IMG/VR virus record: IMGVR_UViG_3300025154_000134
Span: 1 to 52,782 of that record
Length of the DNA stretch: 52,782 nt
Reading direction: 5' to 3' (one strand)
Origin: a virus
The notes beneath the pieces are model-generated. The model did no database searches and was not told where the DNA came from. It saw nothing but the letters and a program-made list of their open reading frames with translations. The position numbers and the translations under genes were made by a program. Below are positions 1-52,782 of the stretch, piece after piece. Positions within the stretch are counted from its first letter, which is position 1; each line of letters opens with the position of its first letter.

Positions 1-57
1 CACACGGCGCGGGTGTTGGGTGGGGGTGCGTCATGACTGACAACCCGCGCCGTGTGG
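1..57. repeat. Fold-back inverted repeat at contig start
   Basis: Bases 1-14 are the reverse complement of bases 44-57. Bases 1-8 do not match the equivalent position of the right-hand copy (52649-52656), whereas everything from base 9 does. The first eight bases therefore look like a fold-back artefact at the contig edge rather than phage sequence. Confidence 0.7.
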
Positions 58-134
58 AAATCTTGACGCAGTTCAAACAGCAGATCGAGGCCCCAACGTG
101 GCCGGAAGATACCGACGCTGAAGAGGCATTGATC
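9..134. repeat. Terminal direct repeat, left copy
   Basis: These 126 bases are identical to 52657-52782 at the right end. The right copy is entered through the end of the replication initiator gene and continues into the start of the helicase gene, so the two ends join without a break. This is what a circular assembly, or a terminally redundant or permuted phage genome, looks like. The repeat length may be set by the assembler and need not be a physical phage end. Confidence 0.95.
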
Positions 135-1583
135 GGCGCAATCTTATTCCTGCCTGAGTGTCTGCCGCACATCGCCGGGTTGGTAGTGCCAGACGACTTT
201 TATATTACGCGGTTCGGTTGGATTTTTCAGGCGATTCTCGACGTGTGGCACGGAGGGCAGCAGGTCGATTACCTCACGGTAATCGGGCGGTTGCGCGACA
301 CGGGGCGATTGGAAGAGGTGGGTGGGGGCAGCGTGATCACGAACATGATCAACCATACACCTACCATGTATCACGCCAAGAGTTACGCACAGCGCGTGCA
401 ACACGCCGCCGACCGGCGACGATTGATCGGCGTCATGGGAACTGCGGTGCGCGGGTTTGTAGACCAGGGGGCATCACTGAACGCGCTCTACAGCGAAACT
501 ATGCAAGCCTTTATTCAGGCCAAGCCGCGCAGTTTGGATGTTACGTTGACACTGGGGCGCACGGTATCGGATCGATTCCTTGCGTTACAGTCGCGTGAAG
601 AGGGCGATGTGACGGTGTTTCCACTTCCGTTTGCGGGCTGCCAGGTGGGGTTGCCCTATCTTACGGGGGGTAAATTGTTCGGTATCGGCGGCGATGAAAA
701 GACAGGGAAGTCGGCGCTGGCCGAAACGCTTTCGGAGCACTGGTCAAAACTGGGGTTGCGTGGGTTTTATATCCACACCGAAGAAACCCCGGATGATAAA
801 ATCAACCGTCGTTATAGCCGATGGTCCGGCATTCCGTTTATGCACCTGGAAGCCGGGAAGCTGAACGATGAAGAAAAAGAGCGCCGCGCCCGCGCGATTG
901 AACTCACTGTTCCGTGGGAGCACAACCTGGATATGTATTACGAGAGCTTGCCAACACAGATAGGCATCATGACGTTGATGTTACGAGCCGTTCAGGTGTT
1001 TAAATGTAAATATATCGTGCTCGACAACTTTACCGATGTTCAGTTTGTAGACGTACCGCGCGGGTCTAGCAATGCAGTCGAGGCGATACGGTTGCTTCAA
1101 CAACTCAACGACTTCGCGGCGAAGTACAAGGTGCTCGTCGTGGTCACAACACAGATGAGTACGCAGGACAGCGGCAAGCGTATCGCCTATGGCACCAGTG
1201 GATTCAACAAAAAAATGAGTTGGTTCTGGGATATCAACCGGAAGCCACTCAAGGAACCGCTGACGTATCATGCCGATGGACGGACGTTCAACCTTGACGA
1301 GGGGGAATTTGATCCGCGCGTTGACATTTATCAGCCCGCTGTCCGCTATGGCCGGGCGGTGAAAATTCCGATGTTCGCGGACCTTCGCCGTTACTATTGG
1401 CGCGACCGTGATGAGGTGAGGATTATCGAAACTAAGTTTCCACCCGTTGATTTGCCTGTTCTTTTACGGCCACCAGGCAGTACATTGATGCTCAAGCCAG
1501 GCGCAACAGAAGGCGCGTTCACCGTGGATACGTTGCGACCAGCAAAAGATGATGAAGTTTTCAGAGGTTCCAAAGATGACTAA
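33..1583 (+). CDS. Replicative DNA helicase, DnaB-like
   Basis: This 516-residue protein should be the hexameric 5'-3' replicative helicase that unwinds phage DNA at the fork. Residues about 20-130 look like the DnaB N-terminal helical domain. A RecA-like ATPase core follows, with a Walker A variant GGDEKTGKSALA near residue 217 and a Walker B-like YIVLDNFTD near residue 326. The usual GxPGMGKT loop is replaced by an acidic version, but Gly-Lys-Ser is kept. Across the circular junction its ATG overlaps the stop of the initiator gene, so loader/initiator and helicase form one replication unit. Orthology to a specific phage helicase is not claimed. Confidence 0.88.
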   Translation: MTDNPRRVEILTQFKQQIEAPTWPEDTDAEEALIGAILFLPECLPHIAGLVVPDDFYITRFGWIFQAILDVWHGGQQVDYLTVIGRLRDTGRLEEVGGGSVITNMINHTPTMYHAKSYAQRVQHAADRRRLIGVMGTAVRGFVDQGASLNALYSETMQAFIQAKPRSLDVTLTLGRTVSDRFLALQSREEGDVTVFPLPFAGCQVGLPYLTGGKLFGIGGDEKTGKSALAETLSEHWSKLGLRGFYIHTEETPDDKINRRYSRWSGIPFMHLEAGKLNDEEKERRARAIELTVPWEHNLDMYYESLPTQIGIMTLMLRAVQVFKCKYIVLDNFTDVQFVDVPRGSSNAVEAIRLLQQLNDFAAKYKVLVVVTTQMSTQDSGKRIAYGTSGFNKKMSWFWDINRKPLKEPLTYHADGRTFNLDEGEFDPRVDIYQPAVRYGRAVKIPMFADLRRYYWRDRDEVRIIETKFPPVDLPVLLRPPGSTLMLKPGATEGAFTVDTLRPAKDDEVFRGSKDD

Positions 1584-1821
1584 CGCTTTTGCTCACCTAT
1601 CGGACGACGCGCTGGCCCGCGAGGTCGCGCACTGGGCCGCTGAGCTGCGGCGGCTGGATACCGACGATGCCCGTCTGCGCGGACGCTGGCATGAGGCCGA
1701 CGTGCTCCGCGACGTGTGCCGCCGACTCACGCACGAGCGCCTGAACGCCATCGAAGCCGAGCAGCGCGCCCGGCAGCAGCCGGTAGAGGTCGCGGGCGAG
1801 CCAGCGGGGGTGGGGGCGTGA
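1576..1821 (+). CDS. Small charged helical protein, unknown
   Basis: The 81-residue product starts MTNAFAHLSDDALAREV and is rich in Glu, Arg and Ala, predicting one or two long helices. I chose the ATG at 1576 because it overlaps the helicase stop (ATGACTAA), the coupling style used throughout this arm, and because GAGG lies upstream. An in-frame ATG at 1549 is possible. I recognise no family. The stop overlaps the GTG of the next methyltransferase gene, so it is probably co-translated with it. Confidence 0.65.
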   Translation: MTNAFAHLSDDALAREVAHWAAELRRLDTDDARLRGRWHEADVLRDVCRRLTHERLNAIEAEQRARQQPVEVAGEPAGVGA

Positions 1822-2885
1822 CATTATCTGAGGGAGGGCGTCATGAGTTTTCTGTTGGATCGCTGTTTACAGGTATCGCCGGACTTGACCTTGCCGCTCA
1901 GTGGGCAGGATTTAGTGTCGCGTGGCAGTCCGATATCAATGTATGGGCGCTTGGGCACTGCGCGCGCAACTTCCCCGGTGCCCGCCAACACTGCATCGAT
2001 GTGCGCGACCTGCGAGGACACGACCTTGAGCCAGTTGACGTTGTTTGCGGAGGACCACCCTGTCAGCCGTTCAGCGATGCCGGGAACAAACGAGGCAAGG
2101 CAGATGACCGCTACCTCTGGCCGGAAATGTATCGCGTCATTCGAGAGCTTGACCCGCAACCCCGCGCCGTTGTTTTTGAGAATGTGCCTGGAATCCGCAA
2201 TATGGTTCTCAGAGAAATACTTACTGACCTGGAGTCCGCGGGCTACAGCCAACAATTCTGCTTTCGAGTTCCACTTGCGGCTCTCGGAGCTACCAACATC
2301 CGGTATCGAATATTCGTCGTGGCCTACACCGAGATCGCAGGAACGCCAGCAGCAGAACAGCGCGGATTCTGGGATGGCACTGAGCAAGGCGTTTCGACAG
2401 GAACCGTGGCCGACTCCGCAGACGCGCGACTTTCGACATGGCAGCAGTCCCGATTCGGATCGGATGCAACGCAAGGCAGCGCAGGGGTGGTCAGAAAATC
2501 TGAACGATGCGGTGTTGCCCTGGGCAACACCGACGGCCAGCGCCGCCAAGGGATCGGGGCCTTATGGGAGCAAGTCGCATCAACACGACACATTGAAGGG
2601 AAACCTGAAAGCTCAAGTCATAATGGCGGATTCGAGTGGGCAACTCAACCCCGGCTGGGAATTGCAGCTGATGGGCTTCCCGCCTGGGTGGTTGAACCTC
2701 ACTGGCCCGCCTGGCGAGGACAGCCCCAGCACGACTGGGAACAGTCCCGCACCGTCACCGGAAACACCGTAGAGGATCGCGCCAAGCAAGTCGAGGCCAT
2801 TGGCAACGCGGTGTCACCGGTACACGCTTATCCACTGTGGATTGCGCTGCGGTATGCGCTTGGGGAGCAGGCGGTGACCGCATGA
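1818..2885 (+). CDS. DNA (cytosine-5) methyltransferase
   Basis: The 355-residue enzyme should transfer a methyl group from AdoMet to C5 of cytosine in double-stranded DNA, plausibly protecting phage DNA from host restriction. Visible motifs are the AdoMet-binding SLFTGIAGLDLA (motif I), the catalytic GGPPCQPFS with its nucleophilic Cys (motif IV, near residue 80), ENVPG (motif VI), an RYRIF motif VIII-like element, and AIGNAVSP (motif X) near residue 328. Start: the open frame extends upstream, but the GTG at 1818 overlaps the preceding stop (GTGA) and puts motif I near the N-terminus, as in the family. The target-recognition region lies at about residues 170-300, where a second frame also looks coding. 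Its sequence specificity cannot be read from the sequence. Confidence 0.9.
   Translation: MTLSEGGRHEFSVGSLFTGIAGLDLAAQWAGFSVAWQSDINVWALGHCARNFPGARQHCIDVRDLRGHDLEPVDVVCGGPPCQPFSDAGNKRGKADDRYLWPEMYRVIRELDPQPRAVVFENVPGIRNMVLREILTDLESAGYSQQFCFRVPLAALGATNIRYRIFVVAYTEIAGTPAAEQRGFWDGTEQGVSTGTVADSADARLSTWQQSRFGSDATQGSAGVVRKSERCGVALGNTDGQRRQGIGALWEQVASTRHIEGKPESSSHNGGFEWATQPRLGIAADGLPAWVVEPHWPAWRGQPQHDWEQSRTVTGNTVEDRAKQVEAIGNAVSPVHAYPLWIALRYALGEQAVTA
1843..2772 (+). CDS. Overlapping frame inside the cytosine methyltransferase gene
   Basis: A 309-codon open frame lies entirely within the methyltransferase gene in a different frame. Its ATG has a strong Shine-Dalgarno (GAGGGAGGG, about 5 nt upstream). 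The translation carries WPTPRS/PWPTPQTRD segments and near its end LNPGWELQLMGFPPGWLN. I recognise that LNP-x-W..LMGFPPGW pattern from phage proteins annotated beside C5 methyltransferases. It may be a real overprinted protein, a remnant of an alternative methyltransferase C-terminus, or only a frame shadow that databases have collected. No function is assigned. Confidence 0.4.
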   Translation: MSFLLDRCLQVSPDLTLPLSGQDLVSRGSPISMYGRLGTARATSPVPANTASMCATCEDTTLSQLTLFAEDHPVSRSAMPGTNEARQMTATSGRKCIASFESLTRNPAPLFLRMCLESAIWFSEKYLLTWSPRATANNSAFEFHLRLSELPTSGIEYSSWPTPRSQERQQQNSADSGMALSKAFRQEPWPTPQTRDFRHGSSPDSDRMQRKAAQGWSENLNDAVLPWATPTASAAKGSGPYGSKSHQHDTLKGNLKAQVIMADSSGQLNPGWELQLMGFPPGWLNLTGPPGEDSPSTTGNSPAPSPETP

Positions 2886-3361
2886 AAGCAGCAAACAACG
2901 CGATCCGGCAACACCCGGACGACATCGAAGCGCAGTCAACTGCGCTGATGGCCCTTGGGTTTAGCGACAACCTGACGGCGCATCTCGTGGCGGGTGATTT
3001 CATGGGCCGCCGGGGATATGCTGACTTTGAGCTGAGCAACAACCGCGCGAACATCCGGCGCATGAAGGCGCGCGTGGCGGAATTGATCGCGGCGCGTGAG
3101 AAACTCACGGTAGGCTTGGCACAACCATCCCCCGCGCTGGACGTGGTACTGCCGGAAGGCGTGAGTATGGAAGAGAACACCGACGATAACCGACTGCGGT
3201 TGTATTTTCCAGGCAAGCCTGATGAGGCCACGCGCACGCTGTTAAGATCCAACGGGTGGCGGTGGTCGTCGAGCGCAGGGGCATGGCAGCGCCAGCTAAC
3301 GGATAACGCGCGGGCGAACGTCCATTACATCGCGGATCGGCTGGCGGAGGGCGGGTTATGA
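2882..3361 (+). CDS. Conserved phage protein, unknown function
   Basis: The 159-residue protein starts at the ATG that overlaps the methyltransferase stop (ATGA). It has two parts. Residues about 35-70 contain GYADFELSNNRANIRRMKAR, a stretch I associate with conserved phage and mobile-element proteins. The C-terminal third has KPDEATRTLLRSNGWRWSSSAGAWQR, a pattern common at the ends of large mobile-element proteins. The function of neither part is known to me. The tight overlaps on both sides place it in the early operon. Confidence 0.7.
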   Translation: MKAANNAIRQHPDDIEAQSTALMALGFSDNLTAHLVAGDFMGRRGYADFELSNNRANIRRMKARVAELIAAREKLTVGLAQPSPALDVVLPEGVSMEENTDDNRLRLYFPGKPDEATRTLLRSNGWRWSSSAGAWQRQLTDNARANVHYIADRLAEGGL

Positions 3362-3579
3362 CTGATCAATACGGACAAACTATCGTATCACGACTGGAGG
3401 CGGCGCTTGAAGTGCTCGAAGAGGCCAGTCATCATGCAAGCCGGTTGCAATTCACGTGGGGGCAAACGCACCCTGAACCCCTACCCAGTGATCTCATGGA
3501 TGTGTTTGGCGCTATACTGCGCGCTGAGCGGATATGCAAAGAGGTGCTGGAAAAGCACAAGGGGGCGGCGCATGACTAA
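3358..3579 (+). CDS. Small protein, unknown
   Basis: The 73-residue product is acidic and predicted mostly helical (SRLEAALEVLEEASHHASRL, then AILRAERICKEVLEKHK). The ATG overlaps the previous stop (ATGACTGA). I see no motif. Its value is mainly positional, as one of a row of co-translated small early proteins. Confidence 0.6.
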   Translation: MTDQYGQTIVSRLEAALEVLEEASHHASRLQFTWGQTHPEPLPSDLMDVFGAILRAERICKEVLEKHKGAAHD

Positions 3580-3925
3580 CGACTTGCTGACACGGTTGAA
3601 GGCAATCTTCGCACTCCATAGAGCCGTAGAAGGTGAAGAATCATTTGCGCTGACTACCCACGCGCCAGACTTGATAGCGATCACGTGGCCTGAATTGATC
3701 GAGGCGGCGGAGCGCGCCGAAGTGCTCGAAGGGGCGTTCAAGGATATTGCAGAAAACCGCTGGAACTATTGGCCCCCACGAAAAGGCGAGGTTCACTGCA
3801 AGTGGTGCGGACTGCGAACGTGGGCCAGTGATATAGATAAAGACGAGAAACACGAAGCTACGTGTCCAGTTATTCTAGCCCGTGATCTTTTGAATGAACA
3901 CGAAGGGAGAAGCAACACACCATGA
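3572..3925 (+). CDS. Small protein with a CxxC...HxxxxC zinc-site candidate
   Basis: The 117-residue protein starts at the ATG at 3572, which overlaps the previous gene by 8 nt. I preferred it to an in-frame start at 3407 because it opens with the recurrent MTN and keeps the overlaps short. The C-terminal half has CKWCG followed by a spaced His and Cys (KHEATCP), a plausible single zinc finger. The N-terminal part contains LIAITWPELIEAAERAEVLE, typical of small phage proteins that carry an 'ALIEAAE' helix. Function unknown. Confidence 0.6.
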   Translation: MTNDLLTRLKAIFALHRAVEGEESFALTTHAPDLIAITWPELIEAAERAEVLEGAFKDIAENRWNYWPPRKGEVHCKWCGLRTWASDIDKDEKHEATCPVILARDLLNEHEGRSNTP

Positions 3926-4347
3926 CTAACACTTGCGAGAAGTGTAGCAAAGTCCTGCAATCGTTTGAAATCTTCGGCAAGCCCGGACAAACGTTGTGTT
4001 TTGCCTGCGACCAGCGATGGAATAATCCGCCTAAGTTGCTGCTTGCTGAATCCACCGTATGGACCTGCACATCATGTGGCGCGTGGGCTGGGCGGTTTCC
4101 TGATTTCATGGGAGATGATGGATTCTGGCAGTGCGGCAAATGCGGGAATACGTCTGTTAATCAGCGCGAGGGGCGTCCCTATGGCCCAAAGTGCAAGGAC
4201 TGGGACTGGATCGAACGAGAATTCAATGACATGATAAGTGTTCTAGGGGTGAAATTTATCGAGGATGTCAAGACTGATCCGCCGATGGAAGATGATGAGT
4301 GCGATGACGAGTGGTATCCGCTTGAGATTTTGGTGCCATTGCCATGA
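3922..4347 (+). CDS. Double zinc-ribbon protein, unknown
   Basis: The 141-residue protein has four CxxC knuckles: CEKC and CFAC in the first 30 residues, then CTSC and CGKC at about residues 50-75. Two zinc ribbons or rubredoxin-like knuckles are therefore likely. The C-terminal third is acidic (MEDDECDDEWY). Proteins of this shape can bind nucleic acid or protein partners, but nothing points to one role. The ATG overlaps the previous stop. Confidence 0.65.
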   Translation: MTNTCEKCSKVLQSFEIFGKPGQTLCFACDQRWNNPPKLLLAESTVWTCTSCGAWAGRFPDFMGDDGFWQCGKCGNTSVNQREGRPYGPKCKDWDWIEREFNDMISVLGVKFIEDVKTDPPMEDDECDDEWYPLEILVPLP

Positions 4348-4706
4348 CTAACTTCAGTGTAGTGGGACGGACACTTTCATATGGGATGAGCCGAGAAACA
4401 TTGCGTCAGCATATTGAACGTGACGAGTTTCTAGTACGCTTGCGCGTTTGCGGTATTTCAGAAGACAGCGCGCTCATTCTTTTCGAGGAAATCAAGCAAG
4501 CGTGTTATCGGGGCGTTTATCTTAACTCTGCCCTCGCAACATCCTTGATGGATCGCGTTCGAGACATGGCGGCGCGCGGGGATAGTGTGGCACAGATGAT
4601 CGAATGGATTCGGGCATGTCCACCTGAGTTAGAGTGGCAGTGGAAGGCTGAATGCATAGTACCGAGCGCCTACCCTGGCGGGCCTGGAAGGATATACACG
4701 CGATGA
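4344..4706 (+). CDS. Small protein, unknown
   Basis: The 120-residue protein begins MTNFSVVGRTLSYGMSRE at an ATG overlapping the preceding stop. It is predicted helical in the middle (ALILFEEIKQACYRG). I see no catalytic motif, transmembrane segment or metal site. It belongs to the early cluster by overlap only. Confidence 0.6.
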   Translation: MTNFSVVGRTLSYGMSRETLRQHIERDEFLVRLRVCGISEDSALILFEEIKQACYRGVYLNSALATSLMDRVRDMAARGDSVAQMIEWIRACPPELEWQWKAECIVPSAYPGGPGRIYTR

Positions 4707-4963
4707 CTGACACCTACCTGATGGACGACTTCTACCCCGGTTGTCCCGTCACCACGCGGGACAAGGCGCTTCGTATCGCGCGCTTCTGGTGCTGGTCCGG
4801 TGTCGCGCCGTATCAGTATCGCGCGTGGGTGGTCTTCTGGGACTCACGCGGGTGCAGGCCGCGCGTCAAGTTGTTCGACGTGGCAGAGCTGCGCTTGAGC
4901 GGTGAGAGCGCCGAGCCGCCGGAGATGCCGGCGTGGGCGCAAGGGAATGGGGTGAGGGAATGA
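4703..4963 (+). CDS. Small aromatic-rich protein, unknown
   Basis: The 86-residue product starts at the ATG at 4703, which overlaps the previous stop (ATGACTGA). It is rich in Trp, Tyr and Arg ([22 protein letters not shown]), suggesting a small beta-rich fold. The reading frame is open upstream, but the overlap decides the start. Its end overlaps the methyltransferase ATG. Confidence 0.6.
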
Positions 4964-5613
4964 GTGACATACAACGTGGCGATGCGCGCCAGATCGAGTT
5001 ATCACTGGCGAACGAAAGCATTGACCTCATTTTTACCGACCCGCCATACTCGCGCGAATATCTCGAGCTGTACGGATGGCTGGCGGAGACAGGCGCACGA
5101 GTGCTGAAGCCTGGCGGGTTTGTGCTGGCGATGGCGGGCGGCCTGTATAGCGACCAGATACTAGCCATGATGAGCCAGCACTTAACCTACTATTGGACAT
5201 TCCACGTCACGCTGACGGGTTCTCAGACAGGGAAGGTTCATCCCGGTGGCAACCCCAAGCCGATCATCACGCGCGTGAAACCTATTTATGCGTTTGTCAA
5301 GGGTTGGGGTAGTCCTCGCACGGTGGTGTATGACCCATTCGCTGGCGACGGTAATGACAAACGATTTCATCACTGGGGGCAGGACATGCAAAGCGCCCGG
5401 TATTATGTGGACTGCTTCAGCCATCCCGGTGACGTGGTGCTCGATCCATTTTGCGGCGGTGGCACCACGCCCGTCGTGTGCCAGGCGTTGGGGCGGCAGT
5501 ACATCGCGTGGGACCAGGACGCGGCGGCAATCGAAACAACACGCGGGCGGTTGCGTAATCCGTTTTACGCGTCTCGCCTTGGAGAGCAGACAGTGATGGA
5601 GTTCGCCAAATGA
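4960..5613 (+). CDS. DNA methyltransferase, N6-adenine/N4-cytosine type (DPPY)
   Basis: The 217-residue AdoMet-dependent enzyme should methylate an exocyclic amino group in DNA. It has the catalytic FTDPPYS motif (motif IV) near residue 26 and the AdoMet-binding DPFCGGGTT (motif I) near residue 160. This is the order of the beta-type permuted enzymes of the N6_N4_Mtase family. A second DPF-x-G-x-G-like stretch, [11 protein letters not shown], occurs near residue 123. Start MSDIQRGDA at 4960 overlaps the previous stop. It is one of three DNA methyltransferase genes, which together suggest extensive anti-restriction marking. Confidence 0.85.
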
Positions 5614-5861
5614 TCACCTACAAAACATCGCCTGACCGCGTCCACTGGCAGCCCGCGCCGTGGGCCGCGTTCGAAGAGTGGGAGGGGGGCGCGCGTATCG
5701 TCGCGCTGCGGGGCGCGTGCCCAGATTCATTGCGCCAGGCCGCGTCACTGTGGCTGGTGGACGGGCGCAACTACCAGGCGGAGCGCATCGAGACAGCGGG
5801 CGATACCGTGCGCGTGTACGTGCGAGAGGTGGGGCCGGACGTTGCCGAGGTGGGGGCGTGA
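5610..5861 (+). CDS. Small protein, unknown
   Basis: The 83-residue product ([18 protein letters not shown]) starts at an ATG overlapping the methyltransferase stop. It is Trp- and Arg-rich with no recognised motif. Its stop overlaps the next gene's GTG. Confidence 0.55.
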
Positions 5862-6085
5862 AAGACAGCGCCGAGTTGCGTGAACTCGTGTACTTCACAT
5901 GTTATCCTGCGGACAGGTTCACGGACGCTGAAATCGTGCTTATGGCTCGGTTGGCATTGCACGATCAACGTCCAGCGGTGAAAGTGAGAGCGACCGAGAT
6001 GTTCAAGGCGGCGATGCTTGGCTTATGGCATGACGATCCTATACGGTATAACCGTGTTGGGCTATTGGCACTTAAGGCTTTCTGA
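5858..6085 (+). CDS. Small protein, unknown; last gene of first early unit
   Basis: The 75-residue product starts at GTG 5858 (GTGA overlap), which I preferred to longer open-frame starts. It contains a helical stretch (DAEIVLMARLALHDQRPAVK). No family is recognised. It is followed by the first real intergenic gap (329 nt), so it probably ends this transcription unit. Confidence 0.55.
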   Translation: MKDSAELRELVYFTCYPADRFTDAEIVLMARLALHDQRPAVKVRATEMFKAAMLGLWHDDPIRYNRVGLLALKAF

Positions 6086-6251
6086 ATTAATTGCGAGAAC
6101 CATAATTCGCATAAGCGACGTTTTAAACACCCCCCTGCCCCAATTGTATGTGTTTTTGGAAAGGGTTACGCGCGGGTGTTAATGTACGGGAGAGTTAACG
6201 TCCACATTGCAACGGCGTGCGCATAGACAGTTGATCGGGGTAGGTGGCGTT

Positions 6252-6280
6252 TTGTATTTCCAGGCAAAATGGGTTATACT
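6252..6280 (+). promoter_or_regulatory. Sigma70-like promoter (TTGTAT-N17-TATACT)
   Basis: TTGTAT at 6252-6257 and TATACT at 6275-6280 are 17 bp apart. The -10 and the TT after it match those of the promoters at 11222 and 50497. It lies in the gene-free stretch 6086-6414. In the rest of that stretch I see only a short inverted repeat (TGCGA/TCGCA) just after the preceding gene and a C-run. Confidence 0.6.
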
Positions 6281-6373
6281 TTGGTTGCTGCGTTATTTCA
6301 TCATCGGGAAACAAAAGGGCTTCAAGCGCCCTGTTGTATTGGTGTCTACTTGATGGTGAGACGCAGCAACCAA
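6281..6373 (+). ncRNA. Structured 5' leader: long stem enclosing a hairpin
   Basis: TTGGTTGCTGCGT (6281-6293) is perfectly complementary to 6361-6373, a 13-bp closing stem. Inside, AGGGC/GCCCT (6316-6320 / 6328-6332) forms a hairpin that extends through ACAA/TTGT. It begins immediately after the -10 of the promoter at 6252, so it would form the start of the mRNA for the gene at 6415. It could be a regulatory leader or stabilise the transcript. No known riboswitch class is recognised. Confidence 0.55.
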
Positions 6374-6414
6374 TACAGCTGGGCACTTGGAGCCTTTTGT
6401 GTTTGGAGTCAATC

Positions 6415-7161
6415 ATGCCACAATTCGAAACAGTATGGCAGCGGGGGCATCAGAGATATGTTGACATAAAGATTGCGGAAACGCCCAAGTACGCGATTGC
6501 ACTAGCCAGGGTATTGAAGTGGCTGAATGAGGGCAAATACAATGAGGAATATGTAAATTCCCTCGTGCAGACCGCATCTAAAAGTTACGATCTTTACGAC
6601 GCCGCAATTTTTTTGCGAATGCACACGGCGATGGTAAAGGGCGATATAATTTTCACGACGATTCATTTTGGCGAAACTCCTTGTGCAGACAGAGCTATAA
6701 CTGAGAACATCCGCAAACTTGCCAAGTTGTCCGATACTCGTTTTTTCAGCGTGGATAAAAAAGGGAAACGGAGAGAGGAAGAATTACACATTGAAGCCAC
6801 ATTTGAGGGAGGATCGCAGAGTGACTATGATGGTGTATTGAGTTGGAACGGTCCTCTTGAATTAGGGACAACGAAGGGGGCAGCGTGTATAGTTGCCGAC
6901 GGTTTTATGCCGCTTGAAGTTGGCTATACCTACGCTGAACGTACTTTCGGGCATTTGGCTAATGAACGAAGCTTAGCGCGATGGCCTTATGGAAGTGAAA
7001 AGATATGGTTGTTTCAGGTGGTCAATAACGATCTGTGGAATGTCCGATTCAAAACGATAGAGAAGATGGCCTTTCCTGAGCCTGAGCCTGAGAACGAGGG
7101 CATTGTCGAGATTGAGCAAAAGCCAGTATATGCGCAACTTCCCATGTTCTTAAACTTGTAG
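6415..7161 (+). CDS. Conserved-looking phage protein, unknown
   Basis: The 248-residue protein starts MPQFETVWQRGHQRYVDIK. I chose ATG 6415 because GGAG lies 7 nt upstream and because the longer open frame would run through the promoter and leader stem. It has no signal peptide or transmembrane helix and ends with an acidic Glu/Pro-rich stretch (PEPEPENEG). I recognise no family. Confidence 0.7.
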   Translation: MPQFETVWQRGHQRYVDIKIAETPKYAIALARVLKWLNEGKYNEEYVNSLVQTASKSYDLYDAAIFLRMHTAMVKGDIIFTTIHFGETPCADRAITENIRKLAKLSDTRFFSVDKKGKRREEELHIEATFEGGSQSDYDGVLSWNGPLELGTTKGAACIVADGFMPLEVGYTYAERTFGHLANERSLARWPYGSEKIWLFQVVNNDLWNVRFKTIEKMAFPEPEPENEGIVEIEQKPVYAQLPMFLNL

Positions 7162-7199
7162 TCTATGGCGGGGATCGCCCCGCCCCGATGGAGGAGTGA

Positions 7200-7571
7200 A
7201 TGATGATCAAGAATATGAAGTTCAACATGCTATACCGCGCGAATCACTTTCAGCGCGTGACTGTTTCTCTATTCTGGCGCGATCTGGCGTGGCGCTTGCC
7301 GCATAGGTTGGTTATGTGGTGCGCCTATCGCGTGTTTGCGCACGCCACTACTGGCGAGTACGGCAACTCGTATCCCGGCGATCTCACGGTAATGGAAGCT
7401 ATGCGACGCTGGGATGAAATTGTTAATTCCCACCGCCCCGATGGAGGGAATGATGGCAACGGACTTGAAGGTCGTAACGAAAAACCCACGCGCGCTAGAT
7501 GGGATCGTTCAACAATTTGGTGCGGCGGTGAAGGAATATCACGGTCTCGCAGGCCAGTACGATCAGGTTGA
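7200..7571 (+). CDS. Small protein, unknown, with run-on C-terminus
   Basis: The frame encodes 123 residues (MMIKNMKFNMLYRANHF) behind GGAGG. The first 80 residues, including FWRDLAWRLPHRLVMWCAYRVFAHATTG, look like a normal small phage protein. From about residue 83 the frame runs through the next gene's ribosome-binding site and coding sequence, and the sequence becomes Gly/Arg-rich shadow. The original stop may have been lost by mutation or a sequencing indel. Confidence 0.5.
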   Translation: MMIKNMKFNMLYRANHFQRVTVSLFWRDLAWRLPHRLVMWCAYRVFAHATTGEYGNSYPGDLTVMEAMRRWDEIVNSHRPDGGNDGNGLEGRNEKPTRARWDRSTIWCGGEGISRSRRPVRSG

Positions 7572-7710
7572 ACCTGACACGTATCTCGTGCGGTGTTTCG
7601 GTGATCCTGGGTTTGTCGAATTCATGATTGAGCATCAGGGATATGGGCATGTAATCGGGCGGACGCTAGTAGACCCTGCCCAGCAGGAGGCCCCCCCCGA
7701 CGAACATTGA
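7450..7710 (+). CDS. Small protein, unknown
   Basis: The 86-residue product (MMATDLKVVTKNPRALDG) starts at ATG 7450 or 7453 with GGAGGGA just upstream. An earlier in-frame ATG at 7414 lacks such a site. It overlaps the tail of the previous frame by about 120 nt. No motif is recognised. Confidence 0.6.
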   Translation: MMATDLKVVTKNPRALDGIVQQFGAAVKEYHGLAGQYDQVEPDTYLVRCFGDPGFVEFMIEHQGYGHVIGRTLVDPAQQEAPPDEH

Positions 7711-7738
7711 TGTCTGGATTATACCGAAGACCAAAACG

Positions 7739-7975
7739 GTGCTGGTGACCGACGATCCCGGCGTGCCGATTGCTGCTTGCGTCATCGGTGACGAACCGCG
7801 CGAAAACGCGGGCAGCGTCAAGCACTTCGGTGACGTGAATGACGCGATGTACTACGCTGAACGAGAGCGCGATGAACGCGGGTATACGCTCCAAGAAACG
7901 TGGCGCTTCGCACCGTGGGCCGATCCGTACTACGTTGGATATGTTGACCAGGAGGTCGCCGCCGATGGCGCGTAA
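7739..7975 (+). CDS. Small protein, unknown; true start unclear
   Basis: The 78-residue product starts at GTG 7739 by default. The same frame extends upstream in plausible protein (NIDVWIIPKTKTV) to just after a strong AGGAGG and an eight-C run at 7691-7698, but no standard start codon is found there. A homopolymer length error may have destroyed the natural start. The product ends EVAADGA and overlaps the next tiny gene. Confidence 0.5.
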   Translation: MLVTDDPGVPIAACVIGDEPRENAGSVKHFGDVNDAMYYAERERDERGYTLQETWRFAPWADPYYVGYVDQEVAADGA

Positions 7976-8075
7976 ATGGGGAGACCTCGTGTTTAGAGGT
8001 GAGCACGTTTATCGCCGCCCGCCGTGGTGCCCGCTATTCGTGTTTTTGCTGCTGCGGCGTTGGTTTGAGATATGA
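7965..8075 (+). CDS. 36-residue hydrophobic, basic peptide
   Basis: A very short gene (MARKWGDLVFRGEHVYRRPP, then CPLFVFLLLRRWFEI) follows GGAGG at a suitable distance and overlaps the previous stop. The Leu/Phe-rich C-terminus could touch the membrane but is too short for a confident transmembrane helix. Its reality rests on the ribosome-binding site and tight packing. Confidence 0.4.
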   Translation: MARKWGDLVFRGEHVYRRPPWCPLFVFLLLRRWFEI

Positions 8076-8134
8076 TGACTAGCCCCCCAGCCGCGCGTGT
8101 GGAAGTCGGGCGAAGTGATCGAGGTGGTGCTGCC

Positions 8135-9034
8135 ATGATTTATACCGTTGGGCATAGAGACAATTACCTTAGGGCCATTGCCGAATCACAGGATGGATAT
8201 ATCGAAAAAACGGGGCGGCAATCCGGGTATAATGGGGGCTGTGCATTCCGCACAATTGAGGATGCACGTCGTGCGCTTGACGAATTCAATCAGCCATCCT
8301 GGTGTGTATGGGGTCTGGACGCAAAATGGAATTGGGATACTGAACCAAGTTTATCTGGGGCATGGTGGCACGATTTGTTGGTTACCAGTCGAATTGTGCC
8401 CATTCCGCAAGAACTGGAAAACAGTAATGATAGCTCAGCGCATCATCAACCAAGGAGATGTGAGATGAAGAAAATACCATCGTTGTTCAAGCGCGACTAT
8501 GAAGGCACCCGCCAAGTCTATGACGAACTGGTGGACGGAACGGAATGGGTGCAGGCCGGTGAGGGAATAGCGACCGAGAAGGTGGATGGAACTTGCTGTC
8601 TTGTCAGGAATGGAAAATTGTACAAGCGGTATGACGCCAAACACGGCAAAAATCCACCAGCGGAGTGGGAACCTGCCGAAGACGAACCTGATGAAAACAC
8701 AGGTCATTGGCCGGGGTGGCTTCCGGTGGGAGAAGGTCCCGAAGATAAGTGGCACCGGGAGGCGTTTGGTTCGACGCCGATATTTTATAATGGAACGTAT
8801 GAATTGATTGGGCCAAAAGTTCAGGACAATCCATACGACTTGGCCCAACATCACCTCGTGGAGCATGGCAGCATTGTGATAGATAACGTGCCGCGCACCT
8901 TTGAGGCGTTACGCGACTGGTTATTTGACAATGATGCTATTGAGGGCATTGTATGGCATCATCCCGATGGTCGAATGGTGAAGATCAAGCGGCGCGATTT
9001 TGGGCTGCCGTGGCCTGTCAAACATGCGAAATAA
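8135..9034 (+). CDS. In-frame fusion: small phage domain plus RNA ligase
   Basis: One open frame runs through two units without a stop. Residues 1-110 (MIYTVGHRDNYLRAIAE) resemble a stand-alone small phage protein of unknown function. The rest is the RNA ligase listed separately from 8465. The junction region (ELENSNDSSAHHQPRRCE) looks like read-through intergenic sequence containing AAGGAG. The fusion may be real, or a stop codon of the first gene may have been lost. ATG 8135 (GAGGTGG upstream) is preferred to ATG 8072. Confidence 0.45.
   Translation: MIYTVGHRDNYLRAIAESQDGYIEKTGRQSGYNGGCAFRTIEDARRALDEFNQPSWCVWGLDAKWNWDTEPSLSGAWWHDLLVTSRIVPIPQELENSNDSSAHHQPRRCEMKKIPSLFKRDYEGTRQVYDELVDGTEWVQAGEGIATEKVDGTCCLVRNGKLYKRYDAKHGKNPPAEWEPAEDEPDENTGHWPGWLPVGEGPEDKWHREAFGSTPIFYNGTYELIGPKVQDNPYDLAQHHLVEHGSIVIDNVPRTFEALRDWLFDNDAIEGIVWHHPDGRMVKIKRRDFGLPWPVKHAK
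8465..9034 (+). CDS. RNA ligase, nucleotidyltransferase superfamily (DUF5565-like)
   Basis: The 189-residue protein starts MKKIPSLFKRDYEGTR behind an ideal AAGGAG. It has the ATP-dependent ligase signature ATEKVDGTCC (KxDG, lysine nucleotidylation, near residue 38), then a conserved-looking TYELIGPKVQ and a C-terminal EGIVWHHPDGRMVKIKRR that fits motifs IV-V (EG..W, KIK). Such phage ligases repair tRNA or other RNAs cut by host defence nucleases. The frame is open upstream into another domain, but the internal ribosome-binding site argues that the ligase is also made alone. Confidence 0.75.
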   Translation: MKKIPSLFKRDYEGTRQVYDELVDGTEWVQAGEGIATEKVDGTCCLVRNGKLYKRYDAKHGKNPPAEWEPAEDEPDENTGHWPGWLPVGEGPEDKWHREAFGSTPIFYNGTYELIGPKVQDNPYDLAQHHLVEHGSIVIDNVPRTFEALRDWLFDNDAIEGIVWHHPDGRMVKIKRRDFGLPWPVKHAK

Positions 9035-9245
9035 CAGCGCTCTGCCCCTCACCCCGCTACTATCTGGGGATCGCGGCGTGGGCGTGGTGTCCAAGCGCCC
9101 GATCCCCATCGTGGGCGGCGTCATTCCGCTTGGCACGCTGGGCATCGTGGTGTTCGTGCATAACGCCGTGTGTCGCGTGCAATTCGTGGGATTCTGTTCA
9201 ACGTCCAACGTCGATGTGTCCGCGCTGCGCGTGGTGGCGCGGTGA
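9024..9245 (+). CDS. Small beta-rich protein, unknown
   Basis: The 73-residue product starts at ATG 9024 inside the end of the ligase gene. It is rich in Val, Ile and Gly (GVVSKRPIPIVGGVIPLGTLG), consistent with a small KOW- or SH3-like beta barrel, though that is a guess from composition. Confidence 0.45.
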   Translation: MRNNSALPLTPLLSGDRGVGVVSKRPIPIVGGVIPLGTLGIVVFVHNAVCRVQFVGFCSTSNVDVSALRVVAR

Positions 9246-9265
9246 TGGCATATAGGAGGCATGAA

Positions 9266-9606
9266 ATGAACTTGCCGGAATATTTACGCCATTCGCGCGA
9301 ACGGCGTGGGTATACGCTCAATGACTTGGCGGAGATGACCAAGATATCCGTGTCGTTTCTGTCCGACCTGGAACATGCCGTTCCGATCCGTCGTTAGACA
9401 GTTTACAGCGCATCGCCAACGCCTACGGGATGGGTGCAGGTGATCTCCTGATCGAAGCTGGGTATACGGTGCAGCATCACATCACGGAAGAACGCCGTGC
9501 CCAAGTCAAATGGTACGCTGAGCGGGCGCTTGAATTGGCGCAGCAGCAATTATGGGAAATGGGACCGTGGCCGCTGCACGTGGGCGGAGAAGTGCAGGAA
9601 TTGTGA
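9266..9606 (+). pseudogene. XRE-family helix-turn-helix regulator, frame broken
   Basis: The first frame (ATG 9266, AGGAGG upstream) gives a Cro/CI-type HTH: MNLPEYLRHSRERRGYTLND, then LAEMTKISVSFLSDLEHA, and stops at 9395. The expected continuation, PSLDSLQRIANAYGM followed by GAGDLLIEAGY, is present at once in the -1 frame from 9388 and runs to 9604-9606. One intact gene of about 115 residues was therefore broken by an indel near 9386-9394. No slippery heptamer is visible, so programmed frameshifting is unlikely. It is either a dead regulator or a sequencing error. Confidence 0.75.
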
Positions 9607-9643
9607 TGGCACATAGTGCCGCTGGCACTAAGGAGAGTGAACG

Positions 9644-9943
9644 GTGAGTATTCGACCAGACCTTGACGCAACTGACGTGAGGCGGTGCCCAAATTGTAGA
9701 GGGCTGAAACTGGTATGGGTTATGCCCACTGGCGACCCTGATCGCCCCTTCTTCTATTTCGACGACGGAGGATGGGACCGGGGAATGTGGGCCACAGATG
9801 ATGATATGGCACCATGCCCTGTTTGTAATGGCAGCGGGGGCGTGTTTCCTGCGCCGCCTGGAACCGTGATACCAGCGCCAGAACCAGCGCCCCAGTTCTG
9901 GGTACTGCTGGCGGCGGAGGTGCCCACTGATCCCAATAACTGA
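9644..9943 (+). CDS. Zinc-knuckle protein, DnaJ-CxxCxGxG-like spacing
   Basis: The 99-residue product starts at GTG 9644 behind AAGGAGAG. It has CPNCRG near residue 15 and CPVCNGSGG near residue 62, similar to one half of a DnaJ-type zinc domain. The C-terminus is Pro-rich. It may bind an unfolded protein or nucleic acid, but nothing specific is indicated. Confidence 0.6.
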   Translation: MSIRPDLDATDVRRCPNCRGLKLVWVMPTGDPDRPFFYFDDGGWDRGMWATDDDMAPCPVCNGSGGVFPAPPGTVIPAPEPAPQFWVLLAAEVPTDPNN

Positions 9944-9971
9944 ACGCATCTCCGGCGCGGACCGGTGGCGC

Positions 9972-11198
9972 ATGGCCCAGCGCGTACACGCCCTCGACGG
10001 CACGCGGTGGAGTGACATCGCTCTCGATCTCTGTGTCTCGTGCTTTGGCGGGACGTACACACCGACCGAGGGCCAGGTCAAAGCGGCGCGGCGCGATTAC
10101 GCCCGGCTCCGCGAGGTGCACGGAAACGGGAGCGCGGCCAGTCCGAAGACCAGCCGCGCGGGTGTCGAAGCGGGTGCAACGACGAGACGAGTATCGCCTG
10201 TTTCGAGCGGCGCGTCAACCTTTGATAGTGTTGAGGATGGAATAAGCGACGATGTAGCCTGGACGCCTGCGCCCGACTTCGTGAGTGCGGACAGTCGCCG
10301 TGATGCGCTGCGCCAGTATCTTGGTACGACGTGGGCGGCGCAGCGGGTGTATGTGTTGGCTCCGGCGAAAACGCGCACGGTGGCCGCTGTGGGGGATTGG
10401 CACGGCAACATTGACCCTGCTATTCTGGCGGCGTTGATCGAGGCTCAGGCGGATGTGTACGTAATCGGCGGTGACACCTATGATCAGGCGTATGCTAGTT
10501 CGTGGGCACCTTCCACACCGGGGGAAGCGGTGCGTGCCCACGAACAGGGGTTTCGGCAGGAGAGCGCCAACAATCGCGCGACGTTGGAAACACTGCTGGA
10601 TAACACAGCAGGCGTGGTGCGCGTGTTCCTTGGCAACCATGATATCAGGGCGTGGCGGGCGGCCTATGATGCGCTGCCAGCGTGGGTATTGTTTCACTGG
10701 GCTGATCCGTTTCAAATGCTGCTGGATGGATTGGGGGAACGGGCGGCAATGGTTGGTCACGAGGTGCGCTGGCACTTCCCCGATGGGCACGTACAAAATA
10801 CGGGCCATGATGATGAGTTTGTCTACGTGTGTGGTGACGTGCTTTTTTCGCACATGAATTTTACCGGGGGCGCGACCGAAACGGGGGTGTCGAAAATATG
10901 GCGGCACTGGTTCCCGGAATGGTCGCGCCCGCTCAACCTGACTCACGTTCGAGTGATCGTGCACTTTCACGTCCACCAGCGCAATTTACACAGTCGAGCT
11001 GGAGGCCACATGCTGCTGGTGGAGCCGGGCATGGGCGGAAGCATCACAGCGGAGGCATACAAGACGGGGTACAATGGTAAATGGCGGCCCGGCGTGCAGG
11101 GGTTCGTCGTGCTGCGCCAATACAAGGACGGCGATGATTGGCGCACGGACTTGGGCAGCGTCGAAATGATAGCGCCGCGCGTGGCGGCGGGAAAATGA
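9972..11198 (+). CDS. Calcineurin-like metallophosphoesterase
   Basis: The 408-residue protein has a complete set of binuclear metal motifs: GDWHG (Asp-x-His) near residue 141, GGDTYD near 166, GNHD near 221, and HFHVHQ (His-x-His) near 331. The first 120 residues look like a separate basic helical region (YTPTEGQVKAARRDYARL), possibly DNA-binding, joined by a Ser/Thr-rich linker. It should hydrolyse phosphoester bonds, and possible substrates are phage or host nucleotides or nucleic acids. It is the last gene before the late promoter region. Confidence 0.8.
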   Translation: MAQRVHALDGTRWSDIALDLCVSCFGGTYTPTEGQVKAARRDYARLREVHGNGSAASPKTSRAGVEAGATTRRVSPVSSGASTFDSVEDGISDDVAWTPAPDFVSADSRRDALRQYLGTTWAAQRVYVLAPAKTRTVAAVGDWHGNIDPAILAALIEAQADVYVIGGDTYDQAYASSWAPSTPGEAVRAHEQGFRQESANNRATLETLLDNTAGVVRVFLGNHDIRAWRAAYDALPAWVLFHWADPFQMLLDGLGERAAMVGHEVRWHFPDGHVQNTGHDDEFVYVCGDVLFSHMNFTGGATETGVSKIWRHWFPEWSRPLNLTHVRVIVHFHVHQRNLHSRAGGHMLLVEPGMGGSITAEAYKTGYNGKWRPGVQGFVVLRQYKDGDDWRTDLGSVEMIAPRVAAGK

Positions 11199-11221
11199 CA
11201 CTCGCGCCGCACCTCGCCCGC

Positions 11222-11250
11222 TTGACAATCTAACCATTAACGCCTATACT
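11222..11250 (+). promoter_or_regulatory. Strong sigma70-like promoter for the packaging/head genes
   Basis: A perfect TTGACA (11222-11227) and TATACT (11245-11250) are separated by 17 bp. Transcription would start near 11257 and enter the hairpin-rich leader and then the HGGxSP and terminase genes. The -10 and the TT that follows match those of the promoters at 6252 and 50497. Confidence 0.75.
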
Positions 11251-11280
11251 TGTCCTTAACGGATAGTGGTAGGCGTTTTT
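11239..11280 (+). terminator. Terminator-like inverted repeat overlapping the promoter
   Basis: AACGCCTA (11239-11246) pairs with TAGGCGTT (11270-11277), followed by a T-run. RNA coming from the phosphoesterase gene would contain both arms and could terminate here, while RNA starting at the overlapping promoter would contain only the second arm. The loop is long (23 nt), so the efficiency is uncertain. Confidence 0.4.
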
Positions 11281-11299
11281 GTCCCTCTCCTCCTGGTTA

Positions 11300-11502
11300 G
11301 GGGGCGCGACACCCTCTACGCGCCCCCGCAGTGAAACCGTTGGGGCGGCCCGCTATAAAATCGGCTCCTGAGTGCTCCTTGCGGGCGGCGGGCACTCGAA
11401 CGATGCGTATCTCCGTGCTGCGGCACGGTGAGAAGTGACGGGCTTTCCCGTCCAGGCGGCAATGGACCGCTACGGCTGGCGGGGCTGGCCGATAACAGCC
11501 CC
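11300..11502 (+). ncRNA. Five-hairpin structured leader upstream of terminase
   Basis: The gene-free stretch 11199-11609 holds five consecutive stems: GGGGGCGCG/CGCGCCCCC (11300-11308/11319-11327, 9 bp); GAGTGCTC/GGGCACTC (11370-11377/11390-11397, one G-U); CCGTGC/GCACGG with a tetraloop (11413-11428); GACGGG/CCCGTC with a CTTT loop (11437-11452); GGGGCTG/CAGCCCC (11481-11487/11496-11502). It follows a strong promoter and precedes the packaging genes. It may be a leader controlling late translation, a packaging site, or a packaging-associated RNA. No known family is recognised. Confidence 0.6.
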
Positions 11503-11609
11503 CAGCAGTTGCAGACTACCGGGCGCAGATAGGCGACGGTATTTTGTGCTATGTGCGATAGGTGAGTATGGCGAAAGCCTATGACGGTGACAGGTGAAAC
11601 AAAAACCCC

Positions 11610-12173
11610 ATGACGGTGAGGTGTGATGCAAAAACGCGGCGCGGCACGCCATGTCAACAGCCCGCCGGGTGGGGAACCAAACACGTCGGGGAAGGGCGCT
11701 GTAAATTGCACGGGGGTGCAAGTCCGCGCGGAGTTGAGTCCGCTAACTTCAAAACAGGGTTGTATGCTCAATATCTCCCCAGCAAGATCAACGACAAGGC
11801 GCGGGTGTTTCTGGAAGCCGATCCGCTCGAATTGGTGTCGGAAATGGCACTCTTGCGCGCCTTGTTGGCCGAATATGCTAGCCGTTTGCAAGACTTACCT
11901 ATCACCGCCCTTGACATTCAGCTTATGGCTGATCTTGCGGAACGCGTGGGGAGGTTCTCTGAGCGCATTAATAAAATGCGGAATGACACGGCCCTCACTG
12001 GCGCTGAAATGGTATATTTGGCGGCCCGCGTGGCCGATGTTGTGGTGAAATATATTGACGACCCAGATGAGCAGCGGCGTTTTGTCACAGAACTCTTGGG
12101 CCCAATTCCGAACGATGGTGTTGGGCAATTTGGACGCCAAAACAAGCAGGACGTTATCACGCTTTCCGGGTGA
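11610..12173 (+). CDS. HGGxSP-motif protein, probable small terminase-position protein
   Basis: The 187-residue protein has an N-terminal Cys/His module: CDAKTRRGTPCQQPAG, then GRCKLHGGASPRG. I know the C-x(n)-C...C-x-LHGG-x-SP pattern from proteins encoded just before large terminases. The rest is helical, with an acidic C-terminal half. Position suggests that it recognises phage DNA for packaging, but it lacks an obvious HTH of classical small terminases. It overlaps the start of the large terminase. Confidence 0.65.
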   Translation: MTVRCDAKTRRGTPCQQPAGWGTKHVGEGRCKLHGGASPRGVESANFKTGLYAQYLPSKINDKARVFLEADPLELVSEMALLRALLAEYASRLQDLPITALDIQLMADLAERVGRFSERINKMRNDTALTGAEMVYLAARVADVVVKYIDDPDEQRRFVTELLGPIPNDGVGQFGRQNKQDVITLSG

Positions 12174-13533
12174 TGACTTCGCCGCTTTCTGCCCGCAGCG
12201 TCTTGTCGTGCAAAACAAGGACGGCGCGCTTGCACCTTTACAACTGAATACCGTACAGCAGGCGCTTACCGGAGCACTCACCGGGCGCGACCTCGTGCTC
12301 AAGGCGCGGCACGTGGGTATCAGCACGGCGTTACAAGCCACGCTGTTTTGGCATACGCAGCGCGGCAACGTGCGGACGCTGACCCTCTGTCACGAGGACG
12401 ACTTGACGCAGGAAATCCGGGCGATGGTGGACAGGTTCTACAACAACCTGCCGGACCATTCGCCCGTGCGTAAGTTCGCCAACGCCACGTTGACCACCTA
12501 CCCGGAGCTAAATAGCCAAGCGCGTATCGCCACGGTGGGAGGCACGACGGGCAGCAAAAAGGGTCGCGGCGGCAGTGTGACGCATATCCACGGGTCTGAG
12601 GTCGCCTTCTGGCCGGATGCCGCCGGGGTCATGGCGGCGGCCATGCAGGCTGGACACCCGGCGATCTATTTGGAAAGCACGCCCAACGGCGCGCAGGGGT
12701 ATTTTTACACGCTGGTCATGGAAGCACTAGACGGCAACAGCGACTGGACGTTACACTTTTTCCCGTGGTGGATGGAGACAGATTACACGCTGCCCCTCAC
12801 CGACGGCGAGCCGCTTACACTGACGGACGAAGAGCAGGCGTTATGTGCGGCGCATGGCTTGACGCAGGAACAGATCAACTGGCGGCGGGCGAAACAGCGG
12901 GAACTCAAGCACCTGTTTATCCAGGAGTATCCCGAAGACCCGTTGTCGTGTTTCCTGCTGTCGGGGACGGGCTATTTTGGCGACCTGTCCAGCGTGTTTG
13001 TCGCGCCCACCGGGGCGGCTTATGACCCGGACCACCGGTATTATTGCGGGTTGGACTGGGGCCAGGCCAACGACTTCACCGCCGCGAGTGTGATCGACAA
13101 AACCGCGCTGGTGGAAGTAGAGGTGCTGCGGCTGAACAAATTACCGTGGTCGGAGATACGGCGTCAGGTGCGATTGTTGTGCGACCGCTGGCACTGCGAA
13201 ACCATCACGCCGGAAACGAATAGCATGGGGCCGAACATCGAAGAACTCTACCGGGAATTTGAAGTTGGGGAATGCGAGACGACCATCATCCCATTCACAA
13301 CGACCAACAATACGAAGTATGACGCGGCGGTGAATTTGTATGAGGCGCTGCACGAGGGTGGGTTGAAACTACTGCCGGACTCAGTGAGCAAGCGGGAACT
13401 CCTGGCCTTTCAGGCATCACAAACCTCGACGGGCCTCTGGCGCTTGGCGGCGGCAGAGGGGGAGCACGACGATACGGCGATCGCCAAACTGCTGGCGTGG
13501 GTAGGCACAACACGCGGAAGGGGATTTGTCTAA
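12115..13533 (+). CDS. terL: Terminase large subunit
   Basis: The 472-residue DNA-packaging motor has an ATPase domain with a Walker A of the KARHVGIST type near residue 63 and a Walker B-like HGSEVAFW near residue 160. An RNase H-like nuclease domain opens with YYCGLDWGQANDF near residue 311. ATG 12115 is the most likely start. The open frame reaches 12055 only through a TTG, and either way the gene overlaps the preceding stop. The protein would dock on the portal, translocate DNA with ATP and cut concatemers. The stop TAA shares a base with the next ATG. Confidence 0.88.
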   Translation: MVLGNLDAKTSRTLSRFPGDDFAAFCPQRLVVQNKDGALAPLQLNTVQQALTGALTGRDLVLKARHVGISTALQATLFWHTQRGNVRTLTLCHEDDLTQEIRAMVDRFYNNLPDHSPVRKFANATLTTYPELNSQARIATVGGTTGSKKGRGGSVTHIHGSEVAFWPDAAGVMAAAMQAGHPAIYLESTPNGAQGYFYTLVMEALDGNSDWTLHFFPWWMETDYTLPLTDGEPLTLTDEEQALCAAHGLTQEQINWRRAKQRELKHLFIQEYPEDPLSCFLLSGTGYFGDLSSVFVAPTGAAYDPDHRYYCGLDWGQANDFTAASVIDKTALVEVEVLRLNKLPWSEIRRQVRLLCDRWHCETITPETNSMGPNIEELYREFEVGECETTIIPFTTTNNTKYDAAVNLYEALHEGGLKLLPDSVSKRELLAFQASQTSTGLWRLAAAEGEHDDTAIAKLLAWVGTTRGRGFV

Positions 13534-13802
13534 TGCGCAAAGGGCTATTGGTGGGTTTGGGGTTGGCCTTGGTTATTGGCGTGTTGTGTTACCCGGTCTC
13601 GGCGGCCACTTACGATATCGCACCGGTTCAGGTGCAACTGCGCAGCGGGGCGGAGATTGCGGGCTATGACTGTTACCCGGCACGCACGGCGCCGCTGGAA
13701 GGCGATACTTTCGCCCTCGTTACGCTCAACACGTCCAAAGGTGCGGCGTTCTACGAATGCACCTTAACAACACTTACCCTACTGGATATGCCTCATGACT
13801 GA
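13533..13802 (+). CDS. Small exported protein
   Basis: The 89-residue product starts at ATG 13533, overlapping the terminase stop. It begins with a clear signal peptide (MRKGLLVGLGLALVIGVLCY, then PVSA), with likely cleavage after SAA or SA. The mature part is short and beta-rich with two Cys that could pair. It is odd between terminase and portal, and might act on the cell envelope or in superinfection exclusion. Confidence 0.6.
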   Translation: MRKGLLVGLGLALVIGVLCYPVSAATYDIAPVQVQLRSGAEIAGYDCYPARTAPLEGDTFALVTLNTSKGAAFYECTLTTLTLLDMPHD

Positions 13803-16203
13803 TGTAAGCCTGCGGTCACGGCTGCACGCGGCCAGGGTCGCCTGGACGGTAGGACGCCCACCGGTCCCCGCGCGGACGATGGAGACCTCGGCCCGGCGCG
13901 AGCCGATGATGATGTGGCCGTCGCGGGTCATGGACCAACCGCAGTGGAATATGGTGGACCTGCAATCGTATATCGATAGCGGCTTCAACCTCAACTCGGT
14001 GATTTACAGCGCGATCATGTACAAGGCGCGGGCGGTGGCCTCGGCTCCCCTGATGTCCTATCAGGGCGAAATGGACGAAGCCGAGGCGCTGGACCGCAGT
14101 CACCCGCTGGCGCAGGTGTTGGTGCGCCCCAACCCGTTCCAATCAGCCATCGAATTCCAGCAGATCAACACCGTGTATTTCAACCTGGCGGGGAATGCGT
14201 ACATCTACTTTGCACGTGAGCGGGCGGGGGACGTGCCATACGCCATGTACACCCTGCGGCCCGACCGGGTGAAGATCATCCCGACGAAAGACGCCCAGAA
14301 GCCGGTGCTGGGGTTTGTGTACGTGCCAGAGGGGTTGTCACTGCGTGACGGCTACCCCATGCTGCCCGAAGACGTGATGCACGTAAAACTGCCCAACCCC
14401 GGCGATCCGCTCAATGGGGCGGGGTATGGGCTGTCGCCCCTGGCCCCGCTGGCGCAGTCGGCCAATGTTGACAACGACATCACGCGCTTTTTGAAAGTGT
14501 TCTTCCAGAAGGGCGCGATGTTCCAACACGTGATCACGTTTGATCGCCCGATGGGGGACAAAGACATGGCGGCGGCGCGCGACCGGTTTGAGCAGATTTA
14601 TGGCGGCGTCGAAAACTGGGCCAAAGCGATGGTAATGGATAGCGGTGGTAAGGTGTCGCGGGTGTCACCCACCTTCGAGGAAATGGGCTTTGAAACGGTA
14701 GACGAACGCAACGAGGCGCGTATTTTAGGCCCGTTCGGTGTGCCGCCGATTCTTATTGGGACACGCCTGGGCCTGATGCGCAGCACGTACAGCAATTACG
14801 AAACGGCGCGCACGGCGTTTTGGGAAGACACGCTGCTGCCTGAATTACGGTTATTTGAGAATGAGTACCAACACTTTTTGGGCGATGATGATCTATTCGT
14901 GCGGTACGACGTGTCGTCCGTACCCGCGCTGCGGCGTGATATCGTAGCGCAGACGGGGGCGGCGCTGAACCTCATTCAAGGCGGCGTGCCGGTTCGGCAA
15001 GCTTTGGCGGCGGTCGGACTGGAAGTTGAAGACTTTGAGGGCGAAACGGCTGAAACAGATGCGCCAGCCTCAACGACCACAACCGACGAGATACCGGTCA
15101 ACGTCGAAACCACGCAGGGCCTCAACGGTATTCAGGTGCAATCGGCATTGCTGGTCTTGGAACAAATGCGGGCGGGCACGCTAACCAGCGCGGCGGCCAT
15201 TGAGTTCCTGGTCGCGTTGGGTATTGAACGCAGCAGCGCGGCGGTGATCACGTCGGGTGTGCCCGATACGCCCGCCGCTGAATCTGCGGAGATGGAGGCG
15301 GAGATAGAACCGCCAACACCTCCCACCCTGCCCGATGTTGACCAGAGTGGACAGAAGGCGCGCAAGGCGTATGATCCGTATGCCATGCAACGCAAAATGG
15401 ACACCCTCGCCGTGTCCAACGAAACACGGTTCGGCGATAGGGCCGCCAAAGTCTTCGACGCCGAAGCGCGGGAATTGGACGCCATGATCGACGAGGTTCA
15501 GCGCGAATCCCGGCGGCGTAAGGGCAGTTTCCAGTGGCGACTGCTGCAAGGTATGATCGAGGATTGGTACAAAACGAATCAGCCGGAAGTCTGGCGTGAG
15601 GCGTTTGTGCCCCTGATTGAAGGCGTCATGATCGACGCGGGGCAGGAATGGGCTGCCGCGTTGGGTGTGCAGTGGAACGTGCGGAATATCCAGGGCGAAG
15701 CGTGGTTTCAAAACTACACGCTGAAATTTGCGCAGCCGATCACCGACACCAGCAGCGCGGTCGTCAAGGACGTGATCGCCCAAGCCATGTCGGAAGGATG
15801 GTCGATCCCGCAGATGCAAGAACGGCTGGGGCTGGTCTTCCAACAGTGGGCCGAGGGCAACCTGTCACCGGATGATTTCGAGTGGATGCAGGCGCGGTTG
15901 CCGAATTACCGCCGTGAAGCCATCGCGCGGACAGAAACGATCCGCGCCTCGAATGCTGGTACTCACGAACTGGGCAAACAGTGGGGGGTCAAATTCAAGG
16001 GCTGGCTGTCGTCCGGCAACGATGGCCGGACACGCGACTCCCACATTGAAGCGGGTGACACGTATGGGCCGGGCGGTGAGCATATCCCGCTGGACGACTC
16101 GTTTATGGTGGGTGGCGTGGCGATGTTGTATCCCGGCGACCCCAGTGCTCCGCCTGATGAAACCGTTAACTGTCGCTGCACTCAGTTACTCTACACTGAG
16201 TAG
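13795..16203 (+). CDS. Portal protein fused to a MuF-like minor head domain
   Basis: The 802-residue protein combines two head genes. Residues about 1-410 match HK97-type portals (VIYSAIMYKARAVASAPLMS, LRPDRVKI, FGVPPILIG). A variable, acidic linker rich in Glu, Pro and Thr follows. Residues about 690-800 are a phage Mu gpF-like domain (REAIARTETIRASNAGTHE, DGRTRDSH, and VNCRCTQLLY at the end). The portal part forms the dodecameric DNA channel. MuF domains are minor capsid proteins that sometimes carry toxins, and none is visible here. ATG 13795 overlaps the preceding gene by 8 nt. Confidence 0.85.
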   Translation: MTDVSLRSRLHAARVAWTVGRPPVPARTMETSARREPMMMWPSRVMDQPQWNMVDLQSYIDSGFNLNSVIYSAIMYKARAVASAPLMSYQGEMDEAEALDRSHPLAQVLVRPNPFQSAIEFQQINTVYFNLAGNAYIYFARERAGDVPYAMYTLRPDRVKIIPTKDAQKPVLGFVYVPEGLSLRDGYPMLPEDVMHVKLPNPGDPLNGAGYGLSPLAPLAQSANVDNDITRFLKVFFQKGAMFQHVITFDRPMGDKDMAAARDRFEQIYGGVENWAKAMVMDSGGKVSRVSPTFEEMGFETVDERNEARILGPFGVPPILIGTRLGLMRSTYSNYETARTAFWEDTLLPELRLFENEYQHFLGDDDLFVRYDVSSVPALRRDIVAQTGAALNLIQGGVPVRQALAAVGLEVEDFEGETAETDAPASTTTTDEIPVNVETTQGLNGIQVQSALLVLEQMRAGTLTSAAAIEFLVALGIERSSAAVITSGVPDTPAAESAEMEAEIEPPTPPTLPDVDQSGQKARKAYDPYAMQRKMDTLAVSNETRFGDRAAKVFDAEARELDAMIDEVQRESRRRKGSFQWRLLQGMIEDWYKTNQPEVWREAFVPLIEGVMIDAGQEWAAALGVQWNVRNIQGEAWFQNYTLKFAQPITDTSSAVVKDVIAQAMSEGWSIPQMQERLGLVFQQWAEGNLSPDDFEWMQARLPNYRREAIARTETIRASNAGTHELGKQWGVKFKGWLSSGNDGRTRDSHIEAGDTYGPGGEHIPLDDSFMVGGVAMLYPGDPSAPPDETVNCRCTQLLYTE

Positions 16204-16214
16204 TGGAGGTCATT

Positions 16215-17549
16215 ATGTACGAGGTCTACCGGTTGGGGAACGGACGGCGTGATTTAGTCGATAAGGCGCGCGATTACGAGACGGCCCGCCAGCGCGCGAT
16301 TGAGGCCAGCGCCTTTCAGCGCGCGTTGTTCATTGTGGTCCGCGAGGGCTTTGGCGACCCGCTGTATTATGCGTATGACGGTGTGGGCGGGGATCAGGCG
16401 ACCGTGTTGCCACGCGTTCACATTGCCCCGGCGGAGTCCGTCGCGGGGCAGGATGACCCGCCGCGTGGTCGCCGCAAGGGACCGAGCGAGACGAAAGCGC
16501 GGATTACGCCCCAGCGGGAATACAAGATCGGTCCTGCTTACGTGGTAGAGTGCAAGGCCGTTGATGACGGCAAGCTGGGCATCGTTGAGGCAGTCGTGAG
16601 TGTGTATGGCGTGTTAGATGACGGCAGAGATATCATCTCCAATTCGTTTTTTGCTAAGTCGTTGTCTGAACACGGACACCGCGTGCGCGTACTCAATAGT
16701 CACAGCCTCAAAGACGGTGTGCTTGAGGTGATAGGGAAGCCACTCTTGATGCGAGAGGTTGGGCGGGAAGAATTGCCATCTGAAGTACTGAACCGGTATC
16801 CAGAAGCTACCGGCGGCTTTTTGACTACAACTCAATTCATGTTGAGTGATGCGCGTAGCAAGGCGGTTTATGATCGACTAGACGCAGGCTGGATTAACGA
16901 ATGGTCTATAGGCTTTGATGATTTGCAGTCTGAGAAGTCCCGGCTGGTTCGGCGCACTTATAACGGAACACAATGGCGTTATGACCGAGCGTCAATGGAA
17001 GACCCGCCCGAATCCCTGGTTACTGACGACTCCGGTAGACCTATTGTGGCGCGACTACTACGCCAAGGACGACTCTGGGAATACTCTCCCACAGTCTGGG
17101 GAATGAATCCGGCCACAAGTACAGTAAGCGTTAAGGATATAGGCGGAGAAAGCACCGAAACCGACGCTCTATCAGATGACGACATAGCGCAGGACGCAGA
17201 TACAACCGCTCTTGACGTAGAGCAGGACCCCGATCCCATCGATACCAAAGTGGGGCGCGTCCTGAGCAGCGTTAATTTTACTCGTATTCAACAAGCGTAT
17301 ACCCTGCTGAACGAGGTCATGCAGTCGGCAGGGTTGCTTGACGAAGAGGCGGCAGACGATACAGCCGCCCGGCATGGCGAATTGCAACACACCAGCGGCG
17401 ACGGGCCGCACGAAGGTCTGACACCCATCTCGGACGAGTCGGCCACTCCGACCGAGACCGGGCCGCAGGCGAACGAAGCACCCGACACCAAGCGAGCCGA
17501 TTTGCTGCGAACAATTGAGCAGCGACTAGCTGAAGTGGAGGAACAATGA
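16215..17549 (+). CDS. Prohead protease (HK97 family), with long extensions
   Basis: The 444-residue protein starts at ATG 16215 with GGAGG at a good distance. An in-frame GTG at 16203 is less likely. The core at about residues 130-240 has the family layout: GIVEAVVSVYGVLDDGRDII, the probable catalytic His in LNSHS near residue 162, and the probable catalytic Ser in NEWSIGFD near 229. The N-terminal 120 residues and the acidic Asp/Thr-rich C-terminal 150 residues are beyond the usual length. The tail may act as a scaffold domain that is removed during maturation. It overlaps the capsid gene by 4 nt. Confidence 0.8.
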   Translation: MYEVYRLGNGRRDLVDKARDYETARQRAIEASAFQRALFIVVREGFGDPLYYAYDGVGGDQATVLPRVHIAPAESVAGQDDPPRGRRKGPSETKARITPQREYKIGPAYVVECKAVDDGKLGIVEAVVSVYGVLDDGRDIISNSFFAKSLSEHGHRVRVLNSHSLKDGVLEVIGKPLLMREVGREELPSEVLNRYPEATGGFLTTTQFMLSDARSKAVYDRLDAGWINEWSIGFDDLQSEKSRLVRRTYNGTQWRYDRASMEDPPESLVTDDSGRPIVARLLRQGRLWEYSPTVWGMNPATSTVSVKDIGGESTETDALSDDDIAQDADTTALDVEQDPDPIDTKVGRVLSSVNFTRIQQAYTLLNEVMQSAGLLDEEAADDTAARHGELQHTSGDGPHEGLTPISDESATPTETGPQANEAPDTKRADLLRTIEQRLAEVEEQ

Positions 17550-18853
17550 CCACGAAGGAAAAAGTCGAGCGCTATAAGGCACTCTACGCCCAGGCCAGAA
17601 CTCTGGTCGAGGGCGGGGATGTCGAAAACGCCGAAAAAATGTTGAAAGAAGCCGATGACCTTAAGGCGTCTGCCGCGCGTGAGCTTGACATCCTCAAACG
17701 CGCTACGGACGGCGAAACGGATGTCACCGGTCTGGAACAGAAGAGCGCCCCGCGCCCGCAGGCAGAGCCGGAGCGAAAGACGAAGTTTGACAACTACGAC
17801 GAATGGGCCAACAGCATGGCGCGTTTCCTGACCAAACAGCAGCCCGATCACCGTCTGAAACTGTGGAATGACGTGGGTGATAATCCGATCCCGCTCTTCA
17901 ACGAACAGAAACAGATGGTTGAAAACGTGGGCGCGTCCGGTGGCTTCCTGGTGCCGGTGGAACAGAGTAACGAGATCATGGCGATTGTCGCCGAACTCGC
18001 CATCGTGCGCCCGCGCGCGACCGTCATTCGCATGGTGCGCCGTCAGTATTCCCGCCCCGTGTTGGACCAGACCGGTACCACGGCTGGTCGCCCGCACTGG
18101 TTCGGCGGCATGGTGTTCTACTGGGGCGAAGAAGCCGCTGAGAAGACCATCACAACCGCCAGTTGGCGCGAAGTGAATCTGGTTGCCAAGAAACTCTATG
18201 GCTATACGCGCGCCAGTGATGAACTGGTAGACGATGCGATCATCAGCCTGAGCGATTACCTGCAAGGCCCCACGGGCATGGCGGGCGGTATCGCCTGGAA
18301 TGAAGACTATGCGTTCCTGCAAGGCAATGGCGCGGGGCAGCCGCTTGGCGTGATCAACGCTGGGGCAACCATCACCATCAATCGCCAACAGGCGGGGCCG
18401 GGTGTTGATCCCGTCACCTATCACGACCTGACCGAAATGCTGGAACACCATCTCGAAACGGAAAACAGCATGTGGGTCGCGTCACTGTCACTGCGCGGAT
18501 CGCTGATGCGCATGACCTATCCGTCCAGCAACCCATCGCTGGTGTGGCAACCGAGCGCGCGTGAAGGCAATCCCGATACGCTGCTAGGCCGCCCGATTGT
18601 GTGGACCGAAAAGGTTCCGCTGAGTGGGTCTGCGGGCGATATCGGCCTGTACGACTTCCGACACTATTGGGTTGGCGACCGGCAGGCGCTCACGTTTGCC
18701 AGCACCAACGCCGAATATTTCAAATACGACCAGACGTCGTACCGCATGGTGCATCGCGTGGACGGTCGCCCATGGATGAATACCTATTTTACTCTCCAGG
18801 ACGGAACGTCTACAATTTCGCCCTTCGTTATATTAGGGGCTAAGAGTACGTAA
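17546..18853 (+). CDS. Major capsid protein, HK97 fold
   Basis: The 435-residue protein begins with about 110 residues of charged coiled coil (VERYKALYAQARTLVEGGDV), the delta-domain scaffold that the neighbouring protease should remove. The capsid domain then opens with VGASGGFLVPVEQSNEIM and continues with typical features (VNLVAKKLYGYTRASDELVD, FLQGNGAGQPLGVINAG). It would assemble the icosahedral shell around the portal. Two RNA hairpins sit at its stop codon. Confidence 0.9.
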   Translation: MTTKEKVERYKALYAQARTLVEGGDVENAEKMLKEADDLKASAARELDILKRATDGETDVTGLEQKSAPRPQAEPERKTKFDNYDEWANSMARFLTKQQPDHRLKLWNDVGDNPIPLFNEQKQMVENVGASGGFLVPVEQSNEIMAIVAELAIVRPRATVIRMVRRQYSRPVLDQTGTTAGRPHWFGGMVFYWGEEAAEKTITTASWREVNLVAKKLYGYTRASDELVDDAIISLSDYLQGPTGMAGGIAWNEDYAFLQGNGAGQPLGVINAGATITINRQQAGPGVDPVTYHDLTEMLEHHLETENSMWVASLSLRGSLMRMTYPSSNPSLVWQPSAREGNPDTLLGRPIVWTEKVPLSGSAGDIGLYDFRHYWVGDRQALTFASTNAEYFKYDQTSYRMVHRVDGRPWMNTYFTLQDGTSTISPFVILGAKST

Positions 18854-18900
18854 CTCTTAGTAGATGAAATACTAGCACTCTGTACCTTCTCACGAAGGTA
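18840..18900 (+). other. Two hairpins at the end of the capsid gene
   Basis: CTAAGAG/CTCTTAG (18840-18846/18854-18860) spans the capsid stop codon. TACCTTC/GAAGGTA with a TCAC tetraloop (18883-18889/18894-18900) ends just before the next ribosome-binding site. Neither has a U-tract, so they are more likely to tune mRNA stability or downstream translation than to terminate. Confidence 0.5.
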
Positions 18901-18913
18901 GAAAGGCAAGACC

Positions 18914-19345
18914 ATGCCGTACTGCACTGCGTTTTATGAAGAGTGGGAGCTGCTGGATTACATCTATGGGGATGCGGTCGCAGCGAACACCGAGAGCAAT
19001 ACCGGGGCGATTCTCCTGGCTAACTATGCCCAGACCGTGATCATCATTCACCCAGTGGATGTCAATGACGCGCTGGACGTGGATATCGAACAGGCGACCA
19101 CCGCTACTGGCACTCTGTCATCGTTTGACAGCGCGTCCAAAGACGTGACCATCGCCACGACCGACACCGGTCCCACCGTGATCAGAATTCGACACGAGGA
19201 ATTCGCGGCAGGATATGAGTATCTGAATGTCGAAGTCACAACCGGGAACACCGGGGGTGACGGGAATGAGTTCGTGGTGGAAGTGTGGGCCGAGCCGGTC
19301 TACAAACCGGCGTCCACCAGCCTCCTCGAAGAAGTAGCCGACTAG
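18914..19345 (+). CDS. Probable head protein, unknown
   Basis: The 143-residue protein follows the capsid gene with AGAAAGG upstream. Its sequence is Thr-, Val- and acid-rich and predicted beta-structured (TVIIIHPVDVNDALDVDIEQ). Position and composition suit a head decoration or stabilising protein, but I recognise no family. Confidence 0.55.
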   Translation: MPYCTAFYEEWELLDYIYGDAVAANTESNTGAILLANYAQTVIIIHPVDVNDALDVDIEQATTATGTLSSFDSASKDVTIATTDTGPTVIRIRHEEFAAGYEYLNVEVTTGNTGGDGNEFVVEVWAEPVYKPASTSLLEEVAD

Positions 19346-19437
19346 GGAATCTAGTCAACGGGGCGGCTAGGCGCGCGCGCTGAAAAGGGTACTCCGGCCC
19401 CTGCCGCCCTGAACACGGAGCGCACAAGGAGAGTGCA

Positions 19438-19707
19438 ATGACAGAGAACCGAGAATCGAGACGCGTCGCTTACTTTGATGTATCCTATGAAATGCTGGCA
19501 ATAGTACTAAACCTGCCAGAAGGCACCAAAATTGAGCGCGTGCTAACGCCCGACGATGGCTCATACTGGAAACGTGCGATGTTTCGGGTTGTAGCAAGCC
19601 ATCCTGATCTGCCGGAAGTTTACGAGGGAGAACAATTGCCCCGTGCAAAACCATCCCGTGTCAGAAACGCCGACGGAACCGTAACTTTTGGTGACTGGGG
19701 GCTGTAA
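19438..19707 (+). CDS. Small protein, unknown
   Basis: The 89-residue product (MTENRESRRVAYFDVSYEML) is preceded by AAGGAGAG. It shows an alpha/beta pattern and no motif. Its TAA shares a base with the ATG of the next gene, so it is probably part of the glycosylation cassette's transcript. Confidence 0.55.
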   Translation: MTENRESRRVAYFDVSYEMLAIVLNLPEGTKIERVLTPDDGSYWKRAMFRVVASHPDLPEVYEGEQLPRAKPSRVRNADGTVTFGDWGL

Positions 19708-20348
19708 TGTGGGTCTGTCTGCGCTGTCGTAAGACGTTGATCATTAAGGGCGCGCCCCACCACTACGCCCCCGGCGAATGGGTCAAGGTGGGTCGCCACA
19801 TCGCGCGGGAATGGCTTGCGGGCGGCGAAGCGTATGACTTCGCGGGGGACGGCTCCGGCGCGGTCGCTGACAAAACAACCGGCATCGTATTACTGAGTGC
19901 ACCGCCCGATGGGTGGATGGATCGCTGCCGGTCTGCGCTTAGCATCGAGGTTGCGTCTATAGACGCCCCGTGTGTGCCATTTGCTGAAACGCTACTGTAT
20001 ACGCCCGGTTTCGACCTACGTCTTGATCTGGTATTAATCGGGTTGGGCCTGTTGAAGCGGTGGCAGGTCGCCGTGCCGTTATGGGATTATACAACTCTTG
20101 CGGCTCACGTGGGCAGCGAAGACGAACGCGCCCGTACGAAGGCGATCATTCGAGACCTTCGCGTGCCGCTGCGTGACACACGGTTGGTATTCTTGCGGCG
20201 CTGCGCCCAAACTCGTGAATTGGTTGAATGTTGGAATGAAGAGACCGCCGATAGCACCGAGCCGCGCCTTGCCTTCCTGCGGGCCATGTATCGGATCAAG
20301 CCGGTAGTGTGCGACCTTCCGGCGAGTTGGACAGGGAACGTGAGATGA
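19707..20348 (+). CDS. Unknown protein at head of glycosylation cassette
   Basis: The 213-residue protein starts MWVCLRCRKTLIIKG, with one CxxC pair at the N-terminus. The first 50 residues resemble small phage proteins with a 'GEWVKVGRHIAREWLAGGEA' segment. The remaining part has an alpha/beta look and may be a degenerate glycosyltransferase-like domain (FAETLLYTPGFDLRLDLVLI), but no DxD motif is present. It overlaps the next glycosyltransferase gene. Confidence 0.5.
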   Translation: MWVCLRCRKTLIIKGAPHHYAPGEWVKVGRHIAREWLAGGEAYDFAGDGSGAVADKTTGIVLLSAPPDGWMDRCRSALSIEVASIDAPCVPFAETLLYTPGFDLRLDLVLIGLGLLKRWQVAVPLWDYTTLAAHVGSEDERARTKAIIRDLRVPLRDTRLVFLRRCAQTRELVECWNEETADSTEPRLAFLRAMYRIKPVVCDLPASWTGNVR

Positions 20349-21016
20349 CATGGGATAGAGCCTTAACGCACACGTGGGCGGTATCAGATGGCCTGATATT
20401 CGCCGATACGCTGAATTACCGTGAAACGCGCGGAGCGGTGATCGTAGCGTATGGGGAACGGGCCAAAGCGGCGGCGGGGGTCTGTATGGACGCGCTCAAA
20501 GTAGTGTGTCCTGATCTCCCAGTGACGGTCTACTGTACGCCTGCGGGTGATCTGAGTGACGAACAGGAGTCACGCCGGGCCAAAGCAACTATGTTACGCT
20601 GGTCGCCCTACCGGCAGACGGCCTACCTGGATGCTGACACAGTGCCCGTCTCGGACATTAGCGCGGGGTTCGCCATGTTGGACGACGGCGCTGATTTGGT
20701 GATCACACCCAGTGACAACCAGGGCGATACGTGGTTGTGGCATGTGGGCGAAGATGAACGCGCGGAAACACGGGCGGCGCTTGGCTTTCAGGCATTGCAG
20801 TTACAGGCGGGCGTGCTGTTTGTGAAGAGGAACCGGCGCACGCGCCTGCTGTGGGCAGCGTGGGAACAGGAATGGAACGAGCACCAGGGGCAGGATCAGG
20901 CGGCACTCCTGCGGGCGTTGTATCAGTGTCCGGTGAAGGTGTGGCTGTTGGGCAAACCGTGGAATGGCGGGGCCGTCATTGGGCACCGCTGGGGAGCGAT
21001 ACGTCGTGCGAATTAA
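20345..21016 (+). CDS. Glycosyltransferase, GT-A fold, GT8-like
   Basis: The 223-residue protein has the nucleotide-sugar and metal-binding motif YLDADTVPV near residue 96. It also has the GT8-like features TVYC near the middle and LQAGVLFVKRN before a DQAALLRALY segment (DQ-x(n)-L). It should transfer a sugar from an activated donor to an acceptor that cannot be read from the sequence, possibly capsid or tail protein or a host surface glycan. ATG 20345 overlaps the preceding stop. Confidence 0.75.
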   Translation: MTWDRALTHTWAVSDGLIFADTLNYRETRGAVIVAYGERAKAAAGVCMDALKVVCPDLPVTVYCTPAGDLSDEQESRRAKATMLRWSPYRQTAYLDADTVPVSDISAGFAMLDDGADLVITPSDNQGDTWLWHVGEDERAETRAALGFQALQLQAGVLFVKRNRRTRLLWAAWEQEWNEHQGQDQAALLRALYQCPVKVWLLGKPWNGGAVIGHRWGAIRRAN

Positions 21017-22649
21017 CATCGTCGCGCGTGAAGGCGCGCAGCAGGATGGGACCATTTTACAGCGACTCGTGTATGAGTTGGCTCAGGACCCCGCGTTTTC
21101 GGTGGCCGATTCCCCCGATCCGCGCGCTGACTGTAACCTGTTCTTCCCATACCTCGATTACGCGCGTTTTCCCGACTTCCACGCTACGCCCACGGCGGCC
21201 TGGTTTTCTCATCTCGACAATGGACGCGAAGACAAAGAGCAAACCTGGGAGCAAGCAGCGCAGGCGGTCGATTTACGGTTGACCAGCGCGCGACTGTATC
21301 AGGCGCAGTTGGAGCCGTTTGGCCTCACGCATCTGCTCACACCGCCATTGGACCGTGAGCACTTCGCTCCCCCGCCGACGGGCGCGCAGAAGGACGACCA
21401 CGCACGGCGGATTGTAGGGACATCGGGGTATGTCTATCCGGGCGGGCGCAAAGGCGAAGACCTCATCAGACGGTTGGCACACGATATGCCGCAGGTCTCG
21501 GTGATTGCCAGCGGTCGCGGGTGGCCGGTGGAGTCACAACATCATCACTGGTCAGCGATGCCAGCTTTTTATCGTGGATTAGATATCTATGTGTGCACCA
21601 GCGTGATTGAGGGGATCGGCTATGGGCCGCTTGAGGCGATGGCGTGCGGGGTTCCGGTGGTTATTCCGCGTGGCGTGGGCATCTTCGATGAACTGCCCGA
21701 TCTCGAAAACGTGCACCGGTATGAGGCGGGGAATTACGAGGGGCTGCTCGCGGCGGTTCAGGTGGCCGTGTCCCGGTTGGATGAAGGGGGTTACAACCCT
21801 GACAGTCTACGGTCAGCGACCGCGCGGTATACTCATGACGCCTGGGTAACTAGCACCGTTCAGGCATTTGAGTCACTGTTGTACGACAAACCGCTGCTTG
21901 CCCCACGATCCCCGTGGGCCGATCACGCAGGGGTGTTTTACGTGGCCTACGGTGATCCGGCGCGTGAGTGCGCTGCGCGGGCGATCACCAGCTTTAAGCA
22001 GTTTATGCCCGGCGTGCCCGTGGCGCTGGTCAGTGACCGCCCGCTCAACGCAGGGGAAGATGTGTTTGTCCAGAACAAAGATGAGGATGTTGGGGCACGC
22101 AGCGTCAAAACCCAAATCTATGACCTCGCTCCGGCGGAATGGGAATATGTACTTTGTCTTGATGCAGATACAGAAGTCGTGTCCGACATTTCGTTTCTAT
22201 TCCAGGTTCTAGAGGACGGTTATTCGGCAGTCTTCTGCACCAACCCAGCGCAGTACGTATTGGGGCGTGAAATGACCCGGCCTGATAATGCCGATGAATG
22301 CGCCGAGACGTTTAAGATCGTGGGCACCGATGAATTCCTGCAACTGAACGGTGGCGTGTTCGCCTTTCGACGCTCTGAGCGAACGGCGGAATTCTTTCGA
22401 GCGTGGCACCGCGAATGGAATCGTTACGGCAAACGAGACCAGGCAGCGCTGGATAGAGTGTTGTATACCAATCCGATCCGCATTTTGGTGCTGGAAAAAA
22501 CGTTCAACTGCATTACGCGCTATGACCAACCTGACGGGGCAGCGATTTTGCACTATCCGCTGACGGCACGACGGTGGCGGGGGATGTTACCAGGGCGGCT
22601 GGACAGCGACGAAAGTTGGGCGGTGTTACATCCGGGGGGCGCGGTATGA
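21006..22649 (+). CDS. Two-domain glycosyltransferase (GT-B plus GT-A)
   Basis: The 547-residue protein starts at GTG 21006, overlapping the previous gene by 11 nt. Residues about 1-290 are a GT4-like GT-B enzyme, with the donor-site signature EGIGYGPLEAMACGVPVV near residue 203. Residues about 310-547 are a second catalytic domain paralogous to the preceding gene, with CLDADTEVVSDISF near residue 386, LQLNGGVFAFRR and KRDQAALDRVLY. It could add two different sugars in sequence. The similarity to the upstream gene suggests duplication and fusion. Confidence 0.75.
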   Translation: MRINIVAREGAQQDGTILQRLVYELAQDPAFSVADSPDPRADCNLFFPYLDYARFPDFHATPTAAWFSHLDNGREDKEQTWEQAAQAVDLRLTSARLYQAQLEPFGLTHLLTPPLDREHFAPPPTGAQKDDHARRIVGTSGYVYPGGRKGEDLIRRLAHDMPQVSVIASGRGWPVESQHHHWSAMPAFYRGLDIYVCTSVIEGIGYGPLEAMACGVPVVIPRGVGIFDELPDLENVHRYEAGNYEGLLAAVQVAVSRLDEGGYNPDSLRSATARYTHDAWVTSTVQAFESLLYDKPLLAPRSPWADHAGVFYVAYGDPARECAARAITSFKQFMPGVPVALVSDRPLNAGEDVFVQNKDEDVGARSVKTQIYDLAPAEWEYVLCLDADTEVVSDISFLFQVLEDGYSAVFCTNPAQYVLGREMTRPDNADECAETFKIVGTDEFLQLNGGVFAFRRSERTAEFFRAWHREWNRYGKRDQAALDRVLYTNPIRILVLEKTFNCITRYDQPDGAAILHYPLTARRWRGMLPGRLDSDESWAVLHPGGAV

Positions 22650-23515
22650 TCAGTGTTGCCGTTGTGTGTCGTGCCAAGGGATTTGATGAAACACGGCTAA
22701 AGCTGGGATGGTGGTCTCACGGCGTTCCCGATCTAGATTGGGCCTTTTATCCTGCCATAGACGGGCAAGTGATCAATAAAGACCGATTGGCAGCGCAGGG
22801 CCACGACCTGATCGTATGGGAAGATTGGGTCTGGAATACGTGGGAAGGCACGTCGTCTATCCCGATTTACGCGGTCATGGTAGACAGCAACACCAGCCCG
22901 CGCCGCCGTCGCAATTATATAGCACGCGCTAAACAAGCTGATGTAATCCTGGTCGATCAGGACCATTTAAAAACATTTCGCGGTATGGGGAAGCCTGTTT
23001 ACCGTTGGTCGTATGGCGTTAATCCAGCAGTGTTTCGTGCGCAAGACAAGACAGTTGATGTGGCCTATCACGTGCAACACACAGACGACCGTAGTAAATT
23101 GCACGACTATTTGCGGGGATGGACACAGAATAACTCGCAGTGGCGCGTCACGATGGGCGGCAATATGACCATCGCACAATATGCGGTGCGAATTGGGCAG
23201 GCGCGGATCGTCGTACACAAACGGACACATGAACAGTGTCGCTCGCACCGTTTTTTTGACGCGCTGGCAGCGGGGTGCTGTCTACTTACCGACCGGGGAT
23301 GGTCGGTTAATGAAGATGGGTTCAGGCCGGGACATCACTTTCTGGAATGGAATGACTATCGGGATTTGACGGAGATGATTGAACGCCTGTTAGAAACAAA
23401 CGAATGGACCAAATACGCCAACGTGGGCCAGGCTTTTGTACTGTCGCGCCACACGTGGGCACACCGGGCAGCAGAGTTCATCCGCATTGTGGAGGATACA
23501 CGTGCTTCTATTTAA
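22646..23515 (+). CDS. Glycosyltransferase-like protein, GT-B C-terminal type
   Basis: The 289-residue protein starts at an ATG overlapping the previous stop. Its C-terminal half has the CgeB/Glycos_transf_1_2 pattern: ARIVVHKRTHEQCRSHRFFD, ALAAGCCLLTDR, then DLTEMIERLLETNE. This is the usual acceptor/donor end of such enzymes. The N-terminal half is divergent. It is probably the third transferase of the cassette. Confidence 0.65.
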   Translation: MISVAVVCRAKGFDETRLKLGWWSHGVPDLDWAFYPAIDGQVINKDRLAAQGHDLIVWEDWVWNTWEGTSSIPIYAVMVDSNTSPRRRRNYIARAKQADVILVDQDHLKTFRGMGKPVYRWSYGVNPAVFRAQDKTVDVAYHVQHTDDRSKLHDYLRGWTQNNSQWRVTMGGNMTIAQYAVRIGQARIVVHKRTHEQCRSHRFFDALAAGCCLLTDRGWSVNEDGFRPGHHFLEWNDYRDLTEMIERLLETNEWTKYANVGQAFVLSRHTWAHRAAEFIRIVEDTRASI

Positions 23516-24164
23516 CGAAACGGGCATTCATGACGACTTGTGGGCGGCGCTCGAAGAACACGAACCGTTTATTCGCACGATCATAGCCGACGTGTATACG
23601 CGCCTGGATGAACACTACCCGAAACGTGAGACCCGCGATTATGAGGCGGCGCTGTTGTACATCATGGCCCGCCAGTACAATGCTCCCGGCGCGCGGATCG
23701 TGGAGATTGGCACGTGCTGGGGCTGGACGGCAGCGGTTATGCAGACCGCCGCACCGTTGGCCCATATCATCACCTGCACGCCTAGCCCGAACCACATCGT
23801 CATCGCGCGGCGCAACCTGGAGCCGAACTTCCCGCGCGTGGAAGTCTTTGGCGGGCGCTCGGTGGACCTGCTGCCGCAGCTCGCGCCAGACAGTGTTGAC
23901 ATGGTATTCGTGGACGGTGATCACCAGCACGTGGCCGATGACCTGCCGTTTTACAATGTGCTCAAACCGGGAGGCTTGATGATCCACCATGACTACTGCC
24001 CTGATAAACCGTTGTGCACCGGGCCGCGCCCCTGCCGGTGGGTGTATGACACGGTGAATTCGTTTAGCGCACGGTTGGCCCATGAGCCTGACGTATTGAT
24101 GGTGGACCACAACAAAGAGGGCATAGCAGGGCACTACCGGCGTGAGGGGGAGGTGTGGCTATGA
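23502..24164 (+). CDS. Class I AdoMet-dependent methyltransferase
   Basis: The 220-residue protein starts at GTG 23502, overlapping the previous gene by 14 nt. It has the AdoMet-binding motif I ARIVEIGTCWGWTAAVM near residue 64 and VDMVFVDGDHQHV near 130, as in Methyltransf_24/cephalosporin-hydroxylase-like enzymes. LKPGGLMIHHDY follows. In this position it probably O-methylates a sugar added by the neighbouring glycosyltransferases. It is not a DNA methyltransferase, since no DPPY or PCQ motif is present. Confidence 0.75.
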   Translation: MLLFNETGIHDDLWAALEEHEPFIRTIIADVYTRLDEHYPKRETRDYEAALLYIMARQYNAPGARIVEIGTCWGWTAAVMQTAAPLAHIITCTPSPNHIVIARRNLEPNFPRVEVFGGRSVDLLPQLAPDSVDMVFVDGDHQHVADDLPFYNVLKPGGLMIHHDYCPDKPLCTGPRPCRWVYDTVNSFSARLAHEPDVLMVDHNKEGIAGHYRREGEVWL

Positions 24165-24799
24165 CCGACTACATTTCAGTCGCCGAAGTCAAGACGCGCC
24201 TGCAAAAAGGACCCGCGACGACGGACGACACTCTGCTAAAAGCATTAGTCACCGCTGCCAGTCGCGTCGTGGATCGGGTCTGTAATCAACCTGATAATTT
24301 TTTCGTGGCGCTGACGGAGGCCACGGCGCGCACGTTTGGCGCGCGTGGGCGTGCGTGGGTGACAATTGATGAGTGCACCAGCATCTCCGGGGTGGCGGTC
24401 AAAGACAGCGTGACCGACGACACGTATACCGCCTGGACCACCGATGATTATATCCCGTTCTCAGGCGACCCGGATAACCCAGACTTCAACTCGACGCCTT
24501 ATAACGGGTTGATATGCCATCCCAACGGGGATTACGCCGCGTTCCTGGATGGCAAACTCGGTGCGATCCGCGTGCCCACCGTCCAGGTAACAGCGACGTG
24601 GGGCTATGCTACGGCGGTTCCTGCGCAGATCAAAGAAGCGGCGGGGATTCTGGCGGGGCGCTGGTTCAAACGCGGCCAGTCGTCCTGGTCGGATACGTTA
24701 GCCAGTCCTGACATGGGCGGACTCATGTATACGATGGCAATGGACCCTGATTTCAGACTCATTCTTGAGCGTGGGCGGTTCATCCGCCAGTCATTTTAG
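24161..24799 (+). CDS. Head-tail connector protein, gp6-like
   Basis: The 212-residue protein begins MTDYISVAEVKTRLQKGPAT, the usual opening of phage head-tail connector proteins (helical dimerisation part first, then a beta-rich part with VTATWGYA and IKEAAGILAGRWFKRG). It should bind the portal ring and form the first adaptor ring. Position immediately before the other completion proteins supports this. Confidence 0.7.
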   Translation: MTDYISVAEVKTRLQKGPATTDDTLLKALVTAASRVVDRVCNQPDNFFVALTEATARTFGARGRAWVTIDECTSISGVAVKDSVTDDTYTAWTTDDYIPFSGDPDNPDFNSTPYNGLICHPNGDYAAFLDGKLGAIRVPTVQVTATWGYATAVPAQIKEAAGILAGRWFKRGQSSWSDTLASPDMGGLMYTMAMDPDFRLILERGRFIRQSF

Positions 24800-24807
24800 G
24801 AGGCAGT

Positions 24808-25209
24808 ATGGGCAGCAACCGAGAAACCATCAATGAAGCGGGGTTTGGCCGCAGTGACGCCAAAACCGTTACCATCCCTACGGGGAACAACGGCGGCAAC
24901 CTGGGCGTATTGGACCTGGAACGTAATTACGTATACATCATCATCAAATGTGCTGACCTGGCGGGCATTCCAGCCAGCACCGCGCTGACCCTAACCGTGG
25001 CGTATGATCGGGATGACGCCCTTTGCACATTATACGAGCGGGATGACCCTGAAACCCAGTGGAGCAAAACGCTGCCCACGTCGGGAAGTATGGCGTTTGC
25101 GCTGGTTCATGCGTTGGCGGTACAGCGGCTCAAGATCGGGTTGTCGAAGGACACGACCGCGCCCGTGACCTTTACGGTCTACGGGGTGGCACAGAGTATC
25201 CAGGGGTAA
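24808..25209 (+). CDS. Head-tail junction protein, unknown
   Basis: The 133-residue protein follows AGGAGG. It is predicted all-beta (RNYVYIIIKCADLAGIPAST), and its position between the connector and a gp10-like gene suggests a stopper or adaptor. I cannot place it in a family. Confidence 0.55.
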   Translation: MGSNRETINEAGFGRSDAKTVTIPTGNNGGNLGVLDLERNYVYIIIKCADLAGIPASTALTLTVAYDRDDALCTLYERDDPETQWSKTLPTSGSMAFALVHALAVQRLKIGLSKDTTAPVTFTVYGVAQSIQG

Positions 25210-25211
25210 GC

Positions 25212-25676
25212 ATGGCGGATGATGTGTCGGTTGACATTCAGGGCGTCCTGGAAACACAGGCCGAAATGGAGCGGATTATCCGCGATCTGCGCGGCGACCG
25301 CTTCCTGAACGCCCTGCGCGACTGCACGCTGTGGGTGCAGACGGACGCCAAGATCAACGCGCCGGTAGACAGCGGGCGGCTGCGCGCCAGTATCACGCCC
25401 GACGTGCGGACAGACGGCGATACGGTGATGGGTGTAGTAGGCAGTAACGTAACGTATGCGCCCTACGTTGAAACAGGGACACGTCCTCACTGGCCGCCGG
25501 TGGGGGCGCTCGAAACGTGGGCGCGACGGCACGGCACAACCGCCTTTGTCGTGGCGCGGGCGATTGCCCGTCGGGGCACTCGTGCCCACCGTTACATGCA
25601 GCGGGCCGCTGAGTCGAACACCGGGCGTATTCAGACCCACCTGGACAGTGCCGTCGGGGAGATTGTCGAACGATGA
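25212..25676 (+). CDS. HK97 gp10-like tail-completion protein
   Basis: The 154-residue protein has the gp10 pattern: an N-terminal helix (VLETQAEMERIIRDLRG), then DAKINAPVDSGRLRASI, YAPYVETGTRPH, and a helical C-terminus after AHRYMQRAAES. This family sits at the head-tail interface. ATG 25212 is chosen, since the longer open frame is shadow of the previous gene. Confidence 0.75.
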   Translation: MADDVSVDIQGVLETQAEMERIIRDLRGDRFLNALRDCTLWVQTDAKINAPVDSGRLRASITPDVRTDGDTVMGVVGSNVTYAPYVETGTRPHWPPVGALETWARRHGTTAFVVARAIARRGTRAHRYMQRAAESNTGRIQTHLDSAVGEIVER

Positions 25677-26113
25677 CCGCTACTAACTCAGCATTGGTCA
25701 CAGCAGTCGCCGCTGAAATGGCGGAAATTACCAGCGCAACGGTGCAGTCTGGGGCCAGTCTGACCGAAGGCATCAACGACACGTTGACCATCCAGGTTTA
25801 CCCAGAAAGCGGCGAAAGTGCGCACAACAGCCGCACCGACCGGAACACGTTCGGCAAGGGGCTAGAGCTGCGCCGTCGTATCGTGCATATCGACGTGTAC
25901 GCGCGCGCGCGCGCACATATCGGCGAGGATATGGTCGCCGTCACCTCGGCGGCGGATGACGTCGAGGCCAAACTGAACGAACAACAAAGCAGCCCACCCT
26001 TCGGCGTGGCGGGTGTCAAAACATGGCATTACACCTGGCAGCGCGTGATCTTCAGTTACGGCGGGGTGGAATACGTTGGCATTCGGTTCGTACTAACATT
26101 CGTGAGTTCATAG
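25673..26113 (+). CDS. Probable tail terminator/completion protein
   Basis: The 146-residue protein lies just before the major tail protein, the usual place of the tail terminator. It has a mixed alpha/beta pattern (LRRRIVHIDVYARARAHIGE; YVGIRFVLTFVSS). The assignment is by position, as there is no diagnostic motif. Its ATG overlaps the previous stop. Confidence 0.55.
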   Translation: MTATNSALVTAVAAEMAEITSATVQSGASLTEGINDTLTIQVYPESGESAHNSRTDRNTFGKGLELRRRIVHIDVYARARAHIGEDMVAVTSAADDVEAKLNEQQSSPPFGVAGVKTWHYTWQRVIFSYGGVEYVGIRFVLTFVSS

Positions 26114-26128
26114 GTCAGGAGCTATTCA

Positions 26129-26578
26129 ATGACTGTCACAACAACGGCAATTGTCGCAACAAATTGTGTGATCTTGCTGGATAACGCGGCCAACGTGCCG
26201 GTGGACATCAGCGGATCGACCAACAGCGCCACCATCGGCCTGGAGCACGGCGTGGCGGAATGGCGCACGTTTTCGACGCAGTGGAAAAGCCGCAAGGTAG
26301 TCGGCAAAGACGCACCGGTCAGCTTGCGGCTCGTATACAGCACCGCCGCCGCCGAAGGGGCCATGCTGCTCAAGAACTGGTTTACCGGTGGGGTAGATGC
26401 GGCGCGTTCGTTGTATATCGACATCCCCGACGACCAACCCGGCGCGTTCAGGATGTATGGTGAGTACGTGCTGGAAAACTTGAACATCAATCTTGACGCC
26501 GAAGCCGACGACGTGGTGCGTGTGGAAGCTGACCTCAAACCCACCGGCGAAGTTCAGTTCGCTACCGTGAGCACCTAA
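26129..26578 (+). CDS. Major tail (tube) protein
   Basis: The 149-residue protein follows AGGAGC. Its sequence is beta-rich (ATIGLEHGVAEWRTFSTQWK; GAFRMYGEYVLENLNINLD; VRVEADLKPTGEV), like tube proteins that stack as hexameric rings. The next two genes are tail chaperones with a frameshift, then the tape measure, an order that fixes this gene as the tube protein. Confidence 0.7.
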   Translation: MTVTTTAIVATNCVILLDNAANVPVDISGSTNSATIGLEHGVAEWRTFSTQWKSRKVVGKDAPVSLRLVYSTAAAEGAMLLKNWFTGGVDAARSLYIDIPDDQPGAFRMYGEYVLENLNINLDAEADDVVRVEADLKPTGEVQFATVST

Positions 26579-26589
26579 GCGGAGGACGT

Positions 26590-26916
26590 ATGGCAAAGCG
26601 ACTAAATGTCTATCGAGTGGACTCAAGCATCGTGCAGGGTGAGGGGTCGTTCGTGGAAATCCGCGCCCTCACACGCGACCAAGCGAAAGAGGATAGAAAA
26701 GAACTCGTCGCCGCGCGTGACTTGTCTGACGATCAACAGGAAGAGGCATCGGACGCGTGGATCGCCTCTATGGTTGCGGGATGGGATTGGGTGGATGACA
26801 ACGGACTTCCACTGCCGCTTCCCGGTACTGATGTGTCAGTGATCGGGAAGTTGTCCATTCAGGAACTAGGGTTCCTTGTCGAGACCATTGAGGGCCAGAT
26901 CACCCGAAAAAAATAA
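26590..26916 (+). CDS. Tail assembly chaperone, short form
   Basis: The 108-residue protein ends RKK-stop at a seven-A slippery run. By analogy with lambda gpG it should bind the tape measure protein during tail assembly. The fold is probably helical and acidic (LSDDQQEEASDAWIAS). A fraction of ribosomes should shift -1 and continue into the following frame to make the long form. Confidence 0.75.
   Translation: MAKRLNVYRVDSSIVQGEGSFVEIRALTRDQAKEDRKELVAARDLSDDQQEEASDAWIASMVAGWDWVDDNGLPLPLPGTDVSVIGKLSIQELGFLVETIEGQITRKK
26907..26913 (+). promoter_or_regulatory. Programmed -1 ribosomal frameshift site (A AAA AAA)
   Basis: The heptamer sits in the correct phase (third base of CGA, then AAA AAA) directly before the TAA stop of the first chaperone gene. 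A -1 slip reads ATA ATG AGC and enters exactly the frame of the next gene. Position between the tube and tape measure genes matches the conserved lambda G/GT-type site. Confidence 0.85.
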
Positions 26917-27146
26917 TGAGCCAGTTCCGGGACTGGCAGTTTACCAAGGGCGCAGTTGACCCGCCAGAGGAATATGCCGAATATTTGCTCTGCAAAGCTG
27001 TGTACCACTGCACCCCTGACGAACTGTCCGAGCAGGATGAATGGACGACCAACCTTCATTTTGCGTTTTATGTCGAGGAACTGAAAGCGCAAGACAAGCA
27101 GCGCGGAACAACGAGGCGCATAGGCAGGACAAAACGTGAGCAGTAA
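26916..27146 (+). CDS. Tail assembly chaperone, frameshift extension (T part)
   Basis: This 76-residue frame is probably made mainly as the C-terminal part of a G-T-like fusion (26590-27146 with a -1 slip at 26907-26913). Its own ATG at 26916 overlaps the upstream stop, so independent initiation is possible. The sequence (YLLCKAVYHCTPDELSEQDE) is like the short T domains of other siphophages. It overlaps the tape measure start by 11 nt. Confidence 0.75.
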   Translation: MSQFRDWQFTKGAVDPPEEYAEYLLCKAVYHCTPDELSEQDEWTTNLHFAFYVEELKAQDKQRGTTRRIGRTKREQ

Positions 27147-29571
27147 CACCATTGAAATCCTGATCAAAGCCACCGACAAGGCTACCGGTGTCATCGGTAA
27201 AGCCACCGGGGATTTGCGCAACCAGTTTGACAGCTTGGGCAAGGCCGCGCTCAAAGTAGGAGCAGGCGCAGCCCTGGGTGGTATTACGGCGCTTGGTGCG
27301 GGCCTGGGCCTGGCGCTCAGCGAAGCGATGGAAGCCGAAGTCAACATCGCCAAACTGGAAGCCGTGCTCAAGGCGACGGGCGGGGCGGCGGGGCTGACGA
27401 AGGATGAAGTATTGGGCATGGCCGACAGCCTGAGCACCGTCACGCGGTTCAGCGACGATGCGATCCTGGCCGGGCAAACCATGCTGCTCACGTTTACAAA
27501 TATCGGCGAGGATACCTTTCCGCGCGCGACGGAAACAATGCTCGACATGGCCGAGATGTTCGGCGGGGTAGACGCGGCCAGCGTCATGTTGGGCAAGGCG
27601 CTCAACGACCCGATTCAGGGCGTGACCGCACTCCGGCGCGTGGGCGTGCAGTTGACGGATGCCCAGGAAGACATGATCAAAGCGATGGTGGAGTCCGGTG
27701 ACGTGGCGGGCGCTCAGACCGTCATCCTGGACGAACTCAACCGCGAGTTTGGAGGCATCGCCAAAGCTGCCGGGCAGACGCTTAGCGGGAAATTAACCAT
27801 CCTCAAAAACAAGTTTCTGAACGTGGCGGAGGCGGCTGGAATGCGCCTGCTGCCGGTATTGTCCAGCCTGATTGACCGTTATCTCACGCCGTTGGTGCCC
27901 AAAATCGAACGAGTGGTCGCCGTCTTTGGCAACTTTATCGAAATGATGTCGATGGGATCGCGGTATTGGGCCGAGGCGGGTGAGGCACTTGGTTTTTTGA
28001 TGGGTAATACAGACGGCGCGAACAAAGTAGCGTTTAAGATGGTGCAAACATTCTGGGACGTGGTTGACGTGGTAAAGAACCTCGCAGGAACTATCGGGGG
28101 ATTTATCAGCGAACACAGCCAAGCCTTTATCGCCGCGCTCGCGGCCATTGGCGCGGTCATTGCGGGAGCCGCCATCGCCGCCGGGATAACCGCCATTGCC
28201 GCTGCCGTCATGGGTCTGCTGAGTCCGCTAACGCTGGTTATCGGGGCCATCGCCCTACTGGCGGCAGCGTGGGCGGAGGACTGGGGCGGCATTCGCACGT
28301 TCGTTACCGATAGCGTATGGCCGCTACTCAAGCCCATTTTTGAGGACCTCAAACTATGGCTGGAAGACACGATTCCGAAGGCCATTGACGCGCTAGAGAC
28401 TGCGTTTACTGACCTCAAAACCGCGTTTGATACCGGAGGTTTGGGGGCGGTGGGTGAGTTGATCCTTGAAAGCCTCGAAACTGGATTGGGGGAATTAAGT
28501 ACGTGGGCGTTAGACAACATTGTAACACCGATTGTGGCAACGCTGGTGCTTACCGATTGGGGTGAGGTCGGCAACACATTACAAACGTTGCTCGAAAAGT
28601 TTCTGGGTATCGCCGGATCGGGACTGACAGACCTGGGCACGTGGATACTAGACAAGATCGTCGCCCCGGTCGTCCTGGCGCTGGCGGCTGTGGATTGGTC
28701 TGCGGTCGGTAGCACACTATTGACGCTGCTCGAAAAGTTTTTGTCTTTTGCCGGTCGCGGGTTGGCTTCTATGGGCGAGTTCATCTACCAAAAAATCATC
28801 GCGCCCACGATTGAATACCTCGCCGGGGTCAATTGGTCCTCGGTCGGCAGTACGTTATTGACACTACTCGAAAAGTTCCTATCGTTTGCTGGACGGGGAT
28901 TAGCAAGTATAGGCGAATTCATCTACCAGAAGATTATCCAGCCCACGATTGAATATCTGGCAACAGTTGACTGGGGCAATGTGGGGAGCACGTTGCTCAT
29001 ACTGCTCGAAAAGTTATTGGGTGTCGTCGGATCGGGTATCGAAGATATTGGCGCGTGGGCGTATGAAACGGTTATCGCTCCAATTGTCGCCAAGCTCACG
29101 TCGGGGGATACCTATACAGCATTATGGGAGTCGGCAAAACAGGCGGGGTCGGCCATCTTCGATGCCATTATTGCCGCATTGGGTGATCTGCCGAACGAGT
29201 TGATCAAAATTATCAATGATGCGATTCCTAATCATGTTGACTTCGGGTCGATCCATGTCCCCGACTTAGGCCCATTGGGCGGCGGGTATGACGTGCCTCT
29301 TTATCTGGAAATTCCCGACAGCCCAATTCCTCATCTCGGCACGGGAGCTATTGTCACCAGTCCCACCCTGGCGCTGTTGGGCGAAATAGAACCAGAAGCA
29401 GTGATTCCGCTATCGCGCCTGAACGGTGGAGGGGCAAGTGGTGGCAGAACACTAACGATCAATACCGTGAATGTCTATGGCGTGCAAAACGCTACACAAC
29501 TGCTCGACCAGCTAGAGCAGGAAGCACGACGGCGCAATCGACGGCTCACCACTAGTATGGCGGGGGGATAA
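27136..29571 (+). CDS. Tape measure protein
   Basis: The 811-residue protein starts at GTG 27136 and sets tail length. Using the usual rule of about 0.15 nm per residue, the tail would be roughly 120 nm. The N-terminal half has the TMP-type repeats of helices (TATETMLDMAEMFGGV-like stretch, PIQGVTALRRVGVQ). A long hydrophobic Ala/Ile-rich segment lies at about residues 330-380 (IGAVIAGAAIAAGITAIAAA). Four 46-residue repeats follow. The C-terminus (LALLGEIEPEAVIPLSRL) is a motif common to tape measure proteins. Confidence 0.88.
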   Translation: MSSNTIEILIKATDKATGVIGKATGDLRNQFDSLGKAALKVGAGAALGGITALGAGLGLALSEAMEAEVNIAKLEAVLKATGGAAGLTKDEVLGMADSLSTVTRFSDDAILAGQTMLLTFTNIGEDTFPRATETMLDMAEMFGGVDAASVMLGKALNDPIQGVTALRRVGVQLTDAQEDMIKAMVESGDVAGAQTVILDELNREFGGIAKAAGQTLSGKLTILKNKFLNVAEAAGMRLLPVLSSLIDRYLTPLVPKIERVVAVFGNFIEMMSMGSRYWAEAGEALGFLMGNTDGANKVAFKMVQTFWDVVDVVKNLAGTIGGFISEHSQAFIAALAAIGAVIAGAAIAAGITAIAAAVMGLLSPLTLVIGAIALLAAAWAEDWGGIRTFVTDSVWPLLKPIFEDLKLWLEDTIPKAIDALETAFTDLKTAFDTGGLGAVGELILESLETGLGELSTWALDNIVTPIVATLVLTDWGEVGNTLQTLLEKFLGIAGSGLTDLGTWILDKIVAPVVLALAAVDWSAVGSTLLTLLEKFLSFAGRGLASMGEFIYQKIIAPTIEYLAGVNWSSVGSTLLTLLEKFLSFAGRGLASIGEFIYQKIIQPTIEYLATVDWGNVGSTLLILLEKLLGVVGSGIEDIGAWAYETVIAPIVAKLTSGDTYTALWESAKQAGSAIFDAIIAALGDLPNELIKIINDAIPNHVDFGSIHVPDLGPLGGGYDVPLYLEIPDSPIPHLGTGAIVTSPTLALLGEIEPEAVIPLSRLNGGGASGGRTLTINTVNVYGVQNATQLLDQLEQEARRRNRRLTTSMAGG
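28555..29106 (+). repeat. Four tandem 138-bp repeats in the tape measure gene
   Basis: Copies begin at 28555, 28693, 28831 and 28969, exactly 138 bp (46 codons) apart. Each encodes a [DN]W-x-x-VG-x-TL-x-x-LLEK start and ends in an I-x-P segment. Copies two and three are nearly identical at protein level (LLTLLEKFLSFAGRGLAS), so this part expanded recently. Copy number would change tail length. Confidence 0.85.
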
Positions 29572-29572
29572 C

Positions 29573-32377
29573 GTGGCGACTATTACCCTCAATGCCGTCG
29601 ATATCAGTGCCTATGTGGAGTCCGCCGCCATCGTGGTGGGCTTCCGCGATCCGCTGCAACACGTCGCCAATGTGGGCACGTGTTCACTGGTTGTCATGAA
29701 CAAGGACCGGTATTTCAGCCCCAGTAATACCGCCAGTCCATTTTATGCTGCGCTGCGCCCCAACCGTCTCGTGACGGTGGTAGAGGGCGAGCAAACGTTA
29801 TTTCGGGGGTATGTGGAAAGTATCGCGCCGGATGCCGGGCAATACAGCGAGGGGCAGCGCTGCGTGATCGAGTGTGGTGATCTCCTGTCGCGCGAACAGG
29901 CGTACATGATCAGCCTACCGCTGCAAGTTAATAAAACACCGGGAGCGCTGATCAAACTCATCAGCAGCGCGGCCCTGGGGGCACCCTGCGCGACGGCGAC
30001 CCTTACTCTCTCAGGCCAGCCGGACAACAACAGCACGATCACTATTGGCGACATCACGTATATGTTCAAGTCTGCATTGACCCCAGCAGCCAACGAAGTG
30101 TTGATCGGCGCGACAGCCAGCGCGACAGCGAATAACCTTGAAGCCGCCATTCATGCGGCGGGGGAAGAATTCGGGACTGGCTTGTATGGCACAGGCACGG
30201 AGAAAAATGCACTGGTGACGGCGTTTTATGAAGCGCTCGGAGGGGAAGCGGGGGGCACAACTACCATTGAACCGGTCGCTGGGGTGACGTGGGATTTCAT
30301 CGGGGATATGGGGTATGGCGAAAAACAACTGGCGCAGAGTTTCAACGTCAGCGCCGGAGTGCTCAGTGAAATTCAGGTGTATATCGACAGCCAAACGGCG
30401 GGCACGCCGGGCACCATTACCTGGGCGCTGTGTGAGGATATCAGCGGGTATCCGCTGCTTGAAATACAGTCGGGCACCTTTACACCCACGCCCGGCCAAT
30501 GGAATACGATTGCCGTTGTCGATGGTGTGAGCCTTCAGGACAGTTCACCCTACTGGCTCACGTTACGCCTCACCACGCCGCCAGCGGGGGTCGCGTATTG
30601 GTCCTGGCGTTTTGGGAATAGTAATTACACACCGGGTGTGAGTGCGCTCAAATATCCCCCCGCCGCCTGGATACATACAACGCCTTACGATCAGTTCACC
30701 GTGATCACAACTGATGCGGTGTCGGACGCTAATATCGATCTCACCGCCGTCGCGCGCGGCGCGTGGGGCAATGACATCCCGGTGAGATCGATATTCAACG
30801 AGGCGACCAACGGTGATTTCAGCGGCGGTGAGAGTGACTGGACGTTTTGGACCGATGGCGTAGAGCACCACGAGGTGCTAGATGGCAAACTCCACATTTA
30901 CCGCGAAGGTGGGACCGGGGCTACATTCTATCAGGACACGGGGGCAGCGATGACTGCCGGGGCTAATGTGGCGCTGTTTTTTAAGGTCGCCAATGTTTCC
31001 GGCAGCGCAAAGGAGTTTTACGCCATTGTGCGTGACAGCACCGGGTACACCGGGCAGTTGTACGATACCTATACCATCGCAGCGGGGGCAGCGGAAACGG
31101 TTCAGGCGTGGAACAAGACGGCAACACATGCCTGGGCTGACACGCGAGTTGAGTTCTTCATTGTCACGGACGACAATGAGGCGGCGCTTGTGTTTGATGA
31201 CATCCGGCTGCATATCAATACGTCGGATATTGTTGCTTCCGATGCCACCCTGACCGGCGGCATTGACGAACCGGCGGGGTATCTGGACATTGACAACGGC
31301 CAGGGTGTTGTTGAGATTGCGGCGGACACGTGGAGATCGGATAGCACCAATGCGCTGACGGCGTTGAGTGATGTGGCGGAAAGCAAATTCAGTTATCTGT
31401 GGTGTGCGGCGGATGGTACATTGACCTTCAAAGATCGTCTGTTGCCGTTTGAATTGGCAAACGCCGCCGCCGATTGGACACTAAACGATGATCATAATAT
31501 CCAGGATACCGTATTAAATATTCGAGACATCGTTAACCGGTGGAGTGTCACGTATAAACCACGAGGGACCACGACGAGCGGGGTCATTGCGCGTGCCGAT
31601 GGGGTGTTAGACGTGCCGGGGCGTGGCGCCATCAGCGAGACAGGCAGCAATTATAAACGCTGGAATCCCACCGATGATATCACGCAAAATGAGGGGTCGC
31701 GTACATTCGTGATCCCCTTCGTGGATACCGGTACGGGCAAAGCTGCGGGCGTGGAATCACTCACGCTGCCCCTGGTCGCTGGAACAGATTATCACGTCTA
31801 TGATGAGTCGGGCTTTGATTACACCAACAGCGGACGTATTAAGTTTTCAGTGGCGGTCACCGGCAGCGGGATCGAGGTGCACGTCACCAATACCGCAACA
31901 GGAACACTGTATATTCACGACTTACAAATTCGCGGCGTCTTATATATCGCGTATAATCAAGTGACGATGGCGATCGATGACGCAAGCAGCCAGAGTGATT
32001 ACGGGTTGCGTGCCCAGGCCTACACCATGCCGCTGCAAGTATCCGAGGGGGCCAATCTGGCGGAGCAGATCGCGCGTTATTTGCTCAACCGCTATGCGAC
32101 ACCGACGACTCGTGTAACCACCGTCGGGTTTGAGGGGCCAGAAGTCGTCAATGGAGTCAGTCTATATACGGCGCAGATAGGGCAGGTGGTCAACCTATCC
32201 GAAACACAAACACTGACCACTGGGGCGCGCCATTGGATTATCGGATTAACCTATTCACTCGCGGCGCAAAGCCTCAACAGCATCGGGTGGATACTGGCTC
32301 CCCTAAGCGCCAAAACATACCTGACGCTAGACGATGCAGTCTATGGATTACTCGATAACAACTATCTGGCATTATGA
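29573..32377 (+). CDS. Tail tip / baseplate hub protein with inserted domains
   Basis: The 934-residue protein starts at GTG 29573 just after the tape measure. The N-terminus (VESAAIVVGFRDPLQHVANV, then NRLVTVVEGEQTLFRGYVE) resembles tail hub proteins that cap the tube. The middle (about residues 130-530) looks like inserted beta-sandwich, carbohydrate-binding-like modules (ATNGDFSGGESDWTFWTDG). The C-terminal part returns to a hub-like domain (LADGTLTFKD-like region, IARYLLNRYATPTTRVTTV). It probably joins the tail tube to the fibres. The domain borders are approximate. Confidence 0.7.
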   Translation: MATITLNAVDISAYVESAAIVVGFRDPLQHVANVGTCSLVVMNKDRYFSPSNTASPFYAALRPNRLVTVVEGEQTLFRGYVESIAPDAGQYSEGQRCVIECGDLLSREQAYMISLPLQVNKTPGALIKLISSAALGAPCATATLTLSGQPDNNSTITIGDITYMFKSALTPAANEVLIGATASATANNLEAAIHAAGEEFGTGLYGTGTEKNALVTAFYEALGGEAGGTTTIEPVAGVTWDFIGDMGYGEKQLAQSFNVSAGVLSEIQVYIDSQTAGTPGTITWALCEDISGYPLLEIQSGTFTPTPGQWNTIAVVDGVSLQDSSPYWLTLRLTTPPAGVAYWSWRFGNSNYTPGVSALKYPPAAWIHTTPYDQFTVITTDAVSDANIDLTAVARGAWGNDIPVRSIFNEATNGDFSGGESDWTFWTDGVEHHEVLDGKLHIYREGGTGATFYQDTGAAMTAGANVALFFKVANVSGSAKEFYAIVRDSTGYTGQLYDTYTIAAGAAETVQAWNKTATHAWADTRVEFFIVTDDNEAALVFDDIRLHINTSDIVASDATLTGGIDEPAGYLDIDNGQGVVEIAADTWRSDSTNALTALSDVAESKFSYLWCAADGTLTFKDRLLPFELANAAADWTLNDDHNIQDTVLNIRDIVNRWSVTYKPRGTTTSGVIARADGVLDVPGRGAISETGSNYKRWNPTDDITQNEGSRTFVIPFVDTGTGKAAGVESLTLPLVAGTDYHVYDESGFDYTNSGRIKFSVAVTGSGIEVHVTNTATGTLYIHDLQIRGVLYIAYNQVTMAIDDASSQSDYGLRAQAYTMPLQVSEGANLAEQIARYLLNRYATPTTRVTTVGFEGPEVVNGVSLYTAQIGQVVNLSETQTLTTGARHWIIGLTYSLAAQSLNSIGWILAPLSAKTYLTLDDAVYGLLDNNYLAL

Positions 32378-32385
32378 GGTGACAC

Positions 32386-32886
32386 ATGGCCTGGACAACC
32401 CCTAAAACGTGGGCGGTCGATGAACTGATAACGGCCACCAATTTAAACACGCACCTGCGGGATAACTTGAATGCGCTGAAGTCTCCGCCCAAGGACCTGG
32501 TAGACATCAGCGCCGCCAACTATACCGTGGGGAGTACCTCGTGGCAGGATGTGGACGCGGCGTTGACACTGAGCTTAACGACTGCGGGGGGTGATGTGCT
32601 GGTGGGGTTCGTGGGGTCTATTTCACACTCCTCCACGAACAACATTTATTTCGGCCTTGAGGTCGATAGTGTTGATTACGTAGCAGATGACGGGATTTGC
32701 ATGGACGCGCCCGGCACAGTGCCCAGAACGATATCGTTTGTTTACCGACTCTCCGGCCTGGCCGCCGGGGCATACACCATCGTGCTGCGCTGGAAGGTCA
32801 GCGCCGGAACGGGCACGATGTACGCGGGGGCAAGTGGCGCGGGACAGAACGTCCATCCGCAGTTTTGGGCACAGGAGTTAGGATGA
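32386..32886 (+). CDS. Minor tail / fibre protein
   Basis: The 166-residue protein opens MAWTTPKTWAVDELITATNL and continues NTHLRDNLNALK, a signature at the N-terminus of many siphovirus tail-fibre-associated proteins. The rest is beta-rich. It follows the hub gene by 8 nt, with AGGTG upstream. Confidence 0.65.
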   Translation: MAWTTPKTWAVDELITATNLNTHLRDNLNALKSPPKDLVDISAANYTVGSTSWQDVDAALTLSLTTAGGDVLVGFVGSISHSSTNNIYFGLEVDSVDYVADDGICMDAPGTVPRTISFVYRLSGLAAGAYTIVLRWKVSAGTGTMYAGASGAGQNVHPQFWAQELG

Positions 32887-32887
32887 C

Positions 32888-34570
32888 ATGAGCGCTTTTG
32901 ACATCGCCTTTTTTGGCAGTGTGCCGCTGATGAGCGGGCAACCCGTTAAATGTGCGATCACCTCCGAGGCGGCGGCGACCGTCTATGACGCGTTCAGCGT
33001 GACGATCACATTTTCCCGCGCCGTCGTCGATTTCACGGCGGCGGCTCAGATCACCGTCGCCAATGGCACGGCGGGCGATCCGGTGGACAGCGGCGACGGC
33101 ATCACGTACACGGCGACGATCACACCCGCCGCCAGCGGCACGGTCTCGGTATCCGTCGCGGCGGGCGTCTGCGAGGACGCGGACGGCAACCCGAACAGCG
33201 CGAGTAACACGCTGACGCGCACGGCGGGACTCATCTTGCTATCCGCCGACCTGCTGTATTTGTTTGATCCTGCCAGCGCTTATGTCTATGCCGATGCCGA
33301 GCTGACCACTCCGGCGGCAAATGGTGGCGCTGTGCGCGGCTTGAAGGATCGCAGCACCAATGCGTATCACTTGACTCAGGCGGGCGTAGCAGGTTTGTGT
33401 CCAACCTACCGGGACAGCGTGGCAGTGTTTGGTAATCGCCCGGCGCTAGAATTCGACGGGGGGGATTATCTGTCCAAAACGGGACTTAGCAGTATTTTAG
33501 GCAACCTGACGACGTATTCGCTGTACGTTGTATTTGCATCAACCAACGGCGTTGACAAAACAATGATGTCGGAAGGAAATAGCGGCAACGATACTCCCTG
33601 GCTGAGTGTCTTGTATGCAGGGAGCGCCGGGAAGATGCGCCCATTCCATGTTGGTGACGGAGGGGCGTATTCCGCCCCGCTCGATCCCAGCACATTTAAC
33701 AACAATGGAATCGTCAAGGTACTTAGTTTTCGGCGTAACGGTAACAACTTCTCGTCCTATATCAACAACTGGACGGGCGTGGTTGCGTCAACTACCGACC
33801 CCGGCACAACAACTCTGGACCAACTTTGCCTCGGCGGATTGTTGCGTATCGCTTTTGCGTCCGGATATATCGGTCAAATTGCGCTTGTCGCTGCCTATAG
33901 CGCAGACAACTACGCCACTATCGAGCCGATTTTGCAAGCCTATTTCGGAATGGACAGTACCTATTATCCTGGCGCTAGTCATTTCTTCTGCGTTGGAGAT
34001 AGCAAAACTCTCGGCGTAAATGATGGTGATCGTCACGAGCTGGGCGGCTTTGGCTATCCGGCGCTGTTGGGGGAGGGATTGACCACGATCACGGGCGTGA
34101 AGTGGCGCGAGCTTCGCCCTCGCGCAGGCCATGACGGTTATCGCGTTTCCCACGTCACATCTGTTATCGCGGCAGATTTGGCGGCTGCTACCGGGACCGC
34201 GCCCGCGCACGTACTACTCAATCTCGGCACTAACGACGCAGCCGCTCTCCCGGCAGAAGAAACCTGGAAAGCAGATTATGCCACGATTATTGAGGCTATC
34301 CACGCGAAGTGGACCTCTGCAAAAATCTATCTTGCTAAGCCTGTGCGTCTGAATGCCGCTCCGCCGTCTACACCTGTCGCGGCCTGCGCGACGATGTGGG
34401 GCTATATCGACGACCTGGTTGCCACCTACAATTACGTGTATGCGGGTATGGATGAAACCGATTTAGAAGGGGGCGACGGCTACGTGACGAACTTTGCTGA
34501 TGCGCTGCATCCCAACCACACGGGTTATGTCGCTGTAGCGGCACTATGGCAGAGCATACTTCTCGCCTAA
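32888..34570 (+). CDS. Tailspike: Ig-like, lectin-like and SGNH esterase domains
   Basis: The 560-residue protein has three parts. Residues about 15-115 are a BIG/Ig-like domain (VTITFSRAVVDFTAAAQITV). Residues about 120-345 look like a LamG/concanavalin-type sandwich (RPALEFDGGDYLSKTG; SYINNWTGVV). Residues about 360-560 are an SGNH/GDSL hydrolase with VGDSKTLG (nucleophile Ser), LNLGTNDAA (block III Asn) and FADALHPNHTGY (Asp and His). It should bind the host surface and remove acyl, for example acetyl, groups from surface polysaccharide during adsorption. Confidence 0.75.
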   Translation: MSAFDIAFFGSVPLMSGQPVKCAITSEAAATVYDAFSVTITFSRAVVDFTAAAQITVANGTAGDPVDSGDGITYTATITPAASGTVSVSVAAGVCEDADGNPNSASNTLTRTAGLILLSADLLYLFDPASAYVYADAELTTPAANGGAVRGLKDRSTNAYHLTQAGVAGLCPTYRDSVAVFGNRPALEFDGGDYLSKTGLSSILGNLTTYSLYVVFASTNGVDKTMMSEGNSGNDTPWLSVLYAGSAGKMRPFHVGDGGAYSAPLDPSTFNNNGIVKVLSFRRNGNNFSSYINNWTGVVASTTDPGTTTLDQLCLGGLLRIAFASGYIGQIALVAAYSADNYATIEPILQAYFGMDSTYYPGASHFFCVGDSKTLGVNDGDRHELGGFGYPALLGEGLTTITGVKWRELRPRAGHDGYRVSHVTSVIAADLAAATGTAPAHVLLNLGTNDAAALPAEETWKADYATIIEAIHAKWTSAKIYLAKPVRLNAAPPSTPVAACATMWGYIDDLVATYNYVYAGMDETDLEGGDGYVTNFADALHPNHTGYVAVAALWQSILLA

Positions 34571-34637
34571 CGAGAACACCCCGCCGCGCGCACCGTTCGG
34601 GGCCACGCGCCGTGAGTGCAAAAAGGAAATGGGAATG

Positions 34638-35399
34638 TTATTGACTGCGAGTCCATTCAAAGAACACCTCAATACGCTGCGCAATCTGTTTTGCTTTGCG
34701 CGAGCCGTATTTGCGCGTCAACCACTTGAGAGGATCGTAGGCATTTTTGGACAGGTTACACGAACTGCACAGAGGAACCATGTTCGTTGGTACAGTGCCG
34801 GGATTTTCGGGGCGCGGATCAGACAATGCAATCCAGTGATCGAGATGAGGTTCAATTTCACCGAAGAGATCGCGCAAGGGCCTACTGCACACAGCGCAAT
34901 ACCCATGCCAATATTCCAAAGCGCGTCTATGGTCTGCGATAGAAAAGAAGAAAGGCACCTTTTGTTTTCTGGAACGACGCCGAAGCGCGGCTTGTTGATA
35001 TATTCCACGATTCTCTCGCCTGTGTCGGTCGTTATAGGCCTTTTTTGTCTCTCGGTGTTTTTGATATTTTTGACGATTTCGCTTGCGCATCTCTTCGATA
35101 TTGGCTGCATAGCGTTGACGGTCTTTTGCACGTTTTTTCTCTGGATTGGCATCGTAATTTCTCTTGCTTCTCTTGCGTTTTTCTATAACATCTTCTGGAT
35201 GGTCCGCGCGATATTTGCGAGCGATGTCGGGGTTATTGAAACGATATTGACGTCCGATTTTAACTTGGCAATCCTTGCATACAGATCGCAATTCATTTCG
35301 GCGACCTTTAAGCGCAAAAAATTCGTGCGTAGCGGCCTTAACTTCGCCGCACTTTGTGCAACGCTTGAAACCATCGGGGATCGTGGTATCATTGGTCAT
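34638..35399 (-). CDS. HNH homing endonuclease with N-terminal zinc finger (copy 1)
   Basis: The 253-residue protein reads opposite to its neighbours. It starts MTNDTTIPDGFKRCTKCGEV behind AAGGAG. The N-terminal CTKCGE...CKDC is a zinc finger. A long Arg/Lys-rich linker with repeats follows. The C-terminus is an HNH/McrA-type nuclease: YWHGYCAVC, HLDHWIALSDP, then NMVPLCSSCNLSKNAYDP. It is AT-rich compared with flanking genes and has a paralogue at 38982. It is a selfish gene inserted between tailspike and lysis genes. Confidence 0.85.
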   Translation of the reverse strand: MTNDTTIPDGFKRCTKCGEVKAATHEFFALKGRRNELRSVCKDCQVKIGRQYRFNNPDIARKYRADHPEDVIEKRKRSKRNYDANPEKKRAKDRQRYAANIEEMRKRNRQKYQKHRETKKAYNDRHRRENRGIYQQAALRRRSRKQKVPFFFSIADHRRALEYWHGYCAVCSRPLRDLFGEIEPHLDHWIALSDPRPENPGTVPTNMVPLCSSCNLSKNAYDPLKWLTRKYGSRKAKQIAQRIEVFFEWTRSQ

Positions 35400-35571
35400 G
35401 CTCTGTCTCCTTCGTAGACTGAGGGCCAGTGGGATTGCCGTCCGCGACTGGCACAATTATTTTACCATACACGAGGGAATAAGGAAAGGTTCAGCATGGC
35501 GTGTTAGGGCCGCGCCACACCGAACCTTCAACATCATTGTACATCTAAAGCCCTGGGAGCAGGGGAACTGT

Positions 35572-36276
35572 ATGGACACTCTCATGCACATTCCGATCAT
35601 CCTGGCACAAACGCTGCCAGAACTATCGCCGCTTGGCGACGCTGGGGTAGCCATTGCCGTGGTAGCCGGGTTCGTGATCATCGCACGGGCGGCTTTTGGC
35701 GTCATGTCCAAGTGGCTGGATGTCAGCGACCGCAACAACAAGGCGCAGAACGAGAATGAGTCTAAACGTGTCGCCAACGAAGAAAAACAAAGCGACCTCT
35801 TGCAAAAGACGACCACCGAACTAATGCGCGTCTCTGATGTATTGTCCATTCTCGCCGACCGACTCGATGTCGGGAATGGCAGAACAGCTACTATTCAAAC
35901 CGCGCTGGATAGCGCAGTCGCAGCCATGCACACGACGGCAGACGGGCATGGTGTGCTGTTGAAAGCGATGCCGCAGGAGGTGAGACGCACGTTGCAGAGC
36001 GACTTTGAACAACTTAAAAAAGACATTCCGCAGGCAGTCGAGACGGCGCTGGAAAAACATACGCGCGAGCTGCGGCAAGACATCGAAACCTTGAGTACAA
36101 CGTTGGCTGATCGCGTTGCCACACTGAGTCAGGAAATACCCACCAAAACGACCTTGTTGCTGCGTGCAGACATGGCGGCGCTGACTGCCAAAGTTACTGC
36201 GCTGCTCAAAGCAGTCGAGAAGCCTGAAACACAACCGGAGCCAGAAACTAACCAGGAGCAATCAACCGATGGATAA
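35572..36276 (+). CDS. Membrane-anchored coiled-coil protein, lysis region
   Basis: The 234-residue protein starts MDTLMHIPIILAQTLPELSP behind GGGAGCAGGGG. The much longer open frame upstream is shadow of the HNH gene. One transmembrane helix (VAIAVVAGFVIIARAAFG) lies at residues about 25-45, followed by about 170 residues of charged coiled coil (VANEEKQSDLLQKTTTELMR). Position before endolysin-like genes suggests a holin, spanin-like or other lysis factor. A tail-associated role is also possible. Confidence 0.55.
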   Translation: MDTLMHIPIILAQTLPELSPLGDAGVAIAVVAGFVIIARAAFGVMSKWLDVSDRNNKAQNENESKRVANEEKQSDLLQKTTTELMRVSDVLSILADRLDVGNGRTATIQTALDSAVAAMHTTADGHGVLLKAMPQEVRRTLQSDFEQLKKDIPQAVETALEKHTRELRQDIETLSTTLADRVATLSQEIPTKTTLLLRADMAALTAKVTALLKAVEKPETQPEPETNQEQSTDG

Positions 36277-36706
36277 CGTACAACTCTACACCGAGTCCGA
36301 GGACGCCTTGCAGTTCATCGTCAGCGTGGGTATTCCTAGTCTCGCGGGCCTTGTGTTCCTGATCTTGGGCGTGATTGGCGGCACAGAACTGGCCGCTCGC
36401 GTGCGGGCCACGGCAGTGAAAGTGCGTAAATACGTTGACGAGCCGACCGATCTGGTCGTCGTGACGTTGGAAGGTATCGGGGAATTCGTATTCCACAAGG
36501 ATATGGACCCGGCAGACCTATCACGCATCTTGACGGCGGTCACGGACGCGCTGGCGAAAAAAGAAGCGATTCCCGTGCCGTCGCAGGCCGCTACGACTAC
36601 CGTGACTATTACCGCGCCACCGCCCGCTGTTATTGAAGCGCTCGAAGCCATCCCCGCGCTGGAACAATGGACTACGACCATGCCGCCGCAGGACGCCGTG
36701 AAATGA
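36269..36706 (+). CDS. Small membrane protein, holin candidate
   Basis: The 145-residue protein has one clear transmembrane helix at about residues 17-37 (FIVSVGIPSLAGLVFLILGV) followed by a basic segment and a soluble tail with Pro/Thr-rich linker. It overlaps the preceding gene by 8 nt. A holin role is inferred only from position and topology. Confidence 0.5.
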   Translation: MDNVQLYTESEDALQFIVSVGIPSLAGLVFLILGVIGGTELAARVRATAVKVRKYVDEPTDLVVVTLEGIGEFVFHKDMDPADLSRILTAVTDALAKKEAIPVPSQAATTTVTITAPPPAVIEALEAIPALEQWTTTMPPQDAVK

Positions 36707-36903
36707 CCGACCAACGTAAATGGTGGCTCATTGATGACAAAGAAATCCAAGCCATTCGGGCAGCGCTGGTCAATGCGTATAAATATTCGCTGAACCAAGA
36801 AGACAAAGCGGATTACGCAGAAATGATCATGCTCCTGGATACCGGACTGCACGTGACTGACGCCGTGCCTGCTGATTTTGCTGAGGAGACTGCGCAGTCA
36901 TGA
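36703..36903 (+). CDS. Small protein, unknown
   Basis: The 66-residue product (MTDQRKWWLIDDKEIQAIRA) is predicted helical with no membrane segment. The ATG overlaps the previous stop. No family is recognised. Confidence 0.55.
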   Translation: MTDQRKWWLIDDKEIQAIRAALVNAYKYSLNQEDKADYAEMIMLLDTGLHVTDAVPADFAEETAQS

Positions 36904-37121
36904 AACCCTTGTCATGGTGGACCACACGTCACGCATTCGTCAAACCCATGAGCGATTGCGCCTTGTTTGATGGCTGGATAGTGGCGAACGAAACACCGCT
37001 GCAATCAATCGGGGATGATCGGCGGCGGTTCGGATGGCGTGTCGCTCTCTCCAATGCCGTGACGCTGTTGCGCATGTGGTTGGATGATGAATACTTGAGG
37101 TCGCGTCATGATCCCGATTAA
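36900..37121 (+). CDS. Small protein, unknown
   Basis: The 73-residue product (MKPLSWWTTRHAFVKPMSDC) is Trp- and Arg-rich. It starts at an ATG overlapping the preceding stop and its end overlaps the next gene by 14 nt. Function unknown. Confidence 0.5.
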   Translation: MKPLSWWTTRHAFVKPMSDCALFDGWIVANETPLQSIGDDRRRFGWRVALSNAVTLLRMWLDDEYLRSRHDPD

Positions 37122-37299
37122 TCACGATCACCTGTTTGGCGTCATTGTACGCACGCTGCACGTTATCGGGCCAGCCCACAAGCCGCGTAGACATCCCCGC
37201 CCCCCGTGGTCAGGGCGGCGGCTCCCCACGTTTGAGGAATCACTTGCGTGGTCATTGAAAGAATACCGCGCGATATGGGAGGAGTTGGCTAAACTATGA
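37108..37299 (+). CDS. Small basic protein, unknown
   Basis: The 63-residue product (MIPINHDHLFGVIVRTLHVI) has a basic Pro/Arg-rich centre. It is recognised only from its overlap with both neighbours. Confidence 0.5.
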   Translation: MIPINHDHLFGVIVRTLHVIGPAHKPRRHPRPPWSGRRLPTFEESLAWSLKEYRAIWEELAKL

Positions 37300-38039
37300 C
37301 CCGCGCCTGGGACATACAAATTACCTCTAACTGGTGGCTGTCGCTCGGTATCCACATAGACCACACCGATCCGAGTATCACGCTGCATTTGCCCGGTCTG
37401 ATTATCTACGCCGGGCATTGCGTTCAGCCCGGTTTCGGCGGATGGAGTTTGCGCTCCAAGAACGCGATGATCATACCGATGGGGGTAGACAAAGAGCGCA
37501 GCAACTTTGTGTCATTCGTGACGGGGCTGCTGCTGATGGCGCTGCTCATGACAGCCATCAGCGTACAGGGGGCGCAGAATGTTGCATCGCTGGTCTGTAT
37601 CCAGGTCAACGCCGATGGCACGTTTCACAGCGTGCCATGCGCCGATACGATGGTATCGCCGTCGCCTAGTGCGCCGGTCGCATCAGCAACGAGCACGCCG
37701 CCAGCAAGCGCGACGCCCGTAGAGGCCACGCCCACGCTCGAGCAGTTCCCTACGCCATCGCCACTTCCCACTACGACCGCGACGGCGCTGCCCACTGTCA
37801 CGCCGCCGGTGTGTACGTTGACGGCTGCGGGAAACATCAATGCGCGTGAAAAGCCCGGCGGGGAATTCCTGTTCCTAATCAGCGTGGGAACGCAGCTCGT
37901 GCCTGATGCGCGGGTGACGTGGGCGGGGCTGTTGTACTATCGAATACTTCTACCAGGGGGCACATCGCACGCTTGGGCGGCGGACTTCTTTACCGAAAGC
38001 GGCAACTGCGGGGGTTTGCCGACTGTCGATCCGTTTTGA
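37296..38039 (+). CDS. Membrane-anchored SH3-like protein with Thr/Pro linker
   Basis: The 247-residue protein has four parts: a small N-terminal beta domain (WDIQITSNWWLSLGIHIDHT); one transmembrane helix at about residues 72-92 (FVSFVTGLLLMALLMTAISV); a Thr/Pro/Ser-rich linker (PSPSAPVASATSTPPASATP); and a C-terminal bacterial SH3-like domain (NINAREKPGGEFLFLISVGT) that usually binds cell wall. Single-pass topology would put the SH3 domain outside. Linkers of this kind are common in exported Chloroflexota proteins. A role in host lysis or wall binding is likely. Confidence 0.6.
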   Translation: MTRAWDIQITSNWWLSLGIHIDHTDPSITLHLPGLIIYAGHCVQPGFGGWSLRSKNAMIIPMGVDKERSNFVSFVTGLLLMALLMTAISVQGAQNVASLVCIQVNADGTFHSVPCADTMVSPSPSAPVASATSTPPASATPVEATPTLEQFPTPSPLPTTTATALPTVTPPVCTLTAAGNINAREKPGGEFLFLISVGTQLVPDARVTWAGLLYYRILLPGGTSHAWAADFFTESGNCGGLPTVDPF

Positions 38040-38046
38040 GTCAACC

Positions 38047-38898
38047 GTGTTGACGGGCGTGCACGTACTCCCTGGTGCATCCTACGCCAATGTTGACGCG
38101 GCGTCAGACGGCGTAGTAAAAACCGCGCTCTATGCCACCATTGGCGAACAGTGGAAAGCCAATCACCCCGATGGGGTCTGGATACACCGGGGAATGCTGG
38201 TCGGGCCTGACATGCGCGATTATCCCACCATCTACGAGTGGTATAACCCGCAGATATACGCCCGTGCGAGCGAGCAAAGTTGGACGCGCGGCGCGGATTA
38301 CAACGAGTTCATGAATGAATCTGGCGCGCCAGACTGGGATACCTTCGTCTCCTTTACCATCGGCGTGTTAGAGTGGGGCGGGGATCGCGGGTATTGTCTT
38401 TTGTGGGGTTCGTTTGCTGCTGGGAATCCAGACTATCCCGCGTGGGCCGATCTAGTGCGGATCATCGAATGGGCGGACGAACACCCTTGTGGAACGGACG
38501 CCAACGGCAACCCGCGCTATCACAATCTGGCGCTACACCAACCGCTTTACATGCCGCCCGACATCGCGCGTGGCGCGTGGGTCCTGGAACAGCACATCGT
38601 AGATCGGCATCGACTGGTCGATGAACTTGTGCGCGGCTATACCGGGCGTGGGCTGGCTGATCATCCATCGGGCGGCGTGTGGTTTACCGAGTACGGGCTA
38701 CATGATGGCTACAGCGGATCGTGGTCGGACTCATTCTCATGTGAGGAAATCGCGCGGTCGTTCGCCTACAGCGCGGAACGGTTAAACGAAACGGCCCCGT
38801 TTGTACGGGGCTTTGGGTACTGGACGTTCGGGGATGCTCAGAGCATCTGGACTGACGACCAGGCGTGTTCAGGCGAGATAGAGCGGGCGGTGGGCTAG
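38047..38898 (+). CDS. Glycoside-hydrolase-like endolysin candidate
   Basis: The 283-residue protein starts at GTG 38047. Its layout suits a TIM-barrel glycosidase of clan A: a Glu in FMNESGAPDWDTF (residue about 92) as possible acid/base, and a Glu in VWFTEYGLHDG (about 216) as possible nucleophile. DGVWIHRGMLVGPD and FGYWTFGDAQSIW suit barrel strands. The place at the end of the lysis cluster suggests that it cuts cell-wall glycan. No signal peptide is present, so release would need a holin. Confidence 0.6.
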   Translation: MLTGVHVLPGASYANVDAASDGVVKTALYATIGEQWKANHPDGVWIHRGMLVGPDMRDYPTIYEWYNPQIYARASEQSWTRGADYNEFMNESGAPDWDTFVSFTIGVLEWGGDRGYCLLWGSFAAGNPDYPAWADLVRIIEWADEHPCGTDANGNPRYHNLALHQPLYMPPDIARGAWVLEQHIVDRHRLVDELVRGYTGRGLADHPSGGVWFTEYGLHDGYSGSWSDSFSCEEIARSFAYSAERLNETAPFVRGFGYWTFGDAQSIWTDDQACSGEIERAVG

Positions 38899-38981
38899 TC
38901 TTCGAGCGACTGCGCCGCGTACCACAGCCGCGACAGGGCAAGGGCGGGGGAGTCGGCGTAGTATCTCGGATATATCTTTCA

Positions 38982-39761
38982 TCATTTCCCTACATTTTCT
39001 GTCATCCATTGGAAAAACTTTTCAACCTGAAGAATTATGGTGTTCGCGTTTCTTTTTCCGAACTTTTTAGTTATCCATACAACAGGATCACAGGCTTGTT
39101 TTGATTGATTACATGAACTGCAAAGCGGTATCATATTATCTTTAGTGGTGCCAGGGCAACGCGGATCGGAAAGAGCGATCCAGTGGTCCATATGCGGCTC
39201 AATATTTCCAAACAAATCTCGCAAGGGATTTCCACATGCAGCGCAGCAACCATGCCAATATTCCAAAGCGCGACCCTCGTCTTCTGAAGTAAAATTGCAT
39301 GGTAAAGCGGCGTGACGCGCATCTCGCCGTCTCTCTTGTGCTCTTCTCTTAAGAGGATTAGCTTTGGCCCACAAGCGATGTTGTTCTTTGGATTTTTCGC
39401 TATTCACCCTTTTATATTCTTTGGTGCGTGCAAGTATTCTAGTTTTGTTTTTTTCGTAGTGGCGTCTATTATTTTCTTTTTTCCGTTCAGGGTTATTTTT
39501 ATCCCATGAACGAGAAGTAGCACGACGAGTTTCTAGATAATCATTATTTAGAGAATGTTCTGAATGATATTGTTTTTTATATTCCCGGATTTTCGCGCGG
39601 TTTTCAGCATAATACTGTCTGTCATTTTTTTTGGAGCACTCACGGCACTCTGATCTAAGTCTACCTCGGTCAAGACGAAAATAATTAAGAGTGGACGGCT
39701 TTTCCTCGCCACATTGTGAACAACGCTTGTGTCCATTCAAATTTGAAGTATTATTAGACAT
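38982..39761 (-). CDS. HNH homing endonuclease with N-terminal zinc finger (copy 2)
   Basis: The 259-residue protein (MSNNTSNLNGHKRCSQCGEE) is a paralogue of the gene at 34638. It shares the zinc finger (CSQCGE...CREC), the basic linker, YWHGCCAACGNPLRDLFG, HMDHWIALSDP and MIPLCSSCNQSKQACDP. It has a strong AAGGAGGTG ribosome-binding site. It is markedly AT-rich, pointing to recent arrival from another genome. It separates the rightward lysis genes from the leftward early operon. Confidence 0.85.
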   Translation of the reverse strand: MSNNTSNLNGHKRCSQCGEEKPSTLNYFRLDRGRLRSECRECSKKNDRQYYAENRAKIREYKKQYHSEHSLNNDYLETRRATSRSWDKNNPERKKENNRRHYEKNKTRILARTKEYKRVNSEKSKEQHRLWAKANPLKRRAQERRRDARHAALPCNFTSEDEGRALEYWHGCCAACGNPLRDLFGNIEPHMDHWIALSDPRCPGTTKDNMIPLCSSCNQSKQACDPVVWITKKFGKRNANTIILQVEKFFQWMTENVGK

Positions 39762-39818
39762 GCTGCACCTCCTTACAGGTGTGGTAGCCCTGGGTGTTTA
39801 CAGCACGCCAGGGCATTC

Positions 39819-39847
39819 TTTTGAGGTTCATATATTGTACCTCAAAA
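39819..39847. repeat. 9-bp inverted repeat at end of leftward operon
   Basis: TTTTGAGGT (39819-39827) pairs with ACCTCAAAA (39839-39847) around an 11-nt loop. A second repeat, CCCTGG/CCAGGG, follows at 39788-39793/39808-39813. Both lie between the last leftward operon gene and the HNH start. They could end the operon transcript or shield the HNH ribosome-binding site. The T/A order is not that of a classical terminator. Confidence 0.5.
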
Positions 39848-39893
39848 TCACCGTTCCGCAATCGCGCGGCGCAGGTCGGTGGGCGTCATGGTG

Positions 39894-40118
39894 TCAATGT
39901 CTGTCATGCGTCCACCTCTCGATGGCTTCGGCCAGGTCCAGGTTCAACGCGCGAGCGGCAGCTTGTACCAAGTCTTCGAGCCGCGTCAGTTCGGAGAGGA
40001 TCGCTTGTGATTCCTCTGGCGACAGATTGGCATAGATGGTGTCTACATCGCCAACCATTGATGCTGAAATGCGCAGTGTTGAGCGTGCTGATTTCAGGTA
40101 TGCTTCGTGTGCAGTCAT
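39894..40118 (-). CDS. Small helical protein, unknown; last of leftward operon
   Basis: The 74-residue product (MTAHEAYLKSARSTLRISAS) is predicted helical and acidic (LSPEESQAILSELTRLEDLV). Its ATG overlaps the preceding gene's stop region. A 19-codon frame (MTDIDTMTPTDLRRAIAER) overlaps its end and may also be translated, but is too short to call. Confidence 0.55.
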   Translation of the reverse strand: MTAHEAYLKSARSTLRISASMVGDVDTIYANLSPEESQAILSELTRLEDLVQAAARALNLDLAEAIERWTHDRH

Positions 40119-40509
40119 CCCTCACCGTCCGTGTCATCGCCGCACGTGCATTCCGCGAGTGTCTTCCCACAGTCGGGGCAGGTGAGCACCGCGAGCAAGT
40201 CGGGCGAGAATTGCAACTCGCCGCCCCCCATGAACGGGATGCCGTCGTACTCATTCATGGATACGATCTGCTCTCGCAGCCGCGCATTCTCCGCCAGCAG
40301 CGCGGGTATGTCGGTACGGGCGGCGGCGATGAACTCGGCGTTCTGCTCCCCCGCTGCCATCCAGGGGCGCACCGAGCAAACATCTATCGGATGCGTCTCT
40401 GAGATCACCAACCTGTGATCGGGGTGCGCTTCGTCTATTCGTACATACCACGGCCCCGGCGTTGCGCCTCACACCGCGCTTTGATCGCGTCAAGCTCCTG
40501 TTGGTTCAT
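40115..40509 (-). pseudogene. Frame-broken 'AEFIAAARTDIP' family phage protein
   Basis: From ATG 40509 the frame reads MNQQELDAIKARCEAQRRG and hits a stop. The expected ATPGPWYVRIDEAHPDHRLV, NAEFIAAARTDIPALLAENA and later residues lie in another frame to 40115. The paralogue at 42349-42771 has RCEAATPGPW intact. At the same place its DNA reads GTTGCCGCC where this copy reads GTTGCGCC, so one C is missing near 40468. The C-terminus contains CPDCGKTLAECTC, a zinc knuckle. Decay or a sequencing error are both possible. Confidence 0.75.
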
Positions 40510-40558
40510 TGGTGTCTTCCTCCATATATTCGTACTGGTTATCGGCGGCGGTTGCGGG

Positions 40559-40779
40559 CTAGACTTCGAACAGTCGCGGTTGTTTTTCCTCACACTTGCA
40601 CGATCCGAAATCTTCCATGGCCCGTTCGCTGGCTACGCGCTCAATTGTCAAGCCGTCGCGTATCCACTTGGAGACCTCACGGCTTACCGTGTCCCTGCGC
40701 TTTGGGTTTCGATGATCGCGCCAACCACCACACCACACGAACACCGGGCAATATAGGACATTGCATAATCGTTTTCCAT
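40559..40779 (-). pseudogene. Frame-broken small Cys protein
   Basis: ATG 40779 (GGAGGA upstream) starts MENDYAMSYIARCSCGVVVG and stops soon after. The sequence expected to follow, NPKRRDTVSREVSKWIRDGL then TIERVASERAMEDFGSCKC, is in another frame to 40559. Adding one A to the short A-run at that point (IIE-NPKRRDT) restores one frame of about 73 residues with two Cys pairs. It is a single-base frame break like that of its neighbour. Confidence 0.6.
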
Positions 40780-40830
40780 CGTTTCATCCTCCATCTAGGG
40801 GCGACTCGCGCTGCCCCGCTAGTGTAGTAC

Positions 40831-40859
40831 ACTCTAGCTACGGGGGCGGGTGTCGTCAA
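40831..40859 (-). promoter_or_regulatory. Possible leftward sigma70-like promoter
   Basis: On the minus strand TTGACG (40854-40859) and TAGAGT (40831-40836) are 17 bp apart, about 50 bp before the ATG at 40779. The -10 overlaps the near-palindrome AGTGTA-G-TACACT, which could be an operator. The neighbouring 40780-40996 holds no firm gene. A hydrophobic minus-strand frame ending at 40917 (LLTLAVIAVVFVALCALAVM) has no standard start codon. Confidence 0.4.
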
Positions 40860-40996
40860 GGATGGCCCGCCCTCGTGCTGTGTGGCCCGCAGGCCCGTAT
40901 GCTCAGACTTGCGGGTCTACGCCGCGTCACTGTTCCACGCGGCCATCACGGCCAGCGCGCACAGCGCCACGAACACCACGGCGATCACCGCCAGCG

Positions 40997-41116
40997 TTAG
41001 CAGTCATACCTGCCTTTTCTTTCATGATCCTCCATAATGAGCGTCACTATATACACAAGCGTGCCAAAAAAGATACCGAAGCCGCAAAACGGCATCACCA
41101 ACTCAGTCAGAGTCAT
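40997..41116 (-). CDS. 39-residue single-pass membrane peptide
   Basis: This short gene starts at an ATG that overlaps the previous stop (ATGA) and encodes MTLTELVMPFCGFGIFFGTL followed by VYIVTLIMEDHERKGRYDC. The hydrophobic stretch of about 20 residues and charged C-terminus suit a small inner-membrane peptide. Function unknown. Confidence 0.5.
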   Translation of the reverse strand: MTLTELVMPFCGFGIFFGTLVYIVTLIMEDHERKGRYDC

Positions 41117-41415
41117 GACCGCACCGTCCTGCGATAGCGCCGCTCCCTGCACGCTTTGGAGGCCAACTCATACGCCAGCCTCACCCGGTCCCGATAGGCT
41201 ACCCGCGACCAGTCACGGTGGCTATTACGCATCAGGGTCACGGTGTGAGGCTGCACGTACCGGGTTTCATAGTCCTCGAAAAACACTTCGATCATACCCT
41301 CGCGGACCGTCAACACGTAACCAAGACTGCCAGCATGCAGGGGTATTATGCCGTGCAGACTGTACAGCGGGATGGTCGTGCGAATGGTCGCGCCGGGGCG
41401 GAGGTCAGCGGTCAT
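41113..41415 (-). CDS. Small basic protein, unknown
   Basis: The 100-residue product (MTADLRPGATIRTTIPLYSL) has a beta-rich first half resembling a small SH3-like barrel (GSLGYVLTVREGMIEVFFED) and a helical Arg-rich end. Overlaps on both sides place it in the leftward operon. No family is assigned. Confidence 0.6.
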   Translation of the reverse strand: MTADLRPGATIRTTIPLYSLHGIIPLHAGSLGYVLTVREGMIEVFFEDYETRYVQPHTVTLMRNSHRDWSRVAYRDRVRLAYELASKACRERRYRRTVRS

Positions 41416-41714
41416 GACGCGCCCTCGGTCCCGCTGAAATCACTCAGCGTGGCATTAGGCACCGTGATGTCACTCCCAGCGAAATCCTCTACCTGGTGCG
41501 AAAAGGTGAACATTGCATCGAAGGCTCCCCATTCTTCCATAGGCGGGGCGGCTACCGGCTCTCCGGCGTCGTGCGCGGTCGTGCCGTTGCGCGAGTCCTC
41601 GAAGACAGCCCATGCCTCATTCCAGCATGTCTGACATAGCGGGTTGTGCGGCAACGCAAAACGCCCGCACCCCTTGGTTGCACACTTCTGCGGACGGTTT
41701 CTATTCACTGACAT
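41412..41714 (-). CDS. Small zinc-binding protein, unknown
   Basis: The 100-residue protein opens MSVNRNRPQKCATKGCGRFA and continues LPHNPLCQTCWNEA. Four Cys and one His in this spacing suggest a treble-clef or zinc-ribbon knuckle. The C-terminal half is acidic and probably flexible. Confidence 0.6.
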   Translation of the reverse strand: MSVNRNRPQKCATKGCGRFALPHNPLCQTCWNEAWAVFEDSRNGTTAHDAGEPVAAPPMEEWGAFDAMFTFSHQVEDFAGSDITVPNATLSDFSGTEGAS

Positions 41715-41802
41715 TCTGTAAACTCTCCTCAGACACTAAGTGGTCAAAAATCGGACAATCGACGCGGCGCACAAACACCGCGCTTTGTTTGATTAGATGC
41801 GA

Positions 41803-42126
41803 TTACACGGCATATACCATGTAACCCACCAAGAGAATAAATCCCCACCGAACCGGAACTTTTATCGTCACTTCCAACATGGCACTCCACCACGGTTCTG
41901 ACTTATCATGTGTGTTTGTTTCTGGTGTTGGCTGAAGCGCTGTCGCAACAAGCGCGATCCCGATGGCGGAGCGGATATTTAAAATCGGTGCGGAAAACGT
42001 AGGGACAATAAACCATCCCCATAATTCTTTGATTACGTATCCCTCAAGGATGACACCGAATACAATCAGCAGTACGAACCAGACTAAGGCCAATACGCAC
42101 CCTTCACTAGACATTTTCTTATTCAT
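41803..42126 (-). CDS. Multi-pass membrane protein, unknown
   Basis: The 107-residue product has three hydrophobic segments: VLALVWFVLLIVFGVILEGY, WFIVPTFSAPI with IGIALVATAL, and WGFILLVGYMVYAV at the end. GGAGAG precedes its ATG. It could modify the host membrane early in infection, for example in superinfection exclusion, but nothing specific shows this. Confidence 0.6.
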   Translation of the reverse strand: MNKKMSSEGCVLALVWFVLLIVFGVILEGYVIKELWGWFIVPTFSAPILNIRSAIGIALVATALQPTPETNTHDKSEPWWSAMLEVTIKVPVRWGFILLVGYMVYAV

Positions 42127-42194
42127 GACACTCTCTCCGTTTTCACTCGATTCAGACGAATAGTGTTCGACGCGGCGGGCTGGGCTGTAACGTG

Positions 42195-42327
42195 CCGGGG
42201 TGCGAGTCCCGGTCGGACAAAAACAAGAGCTTGTCCGTGTCTCTAACGTGTGACATAAACCCCGCCCGCGTTGCCGTCTACTCGTGCTCGGACTGGGCGA
42301 CCTCTACGCGCGGCGCTTGCGTAGGGG
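42195..42327. other. Three hairpins in the 42127-42348 gap
   Basis: This 222-nt gap between two leftward genes contains CCGGG/CCCGG (42195-42199/42208-42212), CGGACAA/TTGTCCG (42214-42220/42231-42237) and CCTCTACGC/GCGTAGGGG (42301-42309/42319-42327, one G-U). The first, with GGTGCGAGTCC, superficially resembles a tRNA T-arm, but no acceptor stem fits. They may be mRNA processing or attenuation structures. Confidence 0.45.
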
Positions 42328-42348
42328 GCGGCGCTGCTGCGGTTGCGG

Positions 42349-42771
42349 TCATTTTATGAATCCCTTTTCTGCCATCAGCGCCCGCAGGTTTAGTATTTCC
42401 TTCTTGATTTCCTCTTGTTGCTCGATATATTTTATTTGGCTTCCAATCCATTGAAGCCGCGTTGCCGCCTCTTCCTGAATGGCTTCATCGCGCGCTTGGG
42501 ATACACGCTCAAGCTCCGCCGTTAGCGCGGCGATGTGGTCGAGCAGCACAGGGATGTCCGTGCGGGCGGCGGCGATAAACTCGGCGTCAGGTTTGCTATC
42601 CAGTGCATCACTTATATTGCTCATTGACCAGCTTGGGCCGTCAATCTGATACACTGGATCGCGCTCAGCGTCTCCCCAATTGACCCACAAATTCCATTCT
42701 TCAAACTTCCACGGTCCCGGCGTTGCCGCCTCACACCGTGCTCTGATTTCGTCAAGCTCCTGGTTATCCAT
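42349..42771 (-). CDS. 'AEFIAAARTDIP' family phage protein
   Basis: The 140-residue protein starts MDNQELDEIRARCEAATPGP at ATG 42771, preferred to the TTG at 42783. It has the conserved CEAATPGPW and DAEFIAAARTDIPVLLDHIA segments seen in many phage proteins of unknown function, followed by a coiled coil (ELERVSQARDEAIQEEAATR). The broken gene at 40115-40509 is a paralogue. Confidence 0.65.
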   Translation of the reverse strand: MDNQELDEIRARCEAATPGPWKFEEWNLWVNWGDAERDPVYQIDGPSWSMSNISDALDSKPDAEFIAAARTDIPVLLDHIAALTAELERVSQARDEAIQEEAATRLQWIGSQIKYIEQQEEIKKEILNLRALMAEKGFIK

Positions 42772-42779
42772 CGGCGCGC

Positions 42780-43232
42780 TCAACAGTGCCCGCAGTTGGC
42801 GGGCGTGTCGTAGTCGGGCGGTAGGGGGGCGGGGGCGGCGGGCACGATGGCGTGCAGTGCATCAAGAATATCTACCGCTGCTTGCCGTCTTCCGGCCTGG
42901 TAGCCTCTACCCTGCGGACTAAGTGGCTGTGCTTTTTCATCAACGCCACACTGGGCAGCCCAGTTGATCATGTACTGACATTCCTGCCTAACAGTAGCAA
43001 GCATCCCCTGCAACCGGATGCACTCGGCTTCCAGCGCAGTGGTCGTTTCTTGTGCCGCATGAACCATCCCGCGCATGGTTTGAACGTCACCGCGCACGGC
43101 GTCCACATATCCTTCTGGCCCCACTTCGCCGTAGGTTAAGGTCGAATAGCACTCGCCTGCGGGAAGCGTTATCTGGTACACATCCAGTATCCATTGCACA
43201 TCGTTCAAAAAGGCAAGCAGTCTGTGTTTCAT
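42780..43232 (-). CDS. Unknown leftward early protein
   Basis: The 150-residue protein starts MKHRLLAFLNDVQWILDVYQ at ATG 43232 with GGAGG 8 nt upstream. A helical middle (ETTTALEAECIRLQGMLATV) and a Pro-rich end ending in CGHC are visible. No family is recognised. Confidence 0.6.
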   Translation of the reverse strand: MKHRLLAFLNDVQWILDVYQITLPAGECYSTLTYGEVGPEGYVDAVRGDVQTMRGMVHAAQETTTALEAECIRLQGMLATVRQECQYMINWAAQCGVDEKAQPLSPQGRGYQAGRRQAAVDILDALHAIVPAAPAPLPPDYDTPANCGHC

Positions 43233-43279
43233 CACATCATCCTCCTGGGCGGCGCGTGGCCGCCCTCGTGTCTGCGTCG

Positions 43280-43738
43280 TTAGTCGGGATCAAGCCACGC
43301 GCTGAGGTCAGTCGGGATCGTCGCGCTCGGTTCCAGCACAATATCGCCGGGCATAAACGGATCGCGCCCGTCACTCTTGAGCACCTTTTCATACGCTTTG
43401 GCGTCAAGCGTGATCAGGTCGGGGCGTTTTTCTTCCGCCCACACCCGCGCCGCCGCAAGGTCGTATTGCGCGCGCTTATTCTCACGGATACCCACGCCGC
43501 CGCCGAGCTTCTTTTGCCCGGTCGCCAGAAATTCAGCGATGGCCTGCGCTCGAATGGCGGATTCGAGCTGTTTCAGGTCTTCGGCGCGAGTGGCAACCAC
43601 AGCAATCAGTTCAGCGTTCTCTCCTTCGAAGCAGGCGCGGCGGTCGTTCAAAACGCCCTGCGTGGCTTCGTATATCGCGCGGCTGAACGCATACTGGCGT
43701 ACTTTGGTTTCCAGGTCGGTTTGTTTAATTTCGTTCAT
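43280..43738 (-). CDS. Conserved protein next to recombinase, unknown
   Basis: The 152-residue protein (MNEIKQTDLETKVRQYAFSR) has an N-terminal coiled coil and then LATGQKKLGGGVGIRENKRA with AKAYEKVLKSD and PTDLSAWLDPD at the end. I associate this pattern with small phage proteins encoded beside single-strand annealing recombinases, so a helper role in recombination is plausible, but its biochemistry is unknown to me. Confidence 0.6.
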   Translation of the reverse strand: MNEIKQTDLETKVRQYAFSRAIYEATQGVLNDRRACFEGENAELIAVVATRAEDLKQLESAIRAQAIAEFLATGQKKLGGGVGIRENKRAQYDLAAARVWAEEKRPDLITLDAKAYEKVLKSDGRDPFMPGDIVLEPSATIPTDLSAWLDPD

Positions 43739-43797
43739 TGTTTCTCCCTCATTCCTCATTCTCTGCGTGATGGATGCGTAGCCCCGGCCCCGTGCGT

Positions 43798-45297
43798 CTA
43801 CAGGTCCAGCGCCCCGGCGGGATCGCTGGCGTCGAACATCTCGGCGGGCTGTTCCGTGCCGAGGCGTTGCACCTTCGCTGCGCAATCATCGCACAACCGC
43901 GAGTCCACCGGGTTGATCGTGCGCTGGCCGCCGCACTCAACACATTCCTGAGCCAGCGTGTCAACCATGAGCCAAAACACGGTCTCGTCTTGCACGTCTG
44001 TCAGGTGTTCCACGCCCAACCGCGCCTTGAGTGTTTCATACGACACGGCTACTTCCTTCAACTTTGCGTGGATTTTCCTGCGTTCCTTGTCAACGACGGT
44101 CGCTCCCCACGGAGCAGGGGCAGGGGCGGTGTCAATAACTTCGCCGTCTTCGGTGATGGCAACGTCGGGAGCGTTGTTGAACTGGTTCAGGAGCGCGATC
44201 TGCTCGACCACGATCTTGAATTCGTCAGGGGTAATGGACGTTCGCCGCCAGTCGGTGATCATCAGGCGGTTATTTATCTGATCGTCCGTGACGCCCAACT
44301 CCGCGCGGTAGGACTCGGCGCGTTTGATCGCATCAGGCGTGAGCCACTCGGCAGGTTCTGCGGGTGAAGATTGCCCGTTGATAATCATGGGCGGCGTGTC
44401 GCCTTCAAAGACGTATTCGCCCTCTACCACGTCACCGCCCACGATGTGGGGCAGGTTGATCGTGAGGTCTGCGAATTTGTAGTACAGGTCGCGCCGGGCG
44501 CGTTTCTCCGCTACCCATGCCCCATCTCGCCCGTTGGGGATGTCGTTGGCGATGCGCTTGACCGGGTGTTTGCCGTTCACCTTCGGGGCGTCCCAGTCTA
44601 CGCCGTCTTTCATCGCTGCCCACCAACCAAACCCGGTTTTGGGTTCATAGCCGATTCCGGCGGCGCGACACTTTATCGCCTGGTCCAATTCGTGGCCTTC
44701 GACCACGTAAGCAATGGAACCGTCTTCGATATCCTGATCCGAAATTCCGCGCGCTTTCATTTCATCCACCGTGAGGCGGCGAACCTTTTCCATCAGCGGT
44801 TTGGAGCGGATGATCAGCGCCTTGTAATCGGGCATAACTGTGAGGATTTCTTTTTCTTCCCATTGCCCGGTCACATCGTTTTTGGTTTTCTTTTTGTTGA
44901 TCCAGGCGTGCAGGTAAAACTCTGGCGTCAACCCGGTCAGCAATCCAACCATCGCCACATAGCGTTGGTGCGCCGGTTTCAGCCCGTCAAACTTTGGGCA
45001 GAGCGCGACCTGCATCGTCATCTCTTGCAAGACCTGCTCATTACCGTACAGGGACACGCGGCGATCAATCGTCGCCACTTCATTCCGTTGCCGTGCGGTT
45101 GCCATAATACTGCTCTCCATATCCGCTAATTTGGTTTTCAATTGGTTGAGTTCTGACTCATACTCGTGTCGCATTTTGAGCGCCCACACGGGCCACTCGG
45201 CGGGCGGTTGGTCGTCGCGCCGTGGCGTTGCGGTTGTGGTCACGCTTCCGGGGCCGCTAATGCGGCGGCTCTCGCGGGGTGTCTGCTCAAGTGCCAT
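43798..45297 (-). CDS. RecT-like single-strand annealing protein with zinc ribbon
   Basis: The 499-residue protein should anneal complementary DNA strands in phage recombination. The segment from about residue 80 (YGNEQVLQEMTMQVALCPKF) through LHAWINKKKTKND, VMPDYKALIIRSKPLMEKVR, GFGWWAAMKDGV and WVAEKRARRDLYYKFADLT resembles RecT/RedB-family cores. The N-terminal 60 residues are low complexity plus a coiled coil, and the C-terminus carries CVECGG...CDDC, a zinc ribbon. It is longer than typical RecT (about 270 residues). No exonuclease partner is visible beside it. Confidence 0.6.
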   Translation of the reverse strand: MALEQTPRESRRISGPGSVTTTATPRRDDQPPAEWPVWALKMRHEYESELNQLKTKLADMESSIMATARQRNEVATIDRRVSLYGNEQVLQEMTMQVALCPKFDGLKPAHQRYVAMVGLLTGLTPEFYLHAWINKKKTKNDVTGQWEEKEILTVMPDYKALIIRSKPLMEKVRRLTVDEMKARGISDQDIEDGSIAYVVEGHELDQAIKCRAAGIGYEPKTGFGWWAAMKDGVDWDAPKVNGKHPVKRIANDIPNGRDGAWVAEKRARRDLYYKFADLTINLPHIVGGDVVEGEYVFEGDTPPMIINGQSSPAEPAEWLTPDAIKRAESYRAELGVTDDQINNRLMITDWRRTSITPDEFKIVVEQIALLNQFNNAPDVAITEDGEVIDTAPAPAPWGATVVDKERRKIHAKLKEVAVSYETLKARLGVEHLTDVQDETVFWLMVDTLAQECVECGGQRTINPVDSRLCDDCAAKVQRLGTEQPAEMFDASDPAGALDL

Positions 45298-45305
45298 GAC
45301 TTACC

Positions 45306-45563
45306 TCACTTGTCTCTATGGCCGTTGAGGGCCATGTATCGGTCATAGGGCGTTTGCCGTGCGCGTGGTGTGCTACTCATCAGCGCCCAGTGATCCACGG
45401 CGTGTTTATAGCATCGGACACCGGCGCGGCGCTTGGCCTCACGGAACGCAGCAGCTTTGGACATCCCGCCGCCTTCGAACCAAACCCCGCCAATCGTGAT
45501 CGCCACGCGGTGCGACTGATAGCCGAAGGCGGTTGTCTGGATGGTGCCCCATCGCCCCGTCAT
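45306..45563 (-). CDS. Small basic protein, unknown
   Basis: The 85-residue product (MTGRWGTIQTTAFGYQSHRV) starts at an ATG overlapping the previous stop. It is beta then helical, and ends Arg-rich (STPRARQTPYDRYMALNGHR). The longer open frame upstream is shadow. Confidence 0.55.
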   Translation of the reverse strand: MTGRWGTIQTTAFGYQSHRVAITIGGVWFEGGGMSKAAAFREAKRRAGVRCYKHAVDHWALMSSTPRARQTPYDRYMALNGHRDK

Positions 45564-45799
45564 ATCTGCCACCCTTGGAGCAGGCCCAGGCTCCTGCACA
45601 TCACGGCCCCATTCAGCGCAGCAGTCAACCACGCTTCCAGGTCGCCGTCGCGGGCGTGGGTGACGGCGTTCGTCGGGCGCGTGTTGCCGCGCTCCTGCAA
45701 ACGCACGGTATCGGTGTCCCAATCCATCACGACTCCGCACTCCGAAAACGCGGCGCGCATTTGTTGAAGGTCAGCGGTACAAAGTTCATTGGCGTCCAT
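45560..45799 (-). CDS. Small acidic protein, unknown
   Basis: The 79-residue product (MDANELCTADLQQMRAAFSE) overlaps the next gene by 4 nt. It is predicted alpha/beta with no motif recognised. Confidence 0.55.
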   Translation of the reverse strand: MDANELCTADLQQMRAAFSECGVVMDWDTDTVRLQERGNTRPTNAVTHARDGDLEAWLTAALNGAVMCRSLGLLQGWQI

Positions 45800-45824
45800 A
45801 ATATAGTCTCCTAGTTATCAAAAT

Positions 45825-46061
45825 TCAGAACGGGGCGGGGGCGTCATACACCGGCACCAACGCCGGGTCGTCGGATAGGCGGTCGGGTACGTCTTCGGTC
45901 GCTGTGACCGCGCTGACCACTGGGGCCGCCTTCTGTGCCAGGGCGTGCAGCCGATGGTACAGCAGGCACGCGCCGGGTGTGTTGGGGCCGCGCTGCATGA
46001 CCTGCCGGGCGAGCGTGATCAGGCGGGCGAGCTCATCAGCGTCGATGGTGATGTGGCTCAC
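45825..46061 (-). CDS. Small protein, unknown
   Basis: The 78-residue product starts at GTG 46061 (GTGA overlap with the preceding stop), VSHITIDADELARLITLARQ, and is helical with a Pro/Val-rich acidic tail. The longer frame upstream is Arg-rich shadow. No family is recognised. Confidence 0.55.
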   Translation of the reverse strand: MSHITIDADELARLITLARQVMQRGPNTPGACLLYHRLHALAQKAAPVVSAVTATEDVPDRLSDDPALVPVYDAPAPF

Positions 46062-46498
46062 GCTTCCACCTCCACAAACTCGCCGCCGCGCACGTCGTGC
46101 AGTTGCGCGGAGTAGTCGGCGTACAGCGGGGCGCGTTTGGCTTCGTAGTCGGCGTCCAGCGTGTCGCGTTTGGCTTCGTAGTCGGCGTCCAGCGTGTCGC
46201 GTGCGGACTGCCACGCCTCGATGATTGGCCCGGCCTGCTGCGCGACTTCGCGCACACGGTTGTCAATCGTCTCGCGCAGGCGTTCAGCCCACGCGGGGAT
46301 GGCCATCTGGTCGAGCGTTACCGCCTCATACGGAGGCTTACACTCGGTGCGCAGCCAGTGCGCCAGGGCGGGATCGCCTTGGTCGTCAAGGCTCAGTGCG
46401 GCAATAAGCGGCTCGTGGTGCATCGTCAGACCGTGATACACCGTGATTTCGTCGGTCAGCGGGTCATGCTGTACAGTACTTGAATGATTGTTGCACAT
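46058..46498 (-). CDS. Protein with tandem 11-residue repeats, unknown
   Basis: The 146-residue protein (MCNNHSSTVQHDPLTDEITV) contains RDTLDADYEAK repeated in tandem, followed by a degenerate copy (RAPLYADYSAQ). These make a long helix. The exact DNA duplication beneath them is listed separately. A structural or scaffold role is possible, but the function is unknown. Confidence 0.6.
   Translation of the reverse strand: MCNNHSSTVQHDPLTDEITVYHGLTMHHEPLIAALSLDDQGDPALAHWLRTECKPPYEAVTLDQMAIPAWAERLRETIDNRVREVAQQAGPIIEAWQSARDTLDADYEAKRDTLDADYEAKRAPLYADYSAQLHDVRGGEFVEVEA
46132..46197. repeat. Two exact 33-bp tandem repeats
   Basis: Bases 46132-46164 and 46165-46197 are identical, encoding the 11-residue repeat of the surrounding minus-strand gene. 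Identity at wobble positions shows a recent duplication. Confidence 0.85.
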
Positions 46499-46549
46499 CT
46501 CTCATGTCTCCTGTGCCCCCAACGGGGCTATTATTTTACGCGGTCAGAA

Positions 46550-46828
46550 TTACGCGATCACGACCGGCACCAACGTCGCCAACAGCGCGATCACCATCAC
46601 CGTCCACCGCAGCAGCCATTCGCCGCGCTTGACGCCCGCTGATGGTACGTAGTGTAGTACCAGCGCGTTATGATCGTGCGCCCACTCTGCGAGCGTGGCC
46701 TGTTCATTGCGCGTGAGCGTGCAGTCCGGCGAGCGCAGCCACGCGTCGAGCGCGGCGGTGTCGATGCCGTCGGTGACGGGGTCACGAAACGGGGTCAGGG
46801 TGATCTCTGCGTAGCGGGTGTTAAACAT
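46550..46828 (-). CDS. Tail-anchored small membrane protein; first leftward gene
   Basis: The 92-residue product (MFNTRYAEITLTPFRDPVTD) has a soluble N-terminal part and one C-terminal transmembrane helix (WTVMVIALLATLVPVVIA). GGAGG precedes its ATG, and it lies directly behind the best promoter in the window. As the first gene of the leftward unit it is probably among the earliest expressed. Confidence 0.6.
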   Translation of the reverse strand: MFNTRYAEITLTPFRDPVTDGIDTAALDAWLRSPDCTLTRNEQATLAEWAHDHNALVLHYVPSAGVKRGEWLLRWTVMVIALLATLVPVVIA

Positions 46829-46882
46829 GGTGCGTGCCTCCTGCCCCGGCGACGGGGCTGATGCTCTCAACTCTATGCCTTT

Positions 46883-46911
46883 ATTATAAACCCTATCTAG
46901 CAAGATGTCAA
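46883..46911 (-). promoter_or_regulatory. Perfect-consensus leftward promoter
   Basis: On the minus strand TTGACA (46906-46911) and TATAAT (46883-46888) are exactly 17 bp apart. This is the consensus sigma70 promoter and should drive the leftward operon from about 46876. Its -35 is embedded in TTGACATCTTGCTAG, nearly the same as the -35 region of the GIY-YIG promoter. Confidence 0.85.
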
Positions 46912-46913
46912 TA

Positions 46914-46925
46914 GGCAAACTTGCC
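46914..46925. promoter_or_regulatory. Operator-like palindrome GGCAA-AC-TTGCC
   Basis: A 5-bp inverted repeat with a 2-bp centre lies just upstream of the -35 of the perfect leftward promoter. The half-site GGCAAAC recurs at 47409-47415 within the GIY-YIG promoter. The RHH-like gene at 47487 is a candidate binder. Confidence 0.45.
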
Positions 46926-46935
46926 ATACTGCCCC

Positions 46936-47358
46936 CTAATTGTTAGGGTATCGACTTCGCAGCAGTTGCATTCCCTGAGATCTGCCATAATTTTTGCTGT
47001 TCGCTATGTACTTGTCATTCCGTAGAGGTGCACCGTGGTTGTGCAGTTTCACAATCCAGAATCGTTCTCGCTGGTGGGCCTGTTGGTATGGCACTGTCTC
47101 AATAACAACTAACACTGGCCGCAGCCTCGCTTCTAATAATTCGCGTATCCACAGCGCCAGCTTTGGGCTTGCAACATACGGTTTTTTAACGCACATGTGG
47201 CTTATCATCCGCCCCTTGGGATTAATAGTAACCCCCACATAACAAATTCTGCTGTCGCGCGGATCGACCAATGCATAGATAGTATGAGGTTTTGTCAGCA
47301 GGTTGTGCCGTCGGGTGTCAATTCCTTGTTGTATTGACGCGCTTGATCTTGTAGTCAT
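46936..47358 (-). CDS. GIY-YIG endonuclease
   Basis: The 140-residue protein has the family core: PHTIYALVDPRDSRICYVGV (GIY and YIG elements as IYALVD...CYVGV), an Arg in NPKGRMISHM, and a later ETVPYQQAHQRERFWI containing the expected Glu-rich region. It is probably a homing or free-standing mobile nuclease. It lies between the leftward operon promoter and the divergent regulator and has its own promoter. Confidence 0.75.
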   Translation of the reverse strand: MTTRSSASIQQGIDTRRHNLLTKPHTIYALVDPRDSRICYVGVTINPKGRMISHMCVKKPYVASPKLALWIRELLEARLRPVLVVIETVPYQQAHQRERFWIVKLHNHGAPLRNDKYIANSKNYGRSQGMQLLRSRYPNN

Positions 47359-47384
47359 TTCTCATTTCCTTTATGATTTGTCTT

Positions 47385-47413
47385 ATTTTATCACCAAACA
47401 AGCAAGATGGCAA
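47385..47413 (-). promoter_or_regulatory. Leftward promoter for the GIY-YIG gene
   Basis: On the minus strand TTGCCA (47408-47413) and TAAAAT (47385-47390) are 17 bp apart. The -35 region TTGCCATCTTGCTTG matches that of the promoter at 46883 in 12 of the first 15 positions or more, suggesting that the same regulator sees both. Confidence 0.65.
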
Positions 47414-47430
47414 ACAGACACGACGGCGTA

Positions 47431-47459
47431 TTGACAATCAGAACGGGATAGTTTAAAAT
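47431..47459 (+). promoter_or_regulatory. Rightward promoter for the regulator and Tas region
   Basis: TTGACA (47431-47436) and TAAAAT (47454-47459) are 17 bp apart on the plus strand. It lies back-to-back with the GIY-YIG promoter and would drive the gene at 47487 and probably the structured RNA and Tas gene beyond it. Confidence 0.75.
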
Positions 47460-47486
47460 TGTTTACAGGTAGAAAGGAGACGCCAC

Positions 47487-47741
47487 ATGGGCGATGAATT
47501 GAGTTTTCGCGTTAGTTTCAGGCTCAATGGAAAGGCTGCACGAGCGTTCCTTGAGGAACAAAGCCGTATCTTGCGCCTGACAGGTTCAGCAGTACAGTCA
47601 GCCAAATCAACCCTCGGTGAAGCGGCTGCAATTGAATTTCTCAACAGGCGCGGTTATGACGTGCCGAAGTCCAGTACGAACTGGGGCGGTCGCCGCGAGG
47701 AACCCGAAACCGTCACCGTTCAGCAGGAGGTGCAGGCATGA
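47487..47741 (+). CDS. Probable ribbon-helix-helix-type regulator
   Basis: The 84-residue protein begins MGDELSFRVSFRLNGKAARA, a short strand followed by two helices (FLEEQSRILRLTGSAVQSAK; GEAAAIEFLNRRGYDVP), consistent with an Arc/CopG-like DNA-binding fold. GAAAGGAG precedes it. Its place at a divergent promoter pair with repeated sites suggests that it regulates the leftward and rightward early transcripts. The fold is inferred from pattern only. Confidence 0.5.
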   Translation: MGDELSFRVSFRLNGKAARAFLEEQSRILRLTGSAVQSAKSTLGEAAAIEFLNRRGYDVPKSSTNWGGRREEPETVTVQQEVQA

Positions 47742-47881
47742 AGCACATCGTTCCGCTCGTGATCGTGGTCGTCATGGCACTCGCCCCCGTGCGCGCGCCC
47801 AAGTCGCTGCCACCCGGCCCGCCCGACAGTGGCTGCGGCGGCATGGTTGACACGCCCGCGTGCGGGTACGCGGGGCCGTAA
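47738..47881 (+). CDS. 47-residue exported peptide
   Basis: The product starts MKHIVPLVIVVVMALAPVRA, a short signal peptide or membrane anchor, and ends with a small Cys-containing part (DSGCGGMVDTPACGYAGP) that could form one disulfide. AGGAGG precedes it and the ATG overlaps the previous stop. Function unknown. Confidence 0.5.
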   Translation: MKHIVPLVIVVVMALAPVRAPKSLPPGPPDSGCGGMVDTPACGYAGP

Positions 47882-47889
47882 ATTGACAT

Positions 47890-48032
47890 GCCCCCTGGCC
47901 CTGGCGGGTGTCCGCGTCAGAACACTGTCGGGCGGTTCGTGGTCTGCGCCGATGAGCCTGGCGAGTACGGACCAAAATAACGGACGGCTCCACGATACGC
48001 CGTCCGAGCGGGTTCGATCCCCGCAGGGGGCA
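47890..48032 (+). ncRNA. Expanded tRNA-like RNA
   Basis: GCCCCCT (47890-47896) pairs perfectly with AGGGGGC (48025-48031), a 7-bp acceptor-like stem. Directly inside its 3' strand is a perfect T-arm: GCGGG-TTCGATC-CCCGC (48008-48024). Before that is an 8-bp hairpin, CGGACGGC/GCCGTCCG (47981-47988/47999-48006), then GGTC/GACC enclosing CGCC/GGCG (47941-47973). At 143 nt it is too long for a normal tRNA, lacks an obvious anticodon and ends GCA rather than CCA. It could be an intron-bearing or degenerate tRNA, a tmRNA-like or other guide/regulatory RNA. Confidence 0.55.
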
Positions 48033-48094
48033 GCATACCAGTAGGGGGTGCGGTGACGAAAAGAGGATTAAGCCCGCACACACGATAGGCCCTT

Positions 48095-48192
48095 CACTCC
48101 CAGGAGTGGTCCCGTCCTGGCACAAAATGAGAGAAACGGGACACATGGATCGGCGGCGTGGTGGGAACACGCGCAGCAAGTTAACCGCTTGC
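48095..48192 (+). ncRNA. Hairpin cluster between the two tRNA-like elements
   Basis: Four stems follow one another: CACTC/GAGTG (48095-48108), GTCCCGT/ACGGGAC (48109-48115/48136-48142), GCGTG/CACGC with a 7-nt loop (48156-48172), and GCAAG/CTTGC with the 7-nt loop TTAACCG (48176-48192), which has the size of an anticodon arm. No protein frame convincingly covers 47882-48435. Confidence 0.45.
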
Positions 48193-48195
48193 GAA

Positions 48196-48288
48196 TTCGG
48201 TAGCTCAGCGGATAGAGCAGGGAATCGCAGACCCGAATGGTAATCGGGCAGTCGTTTCCACGCGCGGGTTCGACTCCGGCCCCGATCC
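48196..48288 (+). ncRNA. tRNA-like element with expanded anticodon arm
   Basis: TAGCTCAGCGGATAGAGCA is a textbook tRNA D-arm (stem 48203-48206/48215-48218). A T-arm, GCGGG-TTCGACT-CCGGC, is at 48264-48280 with one mismatch. Between them GGGAA/TTTCC (48220-48224/48255-48259) makes an anticodon-type stem, and inside that is a second 5-bp stem with a 7-nt loop, CCCGA-ATGGTAA-TCGGG (48232-48248). The acceptor stem pairs in only four of seven positions (TCGG/CCGA). It is therefore a degenerate, insertion-bearing or repurposed tRNA, not a standard one. Confidence 0.5.
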
Positions 48289-48291
48289 ACA

Positions 48292-48377
48292 GTGCTATCG
48301 CCGGGGCGTGGTGGGACCGGCAGCCGACTAGGATCGCAACCTGGCCGAGGAATGTGGGAAGCTGCTCGCGATAGCAC
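48292..48377 (+). ncRNA. Structured RNA closed by a 10-bp stem, before Tas
   Basis: GTGCTATCGC (48292-48301) is perfectly complementary to GCGATAGCAC (48368-48377), enclosing 66 nt. It ends about 58 nt before the ATG of the Nop/IS110-like gene, so it would form in that gene's leader. It could be a regulatory leader or a separate small RNA. Confidence 0.5.
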
Positions 48378-48435
48378 ACCCCGCGCCGCAGGGGGCATCT
48401 GCGGCACACACTCAGGAGAGGGAGAGGGTACAGAA

Positions 48436-49146
48436 ATGGACCAACCAGGAGACGTTGTATATAGCGATTCGGCTGCTGTTCTGGCGCGCGCGCTGGTGGA
48501 CCTGCGTGATCGCGTCATTCAGAAGACGCGCATACAGTTCAACAACCGCGTGGCCGCGATGGACCAGGAGCGCGACTCAGACGTTCATCAGGCTTTGATC
48601 CTCAAGTGGCACGCGCACTTTGAAGACCTCGAAAAAGCCCTGGACGCGGACATCGCCACCATTGCCGAATCCCTACCCATCGTGCAGGAGATGACCGCTG
48701 TCAAGGGCATTGGTACCATGTTGGCGGTCAAGGTGGCGGCGCTCATTGATATTGAGCGGGCAGATACCGTCTCGGCACTGTGGAAGTACGCCGGATATGG
48801 TGTGACCGAAGGGGCACGGGACCGCCTCGAAAAGGGCGAGAAAGCGCCCTACAACATCCGCCTGAAAACGACCTGTTTTCTGGTGGGCGAAAGTTTCATC
48901 AAGTGCAATTCGCCCTATCGCCGCATATACGATGAGGCCAAAGCGTTTTATGAAACAGCTCATCCCGACTGGACTCCGGGTCACCGGCACAATGCCGCAC
49001 GCCGGAAGATGATCAAGTTGTGGCTGTCTCATCTATGGGTGATCTGGCGCACGTTGGAAGGGTTGCCAGTCAGTGATCCCTACATCATCGCGGGGGATAA
49101 CAACCATCACCGGTACATTGGCCCTGAGCAGTTCGGCTGGGGTTAA
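48436..49146 (+). CDS. TasA-like protein: IS110/Nop-type RNA-binding domain, no nuclease
   Basis: The 236-residue protein starts MDQPGDVVYSDSAAVLARAL. I chose ATG 48436, with GGAGAGGGAGAGG upstream, over the longer frame through structured RNA. Residues 1-85 are helical. Residues about 85-215 carry MTAVKGIGTMLAVKVAALID, SALWKYAGYGVTEG, NIRLKTTCFLVGESFIKCNS and YRRIYDEAKAFYE, the helix-hairpin-helix pattern of IS110 Transposase_20 domains, which resemble Nop domains. The IS110 DEDD/RuvC domain is absent and the SKxGN catalytic-Ser region is replaced (EKAPYNIRLK). A 36-nt-period two-repeat array starts at its stop codon, as expected for the Tas protein of a TIGR-Tas system. It would bind guide RNAs and target DNA without cutting. 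A stray IS110-derived protein is the alternative. Confidence 0.75.
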   Translation: MDQPGDVVYSDSAAVLARALVDLRDRVIQKTRIQFNNRVAAMDQERDSDVHQALILKWHAHFEDLEKALDADIATIAESLPIVQEMTAVKGIGTMLAVKVAALIDIERADTVSALWKYAGYGVTEGARDRLEKGEKAPYNIRLKTTCFLVGESFIKCNSPYRRIYDEAKAFYETAHPDWTPGHRHNAARRKMIKLWLSHLWVIWRTLEGLPVSDPYIIAGDNNHHRYIGPEQFGWG

Positions 49147-49385
49147 GCCATGCTATCGGAGTAACCCAGCACTAATAAGCGAGCCGTGGAAAAAAAGGAA
49201 CCCATTCTTCGGAAGCGAGCCATGTTGACAGAGTAACCCATATATAGGAAGCGAGCCAGTTTCCTTAAGTAACCCAACCCGAATAAGCGAGCCGCAGTCT
49301 ATAAGGAACCCATCATTCAGAAGCGAGCCGAAGATACCAGAGCAACCCATAGAATCCGAGCGAGCCAACGGATACAAGAAGCCCA
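49142..49385 (+). repeat. TIGR-type array: two alternating 9-nt repeats, 36-nt period
   Basis: Repeat A, AAGCGAGCC, starts at 49177, 49213, 49249, 49285, 49321 and 49358 (the last GAGCGAGCC), with a weak copy ending at 49150. Repeat B, AGNAACCCA, starts at 49160, 49196, 49232, 49268, 49304, 49341 and 49377 (the last AGAAGCCCA). A-to-B variable segments are 10 nt (11 once), B-to-A segments 8 nt. Each unit is 36 nt with about 18 variable bases, enough for two 9-nt spacers. The final base of each 10-nt segment is always a purine, so the exact repeat edge is uncertain. Degenerate end repeats are typical of array termini. This is not CRISPR, since repeats are too short and of two kinds. Confidence 0.85.
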
Positions 49386-49427
49386 GTGACAGTAGAGCGC
49401 ATGACAGCACACCCCCAGGGGGACGCG

Positions 49428-50249
49428 ATGATCGACTACCTTGACACCGTGCAGCACATGGACGCGCTCGACCTCCTGCGTAGTCTGCCGGACGCGAGCG
49501 TGGATATGATTTTCACTGACCCGCCTTACGGCCACAACAACAACAACGGCGATCTTATTCAGCGCCGGGAACTGGCACTTGGAAAAGAAAAAGCAGTCCG
49601 TGAGTCTCGGCCAATACTGAACGATGGACCAGAAGCCAACGATCTGTTTTATCGGTTTTTGGGGGAAGCACAACGGGTGTTAAAACCGGGAGCCTGCTGC
49701 TGCTGCTGCTGCTGCGGCGGCGGCGGCCCCGATCCACAATTCGCACGGTGGACTCTGTGGATGGATGAAGTTATCGGATTTAAGCAGGCTGTAGTGTGGG
49801 ACAAAGGGCCAATGGGGATGGGGTGGCATTATCGCCGCAGTTATGAGTTTGTCCTGGTAGCGCAAAAACCCGGCGCGGCATGTAAATGGTATGACGTCAC
49901 CCGCGCGATTGAAAACATTATCCGACCCGGCAACGGGGCGTCGAAACAAATACCAGCCGAAAGCGATCATCCTACAAAGAAGCCGGTGGGGTTGGCAATG
50001 TGGTTTATCAGGTTGCACAGCCAACCCGGAGATATTGTATGCGATCCGTTTGCGGGCGGCGGTTCTACGCTAAAAGCGGCTCGATTGTTAGGGCGAAGGT
50101 TTATCGGGGCAGACTTGGACTTGTATTGGGTTGATTACACCCGCCGCGAATTACAGCAACCGTACACACCGCCGCTGTTCGACCTCGACGCGCCCGCGCC
50201 ACCCGCCGCCGCGCAGCTGCCGCTCATGGGCGAGGGGGACGCGCCATGA
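49428..50249 (+). CDS. DNA methyltransferase (DPPY) with poly-Cys tract
   Basis: The 273-residue enzyme has FTDPPYGHNNNNG near residue 28 (catalytic motif IV) and CDPFAGGGSTLKAARLLGR near residue 205 (AdoMet motif I), the beta-type order of N6-adenine or N4-cytosine methyltransferases. LKPG is followed by seven Cys and four Gly residues encoded by (TGC)7(GGC)4 at 49695-49727, then PDPQFARWTLWMDE. I recall related phage enzymes with the same Cys/Gly run, so it is probably real. ATG 49428 is chosen, with ATG 49401 an alternative. The gene starts 42 nt after the guide array. Confidence 0.82.
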   Translation: MIDYLDTVQHMDALDLLRSLPDASVDMIFTDPPYGHNNNNGDLIQRRELALGKEKAVRESRPILNDGPEANDLFYRFLGEAQRVLKPGACCCCCCCGGGGPDPQFARWTLWMDEVIGFKQAVVWDKGPMGMGWHYRRSYEFVLVAQKPGAACKWYDVTRAIENIIRPGNGASKQIPAESDHPTKKPVGLAMWFIRLHSQPGDIVCDPFAGGGSTLKAARLLGRRFIGADLDLYWVDYTRRELQQPYTPPLFDLDAPAPPAAAQLPLMGEGDAP

Positions 50250-50491
50250 GCCGATCACTGGTATGGGAAGTAGCGATCCTCAAAGCGGCCACGAAGGTGC
50301 TGACTCTCGACATTACGCGCAACGTTCTGTGGAATATGGCACGGTTCGATCACGGCTTGGTGAACCTGGCGCGGATGGCGGATGGTGACGTGCAGGACGC
50401 AGAGCGCGCCCTCAAGCACCTGGAAACCATGACGGCGGCGGAATACTACGGGCTGGAAGACGACACGCCCGGCGGCCCTGAGCGTCCATGA
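50246..50491 (+). CDS. Small helical protein, unknown
   Basis: The 81-residue product (MSRSLVWEVAILKAATKVLT) starts at an ATG overlapping the methyltransferase stop. It is helical (ALKHLETMTAAEYYGLEDDT). No family is recognised. Confidence 0.55.
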   Translation: MSRSLVWEVAILKAATKVLTLDITRNVLWNMARFDHGLVNLARMADGDVQDAERALKHLETMTAAEYYGLEDDTPGGPERP

Positions 50492-50496
50492 CTTGC

Positions 50497-50524
50497 TTGA
50501 CAGCGCGCCGGGACGCGCTATACT
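50497..50524 (+). promoter_or_regulatory. Sigma70-like promoter for the replication genes
   Basis: A perfect TTGACA (50497-50502) and TATACT (50519-50524) are 16 bp apart, with the spacer containing GCGCG...CGCGC. The -10 and following TTGG match the promoter at 6252. It would drive the nuclease, initiator and, across the circular junction, the helicase. Confidence 0.75.
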
Positions 50525-50582
50525 TGGGGGTGTACGGTGATCGTACCGGTGCTGGCCACATCGTGAACATACAAGGGTTAAC

Positions 50583-50660
50583 GGGCGACCAAGAAGGCTC
50601 CTGAATTTTGGGAGCGGCTGAACCGACGTGCTTCTTGGCCAGAGATGCATCAGGTCGCCC
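50583..50660 (+). ncRNA. Structured leader RNA, three nested stems
   Basis: GGGCGACC (50583-50590) pairs with GGTCGCCC (50653-50660). Directly inside, AAGAAG pairs with CTTCTT (50591-50596/50631-50636), and inside that GCTCC pairs with GGAGC (50597-50601/50611-50615). The first two helices stack with no bases unpaired on the 5' side. It lies between the promoter at 50497 and the gene at 50707. It resembles a regulatory leader or small RNA, but no known class is recognised. Confidence 0.6.
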
Positions 50661-50706
50661 GCAGCCGCTGCCAAAGTCCAGGAGTTTTGTTGTCTGAGGT
50701 GAGCAC

Positions 50707-50937
50707 ATGACAACCCCGCCGCCAAGTGTATCCCACCAGCGAGAGTCATCCCTTCGCGCTATTCGAGCCGGACTAGACACGGCAGGCTTCCGGCATAGCC
50801 ACCTGACCGATAATCAACTAAACGAGGTGATCGGGACGATGTGTTTCAACATTTTGATGCAGGGTGCAGATGTCTATGACTGGCAGCAATGGGTAACGGA
50901 GATGCGCGCGCGGCTCGACAAGGACGGTGCGGCATGA
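50707..50937 (+). CDS. Small protein, unknown
   Basis: The 76-residue product (MTTPPPSVSHQRESSLRAIR) is helical in its second half (LNEVIGTMCFNILMQGADVY). Its stop overlaps the ATG of the nuclease gene. GAGGTGAG precedes it. No family is recognised. Confidence 0.55.
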   Translation: MTTPPPSVSHQRESSLRAIRAGLDTAGFRHSHLTDNQLNEVIGTMCFNILMQGADVYDWQQWVTEMRARLDKDGAA

Positions 50938-51626
50938 AAGCGCCAAGCGAACGACATCTTGAGGATTACATCTGGGAACACCCCGAAGCGTTGGGAACGA
51001 TTAACCTTCCGCCCGAATACGGTGAAGATTGTGCTATGTATTCTTTTGTGCTACGACAGTTCCACTTGCCGTCTGGCATTGTAGACCTTATCGGGTTTGA
51101 TTACCGCATGGTAATTTTTGAGCTTAAGAAAAACGTAGTCACTGCACAGGCATTAACTCAGCTCATGCGTTATATGCGCGATCTGCAACGCATTGTCGAT
51201 CGCCTACTTATGACCTTGATGGAGTCACAAGTAACTGAGCCGTGGGCACGCTTACATTTCGATGTGAATCGCATTGGACCCAACCCCCTCTTAGCGGGCA
51301 CGCTGATTGGACACGACATTGAAGACAACAATCTTTTGATCGCCTGCCAAGCCTGTAACGTCGACGTGTATTTATACGAATACGAGAATGGCGTGTATAC
51401 CTTTGAAGACATCAGTCTTAACACTATTATGGGAATGGATGTATATGACAGTGTTTGCCGACTTGCGGCAGGCGAGATTGGCAAGGCGTTCTTTGATCAC
51501 TTCCGACAAGATATCGAAGATCATCCAGCACGAGACGTACAAGTGCAGCGAGCCATGTTCTCTGTACTTAAAGCGGCAGAAGCTCATCTTAAAGAGCGTG
51601 ACGAGATCACAGGCGGTGCAGTATGA
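50934..51626 (+). CDS. NucS/DUF91-like PD-(D/E)xK endonuclease
   Basis: The 230-residue protein starts MKAPSERHLEDYIWEHPEAL at an ATG overlapping the preceding stop. It has the nuclease core of the NucS/endonuclease family: LPSGIVDLIGFD (catalytic Asp near residue 51) and VIFELKKNVVTAQALTQLMR (Glu-x-Lys near 62, followed by the helix with Gln). An N-terminal ERHLEDYIWEHPE is also typical. It should cut DNA at mismatches or branched structures during replication or repair. It directly precedes the initiator. Confidence 0.72.
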   Translation: MKAPSERHLEDYIWEHPEALGTINLPPEYGEDCAMYSFVLRQFHLPSGIVDLIGFDYRMVIFELKKNVVTAQALTQLMRYMRDLQRIVDRLLMTLMESQVTEPWARLHFDVNRIGPNPLLAGTLIGHDIEDNNLLIACQACNVDVYLYEYENGVYTFEDISLNTIMGMDVYDSVCRLAAGEIGKAFFDHFRQDIEDHPARDVQVQRAMFSVLKAAEAHLKERDEITGGAV

Positions 51627-52684
51627 GTGAAGAACGTCTTATTACGGTTCCAGACAACGCGCGTGGGTTTTACATCCCGCAAGAATACCTGGATATTTGT
51701 ATTCAAGAACGAGCGCGCAAAATATCCAAGGGCCAAAACAAAGGACAAATATCTACTTACCAAGAACAAGACGATGCAGCGGCGGCCATCTTGCGCATCT
51801 TGGAGCGGTGGACTGTCTGGAAAATGAAGCAGTCTAGCAAGGCCCAACCAGACGATCTGTGGATATTCCTTTCACAATCGATGCTGCAAGAGTGGGAACT
51901 GCTTAATGCCTACGGCGAGAGTAGGATCGCCAAAGGATGTGAGTTGTTAGTAGAGCGAGGGTTTGTTGAACGTCGCCGCAATCCAGTGGCATCTAAGCGA
52001 TGGGATCGAACATTTCAATACCGGTTTATGACCGACAACGTACAAGAAGCCGTAAACAATCTTCGCCCATACCTTAATATTAAGGAATGGATAGTTCAAT
52101 ATCAAGGAATGCATTCCTCAATATCAATGGATCGAAACTTTAATATTGAGGAAGCAATACCACAGATACCTTCACAGGAGTCTGCACAGATACCAGAACA
52201 ACAATCTTCTGCGCCTAGTGGCGCGGCGCAGGTTGAAACCCCTGCCAAAGAGATATCCCCCTTCAAGGAAATGCAGACATCCGTGGTCGAGTTGCTATTC
52301 AATGGAAACTGGACACAAGGTGATCGCGCGGGAGCAATCGCTCACATGCTGCTAGGTACATCCAACGAGCCAGCTTTCAAGAAATACAACCTTGAGAAAG
52401 CGACAACGCCGAATGAATTTCAGCGCGTTGTCGAAGCGTATCCACCAGACCTGACATTTCCAAGAGGCGCAGCGAAGATCAATCAGGCGGTATACGACTA
52501 CCGCCAACAACCAGAGGGTGAGGCGCAGCGTAAAACGACTGAACCGTCATCCGATCCAGAATACGAGCGCCTGACAACCTATAACCCAATCTTCGATACC
52601 ATGACGTTTGAGGAAATCCGCGCCTTTAAGGATAACCAGATGCTCGAAAATCTAGAGCGGGTGTTGGGTGGGGGTGCGTCATGA
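51623..52684 (+). CDS. Replication initiator, winged-helix, lambda-O-like role
   Basis: The 353-residue protein overlaps the nuclease stop and its own stop overlaps the helicase ATG on the circular map. Residues about 45-140 look like a winged helix-turn-helix (LSQSMLQEWELLNAYGESRI, AKGCELLVERGFVERRRNP). A flexible Gln/Ser-rich linker lies at 150-215, and a C-terminal domain follows that may contact the helicase. The linker-coding DNA holds AT-rich palindromes and repeated CAATAT motifs, as origins do inside initiator genes. The assignment rests on context and the wHTH pattern. Confidence 0.65.
   Translation: MSEERLITVPDNARGFYIPQEYLDICIQERARKISKGQNKGQISTYQEQDDAAAAILRILERWTVWKMKQSSKAQPDDLWIFLSQSMLQEWELLNAYGESRIAKGCELLVERGFVERRRNPVASKRWDRTFQYRFMTDNVQEAVNNLRPYLNIKEWIVQYQGMHSSISMDRNFNIEEAIPQIPSQESAQIPEQQSSAPSGAAQVETPAKEISPFKEMQTSVVELLFNGNWTQGDRAGAIAHMLLGTSNEPAFKKYNLEKATTPNEFQRVVEAYPPDLTFPRGAAKINQAVYDYRQQPEGEAQRKTTEPSSDPEYERLTTYNPIFDTMTFEEIRAFKDNQMLENLERVLGGGAS
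52072..52151. other. Candidate replication origin (iterons inside the initiator gene)
   Basis: This AT-rich stretch contains CCTTAATATTAAGG (52072-52085, perfect 14-bp palindrome), TTCAATATCAAGG (52095-52107), AGGAATGCATTCCT (52105-52118, perfect palindrome), CCTCAATATCAATGG (52116-52130) and the inverted TTAATATTGAGG (52140-52151). Four related [CT]AATAT[CT]AA boxes and two palindromes in 80 bp, inside the initiator gene and in GC-rich surroundings, look like a lambda-type origin. Confidence 0.6.
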
Positions 52685-52782
52685 CTGACAACCCGCGCCG
52701 TGTGGAAATCTTGACGCAGTTCAAACAGCAGATCGAGGCCCCAACGTGGCCGGAAGATACCGACGCTGAAGAGGCATTGATC
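52657..52782. repeat. Terminal direct repeat, right copy
   Basis: These bases are identical to 9-134 and contain the end of the initiator gene, its stop and the start of the helicase gene. They show that the helicase at the left end is the next gene after the initiator. Confidence 0.95.

What the first reader, a model, noticed from the sequence alone, without database searches (positions are those of the whole stretch)
47882..48435. About 550 bp of structured, apparently non-coding sequence upstream of tas
In this stretch I count at least ten stems, two of them in tRNA-like contexts, and no frame with protein character. The last structure (48292-48377, 10-bp closing stem) ends just before the tas ribosome-binding site. 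Such dense structure could be a set of small RNAs, a long leader controlling tas, or an RNA partner of the system analogous in position to the IS110 bridge RNA.
Basis: partly seen in the sequence, partly recalled or inferred. Interest (0 to 1): 0.75.

Follow-up and report, generated by a model that had tools for sequence, protein, structure and literature searches.

The report
Oversized tRNA-like phage RNAs upstream tas
The stretch holds two oversized RNAs built on a transfer-RNA frame but with a large variable insert where the codon-reading part should be; one belongs to a widespread, so far unnamed family found in dozens of phage genomes and is not part of the neighbouring TIGR-Tas system.

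Summary
The two "tRNA-like contexts" are real and are the key to the region; the "dense structure" as such is not unusual for this GC content. RNA1 (47889-48032) and RNA2 (48147-48288; its 5' end lies 47 nt upstream of Rfam's weak tRNA hit) each have a 7-8 bp acceptor-like closing stem next to a T-arm (a 1-nt bulge in RNA2), enclosing about 90-110 nt of other RNA. They are the only such hits in the 52.8 kb, both strands. RNA2 carries a D-arm-like hairpin, CG-GCGTG-GTGGGAA-CACGC, that led to 69 unique sequences, nearly all in other IMG/VR phage contigs. Acceptor and T stems covary strongly, the D-arm does not vary in sequence, and the central domain differs between subfamilies but has compensated hairpins within them. 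Rfam 15 and ARAGORN do not see them. Only one of 15 other Tas-coding phage loci carries the family, and nearly all family loci lack Tas, so this is neither a Tas guide nor a bridge-RNA analogue. The closest known RNA is phage T4 species 1 RNA (rnaC), tRNA-like, function unknown. Best reading: processed phage small RNAs on a tRNA-like frame with a structured cargo. Family identity is well supported; function is inferred.

The parts
47431..47459 (+). promoter-like site TTGACA-17-TAAAAT, candidate start of the transcription unit
   Evidence: 11 of 12 matches; consensus only; 1.2 sites expected by chance in the stretch
47738..47881 (+). 47-aa ORF with a signal-peptide-like start, ending 7 nt before RNA1
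   Evidence: sequence; no Pfam match
47889..48032 (+). RNA1: oversized tRNA-like RNA, 144 nt; closing stem TGCCCCCT 47889-47896 with AGGGGGCA 48025-48032, three long arms between
   Evidence: (z -2.8); no homologue found
48008..48024 (+). T-arm of RNA1, GCGGG-TTCGATC-CCCGC, flush with the closing stem
48147..48288 (+). RNA2: member of the oversized tRNA-like RNA family, 142 nt
48147..48153 (+). acceptor 5' strand of RNA2, GGATCGG, pairs with 48282-48288
48154..48172 (+). family signature: linker CG plus D-arm-like hairpin GCGTG-GTGGGAA-CACGC (hairpin 48156-48172)
   Evidence: compensated stem variant finds no member
48201..48219 (+). second, canonical-looking D-arm TAGCTCAGCGGATAGAGCA inside the cargo of RNA2
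48232..48248 (+). 5-bp/7-nt hairpin CCCGA-ATGGTAA-TCGGG resembling an anticodon arm (GGU); not a family feature
48264..48280 (+). T-arm of RNA2, GCGGG-TTCGACT-CCGGC (one G-G mismatch), one unpaired C before the acceptor
48282..48288 (+). acceptor 3' strand of RNA2, CCGATCC
48385..48405 (+). GC-rich hairpin GCCGCAGGGGGCATCTGCGGC just before the tas ribosome-binding site
   Evidence: z -4.5
48436..49146 (+). tas: nuclease-less Nop-domain (TasA-like) protein; neighbour, not part of the RNA family
   Evidence: (TasR 9mty E 1e-27, TasH E 2e-17)
49157..49386 (+). TIGR array, 36-37 nt period, edge AGCGAGCC and loop AGKAACCCA repeats

Best explanation
RNA1 and RNA2 are small non-coding RNAs of the phage on a tRNA-like frame: acceptor stem, D-arm-like hairpin (in RNA2) and T-arm form an elbow, and the anticodon domain is replaced by a variable structured cargo. 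RNA2 is a member of a widespread, unnamed family; RNA1 is an orphan of the same architecture. Most likely mechanism: they are cut out of an early phage transcript by host tRNA-processing enzymes (RNase P at the 5' end, RNase Z or exonucleases at the 3' end), accumulate as discrete RNAs like T4 species 1 RNA, and act through the cargo, while the sequence-invariant D-arm hairpin is read by a dedicated partner. Shown: architecture, covariation, family breadth, independence from Tas, conservation within cargo subfamilies. Inferred: transcription, processing, stability, partner, function.
For: 62 of 79 occurrences of the D-arm have a matching acceptor and T-arm, against 0.5 of 62 when acceptors are tried on other members' downstream DNA; a strict T-arm follows 55 of 79 against 2.6 expected. 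Covariation 0.615 against 0.128 shuffled and 0.05-0.09 slid; all 7 acceptor pairs and 4 of 5 T-stem pairs change on both sides (members were kept only if at least 6 of 7 acceptor pairs formed, so one search is the independent control). The linker CG, only half fixed by the search pattern, is intact in 67 of 69, and the free loop positions are nearly constant. A D-stem variant with one compensated pair finds only three places, none a member, so the sequence itself matters. Cargo subfamilies are 76-98% identical with compensated pairs while acceptors share as few as 5 of 14 bases. Sense-strand scan near members: 10 candidate further oversized hits (some overlap known members) and 6 tRNA-size hits; antisense control none. 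T4 rnaC has a perfect T-arm flush with a 5-of-7 closing stem and is seen on Northern blots (PMC9697503).
Against: No expression data. The D-arm was the bait, so its invariance is partly ascertainment. RNA1 has no detected homologue and rests on its own fold and ends. RNA2's T-stem has one mismatch and one unpaired C, so this copy may be weak. Few members encode CCA. Base -1 is U in only 28 of 69, so RNase P processing is plausible, not shown. No common cargo function or conserved neighbour gene was found.
Confidence: 0.55

Rival explanations
1. They are operon punctuation: tRNA-like elements whose only task is to direct RNase P and RNase Z cuts in a polycistronic phage transcript, the cargo being filler.
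For: The frame alone (acceptor, elbow) covaries; members lie in dense early-gene regions, and the recurrent real neighbours mostly run in the same direction.
Against: Cargo is conserved within subfamilies with compensated pairs while acceptors diverge, which filler would not show; a sequence-invariant D-arm is not needed for processing.
Confidence: 0.18
2. They are decoys: tRNA mimics made early to occupy a host tRNA-binding factor or a tRNA-directed anti-phage nuclease.
For: tRNA elbow without a canonical anticodon arm; found mainly in phages and prophage-like regions.
Against: No link with counter-defence genes was tested; cargo diversity and cargo conservation are not explained.
Confidence: 0.15
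3. They are real but aberrant tRNAs (class II, Ser-like D-arm) that still decode.
For: A tRNA-Ser of L245 has a similar D-arm, CGGCGTGGTGAGACACG; RNA2 holds a 7-nt loop with U33, GGU and A37; 13 of 69 members have a canonical tRNA within 2.5 kb.
Against: Only 7 of 69 members have such a loop (2.7 expected in shuffled cargo); ARAGORN finds none with or without introns; Rfam tRNA below threshold.
Confidence: 0.07
4. The stretch is an accessory RNA of TIGR-Tas (guide, tracr or bridge analogue) or a leader controlling tas.
For: Position; one other phage (L245/L322) has both, with a lone TIGR-like unit beside its tRNA-like RNAs.
Against: 15 of 16 other Tas loci and two isolate Tas phages have none; nearly all family loci lack Tas; the TIGR-Tas authors found no accessory RNA (PMC12045711); no TIGR unit in 47882-48435.
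Confidence: 0.05

Closest known systems
Bacteriophage T4 species 1 RNA (rnaC, 139 nt)
   Same: Phage-encoded non-coding RNA of the same size; perfect T-arm flush with a closing stem (5 of 7 pairs), long extra arms in place of the anticodon domain; function unknown.
   Different: No D-arm signature found in the T4 stretch with up to 4 substitutions; closing stem weaker; it lies inside a T4 tRNA cluster, whereas the window has no canonical tRNA.
tRNA (Rfam RF00005), class II tRNA-Ser/Leu
   Same: 7-bp acceptor, TTCRANY T-arm, D-arm-like hairpin with GGG in the loop.
   Different: Linker CG instead of the usual U8, 5-bp D stem of fixed sequence, no canonical anticodon arm family-wide, 14-195 nt of cargo.
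tmRNA
   Same: tRNA-like ends enclosing non-tRNA RNA.
   Different: Much smaller; no tmRNA match by ARAGORN or Rfam.
TIGR-Tas guide RNAs and IS110 bridge RNA
   Same: Position next to a Nop-domain gene.
   Different: No association across Tas loci; the system has its own 36-nt array downstream.

Membership tests
Oversized tRNA-like phage RNA family defined here | Signature CG-GCGTG-G(N)GGG(N)A-CACGC right after the acceptor | tested here: met
   RNA2: exact at 48154-48172. RNA1 lacks it and is not filed in the family.
Oversized tRNA-like phage RNA family defined here | Acceptor pairing adjacent to a TTCRANY T-arm | tested here: met
   RNA2: 7 of 7 acceptor pairs, one unpaired C, 4 of 5 T pairs; RNA1: 8 and 5 pairs, flush
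tRNA | Detection by ARAGORN or at the Rfam gathering threshold | tested here: not met
tRNA | Anticodon arm, 5 bp and 7-nt loop with U33 and purine 37 | tested here: not met
   7 of 69 members; RNA2 by itself has one such loop
tRNA | Aminoacylation and ribosome binding | not testable with these tools
   experiment needed
tmRNA | tmRNA covariance-model or ARAGORN match with tag frame | tested here: not met
T4 species 1 RNA-like | T-arm flush with a closing stem around an extended middle, about 100-150 nt | tested here: met
   architecture only, common descent not shown
T4 species 1 RNA-like | Accumulates as a discrete RNA | not testable with these tools
   shown for T4 only
TIGR-Tas accessory RNA or bridge-RNA analogue | Conserved presence with tas | tested here: not met
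TIGR-Tas (the neighbouring gene and array) | Nop-domain Tas protein plus array of alternating short repeats with 9-nt spacers | tested here: met

The most novel reading that the evidence does not exclude
A general phage RNA chassis: a tRNA-like elbow with a sequence-invariant D-arm read by a dedicated partner, onto which different structured cargoes are mounted, with acceptor stems that diversify rapidly; T4 species 1 RNA would be a distant example, and several RNAs of this kind can sit in one phage.
Probability: 0.35. Interest if true: 0.8.

Novelty: new variant of a known kind. Interest (0 to 1): 0.62.

Why it matters
T4's species 1 RNA is still described as of unknown function (PMC9697503). 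Here is a broad family with the same architecture, a sequence handle for finding members, natural variation in acceptors and conserved cargo domains, which makes the question testable by comparison and by pull-down. It also removes a false lead: the structured DNA before tas is not a TIGR-Tas component. Phage annotation misses these RNAs because ARAGORN and Rfam do not see them.

Tried and rejected
Rfam at gathering and permissive thresholds, whole window and relatives: only a sub-threshold tRNA hit at RNA2 and chance-level others. ARAGORN with introns: nothing in the region. BLASTN of the region against phages: no match; of family members against phages and plasmids: only short pieces such as tRNA T-arms and scattered matches. 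Tas by single-sequence pattern search in IMG/VR: no relative, solved with an alignment. Terminase relatives (up to 50% identical) carry no Tas, but one of them (G005) gave the first RNA2 homologue. The 8-nt-loop form of the motif in genome contigs: chiefly chance matches in genes, one convincing member by eye (L149, Acidisoma). Motif in sampled genomes: Chloroflexota 4 of 400 with 2 true members, Pseudomonadota 0 of 398, Actinomycetota 1 of 296 and not a member. Dense structure as evidence: rejected, ordinary for the GC. Conserved neighbour gene: none. Literature searches found no description of the family in the held library; the library lacks most subscription journals.

Full report
Setting. 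The window is a whole IMG/VR virus record; its ends overlap by about 126 identical bases, so it is probably a complete, circularly mapping genome. Directly downstream is a TIGR array with a 36-nt period, 9-nt spacers and two alternating repeats, as described for TIGR-Tas (PMC12045711).

Checking the observation. No frame over 47882-48435 looks like a gene. The fold of the whole stretch is ordinary for its composition (z -1.7 against shuffles; rank 26 of 95 stretches), so counting stems proves nothing. What is not ordinary is the pair of tRNA-like ends. RNA1 is closed by TGCCCCCT/AGGGGGCA with the T-arm GCGGG-TTCGATC-CCCGC flush against it; RNA2 by GGATCGG/CCGATCC with GCGGG-TTCGACT-CCGGC one base away. 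A detector for this arrangement finds these two places and no other on either strand, against 0.63 chance hits per shuffled window. Rfam's weak tRNA match had put the 5' end of RNA2 47 nt too far in.

Finding the family. A relative of this phage's terminase lies on a contig (G005) with a 27-nt match to the window shortly after two canonical tRNAs. It proved to be an RNA with the acceptor TGATCGG/CCGATCA, a compensated change of the first pair, and the hairpin GCGTG-GACGGGGA-CACGC. Scanning IMG/VR for that hairpin with an 8-nt loop gave 17 contigs; the 7-nt form present in the window gave 93 stretches. Reading out acceptor and T-arm gave 69 unique sequences, window RNA2 included, of roughly 65 to 245 nt. 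Up to three copies of the signature lie on one contig (L242). Two sampled Chloroflexota genomes hold true members, one of them (L338) among phage-like genes.

Evidence that it is a functional RNA family. On 43 distinct cores, 98.5% of cells pair, covariation is 0.615 against 0.128 in shuffles and 0.05-0.09 for slid structures, and every acceptor pair shows changes on both sides. Because members were kept by their pairing, the independent control is the exchange test: 62 of 79 occurrences have their own matching acceptor and T-arm, 0.5 of 62 when acceptors are matched to another member's DNA. The D-arm behaves differently: its free positions are nearly constant and a compensated stem variant occurs only three times in IMG/VR, never in this context, which points to recognition of sequence. 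The middle has no common fold and no canonical anticodon arm, but within subfamilies it is 76-98% identical, with compensated hairpin pairs, while acceptors diverge to 5 of 14 identical bases. Around members, the sense strand holds 10 candidate further oversized tRNA-like hits, window RNA1 among them (some overlap known members), and 6 tRNA-size ones; the antisense strand holds none.

Relation to Tas. If these RNAs served Tas they should travel with it. Among family loci, only one besides the window has a clear Tas gene (L245, 51% identical), about 4 kb downstream of its RNA cluster. Conversely, of 16 Tas loci on 15 other contigs recovered with an alignment plus two isolate phages, only that same contig (as L322) has the family, and none of the others has any tRNA-like RNA within the flank held, up to 10 kb each side. 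The bridge-RNA and leader readings are therefore not supported.

What it works like. T4 rnaC, 139 nt, has the T-arm CCGGG-TTCGAAT-CCCGG flush with a closing stem in which 5 of 7 positions pair, and long extra hairpins; it is seen on Northern blots and its function is unknown (PMC9697503). RNA1 and RNA2 share this plan. Membership of T4 rnaC in the signature family was tested and not met (no D-arm). From general knowledge of tRNA processing, an acceptor-T-arm elbow suits RNase P and RNase Z, so excision from an early transcript is the simplest route; a promoter-like site lies at 47431 upstream of the whole unit. These steps are inferred.

Verdict. Two small RNAs of tRNA-like architecture, one a member of a widespread unnamed phage RNA family; no link to the TIGR-Tas system beside them beyond position. 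The elements at 48292-48377 and 48385-48405 and the linker 48033-48146 have no comparative support and are left open.

Noticed in passing
L245:4594-4640: A lone TIGR-like unit (GGAGCC-9 nt-GAGTGAACCA-9 nt-AGCG) lies among tRNA-like RNAs, about 4.6 kb from the main TIGR array of the same phage.
   Followed up: partly
L080:13100-13731 (minus strand): tRNA-Leu-like genes that appear to hold an extra helix between D-arm and anticodon arm, missed by ARAGORN.
   Followed up: partly
L080 intergenic regions 11200-13100: Several other structured intergenic elements, two sharing GTGTAGGCAGTACGGC(T)AGGTAG; perhaps another phage RNA family.
   Followed up: no
L074, L078, L087: Relatives with the D-arm signature whose 3' hairpin loop is GGTAACGT or AGTAGCGC instead of TTCRANY; a possible second subclass, not counted in the 69.
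   Followed up: partly
window 34638-35456 and 38982-39761 (minus strand), 46936-47358 (minus strand): Two similar HNH-endonuclease-like ORFs (by eye) and one GIY-YIG protein (Pfam), possible homing endonucleases.
   Followed up: no
window 49690-49733: Run of CTG and CGG triplets inside the N6/N4 methyltransferase gene (Cys7-Gly4), unusual in a phage enzyme.
   Followed up: no
window 9-134 and 52657-52782: 126-base identical overlap of the record's two ends, so the genome is probably complete although the tool reports no completeness.
   Followed up: yes

What the first reader, a model, noticed from the sequence alone, without database searches (positions are those of the whole stretch)
48436..49385. 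A TIGR-Tas-like RNA-guided system in this phage
Seen: a 236-residue protein with an IS110/Nop-like helix-hairpin-helix domain is followed at its stop codon by an array of two strictly alternating 9-nt repeats (AAGCGAGCC and AGNAACCCA) with a 36-nt period. The bases between them vary in every unit, about 18 per unit. Known: TIGR-Tas systems, reported in phages and parasitic bacteria, have exactly this form: arrays giving 36-nt guide RNAs with two 9-nt spacers, and Tas proteins with a Nop domain related to box C/D RNPs and IS110 proteins. Inference: this locus makes six or seven dual-spacer guides loaded on the Tas protein.
Basis: partly seen in the sequence, partly recalled or inferred. Interest (0 to 1): 0.97.

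Follow-up and report, generated by a model that had tools for sequence, protein, structure and literature searches.

The report
A phage TIGR-TasA RNA-guided DNA-binding system
This phage carries a genuine member of the recently described TIGR-Tas family, a small RNA-guided DNA-binding protein with its bank of seven paired guides; it is the common, nuclease-free kind (TasA), so it is a new example of a known kind and what it aims at is unknown.

Summary
The 236-aa ORF (48436-49146) is a solo Nop-domain Tas protein. Its only PDB sequence matches are TasR (9mty, E 1e-27) and TasH (21kl, E 2e-17). Its AlphaFold model (pLDDT 88.7) matches TasH and TasR structures first, then IS110 recombinases. There is no room for an N-terminal RuvC or HNH domain, so it is TasA.

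A dual-repeat array follows (49143-49399): seven units, period 36 (one of 37), edge AGCGAGCCR and loop AGNAACCCA. Five consecutive units share 17 of 36 columns; 200 surrogate windows never exceed 6. The edge repeat is identical to that of the TasH array in Salicola phage CGphi29, and similar arrays flank tas genes in unrelated phages. The closest Tas is 48% identical.

Most likely mechanism: 36-nt dual-spacer RNAs direct a TasA dimer to bind, not cut, 16-18 bp DNA sites. The guides do not match the phage's own genome better than mispaired controls, nor do 60 guides in seven other phages, so targets probably lie elsewhere; none was identified. The downstream methyltransferase is not a conserved partner. 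New member of a known kind.

The parts
48420..48428 (+). purine-rich ribosome-binding site before tasA
   Evidence: GGGAGAGGG 7 nt before ATG 48436 (sequence)
48436..49146 (+). tasA, solo Nop-domain Tas protein, 236 aa
   Evidence: phmmer to TasR 9mty E 1.1e-27 and TasH 21kl E 1.7e-17; AlphaFold pLDDT 88.7, Foldseek top hits TasH/TasR
49143..49149 (+). 5'-truncated first edge repeat TTAAGCC; its TAA is the tasA stop codon
49143..49399 (+). TIGR dual-repeat array, seven units, period 36 (unit 6: 37)
   Evidence: 17/36 invariant columns over five units against at most 6 in 200 surrogates
49151..49177 (+). unit 1: spacer A TGCTATCG(G), loop AGTAACCCA, spacer B GCACTAAT(A)
49178..49213 (+). unit 2: edge AGCGAGCCG, spacer A TGGAAAAA(A), loop AGGAACCCA, spacer B TTCTTCGG(A)
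49214..49249 (+). unit 3: edge AGCGAGCCA, spacer A TGTTGACA(G), loop AGTAACCCA, spacer B TATATAGG(A)
49250..49285 (+). unit 4: edge AGCGAGCCA, spacer A GTTTCCTT(A), loop AGTAACCCA, spacer B ACCCGAAT(A)
49286..49321 (+). unit 5: edge AGCGAGCCG, spacer A CAGTCTAT(A), loop AGGAACCCA, spacer B TCATTCAG(A)
49322..49358 (+). unit 6 (37 nt): edge AGCGAGCCG, spacer A AAGATACCA(G), loop AGCAACCCA, spacer B TAGAATCC(G)
49359..49393 (+). unit 7: edge AGCGAGCCA, spacer A ACGGATAC(A), loop AGAAGCCCA, spacer B GTGACAGT
49394..49399 (+). 3'-truncated last edge repeat AGAGCG; no terminator follows
   Evidence: sequence; no + strand terminator-like site at the array end
49428..50249 (+). downstream DNA N6/N4-methyltransferase gene (best start ATG 49428 with AGGGGGA before it); neighbour, not shown to be part of the system
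   Evidence: PF01555 E 3e-28; not adjacent to tas in relatives

Best explanation
A TIGR-TasA system of a tailed phage. tasA and the array would be transcribed together. The pre-tigRNA is cut inside the edge repeats into 36-nt RNAs of the form half edge, spacer A, loop, spacer B, half edge. A TasA dimer would hold each RNA through box D (AG) and box C (CC[A/G]) of the edge and loop repeats. It would then open a 16-18 bp DNA site in which spacer A pairs with one strand and spacer B with the adjoining stretch of the other, so the site reads 5'-A then the reverse complement of B. Lacking a nuclease, the complex would bind and bend DNA, most likely to block transcription or replication of a competing mobile element or of host genes. 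Shown here: protein homology and fold, absence of a nuclease domain, array anatomy, and no stringent match to the phage's own genome. Inferred from the published family: transcription, processing, pairing geometry and binding. The blocking role and the nature of the target are hypotheses. The confidence given is for 'TIGR-TasA system working by RNA-guided DNA binding', not for the blocking role, for which I would say about 0.5.
For: Sequence: TasR 9mty E 1.1e-27, TasH 21kl E 1.7e-17, no other PDB hit at E up to 10. Fold: model pLDDT 88.7, pTM 0.83; top 11 Foldseek hits are all TasH or TasR. Array statistics. Edge repeat identical to that of the Salicola CGphi29 array, whose protein and array were shown to form RNPs with 36-nt RNA. 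Dual-repeat arrays lie beside tas in Microcystis phage Mvi-JY20 and in about 14 of 19 IMG/VR tas loci outside the mycobacteriophage-like set. The tree puts the window protein inside the dual-repeat set, sister to L006 (99/97). Published TasA (FpTasA) binds 36-nt tigRNA. Box motifs match between edge and loop: AG...CC[R] and AG...CC[A].
Against: No rho-independent terminator at the array end, unlike the usual case (compare). One unit is 37 nt, and the last loop (AGAAGCCCA) and last edge have drifted, so some units may be inactive. No target: 18-nt patterns for two guides found nothing in IMG/VR, and 16-nt patterns for two guides found 24 and 27 stretches in scattered contigs, several near-identical to one another and with no link to this phage. 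No expression data.
Confidence: 0.93

Rival explanations
1. The same TIGR-TasA system, but its guides address the phage's own genome, regulating or bending phage DNA (for example early/late switching or integration).
For: TasA lacks a nuclease, so self-binding would not be lethal; the published discussion suggests aid to integrases.
Against: Best matches of the seven true A/B pairs in the 52.8 kb genome equal those of mispaired A/B controls (published geometry: 13 of 16 for all seven; control mean 12.95, maximum 14); the same holds for 60 guides in seven other tas-bearing phage records. Short-seed or mismatched targets are not excluded, and some records are incomplete.
Confidence: 0.05
2. The 236-aa protein is a domesticated or truncated IS110 transposase and the repeats are part of its transposon's non-coding RNA or end.
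For: Shared Nop-like domain; weak Pfam Transposase_20 match (E 0.19, below cut-off); IS110 proteins rank behind Tas in Foldseek.
Against: No DEDD/RuvC domain, no IS110 match by sequence in PDB, Tas matches stronger by many orders of magnitude; IS110 uses one bridge RNA, not a regular 36-nt dual-repeat array.
Confidence: 0.02
3. A degraded, non-functional TIGR locus.
For: One 37-nt unit, a degenerate last loop and edge, no terminator.
Against: The ORF is intact and confidently folded, with family-invariant residues such as E66, G91, G120, G134, Y165 and R190 kept; units 2-5 are fully regular.
Confidence: 0.05

Closest known systems
TIGR-TasA (Faure et al. 2025, PMC12045711), e.g. Flavonifractor plautii FpTIGR
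   Same: Solo Nop-domain protein beside a dual-repeat array with two spacers of about 9 nt per 36-nt unit and truncated edge repeats at the ends.
   Different: Different virus; edge AGCGAGCCR and loop AGNAACCCA; seven units; no terminator; array starts inside the tasA stop codon and lies directly before a methyltransferase gene.
SpTIGR-TasH of Salicola phage CGphi29 (L005)
   Same: Edge repeat AAGCGAGCCA is identical; loop AAGACAACCA is of the same design; both lie in tailed phages.
   Different: TasH has an N-terminal HNH nuclease; the window protein has none. Its array ends in a terminator.
Tas loci of IMG/VR record L006 and Microcystis phage Mvi-JY20 (L002)
   Same: Nearest Tas proteins found (48% and 38% identity) with 36-nt dual-repeat arrays.
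   Different: Different edge/loop sequences; L006's array lies before the gene; neither record has a match to the window's portal protein.
IS110/IS621 bridge-RNA recombinase; Nop5 of box C/D RNPs
   Same: Same Nop-type RNA-binding fold.
   Different: Have DEDD recombinase or pseudo-RuvC domains and other RNA partners; more distant than Tas by sequence and fold.

Membership tests
TIGR-Tas | Protein with Nop domain of the Tas family | tested here: met
   phmmer to TasR and TasH; Foldseek top hits TasH/TasR; tree
TIGR-Tas | Adjacent array of two alternating 8-12-nt repeats separated by about 9-nt spacers | tested here: met
[quoted passage not shown]
   AG...CC[R] in the edge and AG...CC[A] in the loop; criterion
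TIGR-Tas | Array starts with 5'-truncated and ends with 3'-truncated edge repeat | tested here: met
   TTAAGCC at 49143 and AGAGCG at 49394; criterion
TIGR-Tas | Rho-independent terminator after the array (typical, not defining) | tested here: not met
   no + strand site at the array end; described as typical, not as required
TIGR-Tas | Array processed to 36-nt tigRNAs bound by Tas | not testable with these tools
   needs RNA sequencing
TIGR-Tas | Guides bind DNA with spacers A and B on opposite strands | not testable with these tools
   no native target found; needs a binding assay
TasA subclass | No nuclease domain | tested here: met
   all-helical 236-aa model starting at the coiled coil; open frame only 300 codons in all
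TasR / TasH subclasses | N-terminal RuvC or HNH nuclease | tested here: not met
   as above; TasR and TasH matches begin at residues 29-30 of this protein, at residues 125 and 83 of theirs
IS110 transposase | DEDD/RuvC recombinase domain with Transposase_20 domain | tested here: not met
   only a sub-threshold Transposase_20 match

The most novel reading that the evidence does not exclude
TasA, the array and the downstream N6/N4 DNA methyltransferase form one operon whose array RNA is released from the shared transcript, with TasA steering or shielding sites for the methyltransferase on host or rival DNA.
Probability: 0.04. Interest if true: 0.75.

Novelty: new member of a known kind. Interest (0 to 1): 0.42.

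Why it matters
It adds a divergent phage (closest Tas 48% identical) to the TIGR-TasA set, whose natural role is an open question. It also gives a small, testable result: across 67 guides in eight phage records, true guide pairs do not match their own genomes better than mispaired ones, which argues against stringent self-targeting. The kind itself was published in 2025.

Tried and rejected
Self-target search of the seven guides, in three pairing geometries, with mispaired controls: no signal. Exact 18-nt target patterns for two guides in IMG/VR: none. 16-nt patterns for two guides: 24 and 27 stretches in scattered contigs with no link to the window phage; treated as chance, though the size of the collection, and so the exact expectation, is not known to me. 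Methyltransferase as conserved partner: only partial, non-adjacent matches in 6 of 20 other records. Single-sequence relatives of tasA or portal in IMG/VR: none found, so conservation of the spacers among close relatives could not be tested. Tandem Repeats Finder misses the array, as expected for a unit that is half variable.

Full report
Observation. The window is a 52,782-base virus record with a tailed-phage gene set: DnaB-like helicase, terminase, portal, major head protein and tape measure. At 48436-49146 lies an intact 236-aa ORF. From its stop codon onward an array of two alternating repeats runs to 49399. Aligned, the seven units show AAGCGAGCC and AGNAACCCA as nearly fixed blocks with 8-9 variable bases between them. 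Five consecutive units share 17 of 36 columns. In 200 Markov surrogates of the whole window the best value at any period from 28 to 49 was 6. The array is not coding: every + frame has stops and unit 6 has 37 nt.

Protein. Pfam gives only a sub-threshold Transposase_20 match. Against all PDB chains there are exactly two matching sequences at E up to 10: TasR 9mty (E 1.1e-27) and TasH 21kl (E 1.7e-17). A model built on 22 homologues from the window and IMG/VR has mean pLDDT 88.7. Its eleven best PDB matches are TasH and TasR chains (E 1e-11 to 1e-7, TM up to 0.82), followed by IS621/ISCro4 recombinases (E about 1e-4) and, far below, Nop5. The TasR and TasH alignments begin at residues 29-30 of this protein and at residues 125 and 83 of theirs, and the open frame allows no extra domain. 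The protein is therefore TasA.

Array. The published definition (PMC12045711) asks for two alternating 8-12-nt repeats, spacers of about 9 nt, box D and box C motifs shared by the two repeats, and truncated edge repeats at the ends. All are met here: AG...CC[R] in the edge, AG...CC[A] in the loop, TTAAGCC at the start (it includes the tasA stop codon) and AGAGCG at the end. The edge repeat equals that of the Salicola phage CGphi29 array, which served as positive control for my detector. The usual terminator is missing; the array runs up to a methyltransferase gene whose best start is ATG 49428.

Relatives. Tas proteins related to this one sit beside dual-repeat arrays in Microcystis phage Mvi-JY20 and in about 14 of 19 IMG/VR loci outside the mycobacteriophage-like set. 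CPR and archaeal genomes hold further relatives. The tree places the window protein with L006 (99/97) inside the set that has dual-repeat arrays; actinophage proteins form a separate group in which none was found. The window's portal and methyltransferase are not shared with these records apart from partial matches, so the tas cassette sits in unrelated genomic backgrounds.

Targets. The 8-nt 3' overhangs reported for TasR fix the expected site as spacer A followed by the reverse complement of spacer B. True pairs match the window no better than mispaired ones (12-13 of 16, 13 of 16; control mean 12.95, maximum 14). The same holds for 60 guides of seven other records. Exact 18-nt patterns for two guides are absent from IMG/VR. 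16-nt patterns for two guides give 24 and 27 scattered stretches that I take as chance. The natural target remains unknown.

Mechanism. By homology with the tested FpTasA, TaTasR and SpTasH systems, the array should yield 36-nt guide RNAs that a TasA dimer uses to bind DNA on both strands without cutting. Blocking a rival element or host gene is the likeliest use, but that last step is a hypothesis.

Noticed in passing
window 48194-48288 and 47891-48033: tRNA-like sequence just upstream of tasA: a sub-threshold tRNA match (21.6 bits) with a long insert in the anticodon arm, and a second T-arm-like GCGGGTTCGATCCCCGC flanked by TGCCCCC/GGGGGCA arms. ARAGORN calls neither. Possibly decayed tRNA genes or an attachment site.
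   Followed up: partly
window 49694-49730: A (CTG)7 run followed by GGC repeats inside the methyltransferase gene codes for CCCCCCCGGGG; a possible length-variable tract.
   Followed up: no
window 46075-46230: 33-nt repeats inside a minus-strand ORF (RDTLDADYEAK...), apparently a coding repeat.
   Followed up: no
window 46936-47358 and 50889-51626: GIY-YIG endonuclease-like and NucS C-terminal-like genes flank the tas region.
   Followed up: no
L004 2112-2453 and 3140-3500; loci L025-L035: 76 mycobacteriophage records encode a Tas-like protein (annotated transposase or hypothetical), with no dual-repeat array found near it in those examined. A 340-nt non-coding stretch with perfect inverted repeats lies before the gene in phage Ohno789: a tractable candidate for a stem-loop-type TIGR locus.
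   Followed up: partly
L007 3366-3960: The TIGR array lies upstream of tas in an open frame that continues into the tas gene, so 36-nt units read as 12-residue peptide repeats.
   Followed up: no
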